A stretch of DNA of 64,000 nt, from positions 62,001-126,000 of the forward strand of contig NZ_JARGZA010000006.1 in NCBI RefSeq assembly GCF_030973515.1, given 5' to 3'. A program made the position numbers and the translations under genes. This document shows positions 1-64,000 of this stretch, in pieces. Origin of the DNA: Jannaschia maritima (GTDB lineage Bacteria > Pseudomonadota > Alphaproteobacteria > Rhodobacterales > Rhodobacteraceae). The stretch's first letter is position 1; each line of letters starts with the position of its first letter. The notes beneath the pieces are model-generated. The model had not been told where the DNA came from and searched no databases. It was given only the letters and a program-made list of their open reading frames with translations.

Positions 1-347
1 GTCACGTCCACCGCGAAGCGGAAGTCGAACCCGCCGCAGGCCCGTGCCTCGCAATCGAGCGCCACGCGCCAGCCGTCCGCCGCCAGCGCCTCGCGCAGCG
101 GCGCCACCACCATCAGGGGGGTCCCGCCCGGCGGCAGGGGCGCGCGCCAGACCTGCCGCGTGACCACCCCCTCCACCGCGCGGCGGGGCACCGTTTCGCC
201 GTCGAAGGGGGCCACCGCGACCCGATGCGTCGCCAGGGGCACGGTGGCCGCGTGCGTCCGCTCCGCCCCCGCGGGCAGCACCAGGTCGACCGCCCCGGCC
301 CGTCCCGCCAGCGACGCCAGCAACGCCAGCGCGGCGGCCAAGCGCAT
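1..347 (-). CDS. OmpA family protein, N-terminal part (runs off the window)
   Basis: The first 115 codons are visible; the gene continues beyond base 1. The protein opens with a signal peptide (MRLAAALALL, with cleavage probably after a GRAGA stretch) and continues with an export-domain sequence containing ACGGFDFRF. From memory of the family, this matches the N-terminal region of an OmpA-type outer-membrane/periplasmic protein common in Rhodobacterales, whose peptidoglycan-binding OmpA domain would lie outside the window. The start ATG overlaps the stop codon of the upstream acetyltransferase gene by one base (TGATG), so the two are probably translationally coupled. The signal peptide is clear. 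The family assignment rests on resemblance only. Confidence 0.6.
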   Translation of the reverse strand, partial: MRLAAALALLASLAGRAGAVDLVLPAGAERTHAATVPLATHRVAVAPFDGETVPRRAVEGVVTRQVWRAPLPPGGTPLMVVAPLREALAADGWRVALDCEARACGGFDFRFAVDV

Positions 348-1063
348 CACGCCCGCGGCGCCCGGCGGTAATGGTATCCGCCCAGCCGCGCCATGCCGTG
401 CGCGGCATAGGCGGCATTCGCGGCCGCGTTGTCGCGCGTCGTCACCAGGCCCAGCACCGCGCAACCCCGCGACGCCGCCCAGACCAGCCCCGCCCGCAGC
501 AGGAGGCCCGCCAGGCCCCGGCGGCGGCACGGGGGCAGGACCTCCACCGCGGACAGCATGGCGGCGTCGCCGTGGGCCGCCACGAACGCGGTCCCGCCCG
601 CCCGGTCCCCGCACCGCGCCAGCAGGCCCGTGGGATCGGCCGCCCGCGCCATGACCGCCTGCCGCGCGGGGCCGATGCCGCCCGCCTCCCAGATGTCGCG
701 CATGGCCTGCAGGGGCGGCCAAACGGGGAACGCCGTGGCGATGGGCGGGGGTTCGGCGCCCGCGACCGCCACGGCGTACAGGTTCACCGCGTCCTCGACG
801 ACGTAGCCGCGGGCCGCCAGCGCCGCGTCCAGCGCGCCCTGGTGCGGCCACACGACGAAGCCGGGCCGCTGCCCTTCGGCCCGCGTGGCGGCGATCGCCC
901 GGTCCAGGTCGTCCGGCGCGTCGCCCGAGATCGCCGAGACCCGCCCCCCGGCGCCATGCGTCACGCGGATGGTCCAGGGTCCCGCGCGGACCACGCGCGC
1001 CGCGGGCCAGCAACCGTCGATCACGGTCTGCCAGTCGCGGTCCTGGACCCCCTCAGCCGGCAT
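347..1063 (-). CDS. GNAT family N-acetyltransferase
   Basis: A 238-residue protein. The C-terminal half has the acetyl-CoA pyrophosphate-binding pattern RRRGLAG near residue 180, followed by a long helix and the typical GNAT ending (DNAAANAAYAAHGM, then a GYHYR strand). The N-terminal half is a diverged second domain, as in two-domain GNATs. The substrate cannot be read from the sequence. The start lies 11 bases inside the end of the upstream cinA-like gene and the stop overlaps the next gene, so this is the middle member of a three-gene minus-strand operon. Confidence 0.8.
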   Translation of the reverse strand: MPAEGVQDRDWQTVIDGCWPAARVVRAGPWTIRVTHGAGGRVSAISGDAPDDLDRAIAATRAEGQRPGFVVWPHQGALDAALAARGYVVEDAVNLYAVAVAGAEPPPIATAFPVWPPLQAMRDIWEAGGIGPARQAVMARAADPTGLLARCGDRAGGTAFVAAHGDAAMLSAVEVLPPCRRRGLAGLLLRAGLVWAASRGCAVLGLVTTRDNAAANAAYAAHGMARLGGYHYRRAPRA

Positions 1064-1808
1064 CCGCGCCGAACGCGTCGCGCAGCGCCGCCACCGCCCG
1101 GTCCAGCGCCGCCCGGTCCGTGCCCCGCACCACCACGTTCGCCCCGAAGGACCCGTCCCTGTCCGCGAACGGATAGGACCCGAAGCGGCAATCCGGGTGC
1201 GCCGCCACGACCTCCCCCAGGGGGCCCGCGACGTCCCCCTCGCCCCGGTGGACGCGGATCGAATCCGACAGGAGCGGCGCGCCGCCCGTCAGCGTGGGGA
1301 TCACCGACTCCACCATCGCAGCGAATATCTTCGGCACGCCCGCCATCACGTGGACGTTGCGGATCGTGAAGCCCGGCGCGGCGCTGACGGGGTTGTCGAT
1401 CAGGGTGGCACCCTCGGGGATGCGCGCCATGCGCAGCCGCGCCTCGTTCAGTTCGATCCCGCGGGGGGCGTAATGCGCGGCCAGCAGCGCGCGCGCGTCG
1501 TCGCGCACGTCCACCGCCGCGCCGAAGGCCGCGCCCACCGCGTCCGCCGTGATGTCGTCGTGGGTGGGACCGATCCCGCCCGACGTGAACACGGTGTCCC
1601 ACGCCTCCGACAGGGCGCGCAGGGCCGCCACGATGGCGTCCGGGTCGTCGCGCACCACGCGCACTTCGGCCAGGTCGATGCCCGCCTCCGTCAGGCGGTT
1701 CGCCAGGTGGTGCATGTTCGCGTCGCGCGTGCGGCCCGACAGGATCTCGTCGCCCACGACCAGCATCGCGGCGGTGGGTCGGGGGGCGGTGGGGGTCTGT
1801 TCGCTCAT
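1053..1808 (-). CDS. CinA-like molybdopterin-binding domain protein
   Basis: 251 residues, a single MoaB/Mog-fold domain. Motifs: VVGDEILSGR near residues 17-26 and SGGIGPTHDD at 76-85, both hallmarks of the competence/damage-inducible protein A N-terminal domain. The C-terminal nicotinamide-nucleotide amidase domain of full CinA (about 410 aa) is absent, so this is the short form common in alphaproteobacteria. In full-length homologues the domain has ADP-ribose pyrophosphatase activity; whether the short form keeps this is unknown. It is the first gene of the operon with the GNAT and OmpA-type genes and is divergent from map. Confidence 0.87.
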   Translation of the reverse strand: MSEQTPTAPRPTAAMLVVGDEILSGRTRDANMHHLANRLTEAGIDLAEVRVVRDDPDAIVAALRALSEAWDTVFTSGGIGPTHDDITADAVGAAFGAAVDVRDDARALLAAHYAPRGIELNEARLRMARIPEGATLIDNPVSAAPGFTIRNVHVMAGVPKIFAAMVESVIPTLTGGAPLLSDSIRVHRGEGDVAGPLGEVVAAHPDCRFGSYPFADRDGSFGANVVVRGTDRAALDRAVAALRDAFGADAG

Positions 1809-1907
1809 GTCTGGAAGGTATAGGTCCGCCGCCCCGGGCCGCCCATCCCTTTATCCCGGGGGGTCGTTGCATTACATCCCCTCCCGACAGCGCAGGAAAG
1901 GTGACGC

Positions 1908-2720
1908 GTGGACCAACACACCGGCCGACTGACCCGCGACGGCATCCGCATCCACGAGGACGCGGACTTCGCCGGCATGCACGCGGCGGGCCGCCTGGCC
2001 GCCGAGATCCTGGACCGCACGGCCCCCCTGGTGGTGCCCGGCGTGTCCACGGCCGAGTTGGACGCCCAGATCACGCGGTGGGTCGAGGAGGCGGGCGCGA
2101 CCTCCGCCACCATCGGCTACAAGGGCTATGCCCACGCCTCGTGCATCAGCGTGAACCACGTCGTCTGCCACGGCATTCCGGGCGCCAAGACCCTGAAGGA
2201 CGGCGACATCGCCAACATCGACGTGACCGTGATCGTGGACGGCTGGTTCGGCGACACGTCGCGGATGTTCGTGGCGGGCAAGCCGTCGATCAAGGCGCGC
2301 AACCTGATGGACGTGACCCACGACGCCCTGATGCGCGGGATCGAGGCCGTGCGCCCCGGCAACACCTTCGGCGACGTCGGCTTCGCGATCCAGGCCTATG
2401 CCGAAGCCCACCGCATGTCCGTGGTGCGCGACTTCTGCGGGCACGGGCTGGGCCGCGTGTTCCACGCGCCGCCCAACGTCCTGCATTACGGCCGCCCCGG
2501 CACCGGCCCCGTGCTGGAGGAGGGGATGTTCTTCACCATCGAGCCCATGGTGAACCTGGGCCGCCCCGAAACCAAGGTCCTGGCCGACGACTGGACGGCC
2601 GTGACCCGCGACAAGTCCCTGTCCGCCCAGTTCGAGCATTCCATCGGCGTGACCGCGACGGGGGCCGACATCTTCACCCTGTCCCCCGCGGGCCTGTTCC
2701 ACCCGACATACGACGCCTGA
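1908..2720 (+). CDS. map: Type I methionine aminopeptidase
   Basis: 270 residues, normal for type I MetAP, with no N-terminal extension. The five metal ligands are recognisable in order: Asp in NIDVTVIVDGWFGD (two aspartates), His in FCGHGLGRVFH, Glu in FFTIEPMV and Glu in QFEHSIGVT. It removes the initiator methionine from nascent proteins in the cytosol. The start is preceded by GGAAAGGTGACGCG, a reasonable ribosome site. It is followed 69 bases later by radC on the same strand. Confidence 0.95.
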   Translation: MDQHTGRLTRDGIRIHEDADFAGMHAAGRLAAEILDRTAPLVVPGVSTAELDAQITRWVEEAGATSATIGYKGYAHASCISVNHVVCHGIPGAKTLKDGDIANIDVTVIVDGWFGDTSRMFVAGKPSIKARNLMDVTHDALMRGIEAVRPGNTFGDVGFAIQAYAEAHRMSVVRDFCGHGLGRVFHAPPNVLHYGRPGTGPVLEEGMFFTIEPMVNLGRPETKVLADDWTAVTRDKSLSAQFEHSIGVTATGADIFTLSPAGLFHPTYDA

Positions 2721-2789
2721 CCCCACGGGGGCCGGGCCGTCGCGCGCCCGTCAACGGATCCCTAACCGGCTGCGGGCCAGACCGGCCCC

Positions 2790-3518
2790 ATGCCCGACGA
2801 TCCCGACCTGTTCGCCAGCACCACCGTTCCCGACGACGCGGACGCCACCGACTACCGCCGCAACCACCGCGCCCGCCTGCGCGCCCGGTTCGCGGAAGGC
2901 GGCGCGGCGGCGCTGCAGGACTACGAGCTGCTCGAGATGCTGCTCTTCGCGCCCCTGGCGCGGGTGGACACCAAGCCCCTGGCCGCGCGCCTGCTCAAGC
3001 GGTTCGGCACGCTGGCCGGCGTCCTGTCCGCCGACGCGGCGGCCCTGCGCGAGGTCGCGGGCGCCGGCCCCGCCGTGGTGGAGGCCCTGCGCCTGGCGGA
3101 GGCCGTGTCCCACCGCATGGCCCGCAGCAGCGTCATGCAGCGTCCCGTCCTGTCGCGCTGGGACGACGTGCTGCGCTATCTGCGCACGGCCATGGCGCAT
3201 CGCGGCACCGAATCGCTGCGCGTCCTCTACCTCGACCGCAAGAACGTCCTGATCGCCGACGAGGAGGCGGGCCGCGGCACCGTCGACCACGTTCCCGTCT
3301 ATCCGCGCGAGGTGATGAAGCGGGCGCTCGCGCTGAACGCCTCCGCGCTGATCCTGGTCCACAACCACCCTTCGGGCGACCCCACGCCGTCGCGCGCCGA
3401 CATCGACGTGACCCGCGCGCTGAAGGCCGCGGGCGAGGTCCTGGGCATCGTCCTGCACGACCACCTGATCGTCGGCCGCGCCACGGAGGTCAGCTTCCGC
3501 GCCGAAGGCCTGCTGTAA
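2790..3518 (+). CDS. radC: RadC family JAB/MPN domain protein
   Basis: 242 residues. Residues 25-110 form a helix-hairpin-helix region (AGAGPAVVEALRLAEAV). The C-terminal half is the JAB domain with metal-binding motif HNHPSGDPTPSRAD near residue 190, in which the two histidines and the aspartate bind zinc. The family is named after a supposed DNA-repair role, now doubted; JAB-domain peptidase activity is likely, but the target is unknown. The gene follows map and is followed by a hairpin-rich spacer. Confidence 0.9.
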   Translation: MPDDPDLFASTTVPDDADATDYRRNHRARLRARFAEGGAAALQDYELLEMLLFAPLARVDTKPLAARLLKRFGTLAGVLSADAAALREVAGAGPAVVEALRLAEAVSHRMARSSVMQRPVLSRWDDVLRYLRTAMAHRGTESLRVLYLDRKNVLIADEEAGRGTVDHVPVYPREVMKRALALNASALILVHNHPSGDPTPSRADIDVTRALKAAGEVLGIVLHDHLIVGRATEVSFRAEGLL

Positions 3519-3544
3519 GCGGCCGCCCCCCCCGGAGAACGCGA

Positions 3545-3638
3545 CCCTCCCCTTACGGGGGAGGGCCGAGGTAGGAGCGGTTTGGGGGTTTGCACCCGCT
3601 CCCACCGCCCCCTAAGCCCCGGGGGCAAAGGGGATGCC
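3545..3638. repeat. Hairpin-rich intergenic spacer
   Basis: Two nested inverted repeats lie between radC and the next gene. CCCTCCCC (3545-3552) pairs with GGGGAGGG (3558-3565) around a 5-base loop. Next, GGTAGGAGCGG (3570-3580) pairs with CCGCTCCCACC (3597-3607) with one mismatch. The block could terminate radC transcription, although no T-tract follows, or it could be a mobile intergenic repeat. No second copy was noticed in this window. Confidence 0.55.
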
Positions 3639-5064
3639 ATGCGCTTCTGGACGGCCATCGCGCTCATCACCGCCCTGTCCGCGCTGGGCCTCACCTACGA
3701 GATCGCGGCGGGCCGCGTCCTGGCGCCGTTCTTCGGCACGTCGCTCCTGACCTGGACCACCGTGATCGCCGTCGTCCTGGCGGGCTTCGCCGTAGGCAGC
3801 GCCCTGGGGGGCCTGGTCGCCGAACGCCCCCGACCGGCGGCGCTGCGCATCGTGGCCGTCGCGCTGGTGGCGACCGCCGTTCTGATGGCCGTCTCGCCCC
3901 TCGTGCTGGGCCTCGTCTACGGCCTGGGCGCGCGGGGCACGGGCGGCATGGCCCTGGCCGTGACGGTCGCGTTCCTGCCCGCCGCCGTCCTGGTCAGCCT
4001 GCCTTCGCCGCTCCTGGCGAAGATGGCGGTGGAGGCCCGGCCGGGGCGCGAAGGCTCGTCGCTAGGCGCCGTGCTGGCGGCGGGATCGCTGGGGGCCATC
4101 GGGGGGGCGGTGCTGGCGGGCTTCGTGGCCCTGCCGCTGATCGGGTCCACCGCCACCTTCGCGGGCTGCGGCGCGGCGGCGCTCGCGTGCCTGCCGGCGT
4201 TGCGCGGGTCGGGCGCGCCCGACCCCGCCCGGCGTCGCGCTCTGGCCCGGGGCGGTCGCGGTGGCGGGTGCCCTGACCCTGGGTCCGGCTTGCGAATATG
4301 AATCCGGCCTGTCCTGCCTCGACGTCGTAAGCCAGGGCAGCGCCGTCCACCTCCTGTCCGACCGCACCCGGCAGGCCGCCGAACGATCGGGCCCCGCGGG
4401 GGCGCCGGCGGACGAGCCCCTGGTCCTGCCCTACACCCGCTGGATCTGGGACCGGATGGACCGCGACCTGGGACCGGACGCGGCCGTGCTGTTCGTCGGC
4501 GGCGGGGGCTATGGCCTGCCAGCCCGCCTGCTGGCCTCGCGGCCCCGGGCCACCGCCACGGCGGTCGAGATCGACCCCCTTGTCACCCGCGTCGTCCGCG
4601 ACCGCCTGCCCTGGGCCGGCGGCTGGCTCGCCCGCGAGGGGGGCCCGGGCGGGCGCCTGACCGTCGTGCACGCGGACGGCCGCGTGTTCCTGAACGAGGG
4701 GCGGGACCGCTTCGACGCCGCCGTGATGGACGCCTTCTCGTCCGGCGCGGTGCCCGCGCACCTGGCCACCCGCGAAACGTACGACCACCTGCGTGCGCGG
4801 GTGGACGGCCCCGTCTACGTCAACCTGCTCGACCGCCCCGACGGACCCCTGGTGCGCGGGGTACACGCGATCCTGCGCGACGCGTATCCCCATCTGCGCG
4901 CCGTCACGGGGCCGTCCGGGCCGGACGGCATGACCAACACCGTCCTGGCCGCCTCGCCCCGGCCCCTGCCGCCCCTGCCCGCGTTGCCGGACGGCTACGC
5001 CCCCGCGGCGATCGCCCCCGCCCGCGCATTCACCGACGACCGCGGCTGGATCGGGCACCGCTAG
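3639..5064 (+). pseudogene. Membrane-fused spermidine-synthase-like protein, frameshifted
   Basis: Two overlapping reading frames together make one protein. Frame one (from ATG 3639) encodes an MFS-like membrane half: at least five hydrophobic segments, beginning MRFWTAIALITALSALGLTY. It ends at 4301 after turning into an Arg/Gly-rich non-sense sequence from about 4215. The second frame runs to TAG at 5062-5064 and carries the SAM-dependent methyltransferase/spermidine-synthase half: VLFVGGGGYG, AVEIDPLV, VVHADGRVFL and DAAVMDAFSSG. The interval is 1,426 nt, one more than a multiple of three, so one extra base (or two missing) near 4200-4240 explains the break. It could be a real disabling mutation, a sequencing indel in a G/C run, or (less likely) programmed frameshifting. 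An earlier ATG at 3582 would read through the spacer hairpins and is rejected. Confidence 0.8.
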
Positions 5065-5143
5065 GGCGCCACCGCGATCCCGTCACGGCCGCAGGCATGC
5101 GGGTCGATCGGCGAGGGTTCCGCGGAGGGGGAGGCCCGCACGC

Positions 5144-6565
5144 TCATCCCACCGCCTTCACGGCCGCGTACGCCGCCCGATACCGCGCCTGCGCGTCGTC
5201 GTACGCCCCGCGCAGATCCCCCGCCGGCTCGACCACCCGCTCCACCGGCGGGGGGGCCGCCACGTCGACCCCCGCCCCGTCGGCCATCATCGCCAGGCGG
5301 CAGGCGCCCAGCGCCGCGCCGAACGCGCCGCCCGCGGGCACGGACAGCGGCATGTCCAGCGCGGTGGCGACCATCCGCAGCCACGTCTCCGAGGCGGCGC
5401 CGCCGCCCACGGCCAGCAGGTCGTCCACCCGCGTCCCCGTGCCCCGCAGCGCGTCGAGCGAATCGCGGAACGCGAAGGCCACGCCCTCCATCACCGCGCG
5501 TCCCAGCGCCTCGGCCCCGGTGGCGTGCTCCAGCCCCAGGGCCGCGCCCCGCACGGCCGCGTCGTTGTGTGGCGTCCGTTCGCCGCCCAGATAGGGCAGG
5601 AACAGCGTCCGCCCCGGCGGCGCCATCGGCACCGACCCCAGATCGGCCGCCGTCCGTCCCGTCAGCGTCGCCGCCCATTCGAGCGAATCCGCCGCCGCCA
5701 GGATGACCCCCATCTGATGCCACGTGCCGGGCACGGCATGGCAGAAGGCGTGGACCGCGCTCTCCGGGTCGGGCGCGTGCGCGGCCGTGGACACGAACAG
5801 GACGCCCGACGTCCCCAGCGACACGAAGCCCCGCCCCGGCGCCACCGCGCCCGTGCCCATCGCGGCAGCCGCGTTGTCGCCCGCGCCGCCCGCGACGACG
5901 ACCCCGCGCGGCAGGCCCAGATCGTCCGCCACCGCGTCCCGCAGCCGGCCCGACGGGGCCGAGCCTTCGACCAGCGAAGGCATGTGGTCGCGCGACATCC
6001 CCTGCCGGTCCAGCAGCGCGTCCGACCAGTCGCGCGCGCCCGTGTCCAGCCAAGCCGTACCCGACGCGTCCGACATCTCGGACACCGCATCGCCGGTCAG
6101 CCACAGCCGCAGGTAATCCTTCGGCAGCAGCACGCGGACGCAGCGGTCCCAGATCTCGGGCTCGGTCTCCCGCACCCAGGCGACCTTCGGCGCGGTGAAG
6201 CCGGGGAACACGATGTTGCCCGTGATCCGCCGCGCGTCCGCGTCGTCCATCGCCGCCGCCTGTGCATGCGCCCGCGTGTCGTTCCAAAGCAGGCAGGGAC
6301 GCAGCGGCCGGTCGTCGGCCCCCACCAGCGTCGCCCCGTGCATGTGCCCCGCCAGCCCGATCGCGCGCACGCCCGACAGGTCCGCGCCAAGCCCCCGCAC
6401 CGCATCGCGGCACGCCCCTTCCCAGGTGGCGGCGTCCTGCTCCGCCCATCCGTCGCGGGGCCGCTGCACCGTCAGGGGCGCGGACGCCTCCGCGACCACG
6501 CGCTGCGCATCGTCGACGAGCAGAGCCTTCAGGGACGAGGTGCCGAGGTCTAGGCCGAGATACAT
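5144..6565 (-). CDS. xylB: Xylulokinase (FGGY carbohydrate kinase)
   Basis: 473 residues, standard for the FGGY family. It opens MYLGLDLGTSSLKALLVDD (phosphate-1 motif). LAGHMHG near residue 78 is typical of xylulokinases. The second ATP-binding region GGGAASETW lies about 100 residues from the end. The enzyme phosphorylates D-xylulose to xylulose 5-phosphate, feeding the pentose phosphate pathway. It sits at the 3' end of the minus-strand pentose cluster but is separated from the transporter genes by vapBC. No xylose isomerase is visible here, so whether the original sugar is xylose, xylulose or a polyol remains open. No good Shine-Dalgarno sequence precedes the ATG, and the vapC stop lies only 12 bases upstream. 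Confidence 0.92.
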   Translation of the reverse strand: MYLGLDLGTSSLKALLVDDAQRVVAEASAPLTVQRPRDGWAEQDAATWEGACRDAVRGLGADLSGVRAIGLAGHMHGATLVGADDRPLRPCLLWNDTRAHAQAAAMDDADARRITGNIVFPGFTAPKVAWVRETEPEIWDRCVRVLLPKDYLRLWLTGDAVSEMSDASGTAWLDTGARDWSDALLDRQGMSRDHMPSLVEGSAPSGRLRDAVADDLGLPRGVVVAGGAGDNAAAAMGTGAVAPGRGFVSLGTSGVLFVSTAAHAPDPESAVHAFCHAVPGTWHQMGVILAAADSLEWAATLTGRTAADLGSVPMAPPGRTLFLPYLGGERTPHNDAAVRGAALGLEHATGAEALGRAVMEGVAFAFRDSLDALRGTGTRVDDLLAVGGGAASETWLRMVATALDMPLSVPAGGAFGAALGACRLAMMADGAGVDVAAPPPVERVVEPAGDLRGAYDDAQARYRAAYAAVKAVG

Positions 6566-6577
6566 GGGGGGAATCCG

Positions 6578-6994
6578 TCAGCTTTGGGGAAGGGCGAGTT
6601 CGACGCCTTCATCGCACGCAGCGACCGCCAAGGCGCGGTCGGTCGTCGCGAGAGGCAAGGTTCTGTTGCGCGCGAGGACTAAGTAGGTCGCATCGTAGGC
6701 TGTCAGGTTGTGGGTCGTCGCGGCAGCGGTCACGGCGAGGTCATCCCGAAGGGACATATCGACCGTCTGCATCCTGAGCAGCCGCATCCGTCGCAGTCCG
6801 TCCATGATGCGGCCCGCTTCGACGCGCTTCCGACGCTCGACAATTAGAAGGACGTTCCGCAATTCGTACCAGAAGAGCGAGGGGACGTGCACGTCCCCGA
6901 ACGCCGTCGCTTCGAAGAGGCTTTCGATCCGATCGGACGGCTCATCCGGCATGAGCCATGTGATCGCTACGGACGCGTCTAGAACGAAGGACAC
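6578..6994 (-). CDS. vapC: VapC-family PIN-domain toxin
   Basis: 138 residues starting at GTG 6994. All PIN acidic positions are present: Asp in LDASVAI, Glu in FWYELRN, Asp in TAYDATYL and Asp in TTDRAL. PIN toxins are Mg-dependent RNases, commonly cutting tRNA or rRNA. The gene follows its antitoxin by 12 bases, with AAGG upstream as ribosome site. G+C is visibly lower than in the flanking kinase and transporter genes, which fits acquisition by transfer. It is probably active, as no residue is missing. Confidence 0.9.
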   Translation of the reverse strand: MSFVLDASVAITWLMPDEPSDRIESLFEATAFGDVHVPSLFWYELRNVLLIVERRKRVEAGRIMDGLRRMRLLRMQTVDMSLRDDLAVTAAATTHNLTAYDATYLVLARNRTLPLATTDRALAVAACDEGVELALPQS

Positions 6995-7006
6995 CGCCTA
7001 ACCTTG

Positions 7007-7246
7007 TCAGGCACGGCCCTCGTTTCGCCAAGCACGGATCTCGTCCTGCGTGACGCGTGGCAGTCCTTTCCGCGCCTCCCGGATTTCCTCGATCACGGCA
7101 CGGACGTCCTCGCTGGGCCGTAACGCTTCCAAACGCGCGACGGGCACGTCGCCCCGCGCGATCACCACGTCCTCCCCCGCTTCCACGAGGTTCAACAGTT
7201 CCGACAGCCGCGCCTTCGCTTCGCCAACCTTGACGACCATACCCAT
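7007..7246 (-). CDS. vapB: VapB-type antitoxin (prevent-host-death/Phd-like)
   Basis: 79 residues. The N-terminal part (VVKVGEAKARLSELLNLVEAGEDVVIARG) is the Phd/YefM-type dimeric DNA-binding fold; the charged C-terminal tail (EEIREARKGLPRVTQDEIR) should wrap the VapC toxin. The ATG at 7246 is chosen because AAGGAG (complement of 7255-7260) sits 8 bases upstream; a longer frame to 7546 runs through the tandem repeat and is not credible. It is co-transcribed with vapC. A perfect palindrome at 7292-7316 is the likely autoregulatory operator. Confidence 0.88.
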   Translation of the reverse strand: MGMVVKVGEAKARLSELLNLVEAGEDVVIARGDVPVARLEALRPSEDVRAVIEEIREARKGLPRVTQDEIRAWRNEGRA

Positions 7247-7291
7247 GGTTCGATCTCCTTCGCCCACCCCTGACAGGTACGTCCGACCCCT

Positions 7292-7316
7292 CACTTGGTC
7301 AAGTCTTGACCAAGTG
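7292..7316. promoter_or_regulatory. 25-bp perfect palindrome, probable vapBC operator
   Basis: CACTTGGTCAAG (7292-7303), a central T, then CTTGACCAAGTG (7305-7316): 12-base arms with no mismatch. It lies 46-70 bases upstream of the vapB start. On the minus strand, TTGACC within the palindrome is followed after 17 bases by TACCTG, so it could cover the -35 element of the vapBC promoter, the usual arrangement for toxin-antitoxin autorepression. No T-tract follows on either side, so a terminator is less likely. Confidence 0.6.
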
Positions 7317-7504
7317 CCTCCAAGGGGCTGCGGACGCGTGCGAGGGCGACCGAGGACACGTGCGTGACGGGAGGGGTGGCGAAGGGCCGGTCGCGCCGCG
7401 ACGGACCGGAGCGCGGACCGCGCAAGTGGTCCGCCGGACTGCCCCCGCACAGAACGCCCGTAGGATGCAAGACCGGCGCAACGCGCGATGCTTGTCTGCC
7501 AAAA

Positions 7505-7549
7505 CGTATGTACGGGGGGTGTACGGGGGGTGTACGGGGGGTGCATCCC
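7505..7549. repeat. G-rich tandem repeat, copy A
   Basis: A 45-bp element built from three tandem 11-mers ACGGGGGGTGT (the last ends TGC), bounded by CGTATG and GTGCATCCC. The same 45 bp occurs at 55705-55749 with a single difference (T at 7511, C at 55711). Three runs of six G separated by 5 bases could favour quadruplex-like structure. Both copies lie downstream of one minus-strand gene start and upstream of the 3' end of the next, outside coding sequence. Confidence 0.85.
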
Positions 7550-7597
7550 TCCGCGCGGCCTCTTCGCACAAGATATCCTTGTCCGGCGGTCCCACCC

Positions 7598-8362
7598 TCA
7601 GGCGGCCGCGGCGCGGGGGTTCTTACCCAGGATGATCATCGACAGGATGTCGTCCTCGGTCACGTCCTCGACCCGTTCGGTGCCGACCATCTGGCCGTTC
7701 TTCATCACCGACACCCTGTCGCACAACGCCATCATCTCGCGCGTGTCGTGGGAGATCAGGAAGATGCCCAGACCTTGCGCCTTCAACTCCCCGATCAGGT
7801 CGGCCACCATCTTCGTCTCGTGCACGCCCAGGGCGGCCGTGGGCTCGTCCATGATCAGGATGCGGGCGTTGAAGTACACGGCCCGCGCGATGGCGACCGA
7901 CTGCCGCTGCCCGCCCGACAGGGCCGACACGGGTTCGTTTATCTTGCGGAAGTTGGGGTTCAGCCGCGCCATGATGCGGCGCGTCTCCGCCTCCATCCGG
8001 GCGTCGTCCACCAAGCCCAGGCGCGTGGTCAGCTCGCGCCCCAGGAACAGGTTGGCGGGCGCGTCCAGGTTGTCGGCCAGGGCCAGCGTCTGATAGATCG
8101 TCTCGATGTTGAAGCGCCGTGCATCGGCGGGCGAGCGGATGTCGGCGGGGGTCCCGTCGATCAGGATCTCGCCCGCGTCGCGCTGGTACGCGCCCGATAG
8201 GCACTTGATCAGCGTAGACTTTCCCGCGCCGTTATGGCCCAGCAGCCCGACGACCTCGCCCGCGTGAAGCGTCAGGCTCACGTCATCGACGGCGCGCACG
8301 CCGCCGAACGCGATGGAGATGTTGCGAAGCTCGACCAGCGGGGGCCCCATGTCCTGCGCCAT
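7598..8362 (-). CDS. Sugar ABC transporter ATP-binding protein (single NBD)
   Basis: 254 residues with one nucleotide-binding domain: Walker [10 protein letters not shown] at 42-50, signature [12 protein letters not shown], and Walker [13 protein letters not shown]. Enterobacterial XylG/RbsA ATPases have two fused domains (about 500 aa); the single-domain form is typical of the FrcA-type importers of alphaproteobacteria and would act as a homodimer. It energises uptake of a pentose or related sugar with the next two genes. The ATG at 8362 overlaps the stop of the permease gene (TGATG), so the longer frame to 8659 is rejected. Confidence 0.88.
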
Positions 8363-9669
8363 CAGTCCCGGGCCCCCGTCCGCTTGCGGTACACGATGTC
8401 GATCATCACGGCCACGACCAGGACCGATCCCACGACGATGTTCTGCAACGGGGCGTCCACGCCGACCATCGCCATGCCCGATTGCAGCGACTGCATGATC
8501 AGCGCGCCCAGGATCGCCCCGTGGATCGTGCCGACCCCGCCCTTCAGGGCGGTGCCCCCGATCACGGCGGCCGCGATGACGCGCAGCTCGTCCAGGGTCC
8601 CGATGTCGTTGGAATGATTGGCCAGCCGCGCCGACGCGACGACCGCGGATATCGCGCACAGCGCGCCCATCAGCGCGAAGATCTTGACCGTCAGCATCCG
8701 CGTGTCGATGCCCGACAGCTCGGCCGCGTCGGGGTTGCCGCCCGTCGCGAAGATGTAGCGTCCGAACCGCGTGCGCCGCGCCACCACCGTCATCGCGATG
8801 GCCACCAGGACCAGCAGCACGATGGAATAGGGCACGCCGTAGCCTTGGGTGAACCCATCGGGCATCACCTCGCCCCTCGCCTCGAACATCCGCTCCAGCC
8901 GACGTTCGGGCACGTCATAGGCGTTCAGGAGGGCGACGAAGCCCAGGATGCCGCCCACGACGATGGCGCCGACCGCGGCTTCGGCCCAGATCGGCTTGAC
9001 CGGGAAATCATGGGAAACCTTGTTCCGGCGCGCCGCCATCAGCGCCCAAAGCGCCGCCGCCGCCGCGATCAGGCCGGCGATCCAGGATCCGGTCTCGCCC
9101 AGGGTGCCGTTGATGCCGCCCAGGGTCATGAAGTTGCGGTCCAGCGGCCCGATCGTCTGTCCGCTGGTGGTGTACCAGGCCACGTTGCGCCACACGAGGA
9201 GCCCGCCCAGCGTGACGATGAAGGCGGGGATGCCCTGATAGCCGACCAGCCAGCCGTGGAAGGCGCCGATGACGATGCCCACCGCGATGCCCACAGCGAT
9301 CGCGATGGGGGCGGTCAACGGATGGTTGAGGCCCAGGCCCATCCAGTCGGGCATCACCACGGTCTGCACCATCGCCATGACCGCGCTGCACGTGGCCAGG
9401 ATGGACCCGACGGACAGGTCGATATGGCGGGTGACGATGATGAACACCATCCCCGTCGCCATGATGGCCACGGAGGCGGTCTGGATCGTCAGGTTGAACA
9501 GGTTGCGCGCCGTCACGAACCGTCCGTCGCTGGCCAGGTGGAAGGCCAAGCAGATCACGGCGAAGGCGCCGATCATGCCCAGCAGGCGGGTGTCCAGCTG
9601 GAGCGCGCTGAACCCCGTCAGGCGCGGGGCGCCCGGCGGGGGCGCGACCCGGTCGGTCGTGTCGGTCAT
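8362..9669 (-). CDS. xylH: Sugar ABC transporter permease, XylH-like
   Basis: 435 residues, a polytopic inner-membrane protein of the BPD_transp_2 family with about ten hydrophobic segments. Conserved stretches include [19 protein letters not shown] near the cytoplasmic loop and [20 protein letters not shown]. The length and the central extra helices resemble XylH rather than the shorter RbsC (about 320 aa). It forms the membrane channel for the binding protein encoded upstream. The gene is separated from xylF by a hairpin and from the ATPase by a one-base overlap. Confidence 0.88.
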
Positions 9670-9741
9670 CGGGCCCTCCGGTCGGGACGCATCGGGGATG
9701 TCTGGGGTTCCGCCGATCCGCCCGCGGGACCGGTCGGGGTC

Positions 9742-9767
9742 GGGCCCGCCCCCGATGGGGCGGACCC
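9742..9767 (-). terminator. Stem-loop between xylF and xylH
   Basis: GGGCCCGCCCC (9742-9752) pairs with GGGGCGGACCC (9757-9767), one mismatch, 4-base loop. It sits just after the binding-protein gene in the direction of transcription. Such hairpins often stabilise the upstream mRNA or partly stop transcription, so that binding protein exceeds permease and ATPase. Confidence 0.55.
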
Positions 9768-9777
9768 GGTCGCCTCG

Positions 9778-10809
9778 TCAGTTGCAGGGGGCGGGGCCGT
9801 TCTCGACGCCCTGGCACAGGGCCTCCTGCGTGATCCAGCCGGCGTCGACGACCACGTCCAGGTTGTCGCGCGTGATCGGCACGGGCTCCAGGAACTGGGC
9901 ATGCAGCGTGGTGCCGCCGGGCGAGGTCCATTCCGACGCGCCCTCGATCTCGTCCAGCGCGGTGCCCCCGGCCAGCGCGACCGCGATCTCGCCGGCGCGC
10001 CGGCCCAGGTCGCGGGCGTCCTTCCACACGGACACGGTCTGCGCGCCCCGAGCGATGCGGTTCAGGGCGGCGGTGTCGCCGTCCTGGCCCGACAGCGGCG
10101 TGTCGGACATGCCCTGCGCGGCCAGCGCCGCGGCCACGCCCGACGCGGTCGAGTCGTTGGACGCCACGACGGCGTCGACCTCGTTGTCGTTGGCGGTCAG
10201 GATCTGTTCCATGTTGCGCTGCGCGTTCGCCGACAGCCACTGATCGGTATAGGCCTCGTCCAGGATGGTGACGTCACCGGCGTCGATGGCGTCCTGCAGC
10301 ACCTCCTGCTGACCGCCGCGCAGGAAGTCGCTGTTCGGATCGGTGGGCGAGCCCTTGATCATGACGTAGTTGCCCTCGGGCGCGGCCTCCAGCACGGCAC
10401 GGGCCTGCATGCGCCCGACCTCCACGTTGTCGAAGGTCAGGTAGAAGGCATAGGGATCGTCGATCAGGCGGTCGTAGCCGACCACGGGGATGCCCTCGTC
10501 GCGGGCCTGGGTGATCGCGGGGCCGATGGCCTGGCTGTCCTGCGCCAGGATGATCAGCGCGTCCGCGCCCTGCGCGATCAAGCTCTCGATGTCGGACAGC
10601 TGCTTGGAGGACGACGACTGCGCGTCCGCCGAGATGTAGGTCGCGCCCGCGGCCTCCAGCGCTTCGCGGATGGCGGCCTCGTCGGACTTCCAGCGCTCCT
10701 CCTGGAAGTTGGACCAGCTCACGCCGACCGTCTGGGCATGGCTGTCCGTCGCGGCCATGCCCGCGAACGTCACGGAGGCGGCAGCCGCCGCCGTCAGGAA
10801 CTTCTTCAT
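9778..10809 (-). CDS. xylF: Periplasmic xylose-type sugar-binding protein
   Basis: 343 residues. The signal peptide MKKFLTAAAAASVTFAGMAA ends near DSHA-QT, and a type I periplasmic-binding fold follows (GVSWSNFQEERWKSDEAAI, GADALIILAQDSQAI, GYDRLIDDPYAFYLTFDN, GQDGDTAALNRI). The FDNVEVGRMQA and NSDFLRGGQQEVL segments resemble XylF of D-xylose importers. The start at 10809 is fixed by GGAGG 6 bases upstream and by the signal peptide. It is the first gene of the transport operon. A LacI-type operator lies upstream. Confidence 0.9.
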   Translation of the reverse strand: MKKFLTAAAAASVTFAGMAATDSHAQTVGVSWSNFQEERWKSDEAAIREALEAAGATYISADAQSSSSKQLSDIESLIAQGADALIILAQDSQAIGPAITQARDEGIPVVGYDRLIDDPYAFYLTFDNVEVGRMQARAVLEAAPEGNYVMIKGSPTDPNSDFLRGGQQEVLQDAIDAGDVTILDEAYTDQWLSANAQRNMEQILTANDNEVDAVVASNDSTASGVAAALAAQGMSDTPLSGQDGDTAALNRIARGAQTVSVWKDARDLGRRAGEIAVALAGGTALDEIEGASEWTSPGGTTLHAQFLEPVPITRDNLDVVVDAGWITQEALCQGVENGPAPCN

Positions 10810-10891
10810 CTGTATCCTCCCTAGGGATGCCCGGCCCCTCATGCGGTCGGGGGCTTCGGATGGGCCGAACAGCAGCACGGTTCCGCGCGCA

Positions 10892-10906
10892 TGTCAAAAC
10901 CGCTTT
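10892..10906 (-). promoter_or_regulatory. Candidate -35 box and LacI-family operator for the xyl operon
   Basis: On the minus strand AAAGCGGTTT (10906-10897) fits the LacI-family core AAANCGNTTT and runs directly into TTGACA (10897-10892), a perfect -35 hexamer. The matching -10 is weak (TGCTGT after 17 bases). A LacI-type regulator of the pentose genes is expected from related bacteria but is not in this window. Confidence 0.45.
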
Positions 10907-10973
10907 CAGAATTCCTTTGACGTCGCCCGCACCGTCGCCATGACTGCCGATGCCGCGAAGGGGGACAGGGGAC

Positions 10974-12458
10974 ATGGGACACGCATCGAGGGCCTGGACG
11001 CTCCGCCTCGCCGTGGCCGTCGCGGCCTTGCCCGCCGCCGCCGACATCGCGTTCGAGCGGATCGCGGTCCCCCCACACGTCTATGCCGGCGGGTGGGAGC
11101 ATTTCGTGGGCGGCGGCGTCGCGGTGTTCGACTGCGACGGCGATTCGCTGCCCGAGGTCGCGGCGGCGGGCGGGACGAACCCGGTCGCGTTCCTGCGCAA
11201 CCGCGGGGCCATGGCGTTCGAGGCGGGCGCGTTCCCGACGGTCACGGGCGCGACCGGCCTCTACCCGCTGGACATCGACGGCGACGGGGCACTGGATCTG
11301 GTCGTGCTGCGGGTGGGGCCGAACCTGTTCCTACGCGGCGACGGGGCGTGCGGCTTCGCGCCCCACGACTTCGGCGGCCTGCCCGACGGGGGCGACGCCT
11401 GGACCACCGCCTTCTCGGCCGCATGGCTGGGCGGGGACCGGCCGACCCTGGCCTTCGGGACCTACGTCGACCGGGCCGACCCGGAGGGGCCGTTCGGCAC
11501 CTGCGACGCGAACCTGCTGGTCCGTCCCGACGGCACGGGCTGGCGGGCCACCCGGTTGGAGCCGGGCTTCTGCGCGCTGTCGGCGCTGTTCTCAGACGAG
11601 GATCGCGACGGCGCGCCTACGCTGCGGCTGTCGAACGACCGGCATTACTACGTCCGGGGCGGGGCCGAGCAGATCTACGACCCCGCGCTGGGGCGCTTCC
11701 TCGGGCCGGGGGACGGCTTCGACGCGCCGTCGATCTGGGGCATGGGCATCGCCAGCCGCGACGTGACGGGCGACGGACGGCCCGACCTGGCGCTGACGTC
11801 GATGGGGGACCAGCTGGTGATGCTGTCCACGCCCGAGGGCCACGAACCGGCCCCCTTCGCCCTGGGCACGGCGGCGCAGCGGCCCCACACGGGGGACGAC
11901 GGACGGCCCAGCACGGGCTGGCACGCGGCTTGGGGGGACGTGGACCGCGACGGCGACGCGGACCTGTTCATCGCCAAGGGCAACGTCGATCAGATGCCCG
12001 GCATGGCGATGGCCGATCCCAACAACCTGCTGCGCAACGACGGCGGCGTGTTCGTGGAGGTCGCGGCCCGCGCCGGCATCGCCACGACCGACCGGTCCCG
12101 CGGCGCGGCGCTGGCGGATCTGGACGGGGACGGACGACTGGATCTGGTCGTCGTGAACCGCCGCGCCCCGTGGGAGGTCTGGCGCAACGTCACGCCGGGC
12201 GGCGCGTCCCTGTCCGTCGACCTGCGCGGGGGGGACGGCAACACCCGTGCCGTGGGCGCCTGGGTGGAGGTGCGGACGGATGCGGGTGTGCAGGTGCAGG
12301 AGATGACGGTCGGCGGCGGCCATGCCGGAGGCGTCGCGGGACCACTGCATTTCGGGTTGGGCGCCGCCATTGCGGCGGACCTGCGCGTCCGGTGGCCGGA
12401 CGGGACCCTAGGGGCTTGGCGGACCGTGGAACCGGGCCGCGTGCGGATCGAACGCTAG
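10974..12458 (+). CDS. CRTAC1 family secreted FG-GAP repeat protein
   Basis: 494 residues after a signal peptide (MGHASRAWTLRLAVAVAALP). At least five Ca-binding FG-GAP/VCBS-type repeats are visible: FDCDGDSLPEV, DIDGDGALDLVV, DVTGDGRPDLAL, DVDRDGDADLFI and DLDGDGRLDLVV, as expected for a beta-propeller. The C-terminal 100 residues (GVQVQEMTVGGGHAGG, RVRWPDGTLGAW) match the ASPIC/UnbV domain. The second ATG (10974) is chosen because it starts the signal peptide; 10950 adds only MPRRGTGD. It is exported; the function is unknown, possibly adhesion or a partner of the neighbouring haem peroxidase-like protein. The stop TAG shares CTAG with the stop of the next, convergent gene. Confidence 0.88.
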   Translation: MGHASRAWTLRLAVAVAALPAAADIAFERIAVPPHVYAGGWEHFVGGGVAVFDCDGDSLPEVAAAGGTNPVAFLRNRGAMAFEAGAFPTVTGATGLYPLDIDGDGALDLVVLRVGPNLFLRGDGACGFAPHDFGGLPDGGDAWTTAFSAAWLGGDRPTLAFGTYVDRADPEGPFGTCDANLLVRPDGTGWRATRLEPGFCALSALFSDEDRDGAPTLRLSNDRHYYVRGGAEQIYDPALGRFLGPGDGFDAPSIWGMGIASRDVTGDGRPDLALTSMGDQLVMLSTPEGHEPAPFALGTAAQRPHTGDDGRPSTGWHAAWGDVDRDGDADLFIAKGNVDQMPGMAMADPNNLLRNDGGVFVEVAARAGIATTDRSRGAALADLDGDGRLDLVVVNRRAPWEVWRNVTPGGASLSVDLRGGDGNTRAVGAWVEVRTDAGVQVQEMTVGGGHAGGVAGPLHFGLGAAIAADLRVRWPDGTLGAWRTVEPGRVRIER

Positions 12459-12661
12459 CCGGCGTCGGGGCGGGCCTGGGGAAGGCGCTGCGCTTCCCGC
12501 AGGCCATAGAGGCGCAGGCGGCGTCGCGCCCGGGGATCGATCAGGACGTCCGCGGCGATGTCGAAGTACTCGTCCCGGATCCGGGCCCGCGTCCCGAGCG
12601 GCTGCTTGTTGAAGGCGCGCAACGCCAGGAACAACCCGATATACCCTTCCTCCACGGACAT
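12455..12661 (-). CDS. Small conserved-looking hypothetical protein
   Basis: 68 residues, charged and probably helical (EGYIGLFLALRAFNKQ, then Arg-rich RARRRLRLYGLREAQRL). There is no signal peptide or membrane segment. GAGGGAA lies 8 bases before the ATG. It ends inside the same CTAG that ends the convergent CRTAC1 gene. I do not recognise the family. Codon composition and a fitting ribosome site favour a real gene, but its size leaves doubt. Confidence 0.5.
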   Translation of the reverse strand: MSVEEGYIGLFLALRAFNKQPLGTRARIRDEYFDIAADVLIDPRARRRLRLYGLREAQRLPQARPDAG

Positions 12662-12748
12662 GGATGTTCCCTCGCTCTGACGTTCACCCCTGTCCGTTGT
12701 GATTGACGGACTTCCACCGGGGAAGGGGTAGGTCCCCGCACTGCGACA

Positions 12749-14041
12749 TCATGGCAACTCCACCAGCAGGCCCGATGGCACCGTGGCGGGGATTCCCAAC
12801 CGCCCCCGGAGGGCGTCGGCGTCCTCCAACGTGGCGAGGAAGGCCATCAGGGCCGATACCTCGCCGTCGGTCAGGACGCGGTCCGGTCCCTCGACCGCCG
12901 CCACTATGGCGGTCCGGGCGGCGGGGTCGTCGGCGATGCGCCAATCGGCCACCGGCAGGTCGGGCAGGGCCGCGTCCCGGGGCCAGGCTGCGCCGGCCCG
13001 ACGGGGCGCGGCGTGATCGCGCAGGAACGCCGCCAGGTCGGCATGACCCCCCGCGTGACCCCATGGGCCGGTCCGGGTCACGTTGCGCAGGCTGGGGGTG
13101 CGGAACGCGTAGGCATCCGCAGGATCGCCCGTGACGCGCATCCGGCCGTCGTCGCGAGCGTGGTCCTCGAACCGGGCGGCCTTGCCCGGCCCCAGCTGCG
13201 GGGCGCCGGTCGCGTGGAAGCCGTGATCGGTCTGGAACGGGCCGGCATGGCAGGCGGCGCATCCCGCCGCGCCATGGAACAGCTCGACCCCGGCCAGGGC
13301 GTCCGGGGGCAGCGTCCCCTCGCCCCGCAGCCAGGCGTCGAAGGGCGACGTGTCGGACCGCCATTCGTGTTCCACGAACTGCGCGATCGCATCGGATATG
13401 TCGGTGAAGTCCAGCACGTCGTCACCAGGGAACGCGGCGCGCCACAGCGCACGGTATTCCGGGATGCCGCGCACCCGTTCGGCCAGCAGGTCCCAGGCCC
13501 CGCCGGGCCCGGTGATGACGCCCCGACGCACGGCGACGCTGACCTCGTTCTCGCCGTAATGGCCCGCCATCTCGTCGGCGGACAGGACGGGGAACATGGT
13601 CTGCGCCGACAGGAGCGTGTCGAACCCCTCCACCATCTCGGGGCCCATGGGGGTGCGCAGGCCGTCCGCCGCCGCCTCGATCCGACCGTCGTGGAACAGA
13701 ACGGTGAATTCTTGCGCGCCCAGGTTCCACAGAGCGGGGGCGTTACGGGGGATGCGCTGCTCGGGCGGGTTCGCGGGATCCGCCACGCGGTCGAGGCCCA
13801 GCCCCACGCCCCCATCGCCCAGGCCCAGCGCGAGACCGTCGCCCGTGCCGAAGCGGGGGTGGTGGCAGGTCCCGCAGGACAGGGTGCGATTGCCCGACAG
13901 GATCGGATCCCAGAACAGCAGCCGCCCCCATTCGACGACCGCGGGGTCCGTCGCGCGGTAGTCGGCGTCCGTAACGGGGGCGGGGATGTCCATCGCCGCC
14001 ACGGGGCCGGCCAGGATCGCGGAAAGGAGCAGGACGCGCAT
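12749..14041 (-). CDS. Di-haem cytochrome c peroxidase-like protein
   Basis: 430 residues with signal peptide MRVLLLSAILAGPVAAM. Two CXXCH haem c motifs are present: CGTCH at 56-60 and CAACH near residue 260, the arrangement of the bacterial di-haem peroxidase/MauG family. The segment RIPRNAPALWNLGAQ and the ending TPSLRNVTRTGPWGHAG are family landmarks. It is periplasmic. It may reduce peroxide or carry out MauG-like chemistry; the sequence does not decide. It lies next to the CRTAC1 gene and is divergent from typA. Confidence 0.88.
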   Translation of the reverse strand: MRVLLLSAILAGPVAAMDIPAPVTDADYRATDPAVVEWGRLLFWDPILSGNRTLSCGTCHHPRFGTGDGLALGLGDGGVGLGLDRVADPANPPEQRIPRNAPALWNLGAQEFTVLFHDGRIEAAADGLRTPMGPEMVEGFDTLLSAQTMFPVLSADEMAGHYGENEVSVAVRRGVITGPGGAWDLLAERVRGIPEYRALWRAAFPGDDVLDFTDISDAIAQFVEHEWRSDTSPFDAWLRGEGTLPPDALAGVELFHGAAGCAACHAGPFQTDHGFHATGAPQLGPGKAARFEDHARDDGRMRVTGDPADAYAFRTPSLRNVTRTGPWGHAGGHADLAAFLRDHAAPRRAGAAWPRDAALPDLPVADWRIADDPAARTAIVAAVEGPDRVLTDGEVSALMAFLATLEDADALRGRLGIPATVPSGLLVELP

Positions 14042-14179
14042 GGCGGCCGTTGCACCATGTGGGCGGTCCGACGTCCAGGGGATGCGGGGCCGGTGCGACC
14101 ACTGGCGTTCCGCACCCGTCGCGCTTATGTGGCGGCCGACTCCCCACCGATTCGCATTCCCCGACCGAAAGGCCGCCCC

Positions 14180-16000
14180 ATGGACCTTCGCAACATCGCC
14201 ATCATCGCGCATGTGGACCACGGCAAGACCACCCTGGTGGACGAGCTCCTGAAGCAGTCCGGCACCTACCGCGAGAACGAGGCCACGACCGAACGGGCGA
14301 TGGACAGCAACGACCTGGAGCGGGAGCGCGGCATCACGATCCTGGCCAAGGCCACGTCGGTCGAATGGAAGGGCACGCGCGTCAACATCGTGGACACCCC
14401 CGGCCACGCCGATTTCGGGGGCGAGGTCGAGCGCATCCTCAGCATGGTGGACGGCGTGGTGCTGCTGGTCGATGCGGCCGAAGGCCCGATGCCGCAGACG
14501 AAGTTCGTCACCTCCAAGGCGTTGGCGCTGGGGTTGCGGCCCATCGTCGTGCTGAACAAGGTCGACAAGCCCGACGCCGAGCCCGACCGCGCACTGGACG
14601 AGGTGTTCGACCTGTTCGCCAACCTGGGCGCCACGGACGAGCAGCTGGACTTCCCCGCGCTCTATGCCTCCGGCCGGTCGGGCTGGGCGGACGTGGAGCT
14701 GGACGGCCCGCGCGAGGATCTGTCCGCGCTGTTCGACCTGATCGTCGCCCACGTCCCCGAGCCCCGGCAGATCGCCGACCGGGGCAAGCCGTTCCGGATG
14801 CTGGCCACCACGCTGGGCGCGGACCCGTTCATCGGGCGCATCCTGACGGGTCGCGTCGAGTCCGGCACGCTGAAGGCCGGTCAGACGGTCCAGGCCCTGT
14901 CGCGCGAGGGCGGACGCATCGAGCAGTTCCGCGCCACCAAGATCCTGGCGTTCCGCGGCCTGTCGCAGCAGCCCATCGAAGTGGCGGAGGCGGGCGACAT
15001 CGTCACCATCGCGGGCATGTCGAAGGCCACCGTGGCCGACACGCTGTGCGACACGTCCATCGACGTGCCGCTGCCCGCGCAGCCCATCGACCCGCCGACC
15101 ATCACGGTGACCTTCGGCATCAACGACAGCCCGCTCGCCGGGCGCGACGGCAAGAAGGTGCAGTCCCGCGTCATCCGCGAGCGCCTGATGCGCGAGGCGG
15201 AGGTGAACGTCGCGATCAAGGTCAGCGACACGCCCGGCGGGGAAGCATTCGAGGTCGCGGGCCGGGGCGAATTGCAGATGGGCGTGTTGATCGAGAACAT
15301 GCGCCGCGAAGGGTTCGAGCTGTCGATCAGCCGCCCGCAGGTCCTGTTCCGAGACGTCGACGGTCAGCAGATGGAGCCGATCGAGGAAGTCACCATCGAC
15401 GTGGACGACGAATATTCCGGCGCCGTGATCGAGAAGATCACCGGGGCGCGCCGGGGCGAGATGACGGAGATGAAGCCCGCGGGCGCCGGCAAGACGCGCA
15501 TCGTGGCGCACGTGCCCAGCCGTGGGCTGATCGGCTATCACGGCGAGTTCCTGACCGACACGCGCGGCACGGGCGTCCTGAACCGGGTGTTCCACGAATG
15601 GGCGCCCTACAAGGGCCCGATCCCGGGACGGCGGCAGGGCGTCCTGATCTCGATGGAGGACGGCGTCAGCGTGGCTTATGCGATCTTCAACCTGGAAGAC
15701 CGCGGCCGCTTCTTCATCGGCGCGCAGGAGCAGGTCTATCAGGGCATGATCATCGGCGAGCACAGCCGGGACAACGACCTTGAGGTTAATCCACTGAAGG
15801 GAAAGAAGCTGACCAACGTGCGCGCCAGCGGCACCGACGAGGCGGTGCGCCTGACCACCCCCGTGCGGATGTCGCTGGAGGAGGCCATCGCGTATATCGA
15901 CAACGACGAGCTGGTGGAGGTGACCCCCAACGCCATCCGCCTGCGCAAGCGGTTCCTCGATCCCCACGAGCGCAAGCGCCAGGCCCGCGCGGCGGGCTGA
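14180..16000 (+). CDS. typA: Ribosome-associated translational GTPase TypA/BipA
   Basis: 606 residues, full length. GTPase motifs: G1 AHVDHGKT at 10-17, RGITI switch, G3 DTPGHADF near 73, and G4 NKVDKPDA near 128. Domains II-III and the C-terminal BipA-specific region ([38 protein letters not shown]) follow. It binds ribosomes and is important in stress and cold. ATG 14180 gives the canonical [17 protein letters not shown] start; the open frame extends upstream over the haem-protein gene but without coding support. Confidence 0.96.
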
Positions 16001-16008
16001 CGCGCGAA

Positions 16009-16032
16009 GGCCCCTGGCACGCGCCGGGGGCC
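16009..16032. terminator. Bidirectional hairpin after typA
   Basis: GGCCCCTGGC (16009-16018) pairs with GCCGGGGGCC (16023-16032), one wobble pair, 4-base loop. It lies between convergent genes and could end both transcripts. No T-tract is present. Confidence 0.5.
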
Positions 16033-16051
16033 CGCGAGCCGCGGGACGGCG

Positions 16052-17368
16052 TCAGAAGAGCACCGGTTCCTCCGCGACGGAGAACGCGCCCATGTCGGTG
16101 ACACCCTCCACGTCGCGGACGTCCCCGGCCTGATCCGAGGTCACGGCGAAGGCCGGTCCGGCATCCGCCACGGCATAGTGATGGCCGTTCCCCGCGGGGT
16201 CCTCACCGCCCACGGGTTCGCGGAAGACGAAGCCGTCCGGCTCGTCCGGCGAACCGGGTTGGGTGGTCTGGTCCAGCTTCGCGAAGATGTCGCCGTCGAT
16301 CACGACGTCCGGCGTGTACGCGTCCTCGGGCGAGGTGGGCTGCGTCGTCTCGTCGTGGTCGTCGATGTCGTTCTCGTCCAGGACGATGCCAGGCCCGTAC
16401 TCGTCGTCGGGCGAGGCCGGCATGGTGGTGGACTCGTCCTTCTCCTCCTTCTCCTTCTCGGCCAGCTCCGCGAACTCTTCGCGCGTCAGCCCGCCGCCAC
16501 TGTCGTCGTTGGGGTCGCGGGGCGTCGTGGTCGCGGCCTCGCCCTCGTCGCCGGTGCCCTCGCCCTGGCCTTCGTCCTGGCCTTCCCCCTTGTCCGAGTT
16601 GTCGGCGACCTCCGTGTCCCCCTCGGCCTCGTCGTCGGAGTCGTCGGTCCCGCTCGATCCGCCATCGGTGTCATCGGTGTCGTCGTCACCATCGTTCGAC
16701 GCCGTCGCGGTGTTGCCTTCCTCCGTATCGTCATCGCCTTCGTCGTTCTGTGAGAAGTTGACGCGCTCGTCGATGTCGTTGCTCGTCTCGTCCCACTTGT
16801 CCTTCACGTGCATCAGACCCCCGATCGCCGCGCCGACGCCGGCGCCGATCAGGCCGCCCACCGCCGTGCCGACGGCCGGCACGACGACGGTCCCGCCGAC
16901 CGCGCCGGTGACGCCGCCCGCGGCCACACCCAGGCCGACCTTCTCCGTGAAACCGTCCCAGAAGCCACCATCCATCAACTGGCCCTGCTTGCCGCCGATC
17001 AGGCCGCCCGGATCGGGTTGGCCGGGAATGCCGGTGCCCGCGCCCAGCATCTCGGCCAGCCCGGCGGCGTCGGTCCGGGTGAATCCTTCGGGTCCGGCGG
17101 CGGCGTCGAACCCGTCGGGCATGCCGCCCTTTCCGTGGAGGTCCGCTAAGCTGGGACCGAAGCGTTCCAGCGCGTCGGCCGCGTCGAGATACGCCCCCGC
17201 GTCGGTCCCGAGCGCATCGAGAAGCGCGCCCAGACCGGAGGCACCCTCCTTCGCCGCATCGGCCATGCGTTCCAGCACGGCGGGGTCGAGAACGATGGCC
17301 ACGTCGTCGTCCTCCAGGGTGGCGACGATCGAGAAGCTGTCGGTGGACTTGATCAGATACTGGGTCAT
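16052..17368 (-). CDS. Acidic repeat protein with a glycine-zipper segment, function unknown
   Basis: 438 residues, no signal peptide. Layout: a folded-looking N-terminus (1-110, beginning MTQYLIKSTDSFSIVATLED); a Gly/Ala/Val glycine-zipper hairpin at 144-185, of the type able to insert into membranes; a very acidic low-complexity region at about 196-290; then a TTxPxSPxD motif repeated at residues 314, 341 and 368, exactly 27 apart. The C-terminus is hydrophobic (EEPVLF). Glycine-zipper segments occur in bacteriocins, pore formers and outer-membrane lipoproteins; acidic disordered tails are frequent in secreted proteins of salt-adapted bacteria. I do not recognise the family and give no function. 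It is flanked by typA (convergent) and a DNA glycosylase gene. Confidence 0.75.
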   Translation of the reverse strand: MTQYLIKSTDSFSIVATLEDDDVAIVLDPAVLERMADAAKEGASGLGALLDALGTDAGAYLDAADALERFGPSLADLHGKGGMPDGFDAAAGPEGFTRTDAAGLAEMLGAGTGIPGQPDPGGLIGGKQGQLMDGGFWDGFTEKVGLGVAAGGVTGAVGGTVVVPAVGTAVGGLIGAGVGAAIGGLMHVKDKWDETSNDIDERVNFSQNDEGDDDTEEGNTATASNDGDDDTDDTDGGSSGTDDSDDEAEGDTEVADNSDKGEGQDEGQGEGTGDEGEAATTTPRDPNDDSGGGLTREEFAELAEKEKEEKDESTTMPASPDDEYGPGIVLDENDIDDHDETTQPTSPEDAYTPDVVIDGDIFAKLDQTTQPGSPDEPDGFVFREPVGGEDPAGNGHHYAVADAGPAFAVTSDQAGDVRDVEGVTDMGAFSVAEEPVLF

Positions 17369-17452
17369 GGTTCCGTCTCACATCGGGGGTGCCGTCGACG
17401 CGGCGTGCCTGTCGATGTGCAAGGATGCCGTGTGGCGGCGTAGTGGGGGAAA

Positions 17453-17481
17453 CCCTACCTTCGGGCGGAACCGGGGTAGGG
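17453..17481. repeat. Inverted repeat upstream of the acidic protein gene
   Basis: CCCTACC (17453-17459) pairs with GGTAGGG (17475-17481) around 15 bases. It lies in the 144-bp gap between the glycosylase stop and the acidic gene start, so it may end the former or regulate the latter. Confidence 0.4.
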
Positions 17482-17512
17482 AAATCCACCGTTTCGGCGC
17501 GTGGCGCCCTCG

Positions 17513-18265
17513 TCAGCCAGCACCGGGGCGGTCGAACAGCGGAAGCGGAACGGCGGTCACGGCGGGTACCGCGCGCCGCCCCTGCCGCGCGTCGCACAGT
17601 TCCGCGACGACGCAACCGGCGCAGTCCGGCCCTCGCCAATGGCACACCTTCTGCCCGTGCCGCATGAATGCCTGGTGGTGGTCGTACACCGCCTGCGCGT
17701 CCCACGCGTCCGGCAGGAACCCTTCGAGGATCGCATGGCTGGGCCCGACGCCGACCTTCGGCCCGACCAGCCCCACCCGCTGGGCCACGCGGTGGTGGTG
17801 GCTGTCCACCGGCAGCGCCCGCCCCCGCAGGGTCGAGAACGACAGCACCGCGGCAGACGTCTTCGGCCCTACCCCGTCCATCGCTTCCAGCCAGGCGCGG
17901 GCCTCGTCGGCAGGCATCCCGCCCAGGAAGTCTAGCGACAGCCGGCCGGCCCGTTCCGTGATCGCACGCAGGGCGGCCTGGACCTTGGGCGCCTTGGCCT
18001 CGGGCCAGGTGGCGGGGGCGATGGAGGCCTGCACGTCGGCCACGGGGGCGTCGCGCACCTCCTCCCAGGTGGGGAACGCATCGCGCAGCGCCTGGAACGC
18101 CGCCTTCGCATCGCGGTTGCGCGTGCGATGGTTCAGCATGGTGCTGACCAGTTCCGACAAGGGGTCCAGCGACTGGAAGTAGGGAAACGGCGCGCCATAG
18201 GCGTCGCACAGGATTTCGTGCAGTGTCAGGGCCTTGCGGGCCAGGCAGGCATCTCCGTCGGACAT
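17513..18265 (-). CDS. Endonuclease III-like HhH-GPD DNA glycosylase
   Basis: 250 residues. The helix-hairpin-helix MDGVGPKTSAAVLSF supplies the catalytic lysine, and VDSHHHRV carries the catalytic aspartate equivalent of Nth. The C-terminal cluster C-X6-C-X2-C-X5-C (CHWRGPDC, AGC, VVAELC) matches the [4Fe-4S] site of Nth exactly. It is a probable base-excision repair glycosylase/lyase; it is more diverged than typical Nth (VDSHHHRV in place of VDTHIFRV), so substrate preference may differ. ATG 18265 is preferred over 18301, which adds an unrelated leader. Confidence 0.88.
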   Translation of the reverse strand: MSDGDACLARKALTLHEILCDAYGAPFPYFQSLDPLSELVSTMLNHRTRNRDAKAAFQALRDAFPTWEEVRDAPVADVQASIAPATWPEAKAPKVQAALRAITERAGRLSLDFLGGMPADEARAWLEAMDGVGPKTSAAVLSFSTLRGRALPVDSHHHRVAQRVGLVGPKVGVGPSHAILEGFLPDAWDAQAVYDHHQAFMRHGQKVCHWRGPDCAGCVVAELCDARQGRRAVPAVTAVPLPLFDRPGAG

Positions 18266-18361
18266 GGGGTGCGAATCCCCATACCCCCGCATCGGTTCCA
18301 CGCGTTGACACCGGGGGCCCGGGCGTCATGGTCCCGCTGGGCATCCAGGGAGGACACCGCC

Positions 18362-19369
18362 ATGACCATCACACGCCGCCACGCCCTCGCCGCGATGGGC
18401 GCCACCGGGGTCGCGCTGGCCGCGCCGGCCCTCGCGCAGGGCACGAAGCTGCGCGTCGGCGCGCTGCGCTTCACCAGCCACAGCCCCAGCTTCGTGGCGC
18501 TCGAACGCGGCTACTTCGCCGATGCGGGACTGGACGTGGAGCTGGAGTTCTTCCAGGCCGCGCAGCCGATGGCCGTGGCCATAGCCAGCGGCGACGTCGA
18601 TTATGCCATGACGGCCATGTCGGGCGGCCTGATCAGCCTGGCCGACAAGGGCGCGATCAAGGTCATCGGCGGCGGCCTGTCGGAGGAGGCGGGCATCGAC
18701 GGCCAGAAGATCCTGGCCTCCGACGCGGCCTACCGGGACGGCGTGACCACGCCGGCCGGTCTGGCGGGCAAGCGGTTCGGCATGACCACCGCCGGGTCCA
18801 GCTTCCACTACATGGGGTCGAAGATAGCCGAAGCCGAAGGCATCGAGATGTCGTTCGTGCCGCTCCAGAAGGTGGGCGCGGTGATCGGCGCGCTGCGGTC
18901 GGACCAGATCGACGGCTGGTCCATCGTCCCCCACATCGCCAAGCCCATCGCCGGCACGGGCGAGGTCCACGTCATCGGGGACGTGTCCGACTACCTGCCG
19001 GACTATCAGGTCACGACCGTCTTCACCTCGACCGCAAACGCGGGCGACCGGGACCGGACCCAGGCGTTCCTCGACGCGTTCGGGCGCGGCGTGACCGATT
19101 ACAACACCACGATGATCGACCGGGCGGGCGGCGACGAGGGCGTGGACGCGATGGTCGACCTGATCCACCGCTACGTCTATACCGACCGCGAGCGCGAGCG
19201 CGCGGCCCCGTCCATCATCGACGGCACCATGCGCATCAACGAGGGCGCGGCCCTGAACGTCGCGTCCCTGCAGGACCAGTTGTCGTGGTTCCAGTCCGAG
19301 GGCCTGGTGGACGCGGACATCGCGCTGGACGCCATCGTGGACGACAGCTTCGTGCGGACGGTGGGCTGA
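18362..19369 (+). CDS. ABC transporter substrate-binding protein (SsuA/TauA/NMT1 type)
   Basis: 335 residues. The N-terminus MTITRRHALAAMGATGVALA is a twin-arginine (Tat) signal. The mature part has the two-lobed fold of the nitrate/sulfonate/taurine/pyrimidine binders (RVGALRFTSHSPSFVALERG, DVDYAMTAMSGG, LRSDQIDGWSIVPH). The substrate is not readable; candidates are alkanesulfonates, nitrate or thiamine precursors. It is the first gene of a binding protein-ATPase-permease operon. A hairpin follows the stop codon. Confidence 0.85.
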   Translation: MTITRRHALAAMGATGVALAAPALAQGTKLRVGALRFTSHSPSFVALERGYFADAGLDVELEFFQAAQPMAVAIASGDVDYAMTAMSGGLISLADKGAIKVIGGGLSEEAGIDGQKILASDAAYRDGVTTPAGLAGKRFGMTTAGSSFHYMGSKIAEAEGIEMSFVPLQKVGAVIGALRSDQIDGWSIVPHIAKPIAGTGEVHVIGDVSDYLPDYQVTTVFTSTANAGDRDRTQAFLDAFGRGVTDYNTTMIDRAGGDEGVDAMVDLIHRYVYTDRERERAAPSIIDGTMRINEGAALNVASLQDQLSWFQSEGLVDADIALDAIVDDSFVRTVG

Positions 19370-19382
19370 CGCTTGATCCGTC

Positions 19383-19405
19383 ATCGCCGGACCTGACCCG
19401 GCGAT
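19383..19405 (+). terminator. Stem-loop after the binding-protein gene
   Basis: ATCGCCGG (19383-19390) pairs perfectly with CCGGCGAT (19398-19405), 7-base loop, 13 bases after the stop codon. It probably acts as an mRNA stabiliser or partial terminator that keeps binding protein in excess. The TCATCGCCGG...CCGGCGATCCA sequence also resembles intergenic repeats seen in related genomes. Confidence 0.5.
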
Positions 19406-19499
19406 CCACCGATCGACGAGTGCGGACGTGGATCGTCGAGGCGAGCCCGACGACCACGTTCCCCGGACCCGAGACGCGACCCCAGGACGTCCCAGACCC

Positions 19500-20267
19500 A
19501 TGGACCTGACCCTTCGATCCATCACCCACCGCTACGGCGACACGGAGGTCCTGCGGGACGTCACCATCGACGTTCCCTCCGGCCGGGTCGTGTGCATCGT
19601 GGGACCGTCGGGCTGCGGCAAGTCCACGCTGCTGCGCATCGCGGGCGGGCTGGAACGGGCCGGTGGCGGGCAGGTCCTGCAGCGCGGGCACCCGCCGGAC
19701 GGCTGCCTGAACCCGCTCACCTACGTGTTCCAGGACTTCGCGCTGCTGCCCTGGCGCAGCGTGGCGGGCAACGTCGAACTGGTGCTGGAGGATCATCCCC
19801 TGTCCGCCGCCGAACGGCAGGCGACGGTGGCGGACGTGCTGGCCCGCACGCGCCTGGACGGGTTCCGCGACGCCCTGCCCCGGCAGCTGTCGGGCGGCAT
19901 GAAGCAGCGCGTGGCCATCGCCCGCGCGCTGGCCGTGCGCCCCGCGGTGATGCTGATGGACGAGCCCCTGTCCGCGTTGGACGCGCAGACGCGCGAGCTG
20001 CTGATGGACGATCTGGTGGGCCTGTGGACTCGGCAGCCGTTCACCGCGCTCTACGTGACGCACAACCTGTCGGAGGCGGTGCGCCTGGGCCACCGCGTCG
20101 TCGTCCTGTCGCGGCGCCCCGGCCGCGTGCGCGAGGTGGTGGACCTGGACGTGCCCCTGCCCGATCGCCACGACGCGCATCCGGACCTGGTGCGCGCGCG
20201 CGACCACCTGTGGTCGGCCATCCGGGCGGAGGCCGCGGCGGCGGACGCGGAGCTTCAGGATGCCTGA
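19500..20267 (+). CDS. ABC transporter ATP-binding protein (SsuB/TauB type)
   Basis: 255 residues: Walker A GPSGCGKST near 37-45, Q-loop VFQDFALLPWRSV, signature LSGGMKQRVAIA and Walker B VMLMDEPLSALD. The FALLPWR stretch is typical of the nitrate/sulfonate/taurine ATPases. It drives import with the flanking binding protein and permease. It starts at ATG 19500; the upstream extension to 19428 covers the hairpin spacer. Its end overlaps the permease start by 8 bases. Confidence 0.92.
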   Translation: MDLTLRSITHRYGDTEVLRDVTIDVPSGRVVCIVGPSGCGKSTLLRIAGGLERAGGGQVLQRGHPPDGCLNPLTYVFQDFALLPWRSVAGNVELVLEDHPLSAAERQATVADVLARTRLDGFRDALPRQLSGGMKQRVAIARALAVRPAVMLMDEPLSALDAQTRELLMDDLVGLWTRQPFTALYVTHNLSEAVRLGHRVVVLSRRPGRVREVVDLDVPLPDRHDAHPDLVRARDHLWSAIRAEAAAADAELQDA

Positions 20268-21051
20268 CGCCCGGGCCGTCCCCTTCCGCGGCGGCGGCTT
20301 CCGGCCGCGGGGCAACCGCTGGGCCGCGCTGATCCTGTTCGCGGCGATCCTGGTCCTGGTCGAATGGGGCCTGCGCGGCGGTTGGATCTCTCCGCTGACC
20401 CTGCCGCTGCCCTCGGCCGTGCTGGCGACCTTCGGCGAGCTGTGGCGCACCGGCGCGCTGGTGGACCACATGGTCCCGTCGCTGTCCCGACTGGCGGTGG
20501 GCGCGGTCCTCGGGGCGGGGCTGGGCATCGCGGTCGGCGTGGCCATCGGTCTGTTCGGGCTGGTCCGCGCGGGGCTGATCCCCTTGGTGGCCGCCATCTT
20601 CCCCATCCCCAAGATCGCGCTCCTGCCCCTGTTCGTGATCTGGTTCGGCATCGGCGAGGCGTCGAAATGGGCCTTGATCGCGTTCGGCACCTTCACCCCC
20701 ACCGTGGTCGCGACCTACGGGGCGGTGGACAACGTGGATCGCGGCCTGATCCGCATGGGGCAGTCCTTCGGGCTGCGCTGGTGGTCGATCGTGTCGAAGA
20801 TCGTCCTGCCCGGCGCGATGCCCGGCATCCTGTCGGGCCTGCGCGTCAGCCTGGCCATCGCGATCATCCTGCTCGTCGCCGCCGAGATGCTGGGCGCGGA
20901 GTACGGCATCGGGGCCTATATCCTGACCGCGGGCTCGCTCTACGACCTGGAACGGCTGTTCGCGGGGGTGACGATCCTGTCGATCCTGGGGGTGCTCGTG
21001 TCCGCCGTCATCGGTTGGCTGGAGAAGCGGGTCCTGCGCTGGCGGACGTGA
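20260..21051 (+). CDS. ABC transporter permease (SsuC/TauC type)
   Basis: 263 residues, six predicted membrane segments of the BPD_transp_1 family. The EAA-like loop that contacts the ATPase is SFGLRWWSIVSKIVLPGAMPG around residues 168-188. It is the inner-membrane subunit of the preceding importer. It is followed by a gene-free stretch and a convergent L,D-transpeptidase gene. Confidence 0.92.
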   Translation: MPDARAVPFRGGGFRPRGNRWAALILFAAILVLVEWGLRGGWISPLTLPLPSAVLATFGELWRTGALVDHMVPSLSRLAVGAVLGAGLGIAVGVAIGLFGLVRAGLIPLVAAIFPIPKIALLPLFVIWFGIGEASKWALIAFGTFTPTVVATYGAVDNVDRGLIRMGQSFGLRWWSIVSKIVLPGAMPGILSGLRVSLAIAIILLVAAEMLGAEYGIGAYILTAGSLYDLERLFAGVTILSILGVLVSAVIGWLEKRVLRWRT

Positions 21052-21358
21052 CGGCGGGACGGGGCCACCCTTCTACGATGCTGCGCTGCGGCGAAACGCT
21101 CTCCGATCCGGGGTGCGGCGGGGGTGCCGGTGCGACGAGTGTGGGTCCGAGCGGGGTGCGATGCAACCGGGGGCGATCCGCCAGCGGTGCAAGGCCCCGG
21201 GGCGGTCCTCCGGGCCGTGTCGGCGGGACGGAACGCGCCGCGGGAACCGATGCGGCGCGTGTCTGCGTCCCGTCTGCCTTCCGTCTGCTCCGCGTCGGAC
21301 GGAATCCCGATTCGGGAGCCGGGATCGTGCGGCCGCACGCGGCGCTTCCCGACGCGTG
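21052..21358. other. 307-bp gene-free stretch
   Basis: Between the ABC permease and the convergent transpeptidase gene. It contains short inverted repeats (for example ATCCCG/CGGGAT around 21302-21329) but no frame with credible protein features. Nothing else was seen. Confidence 0.5.
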
Positions 21359-21898
21359 CTAGAGGACGTGGACCGGCGTTCCGATCGGCACCCGTTCGTA
21401 CAGATCCTCGATATGCGCGTTGACCATGCGGATGCATCCGTTCGACACGCTGCGCCCGATCGAGCGCGGCGAGGTCGTGCCGTGGATGCGGTAGTAGGTG
21501 TCGACCCCGTCCTGGTAGAGATACAGCGCCCGGCTGCCCAACGGGTTGTCCGGCCCGCCCGGTACGCCGCCCGCATACTGCGCATAGCGTTCGGGGTTGC
21601 GCGCGATCATGTCGGGCGTGGGGGTCCAGCTGGGCCACTCGGCCTTGCGCGCGACGTCGGCCACGCCCTGGAACTCCAACCCCGCGCGGCCCACGCCGAC
21701 GCCGTAGCGCATCGCGGTTCCCCCCTCCTCCATCCAATACAGGAAGTGGGTCTGCGGGATCACCACGACCGTGCCAGGCGCATAGGCGTCGCGCACCGCG
21801 ATCCGCGTGGGGCGCAGGTGGACGGGCACCGTATAGCCCAGCGCGGGCGTGGCGAGCGCGGCGGCGGACGCGGCGGACAGGAAGGCACGGCGGTTCAT
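21359..21898 (-). CDS. L,D-transpeptidase (YkuD family)
   Basis: 179 residues. A Tat-like signal (MNRRAFLSAASAAALATPAL) precedes a YkuD domain; the catalytic segment is YRIHGTTSPRSIGRSVSNGCIRM, with His and the nucleophile Cys in SNGCIR. Such enzymes make 3-3 peptidoglycan cross-links or attach proteins to the wall in the periplasm. The segment NPLGSRALYLY is also typical. It is one of three YkuD proteins in the window. Both neighbouring genes have separate signals, so it is probably monocistronic. Confidence 0.92.
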   Translation of the reverse strand: MNRRAFLSAASAAALATPALGYTVPVHLRPTRIAVRDAYAPGTVVVIPQTHFLYWMEEGGTAMRYGVGVGRAGLEFQGVADVARKAEWPSWTPTPDMIARNPERYAQYAGGVPGGPDNPLGSRALYLYQDGVDTYYRIHGTTSPRSIGRSVSNGCIRMVNAHIEDLYERVPIGTPVHVL

Positions 21899-21947
21899 GG
21901 CGACGGGGATATAGGACCGGATTGCGGCGACGTCATGGCCCCGCCGG

Positions 21948-22688
21948 TCATTCCGTGACGACGTTCCAGTCGCGCAGCTCCCCCTGCGACAGGATGTAGA
22001 TCTCGGCGGCCGGGGTCGCCAGGGCGGGCCCCATAATCCGCAGGTCTATGCCCATCTCCGTCAGGTGGTCGAGCACCTGCGCCTGGCCGCGCTGTATGTC
22101 CTCCACCGCCAGGAAGGCGGGCAGGATGGTGGATTCGCCGAAGCTGTGCTGATGCACGCCGATCCGCGCGTCGTCCCCCGCCGTCCGCCGGACGCCCCCG
22201 GCGAGGATGTAGGGGCAGGCCGACATGCAGACCGCGCCGTCGCGCACGATCGTCGCGATCCCCTCCGCCCGGACCGTGCGGCCGATCAGCAGCGCGTCGC
22301 TCACGCTGCCGCCGGGGCTGTCCAGGGTCACGAAGGCGGGATCGCCCTCCAGCAGGGCCGCCACGATCCGGTCGCCGTCGCCCGGCGCGATGTCGCCGCG
22401 CAGCGCCAGTCCGTCCGCGCCGTCCGCCTGCACGGGCTCCGCCGTCAGCCGGCGGGGCATGTCGGCGGGACCGGTGCGCGTGGGGACGTCCATGCGATAG
22501 CGGCGCGTCTGGTCCCCGGGCCGGGTCGGGCGATCCAGTTCGGGCGCGGCCGACGGGTTCAGGAGCCGCGGCAGCGTCGGCACCAGCTCGACCACGACCA
22601 GAAGGACCGCGATGGCGATCTGCGCGCCCAGCAGCCAGCGCAGGGTGCGCCGCTCGGGCGCGGGCGTGGGCCCGTCCGCGGCGCTCAT
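21948..22688 (-). CDS. Membrane-anchored ClpP-like serine protease family protein
   Basis: 246 residues. One membrane anchor at about 17-39 (LLGAQIAIAVLLVVVELVP) places the rest in the periplasm. The domain has the ClpP/SDH-like crotonase fold marks: LDSPGGSVSDALLIG, the nucleophile in CMSACPYILAGG and a His in IGVHQHSF. Active ClpP needs a chaperone ATPase; these periplasmic relatives have no known partner. The gene overlaps its upstream neighbour by four bases (ATGA), so it is translated with that coiled-coil membrane protein. Confidence 0.75.
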   Translation of the reverse strand: MSAADGPTPAPERRTLRWLLGAQIAIAVLLVVVELVPTLPRLLNPSAAPELDRPTRPGDQTRRYRMDVPTRTGPADMPRRLTAEPVQADGADGLALRGDIAPGDGDRIVAALLEGDPAFVTLDSPGGSVSDALLIGRTVRAEGIATIVRDGAVCMSACPYILAGGVRRTAGDDARIGVHQHSFGESTILPAFLAVEDIQRGQAQVLDHLTEMGIDLRIMGPALATPAAEIYILSQGELRDWNVVTE

Positions 22689-23968
22689 TCGGCGGCGGGG
22701 CGGGGCTTGGACGGCAACGGCTCCGGCACGGCGGCGGGCGGCGGCGCGGCGGGCGCCGGAGGCGCGCGGCCCTCCACCTCGCGCAGGGCCTGCAACGCGG
22801 CGCGCAGCTCGCCCACGCTGAGGGTGTCGGCGGGGGCGGCGGGGGCGCGGCCCTGTCGGACGGCGGCCTGCGCCACGGCGACGATCAGCACCAGCACCGC
22901 GGGCAACAGGTCGATCGCGATGGCGCCCGCCCAGGACGGCACGAAGTTGCGCGCATACAGGATCACCGCGTCGGCGGTGGAGATGGGGGTATAGACGACC
23001 TCCGCCGGGGCCTCCAACGCCAGGACCTCGGCCGCGGCGGATTGCAGGGTCGCGGCGCGCTGCGCCAGGACGTCGAGCAGGCTGTCGATCGTCGCCCGCT
23101 GCGCGGCCTGCCCGCCCGCGTCCTGCGCGTCCAGGCGCGGCAGGACGACCGATTGCGCCAGGTCGCGCGCCGCCCGGTCCACCAGGGGCGCCACGGACAA
23201 TTGGCGCAAGGTGGTGATGACGCCCGCCAAGCGCACCGCTTCCTCGGAGAACTCGACCGACCGCGCCTCCACCGGGCCGGGGGCCACGGTCAGGGCGCGC
23301 ATCCGCGACAGGATGGCGTTGCCCTCGGCGAAGGCGGCCGCGACGGGGGCCTCCTGCGCGGCGATCAGCTGCTGGAGCGCGGCCAGCTCGTCGGACTTCT
23401 GCGTCAGCACGCGGAACACCGCGCCGCGACCGGCCAGGCCCGACAGGTTGCCGCCCGCCTCCTGCTCGGACAGATCCTCGAATCCCTGGCGCGCGCGGCC
23501 CACGTCGAGCGCCAGCGCCTGCCCCTGCAGCGTGTTCTCGTTCGCCCGTTCGAGCGCGGCCTGATAGTCCTGCACCGTGCGCGCCAGGTGCTGTTCGACC
23601 GCCGCGGACCCGGCCAGCGCGGCGGCGTTCAGCCAGGACGACATCGCCACGATGGCGAGCGAGCCCAGCACCATCGCGGCCACCAGGCCCAGGCGCGTGC
23701 CCGCGGAACGCATGGCGGGCAGCAGCCGCAGGAGGTAGGACCAGAACACGAAGATACCCGTGGACACGGCCGCCGAATAGGCCAGCGCCGCGAAGAGCGA
23801 CAGCGCCCCCCCGTCGTCCAGGAGCCCCCGGACCCCCAGATAGGTGTAGATCCCCGACGCCACCGCCAGCACCCCCAGTGCCGCGGAGGTGAAGCTGTCC
23901 AGCCAGGCCAGATGGCCTTCGACCTCGCGCGCATGGCGTTGGCCCGTGATGCTCCGGTCGTCGGTCAT
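22685..23968 (-). CDS. Coiled-coil membrane protein, unknown function
   Basis: 427 residues. Three hydrophobic helices near 28-48, 58-80 and 92-115 are followed by a long helical, Ala/Gln/Glu-rich region (about 120-330), another membrane segment near 345-368 (WAGAIAIDLLPAVLVLIVAVA) and a Pro/Ala-rich cytoplasmic tail. Large periplasmic coiled coils between membrane segments are seen in scaffold and sensor proteins, but I do not recognise this family. Coupled by overlap to the ClpP-like protein, it may be its substrate, anchor or regulator (inference). Confidence 0.7.
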   Translation of the reverse strand: MTDDRSITGQRHAREVEGHLAWLDSFTSAALGVLAVASGIYTYLGVRGLLDDGGALSLFAALAYSAAVSTGIFVFWSYLLRLLPAMRSAGTRLGLVAAMVLGSLAIVAMSSWLNAAALAGSAAVEQHLARTVQDYQAALERANENTLQGQALALDVGRARQGFEDLSEQEAGGNLSGLAGRGAVFRVLTQKSDELAALQQLIAAQEAPVAAAFAEGNAILSRMRALTVAPGPVEARSVEFSEEAVRLAGVITTLRQLSVAPLVDRAARDLAQSVVLPRLDAQDAGGQAAQRATIDSLLDVLAQRAATLQSAAAEVLALEAPAEVVYTPISTADAVILYARNFVPSWAGAIAIDLLPAVLVLIVAVAQAAVRQGRAPAAPADTLSVGELRAALQALREVEGRAPPAPAAPPPAAVPEPLPSKPRPAAE

Positions 23969-24019
23969 GGCGCGTCTCCCGGGGGAAAGTTGGGGGGTGG
24001 CAGGGGGTTTGGCAAGGCG

Positions 24020-25165
24020 TCAGGCGCTGCGCCGCCCCCCCGACCAGGCGCCGCGGACCAGGGGCAGGCCGTCGTGGACGGACACCCGCACGAGATCCGC
24101 GCGCCGCCCCCGCGCCAGCGTCCCGCGATCCGGCAGCCCCACGGCGGCGGCGGGCGCGGCGGTCACGGTGCGGACCGCGCGGGGGAGGTCGTCCCAGACC
24201 GCGCCCAGCCGCCAGGCGGCCACGAGCAGCCCCGCGGGCACGTAGTCGGACGACAGGATGTCCAGGAGCCCCGCCCGCGCCAGGTCGAGGGCGGACACGT
24301 TGCCGGAATGGCTGACCCCCCGGATGACGTTGGGCGCGCCCATCATCACCGGGATGCCCGCGTCGCGGCAGGCCCGCGCCGCATCCAGGGTGGTGGGAAA
24401 CTCCGCCAGGCGGACCCCGTGATCCGCGCTGACGGCCACCTGCGCGGGCGTCGTGTCGTCGTGGCTGGCCAGCACCGCGCCGCAGCGCCGGGCGAAGTCC
24501 ACGGCGCCCCGTTCGTGGTCCGGGCCGATGCGGTCGCGCATCGCGCGCAGGCGGTCCACATGGGCCGCGAAGCCGCCGGGCATGTCGCGGTTCTTGCCTT
24601 CCCAATAGGCGCGCAGCTTGTCCAGGTCGCGGAACTGCCGCTGCCCTGGCGTGTGGTCCATCAGGCTGACCAGGCCCACCCGATCGCCGGGGCCGAACGC
24701 CGCCAGCTCGTCCAGCAGCGTTTCCGAACAGACCTCCGCGCGCAGGTGCAGGTGGTGGTCGATCCGCAGCGCGCCCGCGTCGCGCAGGGCGGCCAGCTGC
24801 GTCGCCAACGCGCGGGCATAGGCGCGGTAGGGGCGACCGTCGGTGCTGGAGCCGACGCGCATCGCGTCGAACACGGTGGTGATCCCGCAGCCCGCCAGCT
24901 CCCGGTCGTGGGCGGCCAGGGCCGCGGCGGCGGGCCAGTCCACGCCGGGGCGCGGCGCGACGTGGCGTTCCACGTTGTCGGTGTGAAGCTCCACCAGGCC
25001 GGGCAGCAGATGGTCGCCGCCGCAATCGACGGCGTCCGCGGGCACGGCGTCGCCTTCCGCGACCTCGACGATCGTGCCGTCCGCCCAGGCGATGCGGCCC
25101 GGGACCACGCGGTCGGGCAGGACCAGGCGGACGTTCGCCAGGTGCCCGGATGTGATGTCGTCCAT
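24020..25165 (-). CDS. phnM: PhnM, ribose 1-methylphosphonate 5-triphosphate diphosphatase
   Basis: 381 residues, amidohydrolase fold. The family signature GLVELHTDNVERHVAPRPGV (metal-binding His, then Asp and Glu) is near residue 55; further ligands lie in RIDHHLHLR, LMDHTPGQRQF and SDYVPAGLL. In the C-P lyase pathway PhnM removes pyrophosphate from ribose 1-methylphosphonate 5-triphosphate. No other phn gene is visible within the window, so it is a lone copy here. The start at 25165 gives MDDITSGHLANVRLVLPDR; the open extension to 25225 is not needed. Confidence 0.9.
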   Translation of the reverse strand: MDDITSGHLANVRLVLPDRVVPGRIAWADGTIVEVAEGDAVPADAVDCGGDHLLPGLVELHTDNVERHVAPRPGVDWPAAAALAAHDRELAGCGITTVFDAMRVGSSTDGRPYRAYARALATQLAALRDAGALRIDHHLHLRAEVCSETLLDELAAFGPGDRVGLVSLMDHTPGQRQFRDLDKLRAYWEGKNRDMPGGFAAHVDRLRAMRDRIGPDHERGAVDFARRCGAVLASHDDTTPAQVAVSADHGVRLAEFPTTLDAARACRDAGIPVMMGAPNVIRGVSHSGNVSALDLARAGLLDILSSDYVPAGLLVAAWRLGAVWDDLPRAVRTVTAAPAAAVGLPDRGTLARGRRADLVRVSVHDGLPLVRGAWSGGRRSA

Positions 25166-25253
25166 GGTCCGCCGTCCCGTGCTGCTGCGGGGCGGGGTAT
25201 CGCGGGTCGGGGTCGCGGCGTCCACCCACGGGGCGCCGCGACGGCGGGCGGGA

Positions 25254-25775
25254 TCAGGCCAGGCGGCGGAGCCCCGCGACCGCGCCCAGCGCGCCCAGCA
25301 GCAGGATCCCGGCGGCGGGCAGCGGGATCGGGTTCAGGGGTGCGACGGTGGCGGACAGGACGGGGAAGCCGAAGCCCGTGTCCTCCTCCGCCCGGAAGGA
25401 GATGGTCGCGATGCCGCCGCCGGCATAGGCGGCCGCGTCCGTCCCGGTCACGGACCCGAAGGTGAAGGTATAGGTGTCCACGGTCGGGGTCCCGCCCGCG
25501 GGCGGCGCGATGTCCAGGGCGACGGCGACGACGTCCATGCTTTCCACGAAGGGATCGGGGCCGGACCCGGTGACCGACACGCCGCCGGTGCCGAACGCGA
25601 AGTCGTAGTCGACCACGATCGCGAGGTCCCCGTCCCGCTGGAAGTATTGCAGGAAGGACGGCGATCCCCCGACGGCGTCGTCCAGGAAGGCGTCGCCGCC
25701 CTGGACCTGATAGCTGGCCGCTCCGGCGGCGACGGGCATGGCCGCGATGGCGGCGGCGAGGATGGCGTTGCGCAT
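25254..25775 (-). CDS. VPLPA-CTERM sorting domain protein
   Basis: 173 residues. A signal peptide (MRNAILAAAIAAMPVAAGAA) and a C-terminal PLPA-GILLLGALGAVAGLRR tail (motif, membrane helix, basic end) form the VPLPA-CTERM surface-sorting signal of Rhodobacterales, a relative of PEP-CTERM. The passenger is a small beta-rich domain (YTFTFGSVTG, TISFRAEED). The passenger's role is unknown; such proteins are associated with exopolysaccharide and biofilm. It lies just downstream of the secreted nuclease gene, separated by a hairpin. Confidence 0.82.
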   Translation of the reverse strand: MRNAILAAAIAAMPVAAGAASYQVQGGDAFLDDAVGGSPSFLQYFQRDGDLAIVVDYDFAFGTGGVSVTGSGPDPFVESMDVVAVALDIAPPAGGTPTVDTYTFTFGSVTGTDAAAYAGGGIATISFRAEEDTGFGFPVLSATVAPLNPIPLPAAGILLLGALGAVAGLRRLA

Positions 25776-25805
25776 GAATGTGTCCCTTCGGGTGGTTCGA
25801 ACGAA

Positions 25806-25828
25806 GGGCGGCGCGGGATGCGCCGCCC
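25806..25828 (-). terminator. Hairpin after the nuclease gene
   Basis: GGGCGGCGC (25806-25814) and GCGCCGCCC (25820-25828) form a perfect 9-bp stem with a 5-base loop, 14 bases past the nuclease stop on the minus strand, followed by TTCGTTCG. A likely transcription terminator or processing site. Confidence 0.65.
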
Positions 25829-25841
25829 GGTGGTGATGGCG

Positions 25842-28800
25842 TCAGGCGAGGCCGATCGGATCGGCGAAGACGATCGCGTCGATGTCAGTCACGCCCAGGA
25901 GGGTGACGCTGTCGCCGTCCTCCCCGTCCAGCGCGATGCGCAGCGACGATCCCAGGGCGCGCGCCGACGCGATCGTGGCGCCCCCCAGATCCAGGACGTC
26001 CTCGGCGGTGTCGAAGTCCATGATCCGCAGCCCGTCGCGCGACCCGTCGATGTCGGTGAACACGAACGTGTCCGCCCCGCCGCCGCCGAAGACGACGTCG
26101 ATCCGCCCGCCCCCGCCGTCGATGATCTCGTCCGCGTCGGTGCCGTTCAGGCGGTCGAACCCGGCATCCCCGGCCAGGACGATGCGGTCGTCGTCGAGCG
26201 CCAGGCCCACGATCACCGGGTCGTGGTCCGATGACCGCAGCGGGCTGTCGCCGTCGAACAGGCCCTGATCCGTCGGGCGCAGCACCGGGCGCCCGAACGT
26301 CGCTTCCAGGTTGTAGTCGTGATAGACGGGCGTGTCGGAGTTGATCGTCCAGGTCGTGGCGCCTGTCACCTGTCCCGTCAGGGCCTCGTTGGCCAGGGCA
26401 TAGTCCAGCGTCCCCACCTGCCCCGAGAAGCGATAGGAATAGACGTCCTCGCCCTCGAACGACCGGGCCAGGTCGGTGTAGCCCGCCCCTTCCAGCACCT
26501 GGATCGGCTCCTCGCGGGCATAGGCGTTCAGGTCGCCCAGGATCAGCACGTCGTCGTCGCCCGACCCGGTGGGATCGCCCGCCAGCCAGTCGGCCAGCTC
26601 GCGCGCGGCCTCCGCGCGGGTGGCGTTGCCGCGGCCCGCGCCGTCGCCCGCGTCCTCGTCCGCGGCGGCACCCGTGGCGGAGCCCTTCGACTTGAAGTGG
26701 TTGACCGATGCCACGAAGCTGCCGCCCGATCCCAGGTCGGTGAAGGTCTGCGCCAGGGCGGCGCGATTGAACGCGTCGCCGTTCGTGGTGGCGTCCCCCA
26801 GGGGATCGAGGAACGCGTCCGTGTCCAGCACGGCCGCGTCGCCCCTGAGCCCGGTGGTCGTGGTGTCGTAGATGAACGCCACCGCGATCGCGTCGCCGCC
26901 CACGAATTCCTGCCCCGGATCGACGAAGTTCCAGGTCCCGGCCCCCGCCTCCACGTTCAGGGCGTCCACGAGGGTCCGGATCGCGAAGCTGTCGCCGGCG
27001 AAGTCGTTCTCGATCTCGATCAGGCCGATGACGTCGGAGTCGAGCGCCAGGAGCGCTGTGACCAGCTTGTCCTGCTGGCGGGCCAGCTCCTCCGCCGATT
27101 CGGCCCCGCGGGGACCCGCGCCGATATCGGTCAGCATCCCGTCCGCGTCGAGCGTCGTGAAGTAGTTCAGGACGTTGAACGACGCGACCTTGTAGGCGCT
27201 GCCCACGGTCAAGGGCATGTCGGGCACCGGGTTGGTGTCCGCGTCCAAGGCGAACCCGGACGCGTCGGGCACGCGCAGGCGGAAGTCGCCGAAGCCGTAA
27301 TCCACGATCGCGGTCAGGCCGGTCGTGGACTGCCCCATGCGCGGGGCCGTGGCGGGGTCGCCGATCGGGTCGCCGTCGGGTTCGGGGATGGGGTCGAGGT
27401 CACGGCGACGGCCATCCAGCCCATCCTCGATCAGGATGGTGCGGTCCGCGACCTCCGCCTGATAGGCCGCGTTCGCCGCCGCGTCGGGCGCGTTGCGCTG
27501 CGAGAACTGATAAACGATCCCGTCCGTCGACAGGGTCGCGGTGTTGAACTGCTCGTAGTCGAACGACTCGCTGAAGGTCAGCGATTCCGTCACCGTGACC
27601 AGCATCGATTCGAACGCTTCGCGGTCGGCGACGCCGGGCAGCGCCGTTTCCACGGCCAGCGACAGGGGATCGACGGCGGGCGCATCGGTCACGCGGATCT
27701 CCGCGGCCTCCAGCACGGTCCGGCCGAACACCTCGCGCACGGTGCCCAGCACGCGCACGGTCTGACCTTCGGCCACGTCCGTCAGGGCGCCGTCCGGATC
27801 CTCGACGAACAGCCCTTCCGAGGTCGCGGCGTCGCCGTCGCGGTCGGCCGCCTCCTCCATCACGAAGAAGCCGCCCAGGTCGCGCAGGGGATCGCCGTCG
27901 CCGTCCTGGAAGTCGCCCGTGACGACCGCCTCCACCACCACGGTCCGGCCCACCAGCGCGGCCCTGTCCTCGGTGCCCTGGATGGCCGAGATCACCGTCG
28001 CCGCGTCATCGATGGTCACGTCGCCGCCGCCGCCGCCGGTGTCTCCGGTCCCGCCCGCGGTGGGCGTGTTCGTCGCGGGATCGTTGCCGAAGTCCAATTG
28101 CACGAAGTCGGACGCGGCATCGGTGTCGACCCCGTCCTCCGCCCGCCGCACGCCGGGCGGCAGGAAGCGGCCGTCCGGCCCGATCGCGGGCGCGCCGAAG
28201 AAGACCCGATCGGCGTCGGCCGCGTCCGAGAGCGCGGCGACGGCGTCCAGCACGACCTCCGCCCCGGTCACGCCGCCGTCCGACAGGCTGTCGGTGCGCA
28301 CCAGCGCATAGGTCGCGGACCCGTTCTGCAGCTCGCCCGCCAGATCGCGGTCGGGCGTCACGCCGAAGGCGGCGACGGCCGTCTGGTTGGCGAGCAGGAA
28401 GAACCCGTTGTCCCCCAGCGCGTCGCCGTCCGCGAAGTCGTAGCGCAGGTTGAACGTGCCCAGGTTGCCGTTGTCCTCCCCTTCGACCGCCACGAAGCTC
28501 AGCCCCGCCAGCGACGTGCCGGGGGCGCCGAACAGCTCGACGTATTCGGCGTCGGGGCGGCCGGTCGTGTTGGCCAGGACCGCGTTGACGACCACGTCGG
28601 GCGCGGTGGGCGTTCCGCCGCCGCCGTTGCCGCCGGTACCCTCGTCGGCGGTGACGGTGATGTCGTCCAAGCCGAATTCGTCGCGCGCGCCGCCGCCATC
28701 CACGTCGTCGCCGGTCCACCGCAACGTGACCTGCGTGTCCGCGGCCAGATCCGGCAGCGACACGGCGACGGATTGCGTGACGATCGCGGGCGCCGCATCC

Positions 28801-29207
28801 GCCGCCAGCGGGCTGGTGAAGCTGTCCAAGGGCACGAACGCGCCGCCGCCGACCGACAGTTCCAGGTCGAAGGCGTTGGCGCGATCCTGGTCGTTCAGGA
28901 CCAGACGGTCGAACGTCATCCGCACGCCCGTCGCCGCCATCCCGCCGGTGTCGAACGACAACGCGACGAACCCGGGGGTGAAATCGCTGCCGCCCGGCTG
29001 GATCCAGAGCGCGGTGTCGCCCCCGCCTTGCGTCAGGGCATAGACCCCGCCCGTGCGCTCGCCGCCATCGGTCGTGCCGCGCGACAGGTCGCTGTCGCTG
29101 CTGAAACCACCGAACGTCCAGGTGTCGGGGTCCAACTGCCCCGGTCCGGTCCCCAATCCCGATCCGGTGAAGTTGTCGAAATCGGCGGAGAAGAGGGTGC
29201 GGGGCAT
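25842..29207 (-). CDS. ExeM/NucH-type extracellular nuclease with RTX-like C-terminus
   Basis: 1,121 residues with no Sec signal. Order: an N-terminal beta-sandwich (1-200), a lamin-tail domain (about 205-340, VVNAVLANTTGRPDAEYVELFG), an OB-fold NucH region (about 400-510), then an endonuclease/exonuclease/phosphatase domain: SFNVLNYFTTLD, GLIEIENDF, ILGDLNAYAREEP and SSDHDPVIVGL. The C-terminus has a short haemolysin-type Ca-binding stretch (GGGADTFVFTD), pointing to type I secretion. Related nucleases degrade extracellular DNA in biofilms or scavenge its phosphate. ATG 29207 is chosen for its AAGGA ribosome site; 29252 would add a non-conserved leader. Confidence 0.9.
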   Translation of the reverse strand: MPRTLFSADFDNFTGSGLGTGPGQLDPDTWTFGGFSSDSDLSRGTTDGGERTGGVYALTQGGGDTALWIQPGGSDFTPGFVALSFDTGGMAATGVRMTFDRLVLNDQDRANAFDLELSVGGGAFVPLDSFTSPLAADAAPAIVTQSVAVSLPDLAADTQVTLRWTGDDVDGGGARDEFGLDDITVTADEGTGGNGGGGTPTAPDVVVNAVLANTTGRPDAEYVELFGAPGTSLAGLSFVAVEGEDNGNLGTFNLRYDFADGDALGDNGFFLLANQTAVAAFGVTPDRDLAGELQNGSATYALVRTDSLSDGGVTGAEVVLDAVAALSDAADADRVFFGAPAIGPDGRFLPPGVRRAEDGVDTDAASDFVQLDFGNDPATNTPTAGGTGDTGGGGGDVTIDDAATVISAIQGTEDRAALVGRTVVVEAVVTGDFQDGDGDPLRDLGGFFVMEEAADRDGDAATSEGLFVEDPDGALTDVAEGQTVRVLGTVREVFGRTVLEAAEIRVTDAPAVDPLSLAVETALPGVADREAFESMLVTVTESLTFSESFDYEQFNTATLSTDGIVYQFSQRNAPDAAANAAYQAEVADRTILIEDGLDGRRRDLDPIPEPDGDPIGDPATAPRMGQSTTGLTAIVDYGFGDFRLRVPDASGFALDADTNPVPDMPLTVGSAYKVASFNVLNYFTTLDADGMLTDIGAGPRGAESAEELARQQDKLVTALLALDSDVIGLIEIENDFAGDSFAIRTLVDALNVEAGAGTWNFVDPGQEFVGGDAIAVAFIYDTTTTGLRGDAAVLDTDAFLDPLGDATTNGDAFNRAALAQTFTDLGSGGSFVASVNHFKSKGSATGAAADEDAGDGAGRGNATRAEAARELADWLAGDPTGSGDDDVLILGDLNAYAREEPIQVLEGAGYTDLARSFEGEDVYSYRFSGQVGTLDYALANEALTGQVTGATTWTINSDTPVYHDYNLEATFGRPVLRPTDQGLFDGDSPLRSSDHDPVIVGLALDDDRIVLAGDAGFDRLNGTDADEIIDGGGGRIDVVFGGGGADTFVFTDIDGSRDGLRIMDFDTAEDVLDLGGATIASARALGSSLRIALDGEDGDSVTLLGVTDIDAIVFADPIGLA

Positions 29208-29383
29208 GGCGTGTCCTTCTGACGATGCGATCGAACGGTTGTTCTCAACCACTGCGAATCACCCATGGGGCGTCCACGACCCAGAAAGGTTAACGAACCC
29301 CCGACACGCAAGACCGGAGAGGGCGACGTCGCGTCAGTCCCATGCCGGATGGCGGGTTCGCGTTCGCGGGATGCACGATCGAG

Positions 29384-29460
29384 TGGCGGGCCCTGAAGGA
29401 TTCGAACCCTCGACCTGCCGATTAGAAGTCGGCTGCTCTATCCAGCTGAGCTAAGGGCCC
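29384..29460 (-). tRNA. tRNA-Arg (anticodon TCT)
   Basis: 77 nt including an encoded CCA. Acceptor arms GGGCCCT and AGGGCCC pair; the D-arm starts AGCTCAGCTGGATAGAGC; the anticodon loop is CTTCTAA within CCGAC/ATCGG; the T-arm contains GGTTCGAATCC. It decodes AGA (and AGG by wobble), rare codons in this G+C-rich genome. Confidence 0.97.
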
Positions 29461-29492
29461 CCGCCCCGACCTGACGCGATCGCGCGGCCGGG

Positions 29493-30779
29493 TCAACGGT
29501 CGGCCGACGCGGGAAGGACCACCTCGATCGTGCCGGGGGCGGGTCGGGGCCGGAACGAGGCGTAGTCCCGCAGGGGCACGCCCAGCCGTTCGGCCAACCG
29601 CGCGGCCGCCGCCCGGTCGGCATCGTGGAACACCCGCACCTGCGGGGGCGGCCTGACGAGGCCGAGGGGGTCCCGCGTCACGGACCGGGCCCCGGCGGCG
29701 GTCAGTCCCCCTGCCAGAGACGGGGGCACGTCCAGGCCCGGCGGCACCAGCAGCGCGATCCGCAGCCCCGCGAAGGGCGGGCGGGGCGCCGGGGCCCGTT
29801 CGGTCGCCCGGATGGCGCCCGCGGTCGCGGCCCCGTCGCGCGGCGCGAAGGGTCGGGGGGTCGCGCTCGGGGCGACCGGCCCCACGGGCGCCGCCGCGTC
29901 GGGCGACGGGTCGCGTACGCGTGCCGCGACCCGGACCGCCGTTCCGATCGCGGGCGATGCCGGTCGGCGCGGCACGGTGGCGTCGAGGATCGGATCCGGC
30001 ACGGCCGCCCCGAGGTCGGGAACCGGACGGGTCGCGGGCGACGGAATCGTCGACGGAACCGGCCGCGCGACGTCCACGCCGGCGTCAGGGAACGGCCCGA
30101 CGGGCGCGGGAGGACCGATCGCCCACGCCGCGTCCACCGGTCGTGGCGCGGCCCCGATCGACGGCAGGGGCACGGGGGACTGCACCGCCATCCGCATCGT
30201 CGTGACGGCGGAAGGTCCGGGCATGTCGGAGGGCGGGACGATCCGGCCCCGCCCGTCGCCATCGGACCCGTCCTCCGGCCGCGCGCCGGACGCGACCAAC
30301 CGGACCGCGTCGGACAGGACGCCGCCCGCCCAGACCCCGTCCGGTTCGGTCGGACGGGACGTGACCGCGACCGGCACGGGCGGTTCGGTCGATCCCGCGC
30401 GCGGATCCTGCCGCTGCGGCAGGACGAGGACGAGCGCCCCGATCAGGACCAGCGCCGCCCCGAACCCGGCGACCGCGCCGAGGACGGCGCGCGCCGGTCC
30501 CGTCCGGCGCGACCGCGTCCGCGGCATCGGATCGTTCCCCTCCGCTTCCGCCGGATCGCCTGGATGCGGTGCCGCGGTCGCCGGGCCGGAGGGGGCATCC
30601 GGCCCGACACGGGCGGCGTCCCGCCGGGCCAGGACCGCCGCGCGGGCCGCGCGGGCGGCCTCCAGCTTCCGTTCCCATTCGGGCGAGCCGATCATCGCCG
30701 CGACCGCAGCCCGCTCGTCCCGCGGGGGCGCGGCGTCGCCGGACCGTTTCGCGGCGGCGAGGGGGACGACCTTGCTCAT
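29493..30779 (-). CDS. Single-pass membrane protein with a C-terminal LytR_C-like domain
   Basis: 428 residues. A charged cytoplasmic N-terminus (EWERKLEAARAARAAVLAR) and a membrane segment near 97-118 (VLGAVAGFGAALVLIGALVL) precede about 190 residues of Pro/Ala/Asp-rich linker and a C-terminal domain: ALLVPPGLDVPPSLAGGL, VRVFHDADRAAAARLAERLG, RPAPGTIEVVLP. This end resembles LytR_C/SPOR-like periplasmic modules. It is the third gene of an envelope operon, starting four bases inside the Sel1 gene (ATGA). Function unknown; a peptidoglycan-related role is inferred from the neighbours. Confidence 0.7.
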   Translation of the reverse strand: MSKVVPLAAAKRSGDAAPPRDERAAVAAMIGSPEWERKLEAARAARAAVLARRDAARVGPDAPSGPATAAPHPGDPAEAEGNDPMPRTRSRRTGPARAVLGAVAGFGAALVLIGALVLVLPQRQDPRAGSTEPPVPVAVTSRPTEPDGVWAGGVLSDAVRLVASGARPEDGSDGDGRGRIVPPSDMPGPSAVTTMRMAVQSPVPLPSIGAAPRPVDAAWAIGPPAPVGPFPDAGVDVARPVPSTIPSPATRPVPDLGAAVPDPILDATVPRRPASPAIGTAVRVAARVRDPSPDAAAPVGPVAPSATPRPFAPRDGAATAGAIRATERAPAPRPPFAGLRIALLVPPGLDVPPSLAGGLTAAGARSVTRDPLGLVRPPPQVRVFHDADRAAAARLAERLGVPLRDYASFRPRPAPGTIEVVLPASADR

Positions 30780-31804
30780 CCCGGGTCGTCCGCGGCGCGG
30801 GGGCCGCCCCGGAGGACCACGACGACGTCCGCCGCCGCATCGGCGGACGTTTTCACGTCGTCTGGGGCCAGGACCGGGATCGACAGGCTGAGGTCGCGGG
30901 CCAGAGCCAGCGCCGCTGGATCGGCCGCGACGATGCTGCTGCGACCCGGAAGCGCCGCGCTGTCGCGGATCCGCACGTCGGAGCCGACCACTCGCAGGGC
31001 CGCCTCGAGTTCGCCCGCCAGACGGGAGGCTGCCGCGTCGCCCGGCGACGACAGGATCAGGACGTCGGGCCGCGCCCGCGGCGGCGTGCCGACGTCGAGC
31101 CATTCACCGAACGGCTGACCCGACCGGGCGATCCGCCAGCGCCGGATGGGGCTCCCCCCGGGCGGGACGGCGACGGCGGAGGCCCGCGTCTCGATCTCCA
31201 CGACGTCCCCGTCGGAACGGGCGACCTCTACGGCGAAGGGCCGATCCTCCGGATCCTCCGCCGCGGTCCAGGCCAGGACCACCGTGCCGTCCGCTCCGAC
31301 ATAGACCTCGTCCGGTCGCGGGCGTTCCCCCGATCCGGTGCCGCCGAACGTGGCCGGCAGCGCACGGCCCAGTTCGGCGGCGCGCGGCAGTTCGGCCGCC
31401 GCCTGCGCGAACCAGGCCCGCGCGATCTGCGCGTTGCGCGGCACCCCTTCGCCCCCGCCGTGGATCTGCCCCAGCGCGAAGGCGGAGCGCGCGTGACCCA
31501 GCGCGGCGGCGCGCGCGAACCACAAAGCGGCGTCGGCGTCGCGCCCGCTTTGATCCAGTATCGCGGCGGCGTTCGCCATGGCCGCGCGGGACCCGGCCCA
31601 GGCCGCGCGGCGGTACCAGCGCAAGGCGGCCTCGGGGTCGCGCGCGACGCCGCGCCCGAAGTCGAACCGCAGGCCGATCTCCAACGCCGCATCCGCCGCG
31701 CCCTCCGCCGCGGACGCCCTGAGGGCCGCCATGTCCTGCGCCGGGGCCGGACCCGCGCCGAGGGCCAGGAGGAGCGCCGGGACGAGGAGCCGGATCAGCG
31801 CCAC
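30776..31804 (-). CDS. Sel1-repeat periplasmic protein
   Basis: 342 residues with signal peptide (ALIRLLVPALLLALGAGPAPA). Sel1-like TPR repeats are visible: GLRFDFGRGVARDPEAALRWYRRAA, then WFARAAALGHARSAFALGQI and ARAWFAQAA. The C-terminal 150 residues have a second domain (DVLILSSPGDAAASRLAGEL) resembling the LytR_C-like domain of the next protein. Sel1 proteins are usually adaptors. GTG start at 31804, overlapping the ompA-like gene by 10 bases. Confidence 0.8.
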   Translation of the reverse strand: MALIRLLVPALLLALGAGPAPAQDMAALRASAAEGAADAALEIGLRFDFGRGVARDPEAALRWYRRAAWAGSRAAMANAAAILDQSGRDADAALWFARAAALGHARSAFALGQIHGGGEGVPRNAQIARAWFAQAAAELPRAAELGRALPATFGGTGSGERPRPDEVYVGADGTVVLAWTAAEDPEDRPFAVEVARSDGDVVEIETRASAVAVPPGGSPIRRWRIARSGQPFGEWLDVGTPPRARPDVLILSSPGDAAASRLAGELEAALRVVGSDVRIRDSAALPGRSSIVAADPAALALARDLSLSIPVLAPDDVKTSADAAADVVVVLRGGPRAADDPG

Positions 31805-32250
31805 CGGATCTGCGCGACCCGGTTCTCCCGCTCGGATTCCTCGTCCCCGGTATCGACCACGAGGTCGCCGTTCCCGCGCGCCACCAGTTGCAGCTGCAGC
31901 GGGTCCAGCCCCCGCGCGATCAGACCGTCGACGACCGATTGCGCGCGCGCCGTGGACAGGCGGAGGTTCAAATCCGGCGCGCCGACCGTGTCGGCCACGC
32001 CCGCCACCTCGACCCGGACGAACGCGCCGTCGCGGAACGTCCGCACGACGGTGTCCAGCTTGGCCGCCTCCTCCGCCGGGATGCGGGCGCTGCCGCTTTC
32101 GAAGTAGACGGCCAGCGGCCCCTGCCAGTCGAAGGTCGCGGCCATGTCCGACCCGCCCGCTGCGGCGTCCTGCGCCCGGACCGAGGTGGTCGTCACGGGC
32201 TGGAGGCAGAAGACCGCCGCGGCGGCGACGATGGTGGTGATGCGGAACAT
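31795..32250 (-). CDS. Small OmpA-domain protein
   Basis: 151 residues: signal peptide MFRITTIVAAAAVFCLQP, then an OmpA/MotB peptidoglycan-binding domain (VYFESGSARIPAEEAAKLD, NLRLSTARAQSVVDGLIARG, LVARGNGD). The NLRLSxxRAxxV helix carries the Asp/Arg pair region that grips diaminopimelate in the family. There is no beta-barrel. It is the first gene of a three-gene envelope operon. The start at 32250 is set by the signal peptide; 32322 adds an unrelated leader. Confidence 0.85.
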   Translation of the reverse strand: MFRITTIVAAAAVFCLQPVTTTSVRAQDAAAGGSDMAATFDWQGPLAVYFESGSARIPAEEAAKLDTVVRTFRDGAFVRVEVAGVADTVGAPDLNLRLSTARAQSVVDGLIARGLDPLQLQLVARGNGDLVVDTGDEESERENRVAQIRWR

Positions 32251-32428
32251 GATGGGACCCCCGTGTTCGATCGTGACGCCGGCGGTCGGGCGTGGACCCG
32301 AGGGACCGGTCGTCGGTATCAATACGGCACGCCTAGCCCAAAAGTTTCACCGATTCCACGGACGACCCCGGCTCCGATCGCCCGTCGCAGGGGGCGGACG
32401 GGCGGGCGGAGGCGCGGATGCGGCGGGA

Positions 32429-32740
32429 TCAGTGCGTCCACGACCCGCGGCGATCCGTGGCGAAGTTCTCGCCATAGCCGCCGGCCCGCAGGTTCGCGCG
32501 GCGCTTCTGGGGCCGCAGGACGACGTACTCAATGCCGCGGTCCTTCGCGTAGTCCTCCGCCTCGCGCTGGGATTCGAACTGCAGGCGCACCTGGGCCTGC
32601 GTGTCGCGCGACCCCGTCCAGCCAGTCAGGGGGTCGATCTCGCGCGGGGCGCTGGGCACGAACTCCAGCACCCAATCGCGCGTCTTGGCGGTGCCCGACG
32701 ACATCGCGGTTCGGGCGGGCTTGAAGATCCGGGCGGGCAT
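32429..32740 (-). CDS. NDUFS4-like complex I accessory subunit (ETC complex I subunit family)
   Basis: 103 residues. [45 protein letters not shown] and the helix [15 protein letters not shown] match the 18-kDa NDUFS4 family, a supernumerary subunit found in alphaproteobacterial and mitochondrial NADH:quinone oxidoreductase. It acts on the cytoplasmic arm. As usual in this group it is encoded away from the nuo operon. GGAGGACGCG precedes ATG 32740. Confidence 0.9.
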
Positions 32741-33059
32741 CGCGTCCTCCGAAGGGAATGGTCCACCCCGCCGGATAGCGGTCGCACCGCGAGGCTGACA
32801 AGGGGGACCGGAACGGCGGCGTGGCTGCCGGTCGATCCGAGGGAGCGAGGGGTGGGGTGGGTGTCGGACCGATCGGCAGCCACTCTGCTGCACGCCTCAT
32901 CGCTAGGCCGCGCGCGGGAGCATGGCAAGGAAAATGCAACCGGAGGGGGTGCCTGCGACAACAAGGGCGGGGTTGTGCGAATCGCGGCGCCGGGATCGCC
33001 CTTGAACGGGAGGGGGCGGATCCAACATCACGATAGGCGCAATCGGACAGGTACACCCC
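32741..33059. other. 319-bp divergent promoter region upstream of uvrB
   Basis: No gene. It contains ACAAC (32963-32967) and GTTGT (32977-32981) as a short inverted repeat. No clear LexA box (GTTC or GAAC repeats spaced by 7) was found, although uvrB is SOS-controlled in many bacteria. Confidence 0.5.
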
Positions 33060-35255
33060 ATGGACGTCATCGACACGGCCCCCATCCTCGCGCGCAACAA
33101 GACCGTCCCCGGCCGCCCCAAGCTGGAAGGCGGCCGCCGCCTGCGGATGGAAACGAAGTTCGAGCCCGCCGGCGACCAGCCCACCGCCATCGCGGAACTG
33201 TCGCGCGGCGTCGTCGACGGCGAGCGCGACCAGGTCCTGCTGGGCGCCACCGGCACGGGCAAGACCTTCACCATGGCCAAGATCATCGAGGAGACGCAGC
33301 GCCCCGCCATCATCCTGGCCCCCAACAAGACCCTGGCGGCGCAACTCTACGGCGAGTTCAAGGGCTTCTTTCCGGACAACGCGGTCGAGTACTTCGTGTC
33401 CTACTACGACTACTACCAGCCCGAAGCCTATGTCGCGCGGTCGGACACGTATATCGAGAAGGAATCCCAGATAAACGAGCAGATCGACCGGATGCGCCAC
33501 TCGGCCACCCGGGCGCTCCTGGAACGCGACGACGTCATCATCGTCGCCTCCGTCTCGTGCATCTACGGCATCGGCAGCGTCGAGACCTACGGCGCGATGA
33601 CCCAGGACCTGATCGCGGGGACCGAGTACGACCAGCGCAAGGTCATGGCCGACCTCGTGGCCCAGCAATACCGCCGCAACGACGCCGCCTTCGGACGCGG
33701 CACGTTCCGGGTGCGGGGCGACAGCGTGGAGGTCTGGCCCGCCCACCTGGAGGACCGCGCCTGGCGGCTGTCCTTCTTCGGCGAGGAGCTGGAGGCGATC
33801 CAGGAGTTCGACCCCCTGACCGGCGCCAAGACGGGCGACATGGACAAGATCCGCATCTACGCCAACAGCCACTACGTCACGCCGCGGCCCACGATGCAGC
33901 AGGCCATCAAGGGCATCAAGGCGGAGCTGGCCGTGCGCCTGGACCAGCTGGTCGGCGAAGGGAAGCTCCTGGAGGCCCAGCGCCTGGAGCAGCGCACCAA
34001 GTTCGACCTGGAGATGCTGGAGGCCACGGGCGTCTGCAACGGGATCGAGAACTATTCCCGCTACCTGACGGGCCGCGCGCCGGGCGAGCCGCCCCCCACG
34101 CTGTTCGAGTACATCCCCGACAACGCCATCGTCTTCGCCGACGAATCCCACGTCTCCGTGCCCCAGATCGGGGGCATGTACCGGGGCGACTACCGCCGCA
34201 AGTTCACCCTGGCGGAGCACGGGTTCCGCCTGCCGTCGTGCATGGACAACCGCCCCCTGAAGTTCGAGGAATGGGACGCGATGCGGCCCCAGTCGGTCTT
34301 CGTCAGCGCCACCCCCCAGGCGTGGGAGCTGGAGCAGTCGGGCGGCGTCTTCGCCGAGCAGGTCATCCGCCCCACGGGGTTGCTGGACCCGGAGGTGGAG
34401 ATCCGGCCCGTCGACATGCAGGTGGACGACCTCCTCGACGAGATCCGGCGCGTGACCCAACGCGGCATGCGCACCCTCGTCACCACCCTGACCAAGCGCA
34501 TGGCGGAGGATCTGACGGAGTACTTCCACGAGCAGGGCATCAAGATCCGCTACATGCACAGCGACATCGACACGATCGAGCGGATCGAGATCCTGCGCGA
34601 CCTGCGCCTGGGCGCCTTCGACGTGCTGGTGGGCATCAACCTCCTGCGCGAAGGCCTGGACATCCCCGAATGCGGCCTGGTCGCCATCCTGGACGCCGAC
34701 AAGGAAGGCTTCCTGCGCTCGGAGACGTCGCTGGTGCAGACCATCGGGCGGGCCGCGCGCAACGCCGAAGGCCGCGTCATCATGTACGGCGACCGCATCA
34801 CCGGCTCGATGGAACGCGCCATCGCTGAAACGGACCGCAGGCGCGCCAAGCAGATCGCCTATAACGAGGAGCACGGCATCACGCCGGAAACGGTCAAGAA
34901 GAATGTCGACGACATCCTGGCCGGCCTCTACCAGGGCGACACCGACCAGTCCCGCGTCACAGCCAAGGTCGACAAACCCATGGTCGGCGCCAACCTCCAG
35001 GCCCACCTGGACGGCCTGCGCGCGAGCATGCACAAGGCGGCCGAGAACCTGGAATTCGAGGAGGCGGCGCGGTTGCGGGACGAGGTGAAGCGCCTGGAGG
35101 CGGTGGACCTGGCCGTGGCGGACGACCCGCTGGCGCGGCAGTCGGCGGTGGCGCAGGCTGTGGAGGATGCGCGGAAGGCCGAGGGGCGGAGCACGGCGGG
35201 ACGGCCGGGGCAGCGTGGGGGGAATGTGAAGCGGAAGAGGAAGGGGGGGCGTTAA
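33060..35255 (+). CDS. uvrB: Excinuclease ABC subunit B
   Basis: 731 residues. Walker [11 protein letters not shown], the beta-hairpin [15 protein letters not shown]-like FADESHVS, helicase motif [11 protein letters not shown] and the C-terminal UVR motif ([23 protein letters not shown]) that binds UvrC are all present. It verifies damage in nucleotide excision repair with UvrA and hands over to UvrC. The extension of about 30 residues at each end is common in alphaproteobacteria. G+C falls sharply right after the stop codon. Confidence 0.97.
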
Positions 35256-35310
35256 CCCAAACGACACCGAATCGTCCGAATTAAGGTGTGTCGCAAGCTA
35301 TGGAGGTCTG

Positions 35311-35931
35311 ATGCGTTCTCTTGTTCTTCTTCTAATGCTGAGTTCCCCTGCTCTAGGTGACTATATCTCCGTAAAGCCCAATATCGCCAATCCAAACTAT
35401 CCCACCCACTTCGTTTCAATTTCGGCTTCTGAAAGCGACGGATCGCTGACCTCTTTGTCCATTCGCTGTGAGAATAACTCGACGGATGTCTACGTTAATT
35501 TCGATGGTATATTTGGGCATCGCGGTGTCTTGACCGTACGCTGGAACGGAATGACGGAGGCCAAGAGAATCGCTGCAAATGATGCGACGACTGGGGACGC
35601 GGCCTTCATTCGAAACCCCATTTCTTTTGTCAAAAGGCTCGTCGAGGAAGGAGGTGTCATTCTTGGAGCGACTGGGCATAGCGTGAGGGGTGCGGCTCGT
35701 TTCAGCCCCGAGGAGAACACTGTCGGCGCAATATACGAACTAGCTTCGACTTGTGAGTGGTCGGATCATCTGCCCTCCAGGGAGGATCAGGAAACTACGT
35801 CTGAGACTAGGGTAGATTTGGCTGAAGAAGAGGTCATTCGAAACATAATTCTTCTACAGAAAGGCAAGCTGCGGTCTGTTGGTCGCACACGTGTGATAGC
35901 GATCCTTGATCAAGAACTTGGGGCATGGTGA
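35311..35931 (+). CDS. Low-G+C secreted protein resembling TagO/VasI-type domains
   Basis: 206 residues, with a signal peptide MRSLVLLLMLSSPALGDY. The pattern LSIRCENNSTDVYVNFDGIF, VTVRWNG-like strand, ENTVGAIYELASTCEW resembles the domain of the T6SS-associated TagO/VasI family and many phage or orphan relatives. No T6SS gene is near, so a T6SS role is not implied. Base composition is near 50% G+C with many A/T-ending codons, against about 72% around it: a strong sign of recent transfer. It stands between uvrB and the REP/RAYT block. Confidence 0.6.
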   Translation: MRSLVLLLMLSSPALGDYISVKPNIANPNYPTHFVSISASESDGSLTSLSIRCENNSTDVYVNFDGIFGHRGVLTVRWNGMTEAKRIAANDATTGDAAFIRNPISFVKRLVEEGGVILGATGHSVRGAARFSPEENTVGAIYELASTCEWSDHLPSREDQETTSETRVDLAEEEVIRNIILLQKGKLRSVGRTRVIAILDQELGAW

Positions 35932-36032
35932 TTGCGGCGCAATCGTAAGTAAGACGCAGAGTGGGCATCACCACGGCCACCGTCCCACGTCTGCAAACCA
36001 TCCAACCGTCCCATCTGCGGCACCGTCTCCCT

Positions 36033-36060
36033 GGTGGGCGTGGTGACACCCACCCTACGG
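36033..36060 (-). repeat. REP element 1
   Basis: GGTGGG (36033-36038) pairs with CCCACC (36049-36054), followed by CTACG. On the minus strand it reads GTAG then the hairpin, the orientation recognised by RAYT enzymes. Loop and inner stem are diverged from REP3-5. Confidence 0.7.
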
Positions 36061-36160
36061 GCGATCGACACACCGGTCATCCGCACCAATCCGCCAGCGC
36101 ATCGCCGTGGCGCGCGGCTTGGTGGAACGACGAACACGGCCAATCGACGGACCGCACCCG

Positions 36161-36185
36161 GTAGGTTGGGCCTGCACGGCCCACC
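36161..36185 (+). repeat. REP element 2
   Basis: GTAG head at 36161, then TGGGCC (36167-36172) pairing with GGCCCA (36178-36183). It is a diverged copy on the plus strand. Confidence 0.6.
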
Positions 36186-36209
36186 ATCCGATGGTTCCAC
36201 TATCCCCCC

Positions 36210-36235
36210 GGTGGGCGATGAACGCCCACCCTACG
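36210..36235 (-). repeat. REP element 3, contains the RAYT stop codon
   Basis: GGTGGGCG (36210-36217), loop ATGAA, CGCCCACC (36223-36230), then CTACG. On the minus strand it begins CGTAG. The TAG of this head (36233-36231) is the stop codon of the RAYT gene. Confidence 0.85.
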
Positions 36236-36734
36236 ACCAACCCGTCCAATCCGGCGGCACGTCGCCCGCTGCCACTGCGTCATGAAACGACGAATGGGGC
36301 CAATCGACGGGCCGCTGCACCAAGCCGTGCCGCACGGGGTTCGTCCAACAATACGCCACAGCCGCGCGCATCTGCGCCTCGTCGCGGATCATCCGCTCGA
36401 AGTACCGACGCTGCCATATCCCGCGTTCGCGCCTGCGCGCCTTGCTGTCCGACCGCGCGGGCCGAACGTTCAGGGCGTGCGTGAACCGGGCCTTGATGAC
36501 CTGCCATCGCGTCGGGAAATCGGAGTCATCGTCAGGCAGGGTCCAGATCGCGTGCAGATGATCCGGCAGGATGACGAGCGCGGGACAGGTGAACGGACGC
36601 TCCGCCTGCGTCCGCCTCCACGCATCCCGGAACGCGCAGACCTCGTCGGTCAGCGTGGTTCCCGTCCGGTCGGCCAAAGCGACCGTAAAGAAATAGCTAT
36701 GTCCCGCATGTCGGAAGCGGCGATAGTCCGGCAT
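36231..36734 (-). CDS. REP-associated tyrosine transposase (RAYT, Y1/IS200-like)
   Basis: 167 residues. The HUH motif lies in LPDHLHAIWTLP (His-Leu-His), and the catalytic tyrosine is in AAVAYCWTNPVRHGLV near the C-terminus; GHSYFFTVAL at the N-terminus and RGIWQRRYFERMI are further family marks. RAYTs are single-copy, domesticated relatives of IS200 transposases that bind and cut REP hairpins with a 5' GTAG. REPs flank this gene on both sides, with one overlapping its stop codon, so it forms a REPtron. It appears intact. Confidence 0.92.
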   Translation of the reverse strand: MPDYRRFRHAGHSYFFTVALADRTGTTLTDEVCAFRDAWRRTQAERPFTCPALVILPDHLHAIWTLPDDDSDFPTRWQVIKARFTHALNVRPARSDSKARRRERGIWQRRYFERMIRDEAQMRAAVAYCWTNPVRHGLVQRPVDWPHSSFHDAVAAGDVPPDWTGWS

Positions 36735-36765
36735 GCGCCATCTTCGCCAGAAGACATGAACGAAC

Positions 36766-36791
36766 CGTAGGGTGGGCGTTCATCGCCCACC
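36766..36791 (+). repeat. REP element 4
   Basis: CGTAG head (36766-36770), GGTGGGCG (36771-36778), loop TTCAT, CGCCCACC (36784-36791). It is identical in stem and loop to REP3 and REP5 but opposite in direction. It sits upstream of the RAYT start. Confidence 0.85.
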
Positions 36792-36807
36792 GGTCGGGTC
36801 ATGCCAT

Positions 36808-36833
36808 GGTGGGCGATGAACGCCCACCCTACC
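36808..36833 (-). repeat. REP element 5, contains the stop codon of the next gene
   Basis: GGTGGGCG (36808-36815), loop ATGAA, CGCCCACC (36821-36828), CTACC. Together with REP4, 16 bases away, it forms an inverted REP pair (BIME-like). Its TAG (36831-36829) ends the small membrane protein gene on the minus strand. Confidence 0.85.
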
Positions 36834-37104
36834 GCTTCCCCGACACCGCCCGCACCAACGCCACGACCGCCGCCGCCGCCACCGCGCCCACGACCAGCAG
36901 CAGCACCACGCCGCCCGCGGCCAGCACCGTCACGCCCAGCAGCGCCAGCACGAAGGGGGCCGCCATCGCGGCCACCGCGCCGATGATGCCATAGAGCAGG
37001 ACGCCCCGCCGCAGCAGCATCCCCAGCGCCGCGCCCACGGCGAAGCCGATCACCGCCAGGATCACCAGGGCCGTGATGCCGATGCCGCCCAATACGCCTT
37101 CCAT
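36829..37104 (-). CDS. Small hydrophobic membrane protein
   Basis: 91 residues, nearly all hydrophobic: helices near 7-28 (GITALVILAVIGFAVGAALG), 35-58 and 60-85. Only short charged links (LRRG, VRAVSGKR) interrupt. No family recognised. The start at 37104 gives MEGVLGGIG; the upstream frame adds a poor leader. The stop codon lies in REP5, so the original C-terminus may have been altered by the REP insertion. Confidence 0.6.
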   Translation of the reverse strand: MEGVLGGIGITALVILAVIGFAVGAALGMLLRRGVLLYGIIGAVAAMAAPFVLALLGVTVLAAGGVVLLLVVGAVAAAAVVALVRAVSGKR

Positions 37105-37210
37105 GTGCGATCCCTCCCGCGGTTGCGCCAAGGCCAACGGACGATCCCCCCGGCGGTTCCATTCCGGCCCCGTACACCGACCGTTAACCGCCGCCGCCCA
37201 TCAGGGGGCG

Positions 37211-37951
37211 ATGCGCCCGATCCTCGCCGCCCTGCTCCTGCTGCTCCCGCTCCCCGTCCCGCCCGCCGCCGCCGGGCCCTGGCCGCGCGCGCCCGGCGTG
37301 GCCTACGTGTTCACGGGGTTGGAGCACGAGGTGAACGGCTGGAACGCCCTCTACGTCGAATACGGCCTGCCCTGGCGCGACCTGACCCTGGGGCTGGAGG
37401 CCGGCGCCCGCCTGGCGGGGACGGTCACGGCGAATCCCGACCACCCGATGGAGGGCCGCGCGCGGCTGTTCGTGCGTCTGCCCGTCCTGTCCGGGTCCGA
37501 CCGCCGCGCGGCGCGGCCGCCCTGGCTGGAACCCTGGCTGATGGCGGTGGAGCTGGGCGTGGCCGTGGACCACGACCCCCTGGCGCTGGACCGCGACCTG
37601 CGGCCCGCCCCCTATACGCATCTCCGCGGCAGCCTGGGCGTCACGGTGGGGCGCGGCCTGTCCACGCCCCTGGGCGACGGGTGGACGACAGTCGATCTGC
37701 GCACGACCCTGGGCGGTGGCGACGGCGGCGGCGGACGCCGGACGAAGGCGGCCTGGACCTTGGGCGTGAAGCCGACCCCCCGCATCGCGGTCGACCTGAC
37801 GGTGGCGGCGGAACGCGCGCGCTTCGATTCGTGGTCGGTCGCGCCCAGCGTCCAGATCGGGCTGGGCCGCTTCGGCGACGGTCGGATCGGGGTGATCCAC
37901 AAGGACGACGGCCGCACGCTGATGACCGTGGGCCTGGCGCGGACGTTCTAG
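37211..37951 (+). CDS. Probable outer-membrane beta-barrel protein, unknown
   Basis: 246 residues with signal peptide MRPILAALLLLLPLPVPPAA. The mature part alternates hydrophobic/polar strands (LYVEYGLPWRDLTLGLEAGARL, WTLGVKPTPRIAVDLTVAAER) and ends in a C-terminal phenylalanine (LARTF), the signature for BAM-dependent insertion. The family is not recognised. The stop TAG lies in the CTAG that also borders the insertion sequence; the coding sequence is intact. Confidence 0.65.
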   Translation: MRPILAALLLLLPLPVPPAAAGPWPRAPGVAYVFTGLEHEVNGWNALYVEYGLPWRDLTLGLEAGARLAGTVTANPDHPMEGRARLFVRLPVLSGSDRRAARPPWLEPWLMAVELGVAVDHDPLALDRDLRPAPYTHLRGSLGVTVGRGLSTPLGDGWTTVDLRTTLGGGDGGGGRRTKAAWTLGVKPTPRIAVDLTVAAERARFDSWSVAPSVQIGLGRFGDGRIGVIHKDDGRTLMTVGLARTF

Positions 37952-38729
37952 GCCCTGTTAGACAACCGATCGATGATCGCTGCGATGTGGAGTGCGCCTT
38001 GGTATGAGGCGGCGGTCTTGTCGTATCGTGTGGAGACGGCGCGCCATTCCTTGAGCCTGGCCCAGAGGTTCTCGACCTTGTGGCGGCGGGCATAGGCGCG
38101 ACGGTCGTAGCAGACGGGCGGGTGCGTGCGGTTGGCGGGGACGCATTGATCGGCGCCCGCCTCCTCGATCATCAGCCGCCACGGGCGTGACGAGTAGGCC
38201 CTGTCGCAGACCACGCGCCCTACTTGTCCAAGGGCGGTCACGGTGGCGAGCAGCGAAGGCGCCGCCCGAAGCTCGGAGGCCTGCCCGCACAGCAGGACGA
38301 AGGCCAGCGCGAGGCCGCGCGCGTCGCAGGCCACCACCGCCTTGCTGCCGTAGCCGCCGCGCGACCGCCCGAGGGCATGGGCTATGCGCCCCCTTTTGCC
38401 CCGGCCGCTTTGTGATGGGCGCGGATCGACGTGCCGTCCACGAACACCTCCTCCAACGCAGGACCGCCACCCCACGTCCCGGCGTCGCGGATGTGGGCGA
38501 AGGCGCGCTCCCACACGCCCAGGCGGGACCAGCGGATGTGCAGCTGCGCCGCCCGCCACCACGGTCCGAACCGCCCGGGCAGACTTCGCCACTTCGCCCC
38601 GTTGCGCATCCGCCAGACGATGCCCTCGACCACCGAACGCTCGTCGCGCAACGGACGTCCCGTCCCGGACCGTGCCGCATCCAGGGCCGCCTTCAGCACG
38701 GCCCACTCCTTATCCGTAAGCTCAGACAT
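37948..38729 (-). CDS. IS5/IS427-type transposase made by -1 frameshifting
   Basis: OrfA (38729-38382, 115 aa) begins MSELTDKEWAVLKAAL and supplies the helix-turn-helix region and the first catalytic Asp in VDGTSIRAHH. OrfB lies in the -1 frame and supplies VVCDRAYSS (second Asp) and RRHKVENLWARLKEWR (catalytic Glu). Both frames overlap at A4G5 (38397-38389 on the minus strand), a slippery run where AAA can re-pair one base back. The fused product is about 260 aa. The OrfB stop TAG is contributed by the flanking CTAG rather than the element itself. All DDE residues are present. Confidence 0.85.
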
Positions 38730-38772
38730 GCACCCAGAATCCGCAAGACACGTCAGAGTTCCCTAACAGAGC
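37952..38772 (-). mobile_element. Insertion sequence, IS5 family (IS427-like), 821 bp
   Basis: Ends are GCCCTGTTAG (37952-37961) and the complement of CTAACAGAGC (38763-38772): 10-bp inverted repeats with one mismatch. CTAG occurs immediately outside both ends (37948-37951 and 38773-38776), consistent with a 4-bp target duplication (TA or TAG are also possible). It carries one transposase in two overlapping frames. Length and coding plan fit the IS427 group. It looks complete and young. Confidence 0.85.
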
Positions 38773-38780
38773 CTAGGCCC

Positions 38781-39251
38781 TCACCACCCTTCCGTGCCCG
38801 GCGCGCCCTTCACCGTGCCCCGCAGGTTCGGCGTGACCCACCCGCCATAGAAGTTGCCCGGCTGCGGCTCGACCGCGACGCCGCCGACGCGGCATTCGTC
38901 CATCGCATGCGCATAGATCGCCAGGTGGTCCTTCAAGGCGATGAACCCCGCCGTGGGCGTCGGATAGTCCCACGCGCACCGCGCGGCCGTGATCCCGCCC
39001 GCGGACAGCGACCAGTACCGCGCCGCGCCCTTCCATTCGCAGAAGCTGGTCCCCCCGTCGCGGGTCGACGCCGCGCGGATCGCCTCGCGGGGGATGTAGT
39101 AGGTGGGCGCGTGATGCGTTTCCAGCACGCGCAGGGCGTCGGTCGTGTCGACGATCGGCTCGCCGCCCAGGACGACCTGGACGCGGTGGGGGACGGCTTC
39201 CAGCGATGGGGGGCGGGGATAGGATTGGACGTCTTCGACGGGCAGGCTCAT
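38781..39251 (-). CDS. DUF427 domain protein
   Basis: 156 residues: a DUF427 core with VQVVLGGEPIVDTTDALRVLET, PTYYIPREAI, TSFCEWKGAARYW and AWDYPTPTAGFIALKDHLAIYA. These short beta-tent proteins are widespread; the fold may bind a nucleotide or small molecule, but no enzyme role is settled. ATG 39251 is used; longer frames lack support. The IS ends 8 bases after its stop, so the gene itself is untouched. Confidence 0.88.
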   Translation of the reverse strand: MSLPVEDVQSYPRPPSLEAVPHRVQVVLGGEPIVDTTDALRVLETHHAPTYYIPREAIRAASTRDGGTSFCEWKGAARYWSLSAGGITAARCAWDYPTPTAGFIALKDHLAIYAHAMDECRVGGVAVEPQPGNFYGGWVTPNLRGTVKGAPGTEGW

Positions 39252-39301
39252 CACGGACAGATATGGCCTTCGCGCCGGCGATCCATGCCCCGGTGCCGCC
39301 C

Positions 39302-40006
39302 TCAGGTGATCTTGATGACCCCCGGGTCCAGATCCAGGACATAGCCCTGCCGCGTGATGTTGCGGATCAGCAGCGCCGTGACGATCTGGTTGCCCATCGC
39401 GTCGCGCAGCCGCTTGATCCGCGTGGCCCCCGCCGCCTCGTCGCATTCGGCCGCGGGCTTGCCGCTGACCGTCGCCTCGATCTGCGCGCCGTTCAGGACG
39501 TCGCCGTCCAGGCGCGCTTCGGCCAGCACGGCCAGCGTCTCCATCGCGGCATCGGTCAGCTTCAGCTCGATGTCGTTCAGATAGACGGCGTTCTGCGCGC
39601 GGGCCAGCACCAGCGACGTGACCTGGATTCCCGACCGCTCGATCTCGCCCATGCGCCGGTTCAGCGTCACCGTGGCCGCCAGCAGCGCCAGGCAGGCGAT
39701 CAGCAGGCCGGCGGCGAACAGCAGCAGCACGAAGATCACCACGCGGTACGACGCCAGCACGTCGCTGAACGCGGTGCCCGACTGGGCCAGGATCTCCAGC
39801 AGGCGGATCTCGTTGGGCTGCCGCAGGCCGGCCGTTTCCACGAACAGCCGTTCCACCCGCTGGTTGAACGCGTCCGCGCCGGGCAGGGACGCGAACAGGA
39901 ACACCGCCGTGGCCGCCAGGATCACCACGACCGCGGCCACGCCGACGGTCAGGATCCGGGCGGATCGGGCGCGCGCCTCAGTAACGGAGGAAGTACTGGC
40001 CTGCAC
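39302..40006 (-). CDS. Membrane protein with a C-terminal winged-helix DNA-binding domain
   Basis: About 234 residues from GTG 40006. Two membrane helices (about 20-40, ILTVGVAAVVVILAATAVFLF; about 82-105, VVIFVLLLFAAGLLIACLALL) enclose a short periplasmic loop. Residues 150-230 (LTDAAMETLAVLAEARLDG, GATRIKRLRDAMGNQIV, LLIRNITRQGYVLDLD) resemble the OmpR-type winged helix. In ToxR/CadC regulators the DNA-binding domain is N-terminal, so this order is reversed. The start is uncertain: GGAG lies 10 bases upstream of the GTG, which overlaps the previous gene by 29 bases. Confidence 0.6.
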   Translation of the reverse strand: MQASTSSVTEARARSARILTVGVAAVVVILAATAVFLFASLPGADAFNQRVERLFVETAGLRQPNEIRLLEILAQSGTAFSDVLASYRVVIFVLLLFAAGLLIACLALLAATVTLNRRMGEIERSGIQVTSLVLARAQNAVYLNDIELKLTDAAMETLAVLAEARLDGDVLNGAQIEATVSGKPAAECDEAAGATRIKRLRDAMGNQIVTALLIRNITRQGYVLDLDPGVIKIT

Positions 40007-40256
40007 TTGCGCGCCGCTCCTCCAAGCCGTCGTCGCCGAACACGCCCTCCACCGACAGGAGCTGCCAGCCGTCGCCCAGCCGCGCGCGCAGGGCCGCGGC
40101 GGCGGCATCGGCGTCGCAGGCCCCGTCGGGCAGCGCGATCACGCCGTAATGCAGCCGCAGGGGATCGTCCCGCTTGGCCTTGTAGTCGGCATAGCACGCC
40201 GCCTGCGCGGCACCGGCGCAGCACAGGACGGACAGGATCACGGCGACGCGCAACAT
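39978..40256 (-). CDS. Small exported protein, unknown
   Basis: 92 residues: signal peptide MLRVAVILSVLCCAGAAQAA followed by a compact domain with CYADYKAKRDDPLRLHYGVI, two cysteines, and the ending AGQYFLRY. From memory it belongs to a small conserved family of Rhodobacterales; no function is known. It overlaps the winged-helix gene, suggesting co-transcription. Confidence 0.7.
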   Translation of the reverse strand: MLRVAVILSVLCCAGAAQAACYADYKAKRDDPLRLHYGVIALPDGACDADAAAAALRARLGDGWQLLSVEGVFGDDGLEERRASAGQYFLRY

Positions 40257-40389
40257 GCCCCCTATCTGCGGCAGCGGCGCGCCGCAGGCAATATCGCGCG
40301 CGCCGTCATGCGATGACCGACCGGCGTCATTGCCGTGCGCCCGGACGGCGCCGGATCCCCGGGGGGCACCCCCACCACGGAGACATGCC

Positions 40390-40818
40390 ATGATCCGCAC
40401 CATCCTGACCGCCATCCTTTGCACGGCCCTCGCCCTGCCCGCGACCGCGCAGCAGCAGCGCCCCACGGGACGCGACATGGCCGTCGTCCTGGGCGGCCTG
40501 GTCGCGCTCTATGCCTTGAAGGAGACGATCGACCGGCGGAACGACCGCAAGCGCGCCCGCCGGGAGGCGGCGCGGCCCGAGCCCCGGGCCCACCGGGCCG
40601 ACCGCCGGTTGCGCGCACCCGACCGTTGCCTGCGCGCGCATCGCACCGATCGCGGGGTCGTCCGCGGCTATGGCGCGCGCTGCATGCAGGATCGCGTCGT
40701 CGGGCCCGGCCTCCTGCCGCCGCGATGCCTCCGCCGCCTGCGGACCGATCGCGGGCGGCGCGCGGTCTATGCGCCCCGCTGCCTGCATCGCGAAGGCTGG
40801 CGGGTGGCGCGGCGTTGA
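40390..40818 (+). CDS. Arg-rich exported hypothetical protein
   Basis: 142 residues: signal peptide MIRTILTAILCTALALPATA, a hydrophobic stretch VVLGGLVALYAL, then a very basic tail with repeated RxxRxR and scattered cysteines (DRCLRAH, ARCMQD, PRCLRR, PRCLHR; roughly 20-residue spacing). The four Cys-containing repeats are unusual and may bind metal or form disulfides. No family recognised. ATG 40390 follows GGAGAC 6 bases earlier. Confidence 0.6.
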   Translation: MIRTILTAILCTALALPATAQQQRPTGRDMAVVLGGLVALYALKETIDRRNDRKRARREAARPEPRAHRADRRLRAPDRCLRAHRTDRGVVRGYGARCMQDRVVGPGLLPPRCLRRLRTDRGRRAVYAPRCLHREGWRVARR

Positions 40819-40849
40819 CACCCCCGCCCGGCCCCGCCACCCACGGTCC

Positions 40850-41467
40850 ATGGACGCCCCCGACCTGACCTTCGAGCGGGCCGCCCGCGCGGGCGGCGCG
40901 ACCCTCGTGGCGGGGGTGGACGAGGTCGGGCGCGGCCCCTGGGCCGGTCCCGTCCTGGCCTGCGCCGCCGCGTTGCACGGCCCGCCCCCGCCCGGCCTGG
41001 GGGATTCGAAGGCGCTGACGGCCAGGCGCCGCGCCGCCCTGGTCGGCCCCATCCGCGAGGCGGCCCATCTCGGCATCGGACGGGCGGAGGTGGCCGAGAT
41101 CGACCGCCTGGGCATCGCCGCCGCCACCCGCCTGGCCATGGCCCGCGCCGTCGCCGCCCTGCCCGTGCCGCCCGACCACCTGCTGATCGACGGCCGCGAC
41201 CGGCACGACTGGTGCCCCTGCCCCTTCGTCGCGATCGTGCGCGGCGACGCGCGGTCCGCGAGCATCGCCGCCGCCTCGATCGTGGCCAAGCAGGCACGCG
41301 ACGCCTTGATGGTGTCACTGGCGCAACGATTCCCGGGCTATGGCTGGGACACGAACATGGGCTACGGAACGCCGGTCCACCGCGCGGGCCTGCACGCCCA
41401 AGGGGTTACGCCGCATCACCGCCGGTCCTTCGCGCCGATCCGGGATCTGTTGCGCCCGCGCCTCTGA
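40850..41467 (+). CDS. rnhB: Ribonuclease HII
   Basis: 205 residues. GVDEVGRGPWAGPV carries the first Asp/Glu pair of the DEDD active site; the third and fourth acidic residues are in HLLIDGRD and SIVAKQARD. It removes ribonucleotides and RNA from DNA-RNA hybrids. The neighbour ccrM, 107 bases downstream, is a recurrent pairing in alphaproteobacteria. Confidence 0.94.
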   Translation: MDAPDLTFERAARAGGATLVAGVDEVGRGPWAGPVLACAAALHGPPPPGLGDSKALTARRRAALVGPIREAAHLGIGRAEVAEIDRLGIAAATRLAMARAVAALPVPPDHLLIDGRDRHDWCPCPFVAIVRGDARSASIAAASIVAKQARDALMVSLAQRFPGYGWDTNMGYGTPVHRAGLHAQGVTPHHRRSFAPIRDLLRPRL

Positions 41468-41517
41468 CACGATCCCGCCACAATCGCGCCCCGCCTCCGC
41501 CCCGCGGAGCCCTTTGA

Positions 41518-42678
<1,161 letters not shown>

Positions 42679-42735
42679 CGACGCCACCAGTTACCGCCTG
42701 CGTCTGCTGTCCAATGTCCGGCAGACGCCACCTTA

Positions 42736-42765
42736 CCCCCGCGCCGGACGGTGCGGGGGCTTTTG
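42736..42765 (+). terminator. Rho-independent terminator after ccrM
   Basis: Ten-base stem CCCCCGCGCC (42736-42745) with GGTGCGGGGG (42750-42759), loop GGAC, then CTTTTGG. Confidence 0.85.
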
Positions 42766-42830
42766 GCGTTCAAGGAACGCGCGCGACGGCGTCACGCCGG
42801 ACCCCGCGGACGGACGGCCAGTCCCAAACG

Positions 42831-42854
42831 AAAAAGGCGCCCCAAAGGACGCCC
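42831..42854 (-). terminator. Rho-independent terminator of the small exported protein gene
   Basis: On the minus strand GGGCGTCC, loop, GGGCGCC then TTTTT (42835-42831). It ends the 63-aa gene transcript and faces the ccrM terminator. Confidence 0.75.
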
Positions 42855-42881
42855 TTCCCGCGGTCGAAACGCCTGCGCGGA

Positions 42882-43073
42882 TCAGTCGCTCGCGACGGCG
42901 GCGGCGATCAGGATCAGGGCCAGGATCGGAACGACGATGCCGGCGGACGAGGACGACGTGTCCTCGACGATCACGGCGGGCACGACCGGATCGGGAGGGG
43001 TCTCAAACGTGTTGCCGGCGAAGGCGGTGGTGGCGGCGCCGGAAATGGCGACGGCGAGTGCGAGTTTCTTCAT
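42882..43073 (-). CDS. 63-aa exported or membrane-anchored small protein
   Basis: Signal peptide MKKLALAVAISGAATTAFAG, a short linker (ETPPDPVVPAVIVED), a Ser run and a C-terminal membrane helix (AGIVVPILALILIAAAVASD). It has its own ribosome site (GGAGG, 5 bases upstream) and its own terminator, both arguing for a real, monocistronic gene. Function unknown. Confidence 0.75.
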   Translation of the reverse strand: MKKLALAVAISGAATTAFAGNTFETPPDPVVPAVIVEDTSSSSAGIVVPILALILIAAAVASD

Positions 43074-43219
43074 GTCATCCTCCAAGATGGGCCACCGCCG
43101 CATCGATGTGACGCGCCGTGTGACACCAGAGACGGTACCTCGTGCGAATCGTTAAGCAGCAAGACCCGTTGTTTGCAACGCGGACACGCCCCCGCACCCC
43201 TGCCCCGGGGGCAGTTTCG

Positions 43220-43807
43220 TCATATCAGCAACACCTGCGTCCCGACCCGCGCCATCGAGAACACCTCCGCGATGTGCTCGTTGTAGAGGCCGATGCAGCC
43301 GGACGACGCGCGCCGCCCGATCTTGCGCGGATCGTGCGTGCCGTGGATGCGGTAGTACTTCCAGCCCAGATGCATCGCGTGGGTGCCCAGGGGGTTGTTC
43401 GGTCCCGGCGGGATGTGGGCGGGCAGGCTGGGGTCCCGCCGGCGCATGTTGGGCGTGGGCGTCCAGCCCGGTCCCACCACCATGCGGGTGACGCTGGTGC
43501 GGCCCCGGCGCGTCATGTCCTCCGACATCGGCACGGACGACGGATACAGGTGATACGCGCCGTTCTCCTCCCACATGTGCAGGATGCGGCTGTCGATGTC
43601 GACCAGGATGGCCCCGCGCCGCAGGCTGCCGAAATGCGGACGCCAGTCCTGGGCCTTGAAGCTCATGGTGTTGCGCGGCACGTCGCGGCCCGCCGGACGC
43701 TCGATCGCGATGGGCGGCAGGGTCTGGGCGGCCAGGGGCGCGGCCAGGCTGGCCAGGCCCGCGCCCAGCAGGGCGCGGCGGCTGAGGGTGCGGTTGGGGC
43801 GGTTCAT
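43220..43807 (-). CDS. L,D-transpeptidase (YkuD family), second copy
   Basis: 195 residues. Tat-like N-terminus (MNRPNRTLSRRALLGAGLASLAAPLAA); the YkuD catalytic region is YRIHGTHDPRKIGRRASSGCIGLYNEHI. NPLGTHAMHLGWKYYRIHG is conserved with the first copy. ATG 43807 is chosen over GTG 43813 for spacing to GGGAG. It probably cross-links peptidoglycan or anchors lipoproteins. Confidence 0.92.
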   Translation of the reverse strand: MNRPNRTLSRRALLGAGLASLAAPLAAQTLPPIAIERPAGRDVPRNTMSFKAQDWRPHFGSLRRGAILVDIDSRILHMWEENGAYHLYPSSVPMSEDMTRRGRTSVTRMVVGPGWTPTPNMRRRDPSLPAHIPPGPNNPLGTHAMHLGWKYYRIHGTHDPRKIGRRASSGCIGLYNEHIAEVFSMARVGTQVLLI

Positions 43808-43999
43808 CGGCACAAGTCTCCCGTTCTCGACGACAAGGGGTAGGGCGGGGACCCCCTTTGGGCAACCAATGCGGGCGCAAACGTGAAGTTCCGATTGTCG
43901 CGCCGGGACCCGCGCGGGATTTGCGTGGGCCCCCGTTCGGCGCTAGGTCGCTCGTCACCCGCAACCGCCCCCGCACCGCATCCCCCCCGGAGGATCCGC

Positions 44000-44542
44000 A
44001 TGAACCGTCGCCACGCCCTTCTCCTGCTGACAGGCACAGCCCTGTCCGCCTGCACCACGCCCGCCCCGCCGACCATCGGCCCCGACGGGCAGTTGCTGCC
44101 GCAAGCCTACCGAATCACCGGGGCCGTCGCGCGCGAGATACCCGGAAACGCGCTGCAGGCCGTCAACGCCCTGCGCGCGGGCGCGGGCGCCCCGCCCGTT
44201 CGGCTGGACGACGCGCTGACCCGCGCCGCCCGCGTCCATTCCCGCGACATGAGCCTGCAGAACCGCCCCTGGCACTTCGGCTCGGACGGCACCAACCCGA
44301 TCGACCGTGCCCGCCGCGCGGGATACGGCGGCCGCCTGCTGGGCGAGGCCGTGGCCGAAACGTTCGAAACGGAAACCCAGACCATCGCCGCCTGGGCGCA
44401 GGAACGCGGCACCCGCCGCGTCCTGGTCGACCGGACGGCCACCGACATGGGCTTCTCCTGGTTCCAGGAACCGGGCGGCAAGATCTGGTGGACGCTGAAC
44501 ATGGGCGCGGGCGCGGGCGGCGTCGCGGTGGCCGCGCTCTGA
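44000..44542 (+). CDS. CAP-domain lipoprotein
   Basis: 180 residues. Lipobox LSAC at 16-19 (MNRRHALLLLTGTALSAC), so it is lipidated at Cys19. The CAP/SCP domain shows VNALRAGAGAPPVRLDDALTRAARVHSRDM, HFGSDGTNPIDRARRAGY, GEAVAE and WWTLNMGAG; the putative active His and Glu are kept. Bacterial CAP proteins are poorly understood surface or envelope proteins. It is convergent with the third YkuD gene; a hairpin separates them. Confidence 0.88.
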   Translation: MNRRHALLLLTGTALSACTTPAPPTIGPDGQLLPQAYRITGAVAREIPGNALQAVNALRAGAGAPPVRLDDALTRAARVHSRDMSLQNRPWHFGSDGTNPIDRARRAGYGGRLLGEAVAETFETETQTIAAWAQERGTRRVLVDRTATDMGFSWFQEPGGKIWWTLNMGAGAGGVAVAAL

Positions 44543-44559
44543 CGCGGCGCGGGCGCGCA

Positions 44560-44583
44560 GGGGGCCCGAACCGACGGGCCCCC
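44560..44583. terminator. Bidirectional hairpin between CAP and YkuD genes
   Basis: GGGGGCCC (44560-44567) pairs with GGGCCCCC (44576-44583), perfect 8-bp stem and 8-base loop, between convergent genes. Confidence 0.6.
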
Positions 44584-44597
44584 GATCGCCGCGCCCC

Positions 44598-45107
44598 TCA
44601 GGCGAAGATGTCCACGGGCGTCCCGTTGCGCACCATCGCATAGACGTGCCGCATCTCGCGGTTGGTCACGGCCACGCAGCCCGCGGTCCAGTCCTGCGAC
44701 CGGCCGCGGCGCGTCTCGCCCCAGCCGTGGATGAAGATGTCGCCGCCCGGATCGACGCCGCGCTCCTTGGCCCGCGCCCGGTCGACCGCGTTGGGATAGT
44801 CGATGCCGACGGACAGGTAGAACCGCGAATCGGGGTTGCGCCGGTCGATGTGGTAACGCCCCTCCGGCGTGCGGCCGTCGCCGTATTGCTGCTTGTGGCC
44901 CGTCGCCGTGAACCCCAACTGCACGTCGTAGGTTTCGAGCGCCACGTTGCCGTGCAGCAGGTGCATCCGCCGCTGCGTCTTCTGCACGATGATGCGGGTC
45001 ACCTGCGGACCGCCGTATTCGTAGAACTTTCCGCCGCAGCCGGCCAGGGTCAGCGTGCCGCCCACCCCCATCGCCAGCGCGGCGCGCCGCGTGATCGTCT
45101 GTCCCAT
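44598..45107 (-). CDS. L,D-transpeptidase-like lipoprotein (YkuD family), third copy
   Basis: 169 residues. MGQTITRRAALAMGVGGTLTLAGCGG has twin arginines and a lipobox LAGC at about 21-24. The YkuD domain is of the subfamily ending in HGWGETRRGRSQDWTAGCVAVTNREM (His and the nucleophile Cys in TAGCVAV), with DGRTPEGRYHIDRRNPDSRFY ahead of it. ATG 45107 follows GGAGGGG; the frame to 45179 is discarded. Confidence 0.9.
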   Translation of the reverse strand: MGQTITRRAALAMGVGGTLTLAGCGGKFYEYGGPQVTRIIVQKTQRRMHLLHGNVALETYDVQLGFTATGHKQQYGDGRTPEGRYHIDRRNPDSRFYLSVGIDYPNAVDRARAKERGVDPGGDIFIHGWGETRRGRSQDWTAGCVAVTNREMRHVYAMVRNGTPVDIFA

Positions 45108-45203
45108 CTGCCCCTCCGTCGCCGGGCCCGTTGATCGGACCATCCGTTGCGCGAACAGGGTTACCATATCGTAAACCACCCCCCCGTGGGAAGCCGTCGC
45201 GCG

Positions 45204-46040
45204 TCACCCGTCGCGCGACAACAGGTCCGCCAGGCCACGGCGGTAGTCGGGGTGGCGCAGGCGCACGCCGAGGTCGCGCTTGATGCGGTCGTTCCGCACG
45301 CGCTTCGATTCGGCATAGAAGCTGCGCGCCATGGGGGTCAGGTCGGCCTCCTCGAACGCCACCTCGGGCGGCGGGGGCAGGCCCAGCAGGGCCGCGGCAT
45401 GGGCGATCACGTCCTGGGGCGGCGCGGGATCGTCGTCGCACACGTTGTAGACGGCGCCCGGATCGGGCCGGTCGAGGCTCGCCAGCAGCACGGCCGCGAT
45501 GTCGTCCACGTGGATGCGGCTGAACACCTGCCCCGGCTTCACGATGCGCCGCGCCGTGCCCGCCCGCACCTTGCTGAACGGCCCCCGGCCGGGCCCGTAG
45601 ATCCCTGCCAGGCGGAACACGTGCACGGCGGGGCAGAACGCCCGCCACGCGGCCTCCGCCTCCACCCGCCACCGCCCCCGCCGGGTGGACGGGGTGAGGG
45701 GCGTGTCCTCGTCCACCCATCCGCCGCCATGGTCGCCATAAACGCCCGTGGTCGACAGGTACCCTACCCAGGCCATCCCCCCGATCCGGTCCCGCAAGGC
45801 ATCGCCATAGGTCGCCAAGACCGGGTCCCCGTCCTCGGACGGCCCCGCGCTGACCAGGACGTGCGTCGCATCGCCCGGCAGGGGATCGCCCCAGATCAGC
45901 GGCTCGACCCCTCCGGCGCGCAGCGCGTCCGCCTTGTCCGCCGACCGCGTGGTGCCGACCACGCGCCAGCCCCGGTCCAGCAGGGCGGGCGTCAGCGCAC
46001 GGGCCGAATAGCCGTGCCCGAAGGACAGCAGGGTCTTCAT
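45204..46040 (-). CDS. SDR-type NAD(P)-dependent epimerase-like protein
   Basis: 278 residues. Start [20 protein letters not shown] is a diverged Rossmann loop (GHGYSA in place of GGTGFIG). Then [21 protein letters not shown] with the Ser-Tyr region and [12 protein letters not shown], like YeeZ-type extended SDRs. Substrate unknown. It overlaps queG by four bases (ATGA). Confidence 0.8.
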
Positions 46041-47107
46041 GCCAGCCGCCCCACCGCCCAGCGCGCCGCATCCGCCACCGCGGCGTCCGCGTCCTCGCAC
46101 AGCGCCTGCACCACGGGCCGCAGCGATGCCCGCCCCGAATTGCCGATCGCATAGGCCACGTTGCGCACCATCCGGTCCCGCCCGATCCGCTTGATCGGGC
46201 TGCCCGCGAAGCGCGCGCGGAACCCCGCATCGTCCAGCCCCGCCAGTTCGGCCAGGTCCGGCGCCCGGTGCGGCCCGTGGTAGCGCAGGTCGCCCGCCGC
46301 CACCGCGAACTTGTTCCAGGGACACACCGCCAGGCAATCGTCGCAGCCATAGATCCGGTTGCCCAGGGCGGGGCGCAGGCCTTCGTCCACCGGGCCGCGA
46401 TGCTCGATGGTCAGATAGCTGATGCAGCGCCGCGCATCCAATCGGAACGGTGCGGGAAAGGCATCCGTGGGACAGACGTCCAAGCAGCGGCGGCACGTGC
46501 CGCAACGTTCGGCCTCCGCCGCGTCCGCGGGCAGGTCCAGCGTCGTCAGGATCGCGCCAAGGAACACCCAGTTGCCGAAGTCCCGGCCCAGCAGGTTCGT
46601 GTGCTTGCCCTGCCAGCCCAGCCCGGCGGCCTGGGCCAGGGGCTTCTCCATCACGGGGGCGGTGTCGACGAAGACCTTGATGGCCGGATCGGTCCCCGCA
46701 GCGTCGATCAGCCACCGCCCCAATCGCTTCAACGCCTTCTTGACCACGTCGTGATAGTCCCGCCCTTGCGCATACACGCTGACGGCCCCCCGCGCCGGGT
46801 CGGCCAGGTCGTCCAGCGGATCGTGGTCGGGCGCGTAGCTATGGGCCAGCATCACGACCGACCGGGCCTGCGGCCACAAAGCGCCCGGATCGCCCCGCCA
46901 CGCCGCACGGTCCGCCATCCACTCCATCTGCCCGTGATGCCCGTCGTTCAGGAAGCGTCGCAGGCGGGCCGGCGCGTCGGGGATGGCGTCGGGACGGCAG
47001 ACGCCCATCGCAGCGAACCCTTCGGCGCGGGCTTGCGCCGACAGGCGGGATTTGAGCGACCCGCCGTCCAGGCCCGCCGCTTGGGTAGGGGCCTCGCGGC
47101 GGGCCAA
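46037..47107 (-). CDS. queG: Epoxyqueuosine reductase
   Basis: About 356 residues. Two ferredoxin-like cluster motifs, [16 protein letters not shown] and [15 protein letters not shown], cobalamin-binding region [12 protein letters not shown], and a HEAT-like C-terminus. It makes the last step of queuosine in tRNA wobble position 34. The start is uncertain: no ATG or GTG fits before the conserved [19 protein letters not shown], so TTG 47107, right after the GST stop, is used. Operon: GST, queG, SDR. Confidence 0.9.
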
Positions 47108-47109
47108 CC

Positions 47110-47775
47110 CTAGAAGTCCAGATCCGCGTAATGCGCCGCGGGCCGGAACCCGGGCACGACGTCGGCCAGGATCGAACGGAAGGCCGGGCGCGACTTGATC
47201 TTGGCGTACCAGTCGCGCACGCCCGCGTTCCGGTCCCAGTCCACGTCGCTGATGTAGTCCAGGCACGACAGGTGCGCGGCCGCGGCGAAGTCCGCCAACG
47301 ACAGCGCGTCGCCGGCCAGCCAGCGCCGCTGGTCCAGCAGCCACCCCATGTAGTCCAGGTGGAACTTGACCGCCTTCACGCCCGCCTTGACGTTCGCCCC
47401 GTCGGGATAGCCCTGCCGCGTCAGCTTCTTGTTGATCCGCTCGTAGACCAGCTTCGACGTCACCTCCGCGTGGAACTTGTCGTCGAACCACCCCGTCAGG
47501 CGCCGCACCTCCGCGCGGGCGGGCGCGTCCTCGGGCAGCAGCGCGGGCCGGGGCACCGTTTCCTCCAGGTACTCGCAGATGGCGGCGCTGTCGGACAGGG
47601 TCAGCCCGTCTATCCGCAGGACGGGCACCTGACCGGCCGCGTTGCGGCGCAGAAACTCGGGATGGCGCTCCCAGTACCGCTCCTCGATCAGATCGACCTC
47701 CAGCTTCTTCTCGGCCAGCACCAGCCGGACCTTGCGGCAGAAGGGCGACAGGGCGAAGTGATGCAACTGGATCAT
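47110..47775 (-). CDS. Glutathione S-transferase family protein
   Basis: 221 residues. Thioredoxin-like N-domain ([19 protein letters not shown], cis-Pro in [11 protein letters not shown], glutathione-binding [12 protein letters not shown]) and an all-helical C-domain ([23 protein letters not shown]). SPFCRK has Ser and Cys in the active-site region. Substrate unknown. First gene of the GST-queG-SDR operon. Confidence 0.9.
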
Positions 47776-47807
47776 GCCATGCTAGATGCCGCAGCCCCGC
47801 GGCCGGT

Positions 47808-48509
47808 TCAATCCTGGAAGCAGCGCGCCCGCCCGTCCGCCCGGATCGTCGCAGCCCCGTCCCGGATGGACGCGGCCCGGTCGCGCACGAAGCGCGACGG
47901 CGCGCCCGCGTCCCGCCCCTTGGGATCGGGCAGGATTGCGGCCAGGCGCGCCGCCTGCACCGCGGTCAGCGCCCCGGCGTCCACCCCGTGATAGCGCCGC
48001 GCCGCCGCCTGCACGCCGAACACGCCGCGGTCGAACTCCGCGACGTTCAGGTACACCTCCAGGATGCGCCGCTTGGGCCAGGCCGCCTCGATCGCCAGGG
48101 TGAACGGCACCTCCAGCGCCTTGCGCAGCCAGGACCGGCCCTGCCACAGGAACACGTTCTTGGCCGTCTGCTGGCTGATCGTGGACGCGCCGCGCGCGCC
48201 GCCGCCCCGGATCGCCGCGCGGATCGCGTCCACGTCGAACCCCCAATGGCGGCAGAAGTTCGCGTCCTCCGCCGCCACGACGGCCCGCGCCATCACCGGC
48301 GCGACGTCGTCCAGCGCCACCCACTCGCGGTCCACGCCGCCCAGCCGCCAGGATTCCGAGACGATGTAGGGCGTCGCGGGCGGCGGCACGACGCGGAACG
48401 CCAGCACCAAAAGCATGAGGAAAGCGACGCCAAGGAGGCCTGTGCGCAAGGCGAGGCGTCCCATCGCCCCGACGGCACGCCGCACGCGCATCCGAAAGAG
48501 GTTCCGCAT
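47808..48509 (-). CDS. mtgA: Monofunctional peptidoglycan glycosyltransferase
   Basis: 233 residues from ATG 48509 (48551 is possible but lacks a ribosome site). One N-terminal membrane anchor ([16 protein letters not shown]) and a GT51 domain: [16 protein letters not shown] with the catalytic Glu, [20 protein letters not shown] and [19 protein letters not shown]. It polymerises lipid II glycan strands. Confidence 0.92.
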
Positions 48510-48612
48510 TGTACGCTTTCTCGCACGTCGCAGCGTAGTCCGAGCCGTCATGACCGAGCCGGCCGTGCCCTTGCCAGGGCGGAGGAAAAGGCAAAGGGAC
48601 GTGGAGGACGTC

Positions 48613-49407
48613 TCAATCGAAATCGTATCCGTAATTTCGCCATGAACCCGGTCCGAATGTCATGCCCTCGAACTTCGACAGGTACGACGCGTTGCTGTTG
48701 CGCAGGACCCGGTACCGGTCCGGCATCGGCAACGGACGGTCCCGCACCGGCAGGTCAAGGGCTTCGATCACGCGGTCGATCTCGCCCTCGGGATCCACGC
48801 AGAACGCCTCGTATGTCAGCACTGCGCAATCGGTGTCCAGGTCCGCCCATGCCGTGGCATAGGCGCGGTCCCAATTCTGCATCAGCATCGGGATCTCGTA
48901 ATGGACCCATTTGCTTGTGGATGCAGACACGACGCGGGGGTCGCGAGCCAGCACCAGGAACCGGGCGCCGGGGAACACCGCGCGAAGCCAGGCGATTTTG
49001 GTCAGGTTCGGCGGGCTCTTCTCCAGCAGCGCTTCGCCCTCGCCTGTCATCCAGGGTGTCCAGCGGGACAGAAGGCGCCGTCGCAACTCCGGCGCTGTGT
49101 CGGGCGGGGGTGGCTCCAGGGGCCACTCCAGTCCGAACTGCCCCACGCCGCCCCCGGTATAGACGTCCTGAAGGTGAATACCTTCGTTCTCAGGCACCGG
49201 CCCCTCCAAGCCGACGAAGCTGCAACGAACCCGCAACGCGCTCTCGAGCAGCGTGGTCCCACTGCGATGCGCGCCGCAGATGAAAAGGTAGCGACCGAAG
49301 CACCTGGGCGTGTCGGACCATGCGAGAACCGGCAAAGGGTTGCGACGGCGATTGACGAGACCACGCAGGACGGCTTTGGCACGCCGCGTCGTGGATTTCA
49401 GTGTCAT
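48613..49407 (-). CDS. Sulfotransferase family protein
   Basis: 264 residues. The 5'-PAPS phosphosulfate loop is FICGAHRSGTTLLESAL near residue 45, and the 3'-phosphate-binding arginine and serine are in VLARDPRVVSASTSKW. Middle: GEALLEKSPPNLTKIAWLRAVFPGARFLVLARDP. It transfers sulfate from PAPS to an unknown carbohydrate or lipid. Codon use is somewhat more A/T rich than neighbours. Start at MTLKSTTRRAKA (49407). Its promoter region is shared with the divergent gene at 49710. Confidence 0.88.
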   Translation of the reverse strand: MTLKSTTRRAKAVLRGLVNRRRNPLPVLAWSDTPRCFGRYLFICGAHRSGTTLLESALRVRCSFVGLEGPVPENEGIHLQDVYTGGGVGQFGLEWPLEPPPPDTAPELRRRLLSRWTPWMTGEGEALLEKSPPNLTKIAWLRAVFPGARFLVLARDPRVVSASTSKWVHYEIPMLMQNWDRAYATAWADLDTDCAVLTYEAFCVDPEGEIDRVIEALDLPVRDRPLPMPDRYRVLRNSNASYLSKFEGMTFGPGSWRNYGYDFD

Positions 49408-49709
49408 GCTCCGGTCATCCTTTCTCCTACGTTCGCGACGAGGGCGCATCGCGCGGCATCCGGACGACCCCGTCCAGCCGAACCACGCGGCGGTTCCCCG
49501 CGTCTGCTTACGCTATGGAGCTAAATAAGGGCGAGGCCTCCAATCGGTCAAAGACTTTGGAATCTGCGCACGCCGGGTCCGTCCGAGCGACCTTCGATGA
49601 CGGGCGTCCCGGTCCGACTCTCGTTCACCTTGCGAACGTGGCGCGGTTGCCACGTCCGGTGGGACCGCCTAGACACGGCCCCTTCCCTGCCTGGCGTCGG
49701 AGTCCGCCC
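49408..49709. other. 302-bp divergent intergenic region
   Basis: Between the sulfotransferase and glycosyltransferase-like genes. Noticeably less G+C-rich than the coding flanks. No gene, strong hairpin or named operator was seen. Confidence 0.5.
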
Positions 49710-50630
49710 ATGAAGAAGCTGATCCTGGGCTTCGCCACGAACCAGACGACCGCGTCCGTCGCGGTGTTCCTGCGCTCCGCCCGGGCGGTCCACGATGCCG
49801 ATGCCGTCGACATCGGGCTGGTCACCAACACCACCGACGGCATCGCCGACATCGTGCGCGAAACGGGATGCCGCATCTTCCACACCGTCTCGACCTACGG
49901 CCCGCGGATGGGCCGGCCCGCTAAGGCCGCGTCGCGCGCCGTGATCCAGGGGCTCCGGGCGCTGCAGCGCACCGGCGCCCGCCGGCGCATGCCCGAGATC
50001 GCGGACGGCTACCGCCACGTGATCGAGATCTGGCACCACCCCCACTTCGCCCGCTGGACCGCCATCGCCCGCGTCTTGGGGGCCCATGCCCACGAATACG
50101 AGGCCGCGTTCCTGTCGGACGTGAAGGACGTCCTGTTCCAAAGCGACGTCTTCGCGCATCTGGGCGATGACGCCGTGCAGATATTCGAGGAGGCGCACAC
50201 CTTTGGGGAGCAGCGGTGGAACGCGGAATGGGTGCGCAAGGGCTACGGCGAGGCGGCGGTGAAGCGGCTGCACGACGTTAGGCCGATCTGCGTCGGGACC
50301 GTGATGGGCCGCACCGAGCCCTTGCGCGCGCTGTGCCTGGAATTCTTCGACATCATCGGGCGGGATCCGTTCCTGACCGTCGAGCAGGGCATGTTCAACT
50401 ACCACTACCAAGCCGGCACGTTCACGACGCCCCTGACCGTGATCCCCGAACTCGAAGGGGCGGTCGCCACGCTCGCGGGCGAGGTCGGCGCCGCCACGAC
50501 GTTGCTGGACGGCACGGTCCTGCGGCGGCGCTCCGACGGGCGGATCATCCCCGCCGTCCACGGCTACGACCGCTACGACCACCTGCGCGACCCGATGGCC
50601 GCCCCGTTCCTGCGCCCGCCCGCCGCCTGA
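49710..50630 (+). CDS. Glycosyltransferase-like protein, family uncertain
   Basis: 306 residues, no signal. GFATNQTTASVAVFLRSA, IGLVTNTTDGIADIV and FLSDVKDVLFQSDVFAHL: the Asp-X-X-Asp pattern after a beta-strand resembles the metal-binding site of GT-A glycosyltransferases, and TVEQGMFNYHYQAG is an acceptor-side motif in such families. An assignment to a named family would need a search. The divergent arrangement with the sulfotransferase gene suggests a common role in surface glycans. Confidence 0.6.
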   Translation: MKKLILGFATNQTTASVAVFLRSARAVHDADAVDIGLVTNTTDGIADIVRETGCRIFHTVSTYGPRMGRPAKAASRAVIQGLRALQRTGARRRMPEIADGYRHVIEIWHHPHFARWTAIARVLGAHAHEYEAAFLSDVKDVLFQSDVFAHLGDDAVQIFEEAHTFGEQRWNAEWVRKGYGEAAVKRLHDVRPICVGTVMGRTEPLRALCLEFFDIIGRDPFLTVEQGMFNYHYQAGTFTTPLTVIPELEGAVATLAGEVGAATTLLDGTVLRRRSDGRIIPAVHGYDRYDHLRDPMAAPFLRPPAA

Positions 50631-50649
50631 CGCCGCGGGCGGGGACCCG

Positions 50650-55187
<4,538 letters not shown>

Positions 55188-55191
<4 letters not shown>

Positions 55192-55652
55192 GGATCGTCC
55201 CCCTCGATGTGGAAGGCCCCGGCCTCGTATTCGGCCCGGGTCCTGGTGCGGTGGTCGCCCGTCAGCGGCACGTGGGCCGGGCGGCGATCGACGTAGATTT
55301 CCGATATCAGCGGGAAGTCCCGCGTGCCCTCGAACGGGCCGGGGATCATCTCGTAGGGCGCATGAGGCTCGTCCGGCATCTCCATCCACAGATGGGATCC
55401 GTAGGTCCCGCAGAACGCGCGGACCGCGTTCTCGCTGGACCGGTAGCGCACCACCGGCCCCGTCGCCGCGACCGCATCGCGCGCCACGTCGAACGTGCCA
55501 TAGACCAGCCCCGACCAGCGGCGGCACATCGTGCAATGGCACGCGCCCACCCCGGCCACGTGGTCGCCGTCGATCACGATGCGCACCGCCCCGCACAGGC
55601 ACCGCCCGTCCAGACGCCCCGTCCGGCGGTGGGGATCGCGGATGTCGCTCAT
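55188..55652 (-). CDS. GFA/Mss4-like zinc-binding family protein
   Basis: 154 residues. Zinc ligands CLCGAVRI and CHCTMCRRWSG are typical of the glutathione-dependent formaldehyde-activating (GFA) family. The usual FCXXCGS pair reads FCGTYGSHLW here, so one conserved cysteine is Tyr (TAC codon); zinc binding may be altered. Role unknown. It overlaps gltB, so it is likely in the glt operon. Confidence 0.82.
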
Positions 55653-55704
55653 GACGCCGACGCGTCAGCGATGCTGACCCATTGCGCCAGGTGGGATGCA
55701 CGTC

Positions 55705-55749
55705 CGTATGCACGGGGGGTGTACGGGGGGTGTACGGGGGGTGCATCCC
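55705..55749. repeat. G-rich tandem repeat, copy B
   Basis: Same 45 bp as copy A at 7505, one base different: three ACGGGGGGTGT-like units. In this copy GGGATGCAC (55694-55702) lies upstream as an exact inverted match of GTGCATCCC (55741-55749), so the whole forms a 9-bp stem enclosing the repeats. It lies between a Spy-like gene and the GFA gene, inside the glt gene run. Confidence 0.85.
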
Positions 55750-55829
55750 GCCGATCGGCCGATCGGTCGCCCGTCCATGCGTCGGGCGCAACGGGGATGG
55801 ATCCGGCCCGGACCCGATCCCCGGGCAGG

Positions 55830-56366
55830 TCAGTGCCCGCCATGTCCGCCCCCGTGACCACCCTCGTCGTAGCCGCGCAACCGGGCATACACCATCCGCT
55901 GATGCCGGTTCAGAAGCGGCGCGGTTTCCAGATGCGCTTCCAGGTGGACGGCGCGCAGCGCCGCCTCCGTGGTCCCGGCTTCCACCGTCAGCGCGGACAG
56001 ACGCGCGGGGTCCAGACCGCCCGCCTCGAACGCCGCGTCGAGCGCCGCCTCCGCCGCGATCAGCGCCTCGCCCAGGGGTCGCGCCCGGGCCAGCATGCGC
56101 GCACGGATCGCCTCCACGGCGGCGCGTTGCTGCGGCGTCAGATCCAGCGCCGCGCCGTGTTCCAGAACGTGCAGCGGACCGGGATAGCCGTTCAATTCGG
56201 CCGCGAGCGCATAGCCCAGTCCCGCGCCCGCGCGCAGCCCCGCCACCCGCTCGGGCGGCAGGGTCGCGACGTCGCGTCCGTCCAGCCCGGCATAGGGCGC
56301 CGCCGTCTCGGCACCGGCAGCCAGGCCCGACAGCGCCCAAGCCGCGATCGCTGCCGCGCGGATCAT
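55830..56366 (-). CDS. Spy/CpxP-like periplasmic protein with a His-rich tail
   Basis: 178 residues. A signal peptide (MIRAAAIAAWALSGLAAGAE) precedes a helical domain (LDLTPQQRAAVEAIRARMLARARPLG, LLNRHQRMVYARLRGY) with the LTPxQ pattern of Spy/CpxP/heavy-metal sensor proteins, and the tail GGHGGGHGGH can bind Ni, Cu or Zn. It may protect folding or buffer metals. It overlaps gltD by four bases, an unusual genomic place for it. Confidence 0.72.
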   Translation of the reverse strand: MIRAAAIAAWALSGLAAGAETAAPYAGLDGRDVATLPPERVAGLRAGAGLGYALAAELNGYPGPLHVLEHGAALDLTPQQRAAVEAIRARMLARARPLGEALIAAEAALDAAFEAGGLDPARLSALTVEAGTTEAALRAVHLEAHLETAPLLNRHQRMVYARLRGYDEGGHGGGHGGH

Positions 56367-57859
56367 TCCGCTGCCACCGCTGCGGACGCCGCACCGAAGC
56401 GGTCCAGGATCGCCTCCGCCGCCTCGCGCCCGTCGCGGATCGCCCACACCACCAGGGACGCGCCGCGCACGATGTCGCCCACGGCATAGACCCCGTCGAG
56501 CCCCGTCTCGTGCGTGCGGAAGTCGGCCTTGATCGTGCCCCACCGCGTCACCTCCAGCTCGGGGGAGTCCCACAGCGTCGGCAGCGCCTCCGGCTCGAAG
56601 CCCAGGGCCTTGATGACCAGGTCCGCGTCCTCGACGTAATCCGCGCCCTCGATGATCTCCGGGCGCTGGCGGCCCGTGGCGTCGGCCTCGCCCAGCTTCA
56701 TGCGCTGCACGCGGACGCCGCCCACGGCGCCGATGCGGCCCGGCCGCACGCCCGCCACCTGCTCCTTGGGCCCGATCTGTCCCACCTCGGCGGGCATGGG
56801 GCCTCGCGTCTCGAACCCGCCCGGGGCGGTCAGCCAGACGAACTCGACGCCCTCCTCCTCCGCGTTGGCGACCTCGCGCTGGGATCCCGGCATGTTGGCC
56901 CGGTCGCGGCGGTACAGGCACTTCACCGACGTGGCGCCCTGGCGGATGGCCGTGCGCACGCAGTCCATCGCCGTGTCGCCGCCGCCGATCACGACGACGC
57001 GCTTGCCCTGCGCGTTCAGGCTGCCGTCGTCGAACGCGTCCACCTGGTCGCCGAAGTACTTCTTCGACGACACGGTCAGATAGTCGATGGCCTTGACCAC
57101 GCCGTCCGCGTCCGAGTTGTCGCCTTCCAGCTCGCGCGACTTGTACACGCCCGTGGCCACGATCACCGCGTCGTGCGCATCGCGGATCTCGGCGAAGGTG
57201 ACGTCGCGCCCGACCTCGCAGCCCAGGCGGAAGGTCACGCCGCCCTCGGCCAGCTGGCGGTTGCGGCGCTCCACCACCTCCTTCTCCAGCTTGAAGCCGG
57301 GAATGCCGTAGGTCAGCAGCCCGCCCGCCCGGTCGTAGCGGTCGTACACGGTGACCTGCACGCCCGCGCGGCGCAGCATGTCGGCCGCGGCCAGCCCGCC
57401 GGGGCCCGCGCCGATGACGCCCACGCTTTCCGTTCGCTCGACGCGGGGCGCGATGGGCTGGACCCAGCCCTCCTCCCAGGCGGTGTCGGTGACGTACTTC
57501 TCGACCGACCCGATCGTGACGGTGCCGTGGCCGGACTGCTCGATCACGCAGTTGCCTTCGCACAGGCGGTCCTGCGGGCAGATGCGACCGCAGATCTCGG
57601 GGAAGGTGTTGGTGATCTGCGCCACGTCGTACGCTTCGCGCAGCCGCCCCTCGGCCGTCAGGCGCAGCCAGTCGGGGATGTCGTTGTGCAGGGGGCAATG
57701 CGACTGGCAGTACGGCACGCCGCACTGGCTGCACCGGCTCGCTTGCTCGGCGGCCCGTTCGGCGGCAAACTCGCGATAGATCTCGCCGAAGTCGTCCTTG
57801 CGGTCCGCCGCCCCGCGCTTCTCCGGCATTTCCCGCCCGACGGAAACGAACTTGAGCAT
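56363..57859 (-). CDS. gltD: Glutamate synthase small subunit
   Basis: 498 residues. N-terminal [4Fe-4S] ligands CSQCGVPYCQSHCPLHNDIPDW, FAD GAGPGGLAAADML and NADPH GGGDTAMDC loops. It transfers electrons from NADPH to GltB. First gene of the run gltD, Spy-like, GFA, gltB. A GGTCA-N7-TGACC inverted repeat lies just upstream. Confidence 0.96.
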   Translation of the reverse strand: MLKFVSVGREMPEKRGAADRKDDFGEIYREFAAERAAEQASRCSQCGVPYCQSHCPLHNDIPDWLRLTAEGRLREAYDVAQITNTFPEICGRICPQDRLCEGNCVIEQSGHGTVTIGSVEKYVTDTAWEEGWVQPIAPRVERTESVGVIGAGPGGLAAADMLRRAGVQVTVYDRYDRAGGLLTYGIPGFKLEKEVVERRNRQLAEGGVTFRLGCEVGRDVTFAEIRDAHDAVIVATGVYKSRELEGDNSDADGVVKAIDYLTVSSKKYFGDQVDAFDDGSLNAQGKRVVVIGGGDTAMDCVRTAIRQGATSVKCLYRRDRANMPGSQREVANAEEEGVEFVWLTAPGGFETRGPMPAEVGQIGPKEQVAGVRPGRIGAVGGVRVQRMKLGEADATGRQRPEIIEGADYVEDADLVIKALGFEPEALPTLWDSPELEVTRWGTIKADFRTHETGLDGVYAVGDIVRGASLVVWAIRDGREAAEAILDRFGAASAAVAAE

Positions 57860-57885
57860 CCCCCACCCTCCCTCGACACGATATG

Positions 57886-57902
57886 GGTCATACGTGCTGA
57901 CC
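57886..57902. promoter_or_regulatory. Candidate operator upstream of gltD
   Basis: GGTCA (57886-57890), 7 bases, TGACC (57898-57902), 27-43 bases ahead of the gltD start. Perfect half-sites at a sensible place for a dimeric regulator. The regulator is unknown; Lrp- or LysR-type control is plausible for glt genes. Confidence 0.4.
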
Positions 57903-58042
57903 TATTAGACCCGGACCTTCGGCTTAGTCTTTCCCGACCCGTCCGTCCAGACGGGATCTTGGGGCCGATGCGGTCCCAATCTGGCCCTTTCATACCGGCA
58001 TGCTCTGGGTCAGAAGCCCCCCGATCCCCCCGATTCGGCTCC

Positions 58043-58843
58043 ATGCTCCTCTGGCACCTCATCCTCCTAGCGGTCATCCAAGGCGTGACCGAGTTCCTGC
58101 CGATATCCTCGTCGGGACACCTCGTCCTGTTGCCCGCGTTGACGGACCTGCCCGATCAAGGCCGGTTCCTGGACGTCGCCGTCCATGTCGGATCCCTGGG
58201 TGCGGTCGTCGCGTACTTCCGCGCCGACGTCGCCGCCGCCTGGCGCGGCACGGTGGGCCTGCTCCGCGGCGGCCGCGGGCCGGAGGAACGCCTGGCCCTG
58301 GGCCTCGTCGTCGCCACCGTGCCGGTCGTCCTGGCGGGGGCGGCCCTGACCGTCACGGGGGCAGCGGACGCCCTGCGCTCCGTCGCCCTGATCGGCTGGA
58401 CCACCCTCCTGTTCGGGCTGCTGCTGGGCGTCGTCGACCGCTGGGGGCCGCAGGTCCGCACCGCCGGGGACTGGACGATGCGGCACGCCTTCGTCTTCGG
58501 CCTGTGGCAGGCGGTGGCGCTGATCCCGGGCACGTCGCGGTCGGGCATCGTCATCACGGGCGCGCGCGCGCTGGGCTATGCCCGCCACGACGCCGCGCGC
58601 CTGTCCATGCTGATGTCCATCCCCACCATCGTCGCGTCCGGCCTGGCGCTGGGCGCCGGGCTCGACGGCGTCGTGGACGCCGCCGTGATGCGCGACGCGG
58701 CCGTCGCGGCCGCCTTCTCGTTCGTCGCCGCCCTCGTGGCGCTGACGCTGATGATGCGCCTCCTGCGGTCGGTCAGCTTCCTGCCCTATGTCGGCTACCG
58801 CATCGGGCTGGGCTTGGTGCTGCTGGTCTGGGCCTACGCCTAG
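58043..58843 (+). CDS. uppP: Undecaprenyl-diphosphatase
   Basis: 266 residues, polytopic. Active-site regions GVTEFLPISSSGHLVLLP near 15-32 and LIPGTSRSGIVITGARALG near 160-178, as in UppP/BacA. It recycles undecaprenyl pyrophosphate for peptidoglycan and surface polysaccharide synthesis. ATG 58043 is used; an earlier in-frame extension lacks homology. It is convergent with the MATE gene, overlapping by four bases. Confidence 0.95.
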   Translation: MLLWHLILLAVIQGVTEFLPISSSGHLVLLPALTDLPDQGRFLDVAVHVGSLGAVVAYFRADVAAAWRGTVGLLRGGRGPEERLALGLVVATVPVVLAGAALTVTGAADALRSVALIGWTTLLFGLLLGVVDRWGPQVRTAGDWTMRHAFVFGLWQAVALIPGTSRSGIVITGARALGYARHDAARLSMLMSIPTIVASGLALGAGLDGVVDAAVMRDAAVAAAFSFVAALVALTLMMRLLRSVSFLPYVGYRIGLGLVLLVWAYA

Positions 58844-60243
58844 GCCGGGGCCACGCGGTTGCGCGGCACCGCCCCCGCCAGCCGCCGGATCCACGCCCCG
58901 TCGGCAACCCGCAGCCCCGCCGCCCGCGCCATGACCAGCACGGCCCCGGCCGCGAAGACGTTGGCGATCACCGCCGCCCCCAGCACGCCCGCATAGCCGA
59001 AGGCCCATGCCCCGAGCCATGCCAGGGGCAGGTACAGGACCAGCACGCGGACCATCGACATCGCCATCGCATAGCCCGCCGCCGACATCGCGTTCAGCGC
59101 CGCGTTGCCCACCACCAGCATCCCGTAGCCGAACAGCGACCACCCCACGATCCGCAGGTACGCGGCCGTGGCGGCCCGGCTCTCGTCGCCGGCCGCGAAC
59201 GCGCCCGCGATCGGGTCGGCCAGCAGCCACAGCGCCAGGGCGGCCAGCACGCCGTAGCCGACCGCGAACAGCACGGATTGCCGCAGCGCCTGCGCGGCCC
59301 GGTCGGTCAGCCCCGCGCCCCAGGCTTGCCCCACGACGGGACCGATCCCCGACGACAGCGCCAGGAGCGGCACGGCCAGCAGGCTCTCGACCCGGGTCGC
59401 GGCGCCGAACCCCGCGACATAGGACGCGCCCAAGGTCGCCACCGCGGCGGTGACGGCGGCCATGCCCGCGGGCGCGATGGCGTTCGACAGCGAGGCCGGT
59501 CCCCCCACGGACGCGACCGTGCGGACGCTGCCCCCGAACCCCTTGGATGGACTGCCGCAGGTGCGCAGGATCCCCGCCCGCCAGGCCAGCCACCCCGACA
59601 CCGCGCAGGTCCCCACCTGCGCCAGCAGCGTGGCCAGCGCGGCCCCGGTCACGCCGAGGGCGGGCACCGGCCCCCATCCGAAGATCAGGAGGGGCGTGGC
59701 CGCGACGTTCAGGAGCGACGACAGGATCATCACCCCCGCCGCGCGCTTGCCCGCCCCGTGGGCGCGGAAGACCGCGTTGATCAGCATCATGCTGACGAGG
59801 AACGGGAACGAGAACGCCCAGACGGTCGTGTATTCCAGCGTCGCGTCCAGCACCGCGCCCCGCGCGCCCATCAGACGCATCAGCCCGGCATCGCCCAGCC
59901 CGAACGCCAGGGCCGTCACCGCCCCCAGGCCCACCCCCAGCGTCAGGGCGTGCAGGCCGATGCGCACGACGTGGTCGTCGCTCTCGCCCCGCCCGATGGC
60001 TTGGCTGATCGCCGCGTTGGCGCCCGCGGACAGGCCGATGGCGAGCGACATGACCGTGAAGATGACCGGATACACGAAGCCCACCGCGGCCAGCGCGTCG
60101 CCGCCCAGCCGGGCCAAGAAGTAGCTGTCCACCAGGCCCACCGAGACCGCGGACAGGATGCCCAGCGCCATGGGCCCCGACAGCGACAACAGCGCGCGCC
60201 AGACCGGCCCGTCGTTCAGGTTGCGTCGTTTGCCTTCGGCCAT
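58840..60243 (-). CDS. MATE family efflux transporter
   Basis: 467 residues with about twelve membrane helices in two halves. Hallmarks: ALSGPMALGILSAVSVGLVDSY, AISQAIGRGE, AGFGAATRVESLL and SGIGPVVGQAWGAG. It exports cations or drugs by Na or H antiport; substrate unknown. It lies downstream of the NDUFA9-like gene on the same strand (36-bp gap). Confidence 0.9.
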   Translation of the reverse strand: MAEGKRRNLNDGPVWRALLSLSGPMALGILSAVSVGLVDSYFLARLGGDALAAVGFVYPVIFTVMSLAIGLSAGANAAISQAIGRGESDDHVVRIGLHALTLGVGLGAVTALAFGLGDAGLMRLMGARGAVLDATLEYTTVWAFSFPFLVSMMLINAVFRAHGAGKRAAGVMILSSLLNVAATPLLIFGWGPVPALGVTGAALATLLAQVGTCAVSGWLAWRAGILRTCGSPSKGFGGSVRTVASVGGPASLSNAIAPAGMAAVTAAVATLGASYVAGFGAATRVESLLAVPLLALSSGIGPVVGQAWGAGLTDRAAQALRQSVLFAVGYGVLAALALWLLADPIAGAFAAGDESRAATAAYLRIVGWSLFGYGMLVVGNAALNAMSAAGYAMAMSMVRVLVLYLPLAWLGAWAFGYAGVLGAAVIANVFAAGAVLVMARAAGLRVADGAWIRRLAGAVPRNRVAPA

Positions 60244-60279
60244 GGTCCGGCCCCCTCGCTCGTCGGGGCCAGCGCCCGG

Positions 60280-61263
60280 TCAGGTTCGCAGGTTGCGCGC
60301 GCTTTCCTTGATCTCGGCGTACTGGCCGCTGGGCCGGAACCGCCAAAGATAGGTGGGCAGGATCGCCTCCATCGTGGTGGGGGTGATGCCCAGATCCGCG
60401 AAGCCGGGATGGCGCCCCGACACGACGTTGTCGCGCCCCAGGTTGCGCACCTGGTCGCGGGTCAGCACGCCGTTGTGGACGATCCCGAACGTCGCCTTTT
60501 GCATCAGGTCGAAGCCGAACCCCATCGCGTGACCCACGAAGAACGGCACCGGCAGGATCAGCGCCCGGCGCCGGATCACGTGCAGCATGGTCTGCATTAG
60601 CTCGCGGAACGTATCGACGTCGGGGCCGCCCAGCTCGTAGACGCCCGGCTTCGCCTTGCCCTCGACCGCCAGGGCCGCGGCATGGGCCACGTCGTCCGCG
60701 AACACGGGCTGGAACCGGGTGGACGCGCCCACGACGGGAATCACCGGGGCCCGGCGGGCCATCGCGGCGAAGCGGTTGAAGAACTGGTCCTCCGGCCCGA
60801 ACACGATGGACGGACGCAGGATCGTGGCGTCGGGGGCGTGGTCCAGCACCCCCGCCTCGCCAGCGGCCTTCGTGCGGGCATAGTCGCTGCGGCTGTCCGC
60901 GTCCGCCCCGATGGCGGAGACGTGGACGACGCGGCGGATGCCGTGCGCGGCGGCCACGCGTGCCACCCGGGTCGCGCCGTGGGCCTGCACCGCGTCGAAC
61001 CCGTTGCGCCCCGATTCCGCCAGGATGCCCACGCAGTTCACGACCGCGTCCGCGCCGGCGCAGGCGGCGGCCACGCTGTCGTCGTCGCGGATGTTGCTGA
61101 AGACCGGCTCGACCTGACCCACCTTGCCGTAGGTGCGCACGAACAGCGCCTCGTTCGGGCGACGGCAGGCGACGCGCACGCGCCAGCCGTCCTTCGCGAG
61201 GCGGCGGGCGACATAGCGGCCGACGAACCCCGATCCCCCGAATATCGTCACGAGCCGTTCCAT
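60280..61263 (-). CDS. NDUFA9-like NAD(P)-binding protein (complex I accessory)
   Basis: 327 residues. Atypical SDR: Rossmann loop FGGSGFVGRYVARRL near residue 9, NCVGILAESG, then YARTKAAGEAGVLD and ILRPSIVFGPEDQFFNRFAAM, matching the NDUFA9 family of supernumerary complex I proteins conserved in alphaproteobacteria. ATG 61263 follows GGAGGTGCG. Like the NDUFS4-like gene, it lies apart from the nuo operon. Confidence 0.9.
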   Translation of the reverse strand: MERLVTIFGGSGFVGRYVARRLAKDGWRVRVACRRPNEALFVRTYGKVGQVEPVFSNIRDDDSVAAACAGADAVVNCVGILAESGRNGFDAVQAHGATRVARVAAAHGIRRVVHVSAIGADADSRSDYARTKAAGEAGVLDHAPDATILRPSIVFGPEDQFFNRFAAMARRAPVIPVVGASTRFQPVFADDVAHAAALAVEGKAKPGVYELGGPDVDTFRELMQTMLHVIRRRALILPVPFFVGHAMGFGFDLMQKATFGIVHNGVLTRDQVRNLGRDNVVSGRHPGFADLGITPTTMEAILPTYLWRFRPSGQYAEIKESARNLRT

Positions 61264-61401
61264 CGCACCTCCGCCGTTCCGGTGGCCAATGCGATAGCCC
61301 CGCGGGGGTTCCGCGGCAAGGCGCGCCATTTTGGTCCTTTCGTCATCCGGACCGATTGACACCATCCGGACGCCTTCGTATTGGCCCCGCACCGTGGACC
61401 T

Positions 61402-61488
<87 letters not shown>

Positions 61489-61860
61489 CGGCCGACCCCC
61501 CCATCGCGACCACGAACGCCCCCCGGACCCGCCGGAACGGGTCCGCCTTCGGACCCCGTGAGCATCCGTTCGACCCCCCCGGATCTGGAAACGCCGCGTT
61601 TCGCGGGTGCGGGGCGATGCCGGTCGTGGCGAGGCCCCGGCAAGTCGCCACGCCCAAGCGACACAGGCGTTCGGGCACCGTGACGGGGTTCGGCGGCGGG
61701 CGGATGCGGGCATCCGGAACGCGCCCGAAACGATTCCGCATTTGCATCGAATTGGCTTCATCCGTGCCGGGCGTCCGTGCATGGGTGCCGGGTTCCGTGC
61801 GGCGTCCGTGTGTTTGGGCCCGCGCGATTTGGTTGACGAGTTTGCGCCGGGGTTTTGGCG
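61489..61860. other. 372-bp region between tRNA-Leu and the acyltransferase gene
   Basis: No gene found. A perfect hairpin GAAACG (61588-61593) / CGTTTC (61597-61602) with a 3-base loop is present. The A+T-richer last 120 bp before 61861 may hold the promoter of the acyltransferase gene. Confidence 0.5.
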
Positions 61861-63858
61861 ATGCGGTATCATTTGGCCTACCGGGCCGACATCGACGGGC
61901 TGCGTGCGCTCGCCGTCGTTCCGGTCCTCCTGTTCCATGCCGATCTGGCCGCCCCGGGCGGGTTCGTGGGGGTCGACATGTTCTTCGTCCTGTCGGGCTA
62001 TCTGCTGTCGCGCATCGTGGTGGAGGAGGCGGCGGCGGGCCGGTTCGGGTTCCTGCGCTTCTACGAACGGCGGTTCCGGCGCCTGGCCCCCGCCTTCACG
62101 GTCGTCCTGCTCTCGACGGGCGCTGCGTTCGCGGCGGTGATGCTGCCGGACGACTTCGTCGACCTGGCGCGGTCGGCGCGGGCGGGGGCCTTCTTCCTCG
62201 CGAATATCCACTTCCTCCATACGATCGACTACTTCAGCCAGTCGGCGGAGTTGATGCCGCTGCTGCACCTATGGTCGCTGGCCATCGAGGAGCAATTCTA
62301 CCTGGCCCTTCCGGTCTGCGTCGTGGTCGCGCTGCGGATTCTGCCGCCGCGTGCGCTGCCATGGATGGTCGGGGCCGCGCTGGTGGGGTCCTTCGGGCTG
62401 TGCCTGCACTACACCGCGGCCTGGCGGCCCTATGCGTTCTACATGCCCCATACCCGTGCGTGGGAGCTGCTGGCCGGAACCCTTCTGGCCACGTTGCCGC
62501 GTTTGGCGGGGCCACGCCGCCTGGCGGACCTGACGGGGCTCGTGGCGCTGGCGGTGCTGCTGGCGGTCATGGCGCTCTACGACGAGCGGGACGCCTTTCC
62601 CGGGTGGCGCGCCGCGCTGCCCGTGGCCGCGACCGCCGCGCTGATCCATGCGGGCGCCGCGCATCCGGGCCATTGGACGGCGCGCCTGCTGTCGACCCCG
62701 CCGTTCACCTTCGTGGGACGCATCTCCTATTCGCTGTACCTGTGGCACTGGCCGGTCATGGTGTTCGCGAACTACACCGATCTGGGTCCCGAAGGCCCGG
62801 TGCGCGGGCTCGCCTGCATCGCCGTGTCGTTCGCGCTGGCCACGCTGAGCTGGCGCTTCGTGGAGGAGCCGGTCCGCCGCCGCCGCGTCCTGCCCACCAC
62901 GGACGGCGCGATGACGGGTGCGGTGGCGTCGACCGCCCTGGTCGCGATGCTGGCATGGGGCGTGATCGCGTCGGGCGGCAGGCCGGCCTCCGTGCCGGAC
63001 GACCTGCGGGCCTTCGTCGACGTGGACCGTCATGCGACGCCGCATCCCGAATGCTTCCACAGGGGCGACCTGACGGACGCGGTGCCCTGCCGCCGCGGGG
63101 CGCCCGGCGTGGCACCGTCGTTCTTCCTGATCGGCGACAGCCACGCCCATGCCCTGGCACCGGGCCTGTTCGACGCGGCCGCGCGGCGGGGCATGGCCGG
63201 GTTGCAGTTCACCGCCCCCGGCCTCTTTCCGGGGCTGGGGCGGCGCCCGGCGGGGGCGCGGGGCGACGACGGCCGCCCGGCCGTCATGCTGCAGGCCGTG
63301 CTGGACCGCCCCGAGATTGAAACGGTGATCGTCGCGGCCGCCTGGGGGGAGAACGCCGTCGGGACCAACTGGAAGGGCGCGCGCTGGCTCTTCGCGGATT
63401 CGGAAGGGACGGCGCGGGACGCGGCGGGCAACGCGGCCGTCTTCGTCCGCTCGCTCGACCGGCTGGCCCGGGCCCTGCCCGACCGGCGGATCGTCCTTCT
63501 GGACGACATCCCGTCGGGCGAGGTGCTGGACCTGCGGACCTATGTGCGCCACGCGATGCTGCGGGGCGCCGACCCGGAGGGCGCGGTTCTGGACCGCGAC
63601 GCGGTGGTGGCGCAGCGCGCGCGGTACGTCCCCCTGCTGGAAGACGTCGCGGCGCGCCATGCGAACGTCGCGTTCCGGCCGGTGCTGCGGGGGTTCTGCG
63701 CCTCGCCCGCGGGCTGTTCCCTCTTCATGGCCGATGGGCGGACGCCGCTCTATCGCGACGGCGACCACCTCAGCGGGCGGGGCGGCCTGTCGCTGTCCCC
63801 GCTCTTCGGTCCGCTGCTCGACGATCTGGACCGGACGGACGCCCGACCGGACGGCTGA
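61861..63858 (+). CDS. OafA-like acyltransferase with a C-terminal SGNH domain
   Basis: 665 residues. N-terminal acyltransferase-3 domain with about ten membrane helices (YRADIDGLRALAVVPVLLFHADL with the conserved Arg-His-region, FVGVDMFFVLSGYLLSRIV, RRFRRLAPAF, SLAIEEQFYL). C-terminal SGNH-type esterase domain from about 410: FFLIGDSHAHALAPG (GDSH) and the Asp-His pair in DGDHLSGRGG. Such fusions O-acetylate surface polysaccharides. ATG 61861 is preferred to TTG 61855. Confidence 0.92.
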   Translation: MRYHLAYRADIDGLRALAVVPVLLFHADLAAPGGFVGVDMFFVLSGYLLSRIVVEEAAAGRFGFLRFYERRFRRLAPAFTVVLLSTGAAFAAVMLPDDFVDLARSARAGAFFLANIHFLHTIDYFSQSAELMPLLHLWSLAIEEQFYLALPVCVVVALRILPPRALPWMVGAALVGSFGLCLHYTAAWRPYAFYMPHTRAWELLAGTLLATLPRLAGPRRLADLTGLVALAVLLAVMALYDERDAFPGWRAALPVAATAALIHAGAAHPGHWTARLLSTPPFTFVGRISYSLYLWHWPVMVFANYTDLGPEGPVRGLACIAVSFALATLSWRFVEEPVRRRRVLPTTDGAMTGAVASTALVAMLAWGVIASGGRPASVPDDLRAFVDVDRHATPHPECFHRGDLTDAVPCRRGAPGVAPSFFLIGDSHAHALAPGLFDAAARRGMAGLQFTAPGLFPGLGRRPAGARGDDGRPAVMLQAVLDRPEIETVIVAAAWGENAVGTNWKGARWLFADSEGTARDAAGNAAVFVRSLDRLARALPDRRIVLLDDIPSGEVLDLRTYVRHAMLRGADPEGAVLDRDAVVAQRARYVPLLEDVAARHANVAFRPVLRGFCASPAGCSLFMADGRTPLYRDGDHLSGRGGLSLSPLFGPLLDDLDRTDARPDG

Positions 63859-63873
63859 TGGCGCGACCCGGGT

Positions 63874-64000
63874 TCAGGCCCTCCGCGCCTCGCGCGCCGG
63901 CGCGGGCGCGGCGGCGCCGTCCGCGCCGGCTTGCACCGCGTTCCATTCGGCCTGCTCGACCGCGTCCTCCGCCACCTCGTCGAGGCGGGCGGACCGGTCG
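63874..64000 (-). CDS. Unidentified gene, C-terminal end only
   Basis: The last 42 codons of a minus-strand reading frame that continues beyond the window, ending in TGA at 63874-63876. The visible tail is acidic then Ala/Pro-rich (DEVAEDAVEQAEWNAVQ, then AAPAPAREARRA). Coding composition is typical, but the family cannot be told from this fragment. Confidence 0.5.
   Translation of the reverse strand, partial: DRSARLDEVAEDAVEQAEWNAVQAGADGAAAPAPAREARRA

Follow-up and report, generated by a model that had tools for sequence, protein, structure and literature searches.

The window, that is the whole 64,000-nt stretch of DNA analysed here, very probably carries a genuine REPtron, because the NCBIfam profile NF047646 (REP_Tyr_transpos) matched a 167-aa ORF at 175 bits (E 7e-52; cut-off, 80 bits), because PDB entry 4er8 (E. 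coli TnpArep) aligned with the same ORF end to end, over residues 1-165 (E 3e-35), and because inverted REP hairpins lie on both sides of the gene (Table 1). Both matches place the protein in the sequence family of the REP-associated tyrosine transposases (RAYTs). The locus is of a kind already known, and what it adds is one more REPtron.

Table 1. Features of the REPtron, its neighbours and the third RAYT locus of the same genome; positions refer to the window unless a contig is given.
Feature	Position	Strand	Description
uvrB	33060..35255	plus	convergent neighbour; name given from its sequence; all 20 congeners share the conserved C-terminus
REP1	36033..36058	minus	GTAGGGTGGGTGTCACCACGCCCACC; 9-bp stem including one T.G, CACC loop; older type
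RAYT 3'-end relic	36080..36157	minus	between REP1 and REP2; encodes VRSVDWPCSSFHQAARHGDALADWCG, then TGA
REP2	36161..36185	plus	GTAGGTTGGGCCTGCACGGCCCACC; degenerate, GTAGGT, one mismatch; tail-to-tail with REP3
REP3	36210..36234	minus	GTAGGGTGGGCGTTCATCGCCCACC; head towards RAYT 3' end, gives RAYT TAG stop
RAYT (REP-associated tyrosine transposase, TnpAREP)	36231..36734	minus	167 aa; ATG to TAG, no internal stop
REP4	36767..36791	plus	letters as REP3; head towards RAYT 5' end
REP5	36808..36832	minus	letters as REP3; head gives orf102 TAG stop
orf102	36829..37137	minus	small protein kept beside uvrB in several congeners; usual C-terminus; TAG stop inside REP5 head
RAYT locus C41 (L031)	G000:C41:128122-128578		frameshifted near residue 90-96, two pieces in different frames

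The RAYT gene and its hairpins

The protein has an HUH motif (HLH in PDHLHAIW) and a single catalytic tyrosine, the Y of AYCWTNP, which stands opposite Y115 of the E. coli protein in the 4er8 alignment. In a profile search with Pfam PF01797 the window RAYT stayed below the threshold, and the same profile gave zero matches in the whole genome, which is a limit of its sensitivity, since other searches found RAYT loci there. Two inverted GTAG palindromes, REP3 and REP4, enclose the gene. The description of an intact RAYT gene with REP hairpins on both sides, as given in the first-pass annotation, was thus borne out, as was the identity of the gene.

All hairpins have a GTAG head on a GC-rich palindrome, as in the REP family. 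REP3, REP4 and REP5 are letter-identical (GTAGGGTGGGCGTTCATCGCCCACC) on alternating strands, with a perfect 8-bp stem and a 5-nt loop, and fold as single-stranded DNA at -10.9 kcal/mol (z -7.8); folding is weaker in REP1, with its T.G pair, and in the degenerate REP2. A search for the structured hairpin pattern returned four matches in the window as compared to none in 100 shuffles, and this, together with the folding z-score, rules out chance hairpins. REP4 and REP5, correctly described at first pass as an inverted pair with a 16-nt spacer, form a 66-bp tail-to-tail unit that is REPIN-like. REP2 and REP3 are likewise arranged tail-to-tail, so that both are inverted pairs with heads outward, as in REPINs and BIMEs, and the two pairs are mutually inverted across the RAYT gene (75% over 77 bp).

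The stem and loop plan divides the hairpins into at least two types. The current type, REP3 to REP5, is built as 8+TTCAT+8, while REP1 and REP2 are of other make; REP1 shares a 9+CACC+9 plan with the REPs of genome G009 (GTAGGGTGGGCATCACCATGCCCACC). The reading of the locus as a matched system stands as far as gene family, architecture and relatives are concerned, but the five hairpins do not make up a single matched set. Terminators and known RNA families were also considered for the hairpins and rejected: no U-tract terminator was found at them, and they had no match in Rfam.

The relic between REP1 and REP2 has 60% amino acid identity to residues 141-165 of the window RAYT and 75% nucleotide identity over 71 bp (E 5e-7). 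The window RAYT is its closest RAYT, tied with one from Pseudomonas; at a length of 25 aa, the ranking of the other RAYTs is uninformative. Nunvar et al. 2010 (PMC2817692) reported that BIMEs take up RAYT 3' ends.

REP types and RAYT loci in the genome

We searched the genome (3.67 Mb, 99.98% complete) for further REPs of the window type, in which the head is followed by the stem letters GGTGGGCG in the hairpin strand (GTAG-GGTGGGCG). The first-pass annotation had proposed this search for many copies, and had held that its reading would fall if there were no others with the same head and stem. With up to three mismatches allowed, the type was found in only three places, all at the RAYT locus; it has not spread through the genome, and the high copy number of a REP family is absent. 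Taken at its word, the refuting condition set at first pass has thus come true. The REPtron reading stands nonetheless, because earlier studies (PMC2817692, PMC3733652, PMC8266576) describe REPtrons whose REPs lie mostly close to the gene and REPtrons that lack a corresponding REP family, and because the broader GTAGGN-TGGG class has 21 members in the genome. Three copies, all of them local, are no guide to current mobility. Among 395 genomes of the family, the window type had only two single near matches outside its own genome, with two mismatches each.

The RAYT is not single-copy, a point that had been raised at first pass, but one of three RAYT loci in the genome. The RAYT at locus C11 is 48% identical to that of the window and is accompanied by REPs of the form GTAGGGTGGGTGNAACCCACC (hairpin GGTGGGT), a type (TGNAACCCACC) that is present in 14 copies in the genome. 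The frameshifted RAYT at locus C41 sits among four REPs of a CGGGG type (GTAGGGCGGGGTTCACCCCGCC). Each of these two loci thus carries a hairpin type of its own that differs from the window type. The congeners contain RAYT loci of like plan, and where REPs lie close to a RAYT, the stem type is in most cases particular to that RAYT; in G009, GCATCACCATGC is dispersed in about 20 copies.

History of the uvrB/orf102 gap

The convergent genes uvrB and orf102 adjoin in several congeners. In G001 the gap between them is about 160 bp long and without REPs; in G004 and in G005 it has a single REP, which is of another type; and in G009 it contains a RAYT in the same orientation as in the window. The RAYTs of the window and G009 are 52% identical; the UvrB C-termini are 89% identical. 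Taken as a set, the loci offer a view of the probable replacement of REP types at a single site. Two further features of the surroundings were noted. A 206-aa ORF between uvrB and the REPtron (35311-35931, plus strand) has no family match and is absent beside uvrB in the congeners, and 37948-38729 on the minus strand encodes an IS5-type transposase spread over two frames that overlap, the first matching PF13340 and the next PF01609.

The likeliest history, which we favour somewhat over the others on sequence comparison, is that one ancestral insertion in the gap was followed by fast divergence of the RAYT and by replacement of its REP type; the RAYTs of the window and G009 would then be orthologous. 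The tree neither joined the window RAYT to that of G009 nor split the two (sisterhood costs 0.23 log units, p-AU 0.56), and the long branch of the window RAYT left its placement unfixed, so that an independent insertion is a possibility, albeit a doubtful one. The REPtron would then have come by recent horizontal transfer into a gap reused by REPs, ousting an older one that left REP1 and the relic behind. Such an arrival fits a REP type that is unique among the 395 family genomes with all copies at the locus, the different REP types in the gap of G004 and G005, and the interpretation of locus-proximal REPs as recent arrivals (PMC2817692, PMC8266576). The gap and orientation shared with the G009 RAYT argue against it, as does a relic that is closest to the window RAYT (in the tie mentioned above) and not to that of G009.

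Proposed mechanism and alternatives

Whereas gene identity, hairpins, copy numbers, synteny and the relic were observed directly, the binding and cleavage of the flanking hairpins by the window RAYT are proposed by analogy with studied RAYTs. The latter bind the REP strand as a folded single-stranded hairpin, with GTAG as recognition and guide sequence, cut at a nearby dinucleotide via the tyrosine and then rejoin the ends (PMC8266576). The window RAYT is very probably a domesticated IS200/IS605-like HUH/Y1 nuclease in a resident REPtron, which would recognise the GTAG-headed hairpin beside its own gene as single-stranded DNA and could cleave and rejoin it. An old REP type (9+CACC+9) would survive as REP1, REP3 to REP5 would represent the new one (8+TTCAT+8), and the decayed RAYT 3' end would be the leftover of a local BIME-type duplication.

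It is unlikely, although compatible with this mechanism, that the hairpins serve mainly as RNA elements, at transcript ends, in mRNA protection or in ribosome stalling at the overlapping stops, with the RAYT as a passenger. Their position at convergent gene ends and the overlap of REP3 and REP5 with stop codons would suit such roles, and in E. coli, REPs that lie no more than 15 nt from a stop codon have been reported to stall ribosomes (cited in PMC12306157). The lack of a U-tract terminator and of an Rfam match speaks against them, and the identical inverted copies around the RAYT and the RAYT-specific stem types would be left unexplained. That the locus is a dead remnant with all activity lost seems quite improbable. 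The presence of only three identical copies, the tail relic and the frameshift in one other RAYT of the genome would suit such a remnant; against it stand the intact ORF with its HUH motif and tyrosine, and three hairpins that have kept identical letters and perfect pairing where REP1 and REP2 have decayed.

REP heads as stop codons

The TAG in the head of REP3 is the stop codon of the RAYT gene and that in the head of REP5 is the stop codon of orf102. To quantify the overlap, 164 distinct REPs from loci of the family were used, with coding frames judged by codon-position GC. In this test, which was chosen after the window had been seen and used loci partly sampled by REP presence, the head TAG served as stop in 12 of the 16 coding frames open into the head (p 8e-4), and in 10 of 14 without the two window cases (p 0.004). 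Only 7 of 11 frames used it when the RAYTs and one doubtful ORF were also dropped (p 0.04), and 6 of 10 when orf102 was further removed (p 0.08). Across the 164 REPs, 12 genes stop exactly on the head, as compared to about 0.6 expected per position from the 60 nt upstream; the seven non-RAYT genes alone give a Poisson p of 3e-6. Five of the six non-RAYT genes besides orf102 pass the Pfam cut-off (LpxK, 3-hydroxyisobutyrate dehydrogenase, an RF-1 domain, an MGS domain and peptide deformylase), and the sixth, a HAD-like hydrolase, is just under it.

In the four genes compared (LpxK, HAD, 3-hydroxyisobutyrate dehydrogenase and orf102), the C-terminus lies inside the range of ends of the orthologs, with no truncation. 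Among relatives without a REP, those nearest for LpxK and HAD stop with TAG and every one for the dehydrogenase stops with TGA, whereas for orf102 the stop codons are mixed. These results support the placement of REPs exactly at stop codons, and in two of the four genes they support a TAG that was present before the REP. That the ends of GTAG REPs frequently supply a TAG stop was stated earlier by Di Nocera et al. 2013 (PMC3733652), so the overlap reported here is a quantification and no discovery. Tentatively, REPs might insert at existing GTAG sites, with the head at least partly the target tetranucleotide, like TTAC for IS608; if so, genes ending in G-TAG would be natural landing sites at which the exact C-terminus is kept. 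The overlap makes the choice of REP insertion site answerable by strain-level genome comparison. In Vannielia (L104), a gene whose gyrase B C-terminal domain is complete stops at the TAG of a REP head that lies at position 4828 on the minus strand.

Comparison with known systems

We compared the locus with the REPtrons described previously (Nunvar 2010, PMC2817692; Di Nocera 2013, PMC3733652). It resembles them in a RAYT gene enclosed by GTAG REPs in inverted arrangement, REPs specific to their RAYT, fast in-place RAYT evolution with 3' ends absorbed into BIMEs, and in locus-proximal REPs, as well as in the occurrence of REPtrons without a REP family. It differs from them in a host whose RAYT has its nearest relatives among Alphaproteobacteria (Paracoccaceae, Roseobacteraceae) and in an exact REP type that is limited to three copies. 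The short perfect stem after GTAG and the small loop recall Group 3-type REPs (S. maltophilia Sm, Marinomonas Mb; PMC8266576), but stem and loop sequences differ and the likeness is one of REP shape only. E. coli TnpAREP (4er8) aligns with conserved HUH and tyrosine, whereas 13 residues are inserted ahead of GIWQRR in the window protein and the REPs of E. coli are long, with bulges. GTAG REPs that give TAG stops and intragenic REPs (PMC3733652) are matched by the heads of REP3 and REP5; unlike in that study, the overlap was here quantified by distance and checked against orthologous C-termini.

In-frame translated REPs were also observed in five RAYT ORFs of other genomes (L015 in G013, L012 in G030, L030 in G009 C12, L100 in Ruegeria and L017 in G028), where they sit inside the variable linker that precedes the GxWQRRFWEH motif. 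They are probably repeated events, because the REP types differ among the five. Outside RAYT genes, REPs are read through in frame in a carboxyltransferase-like and a valyl-tRNA-synthetase-like gene (L273 and L232; names assigned by eye).
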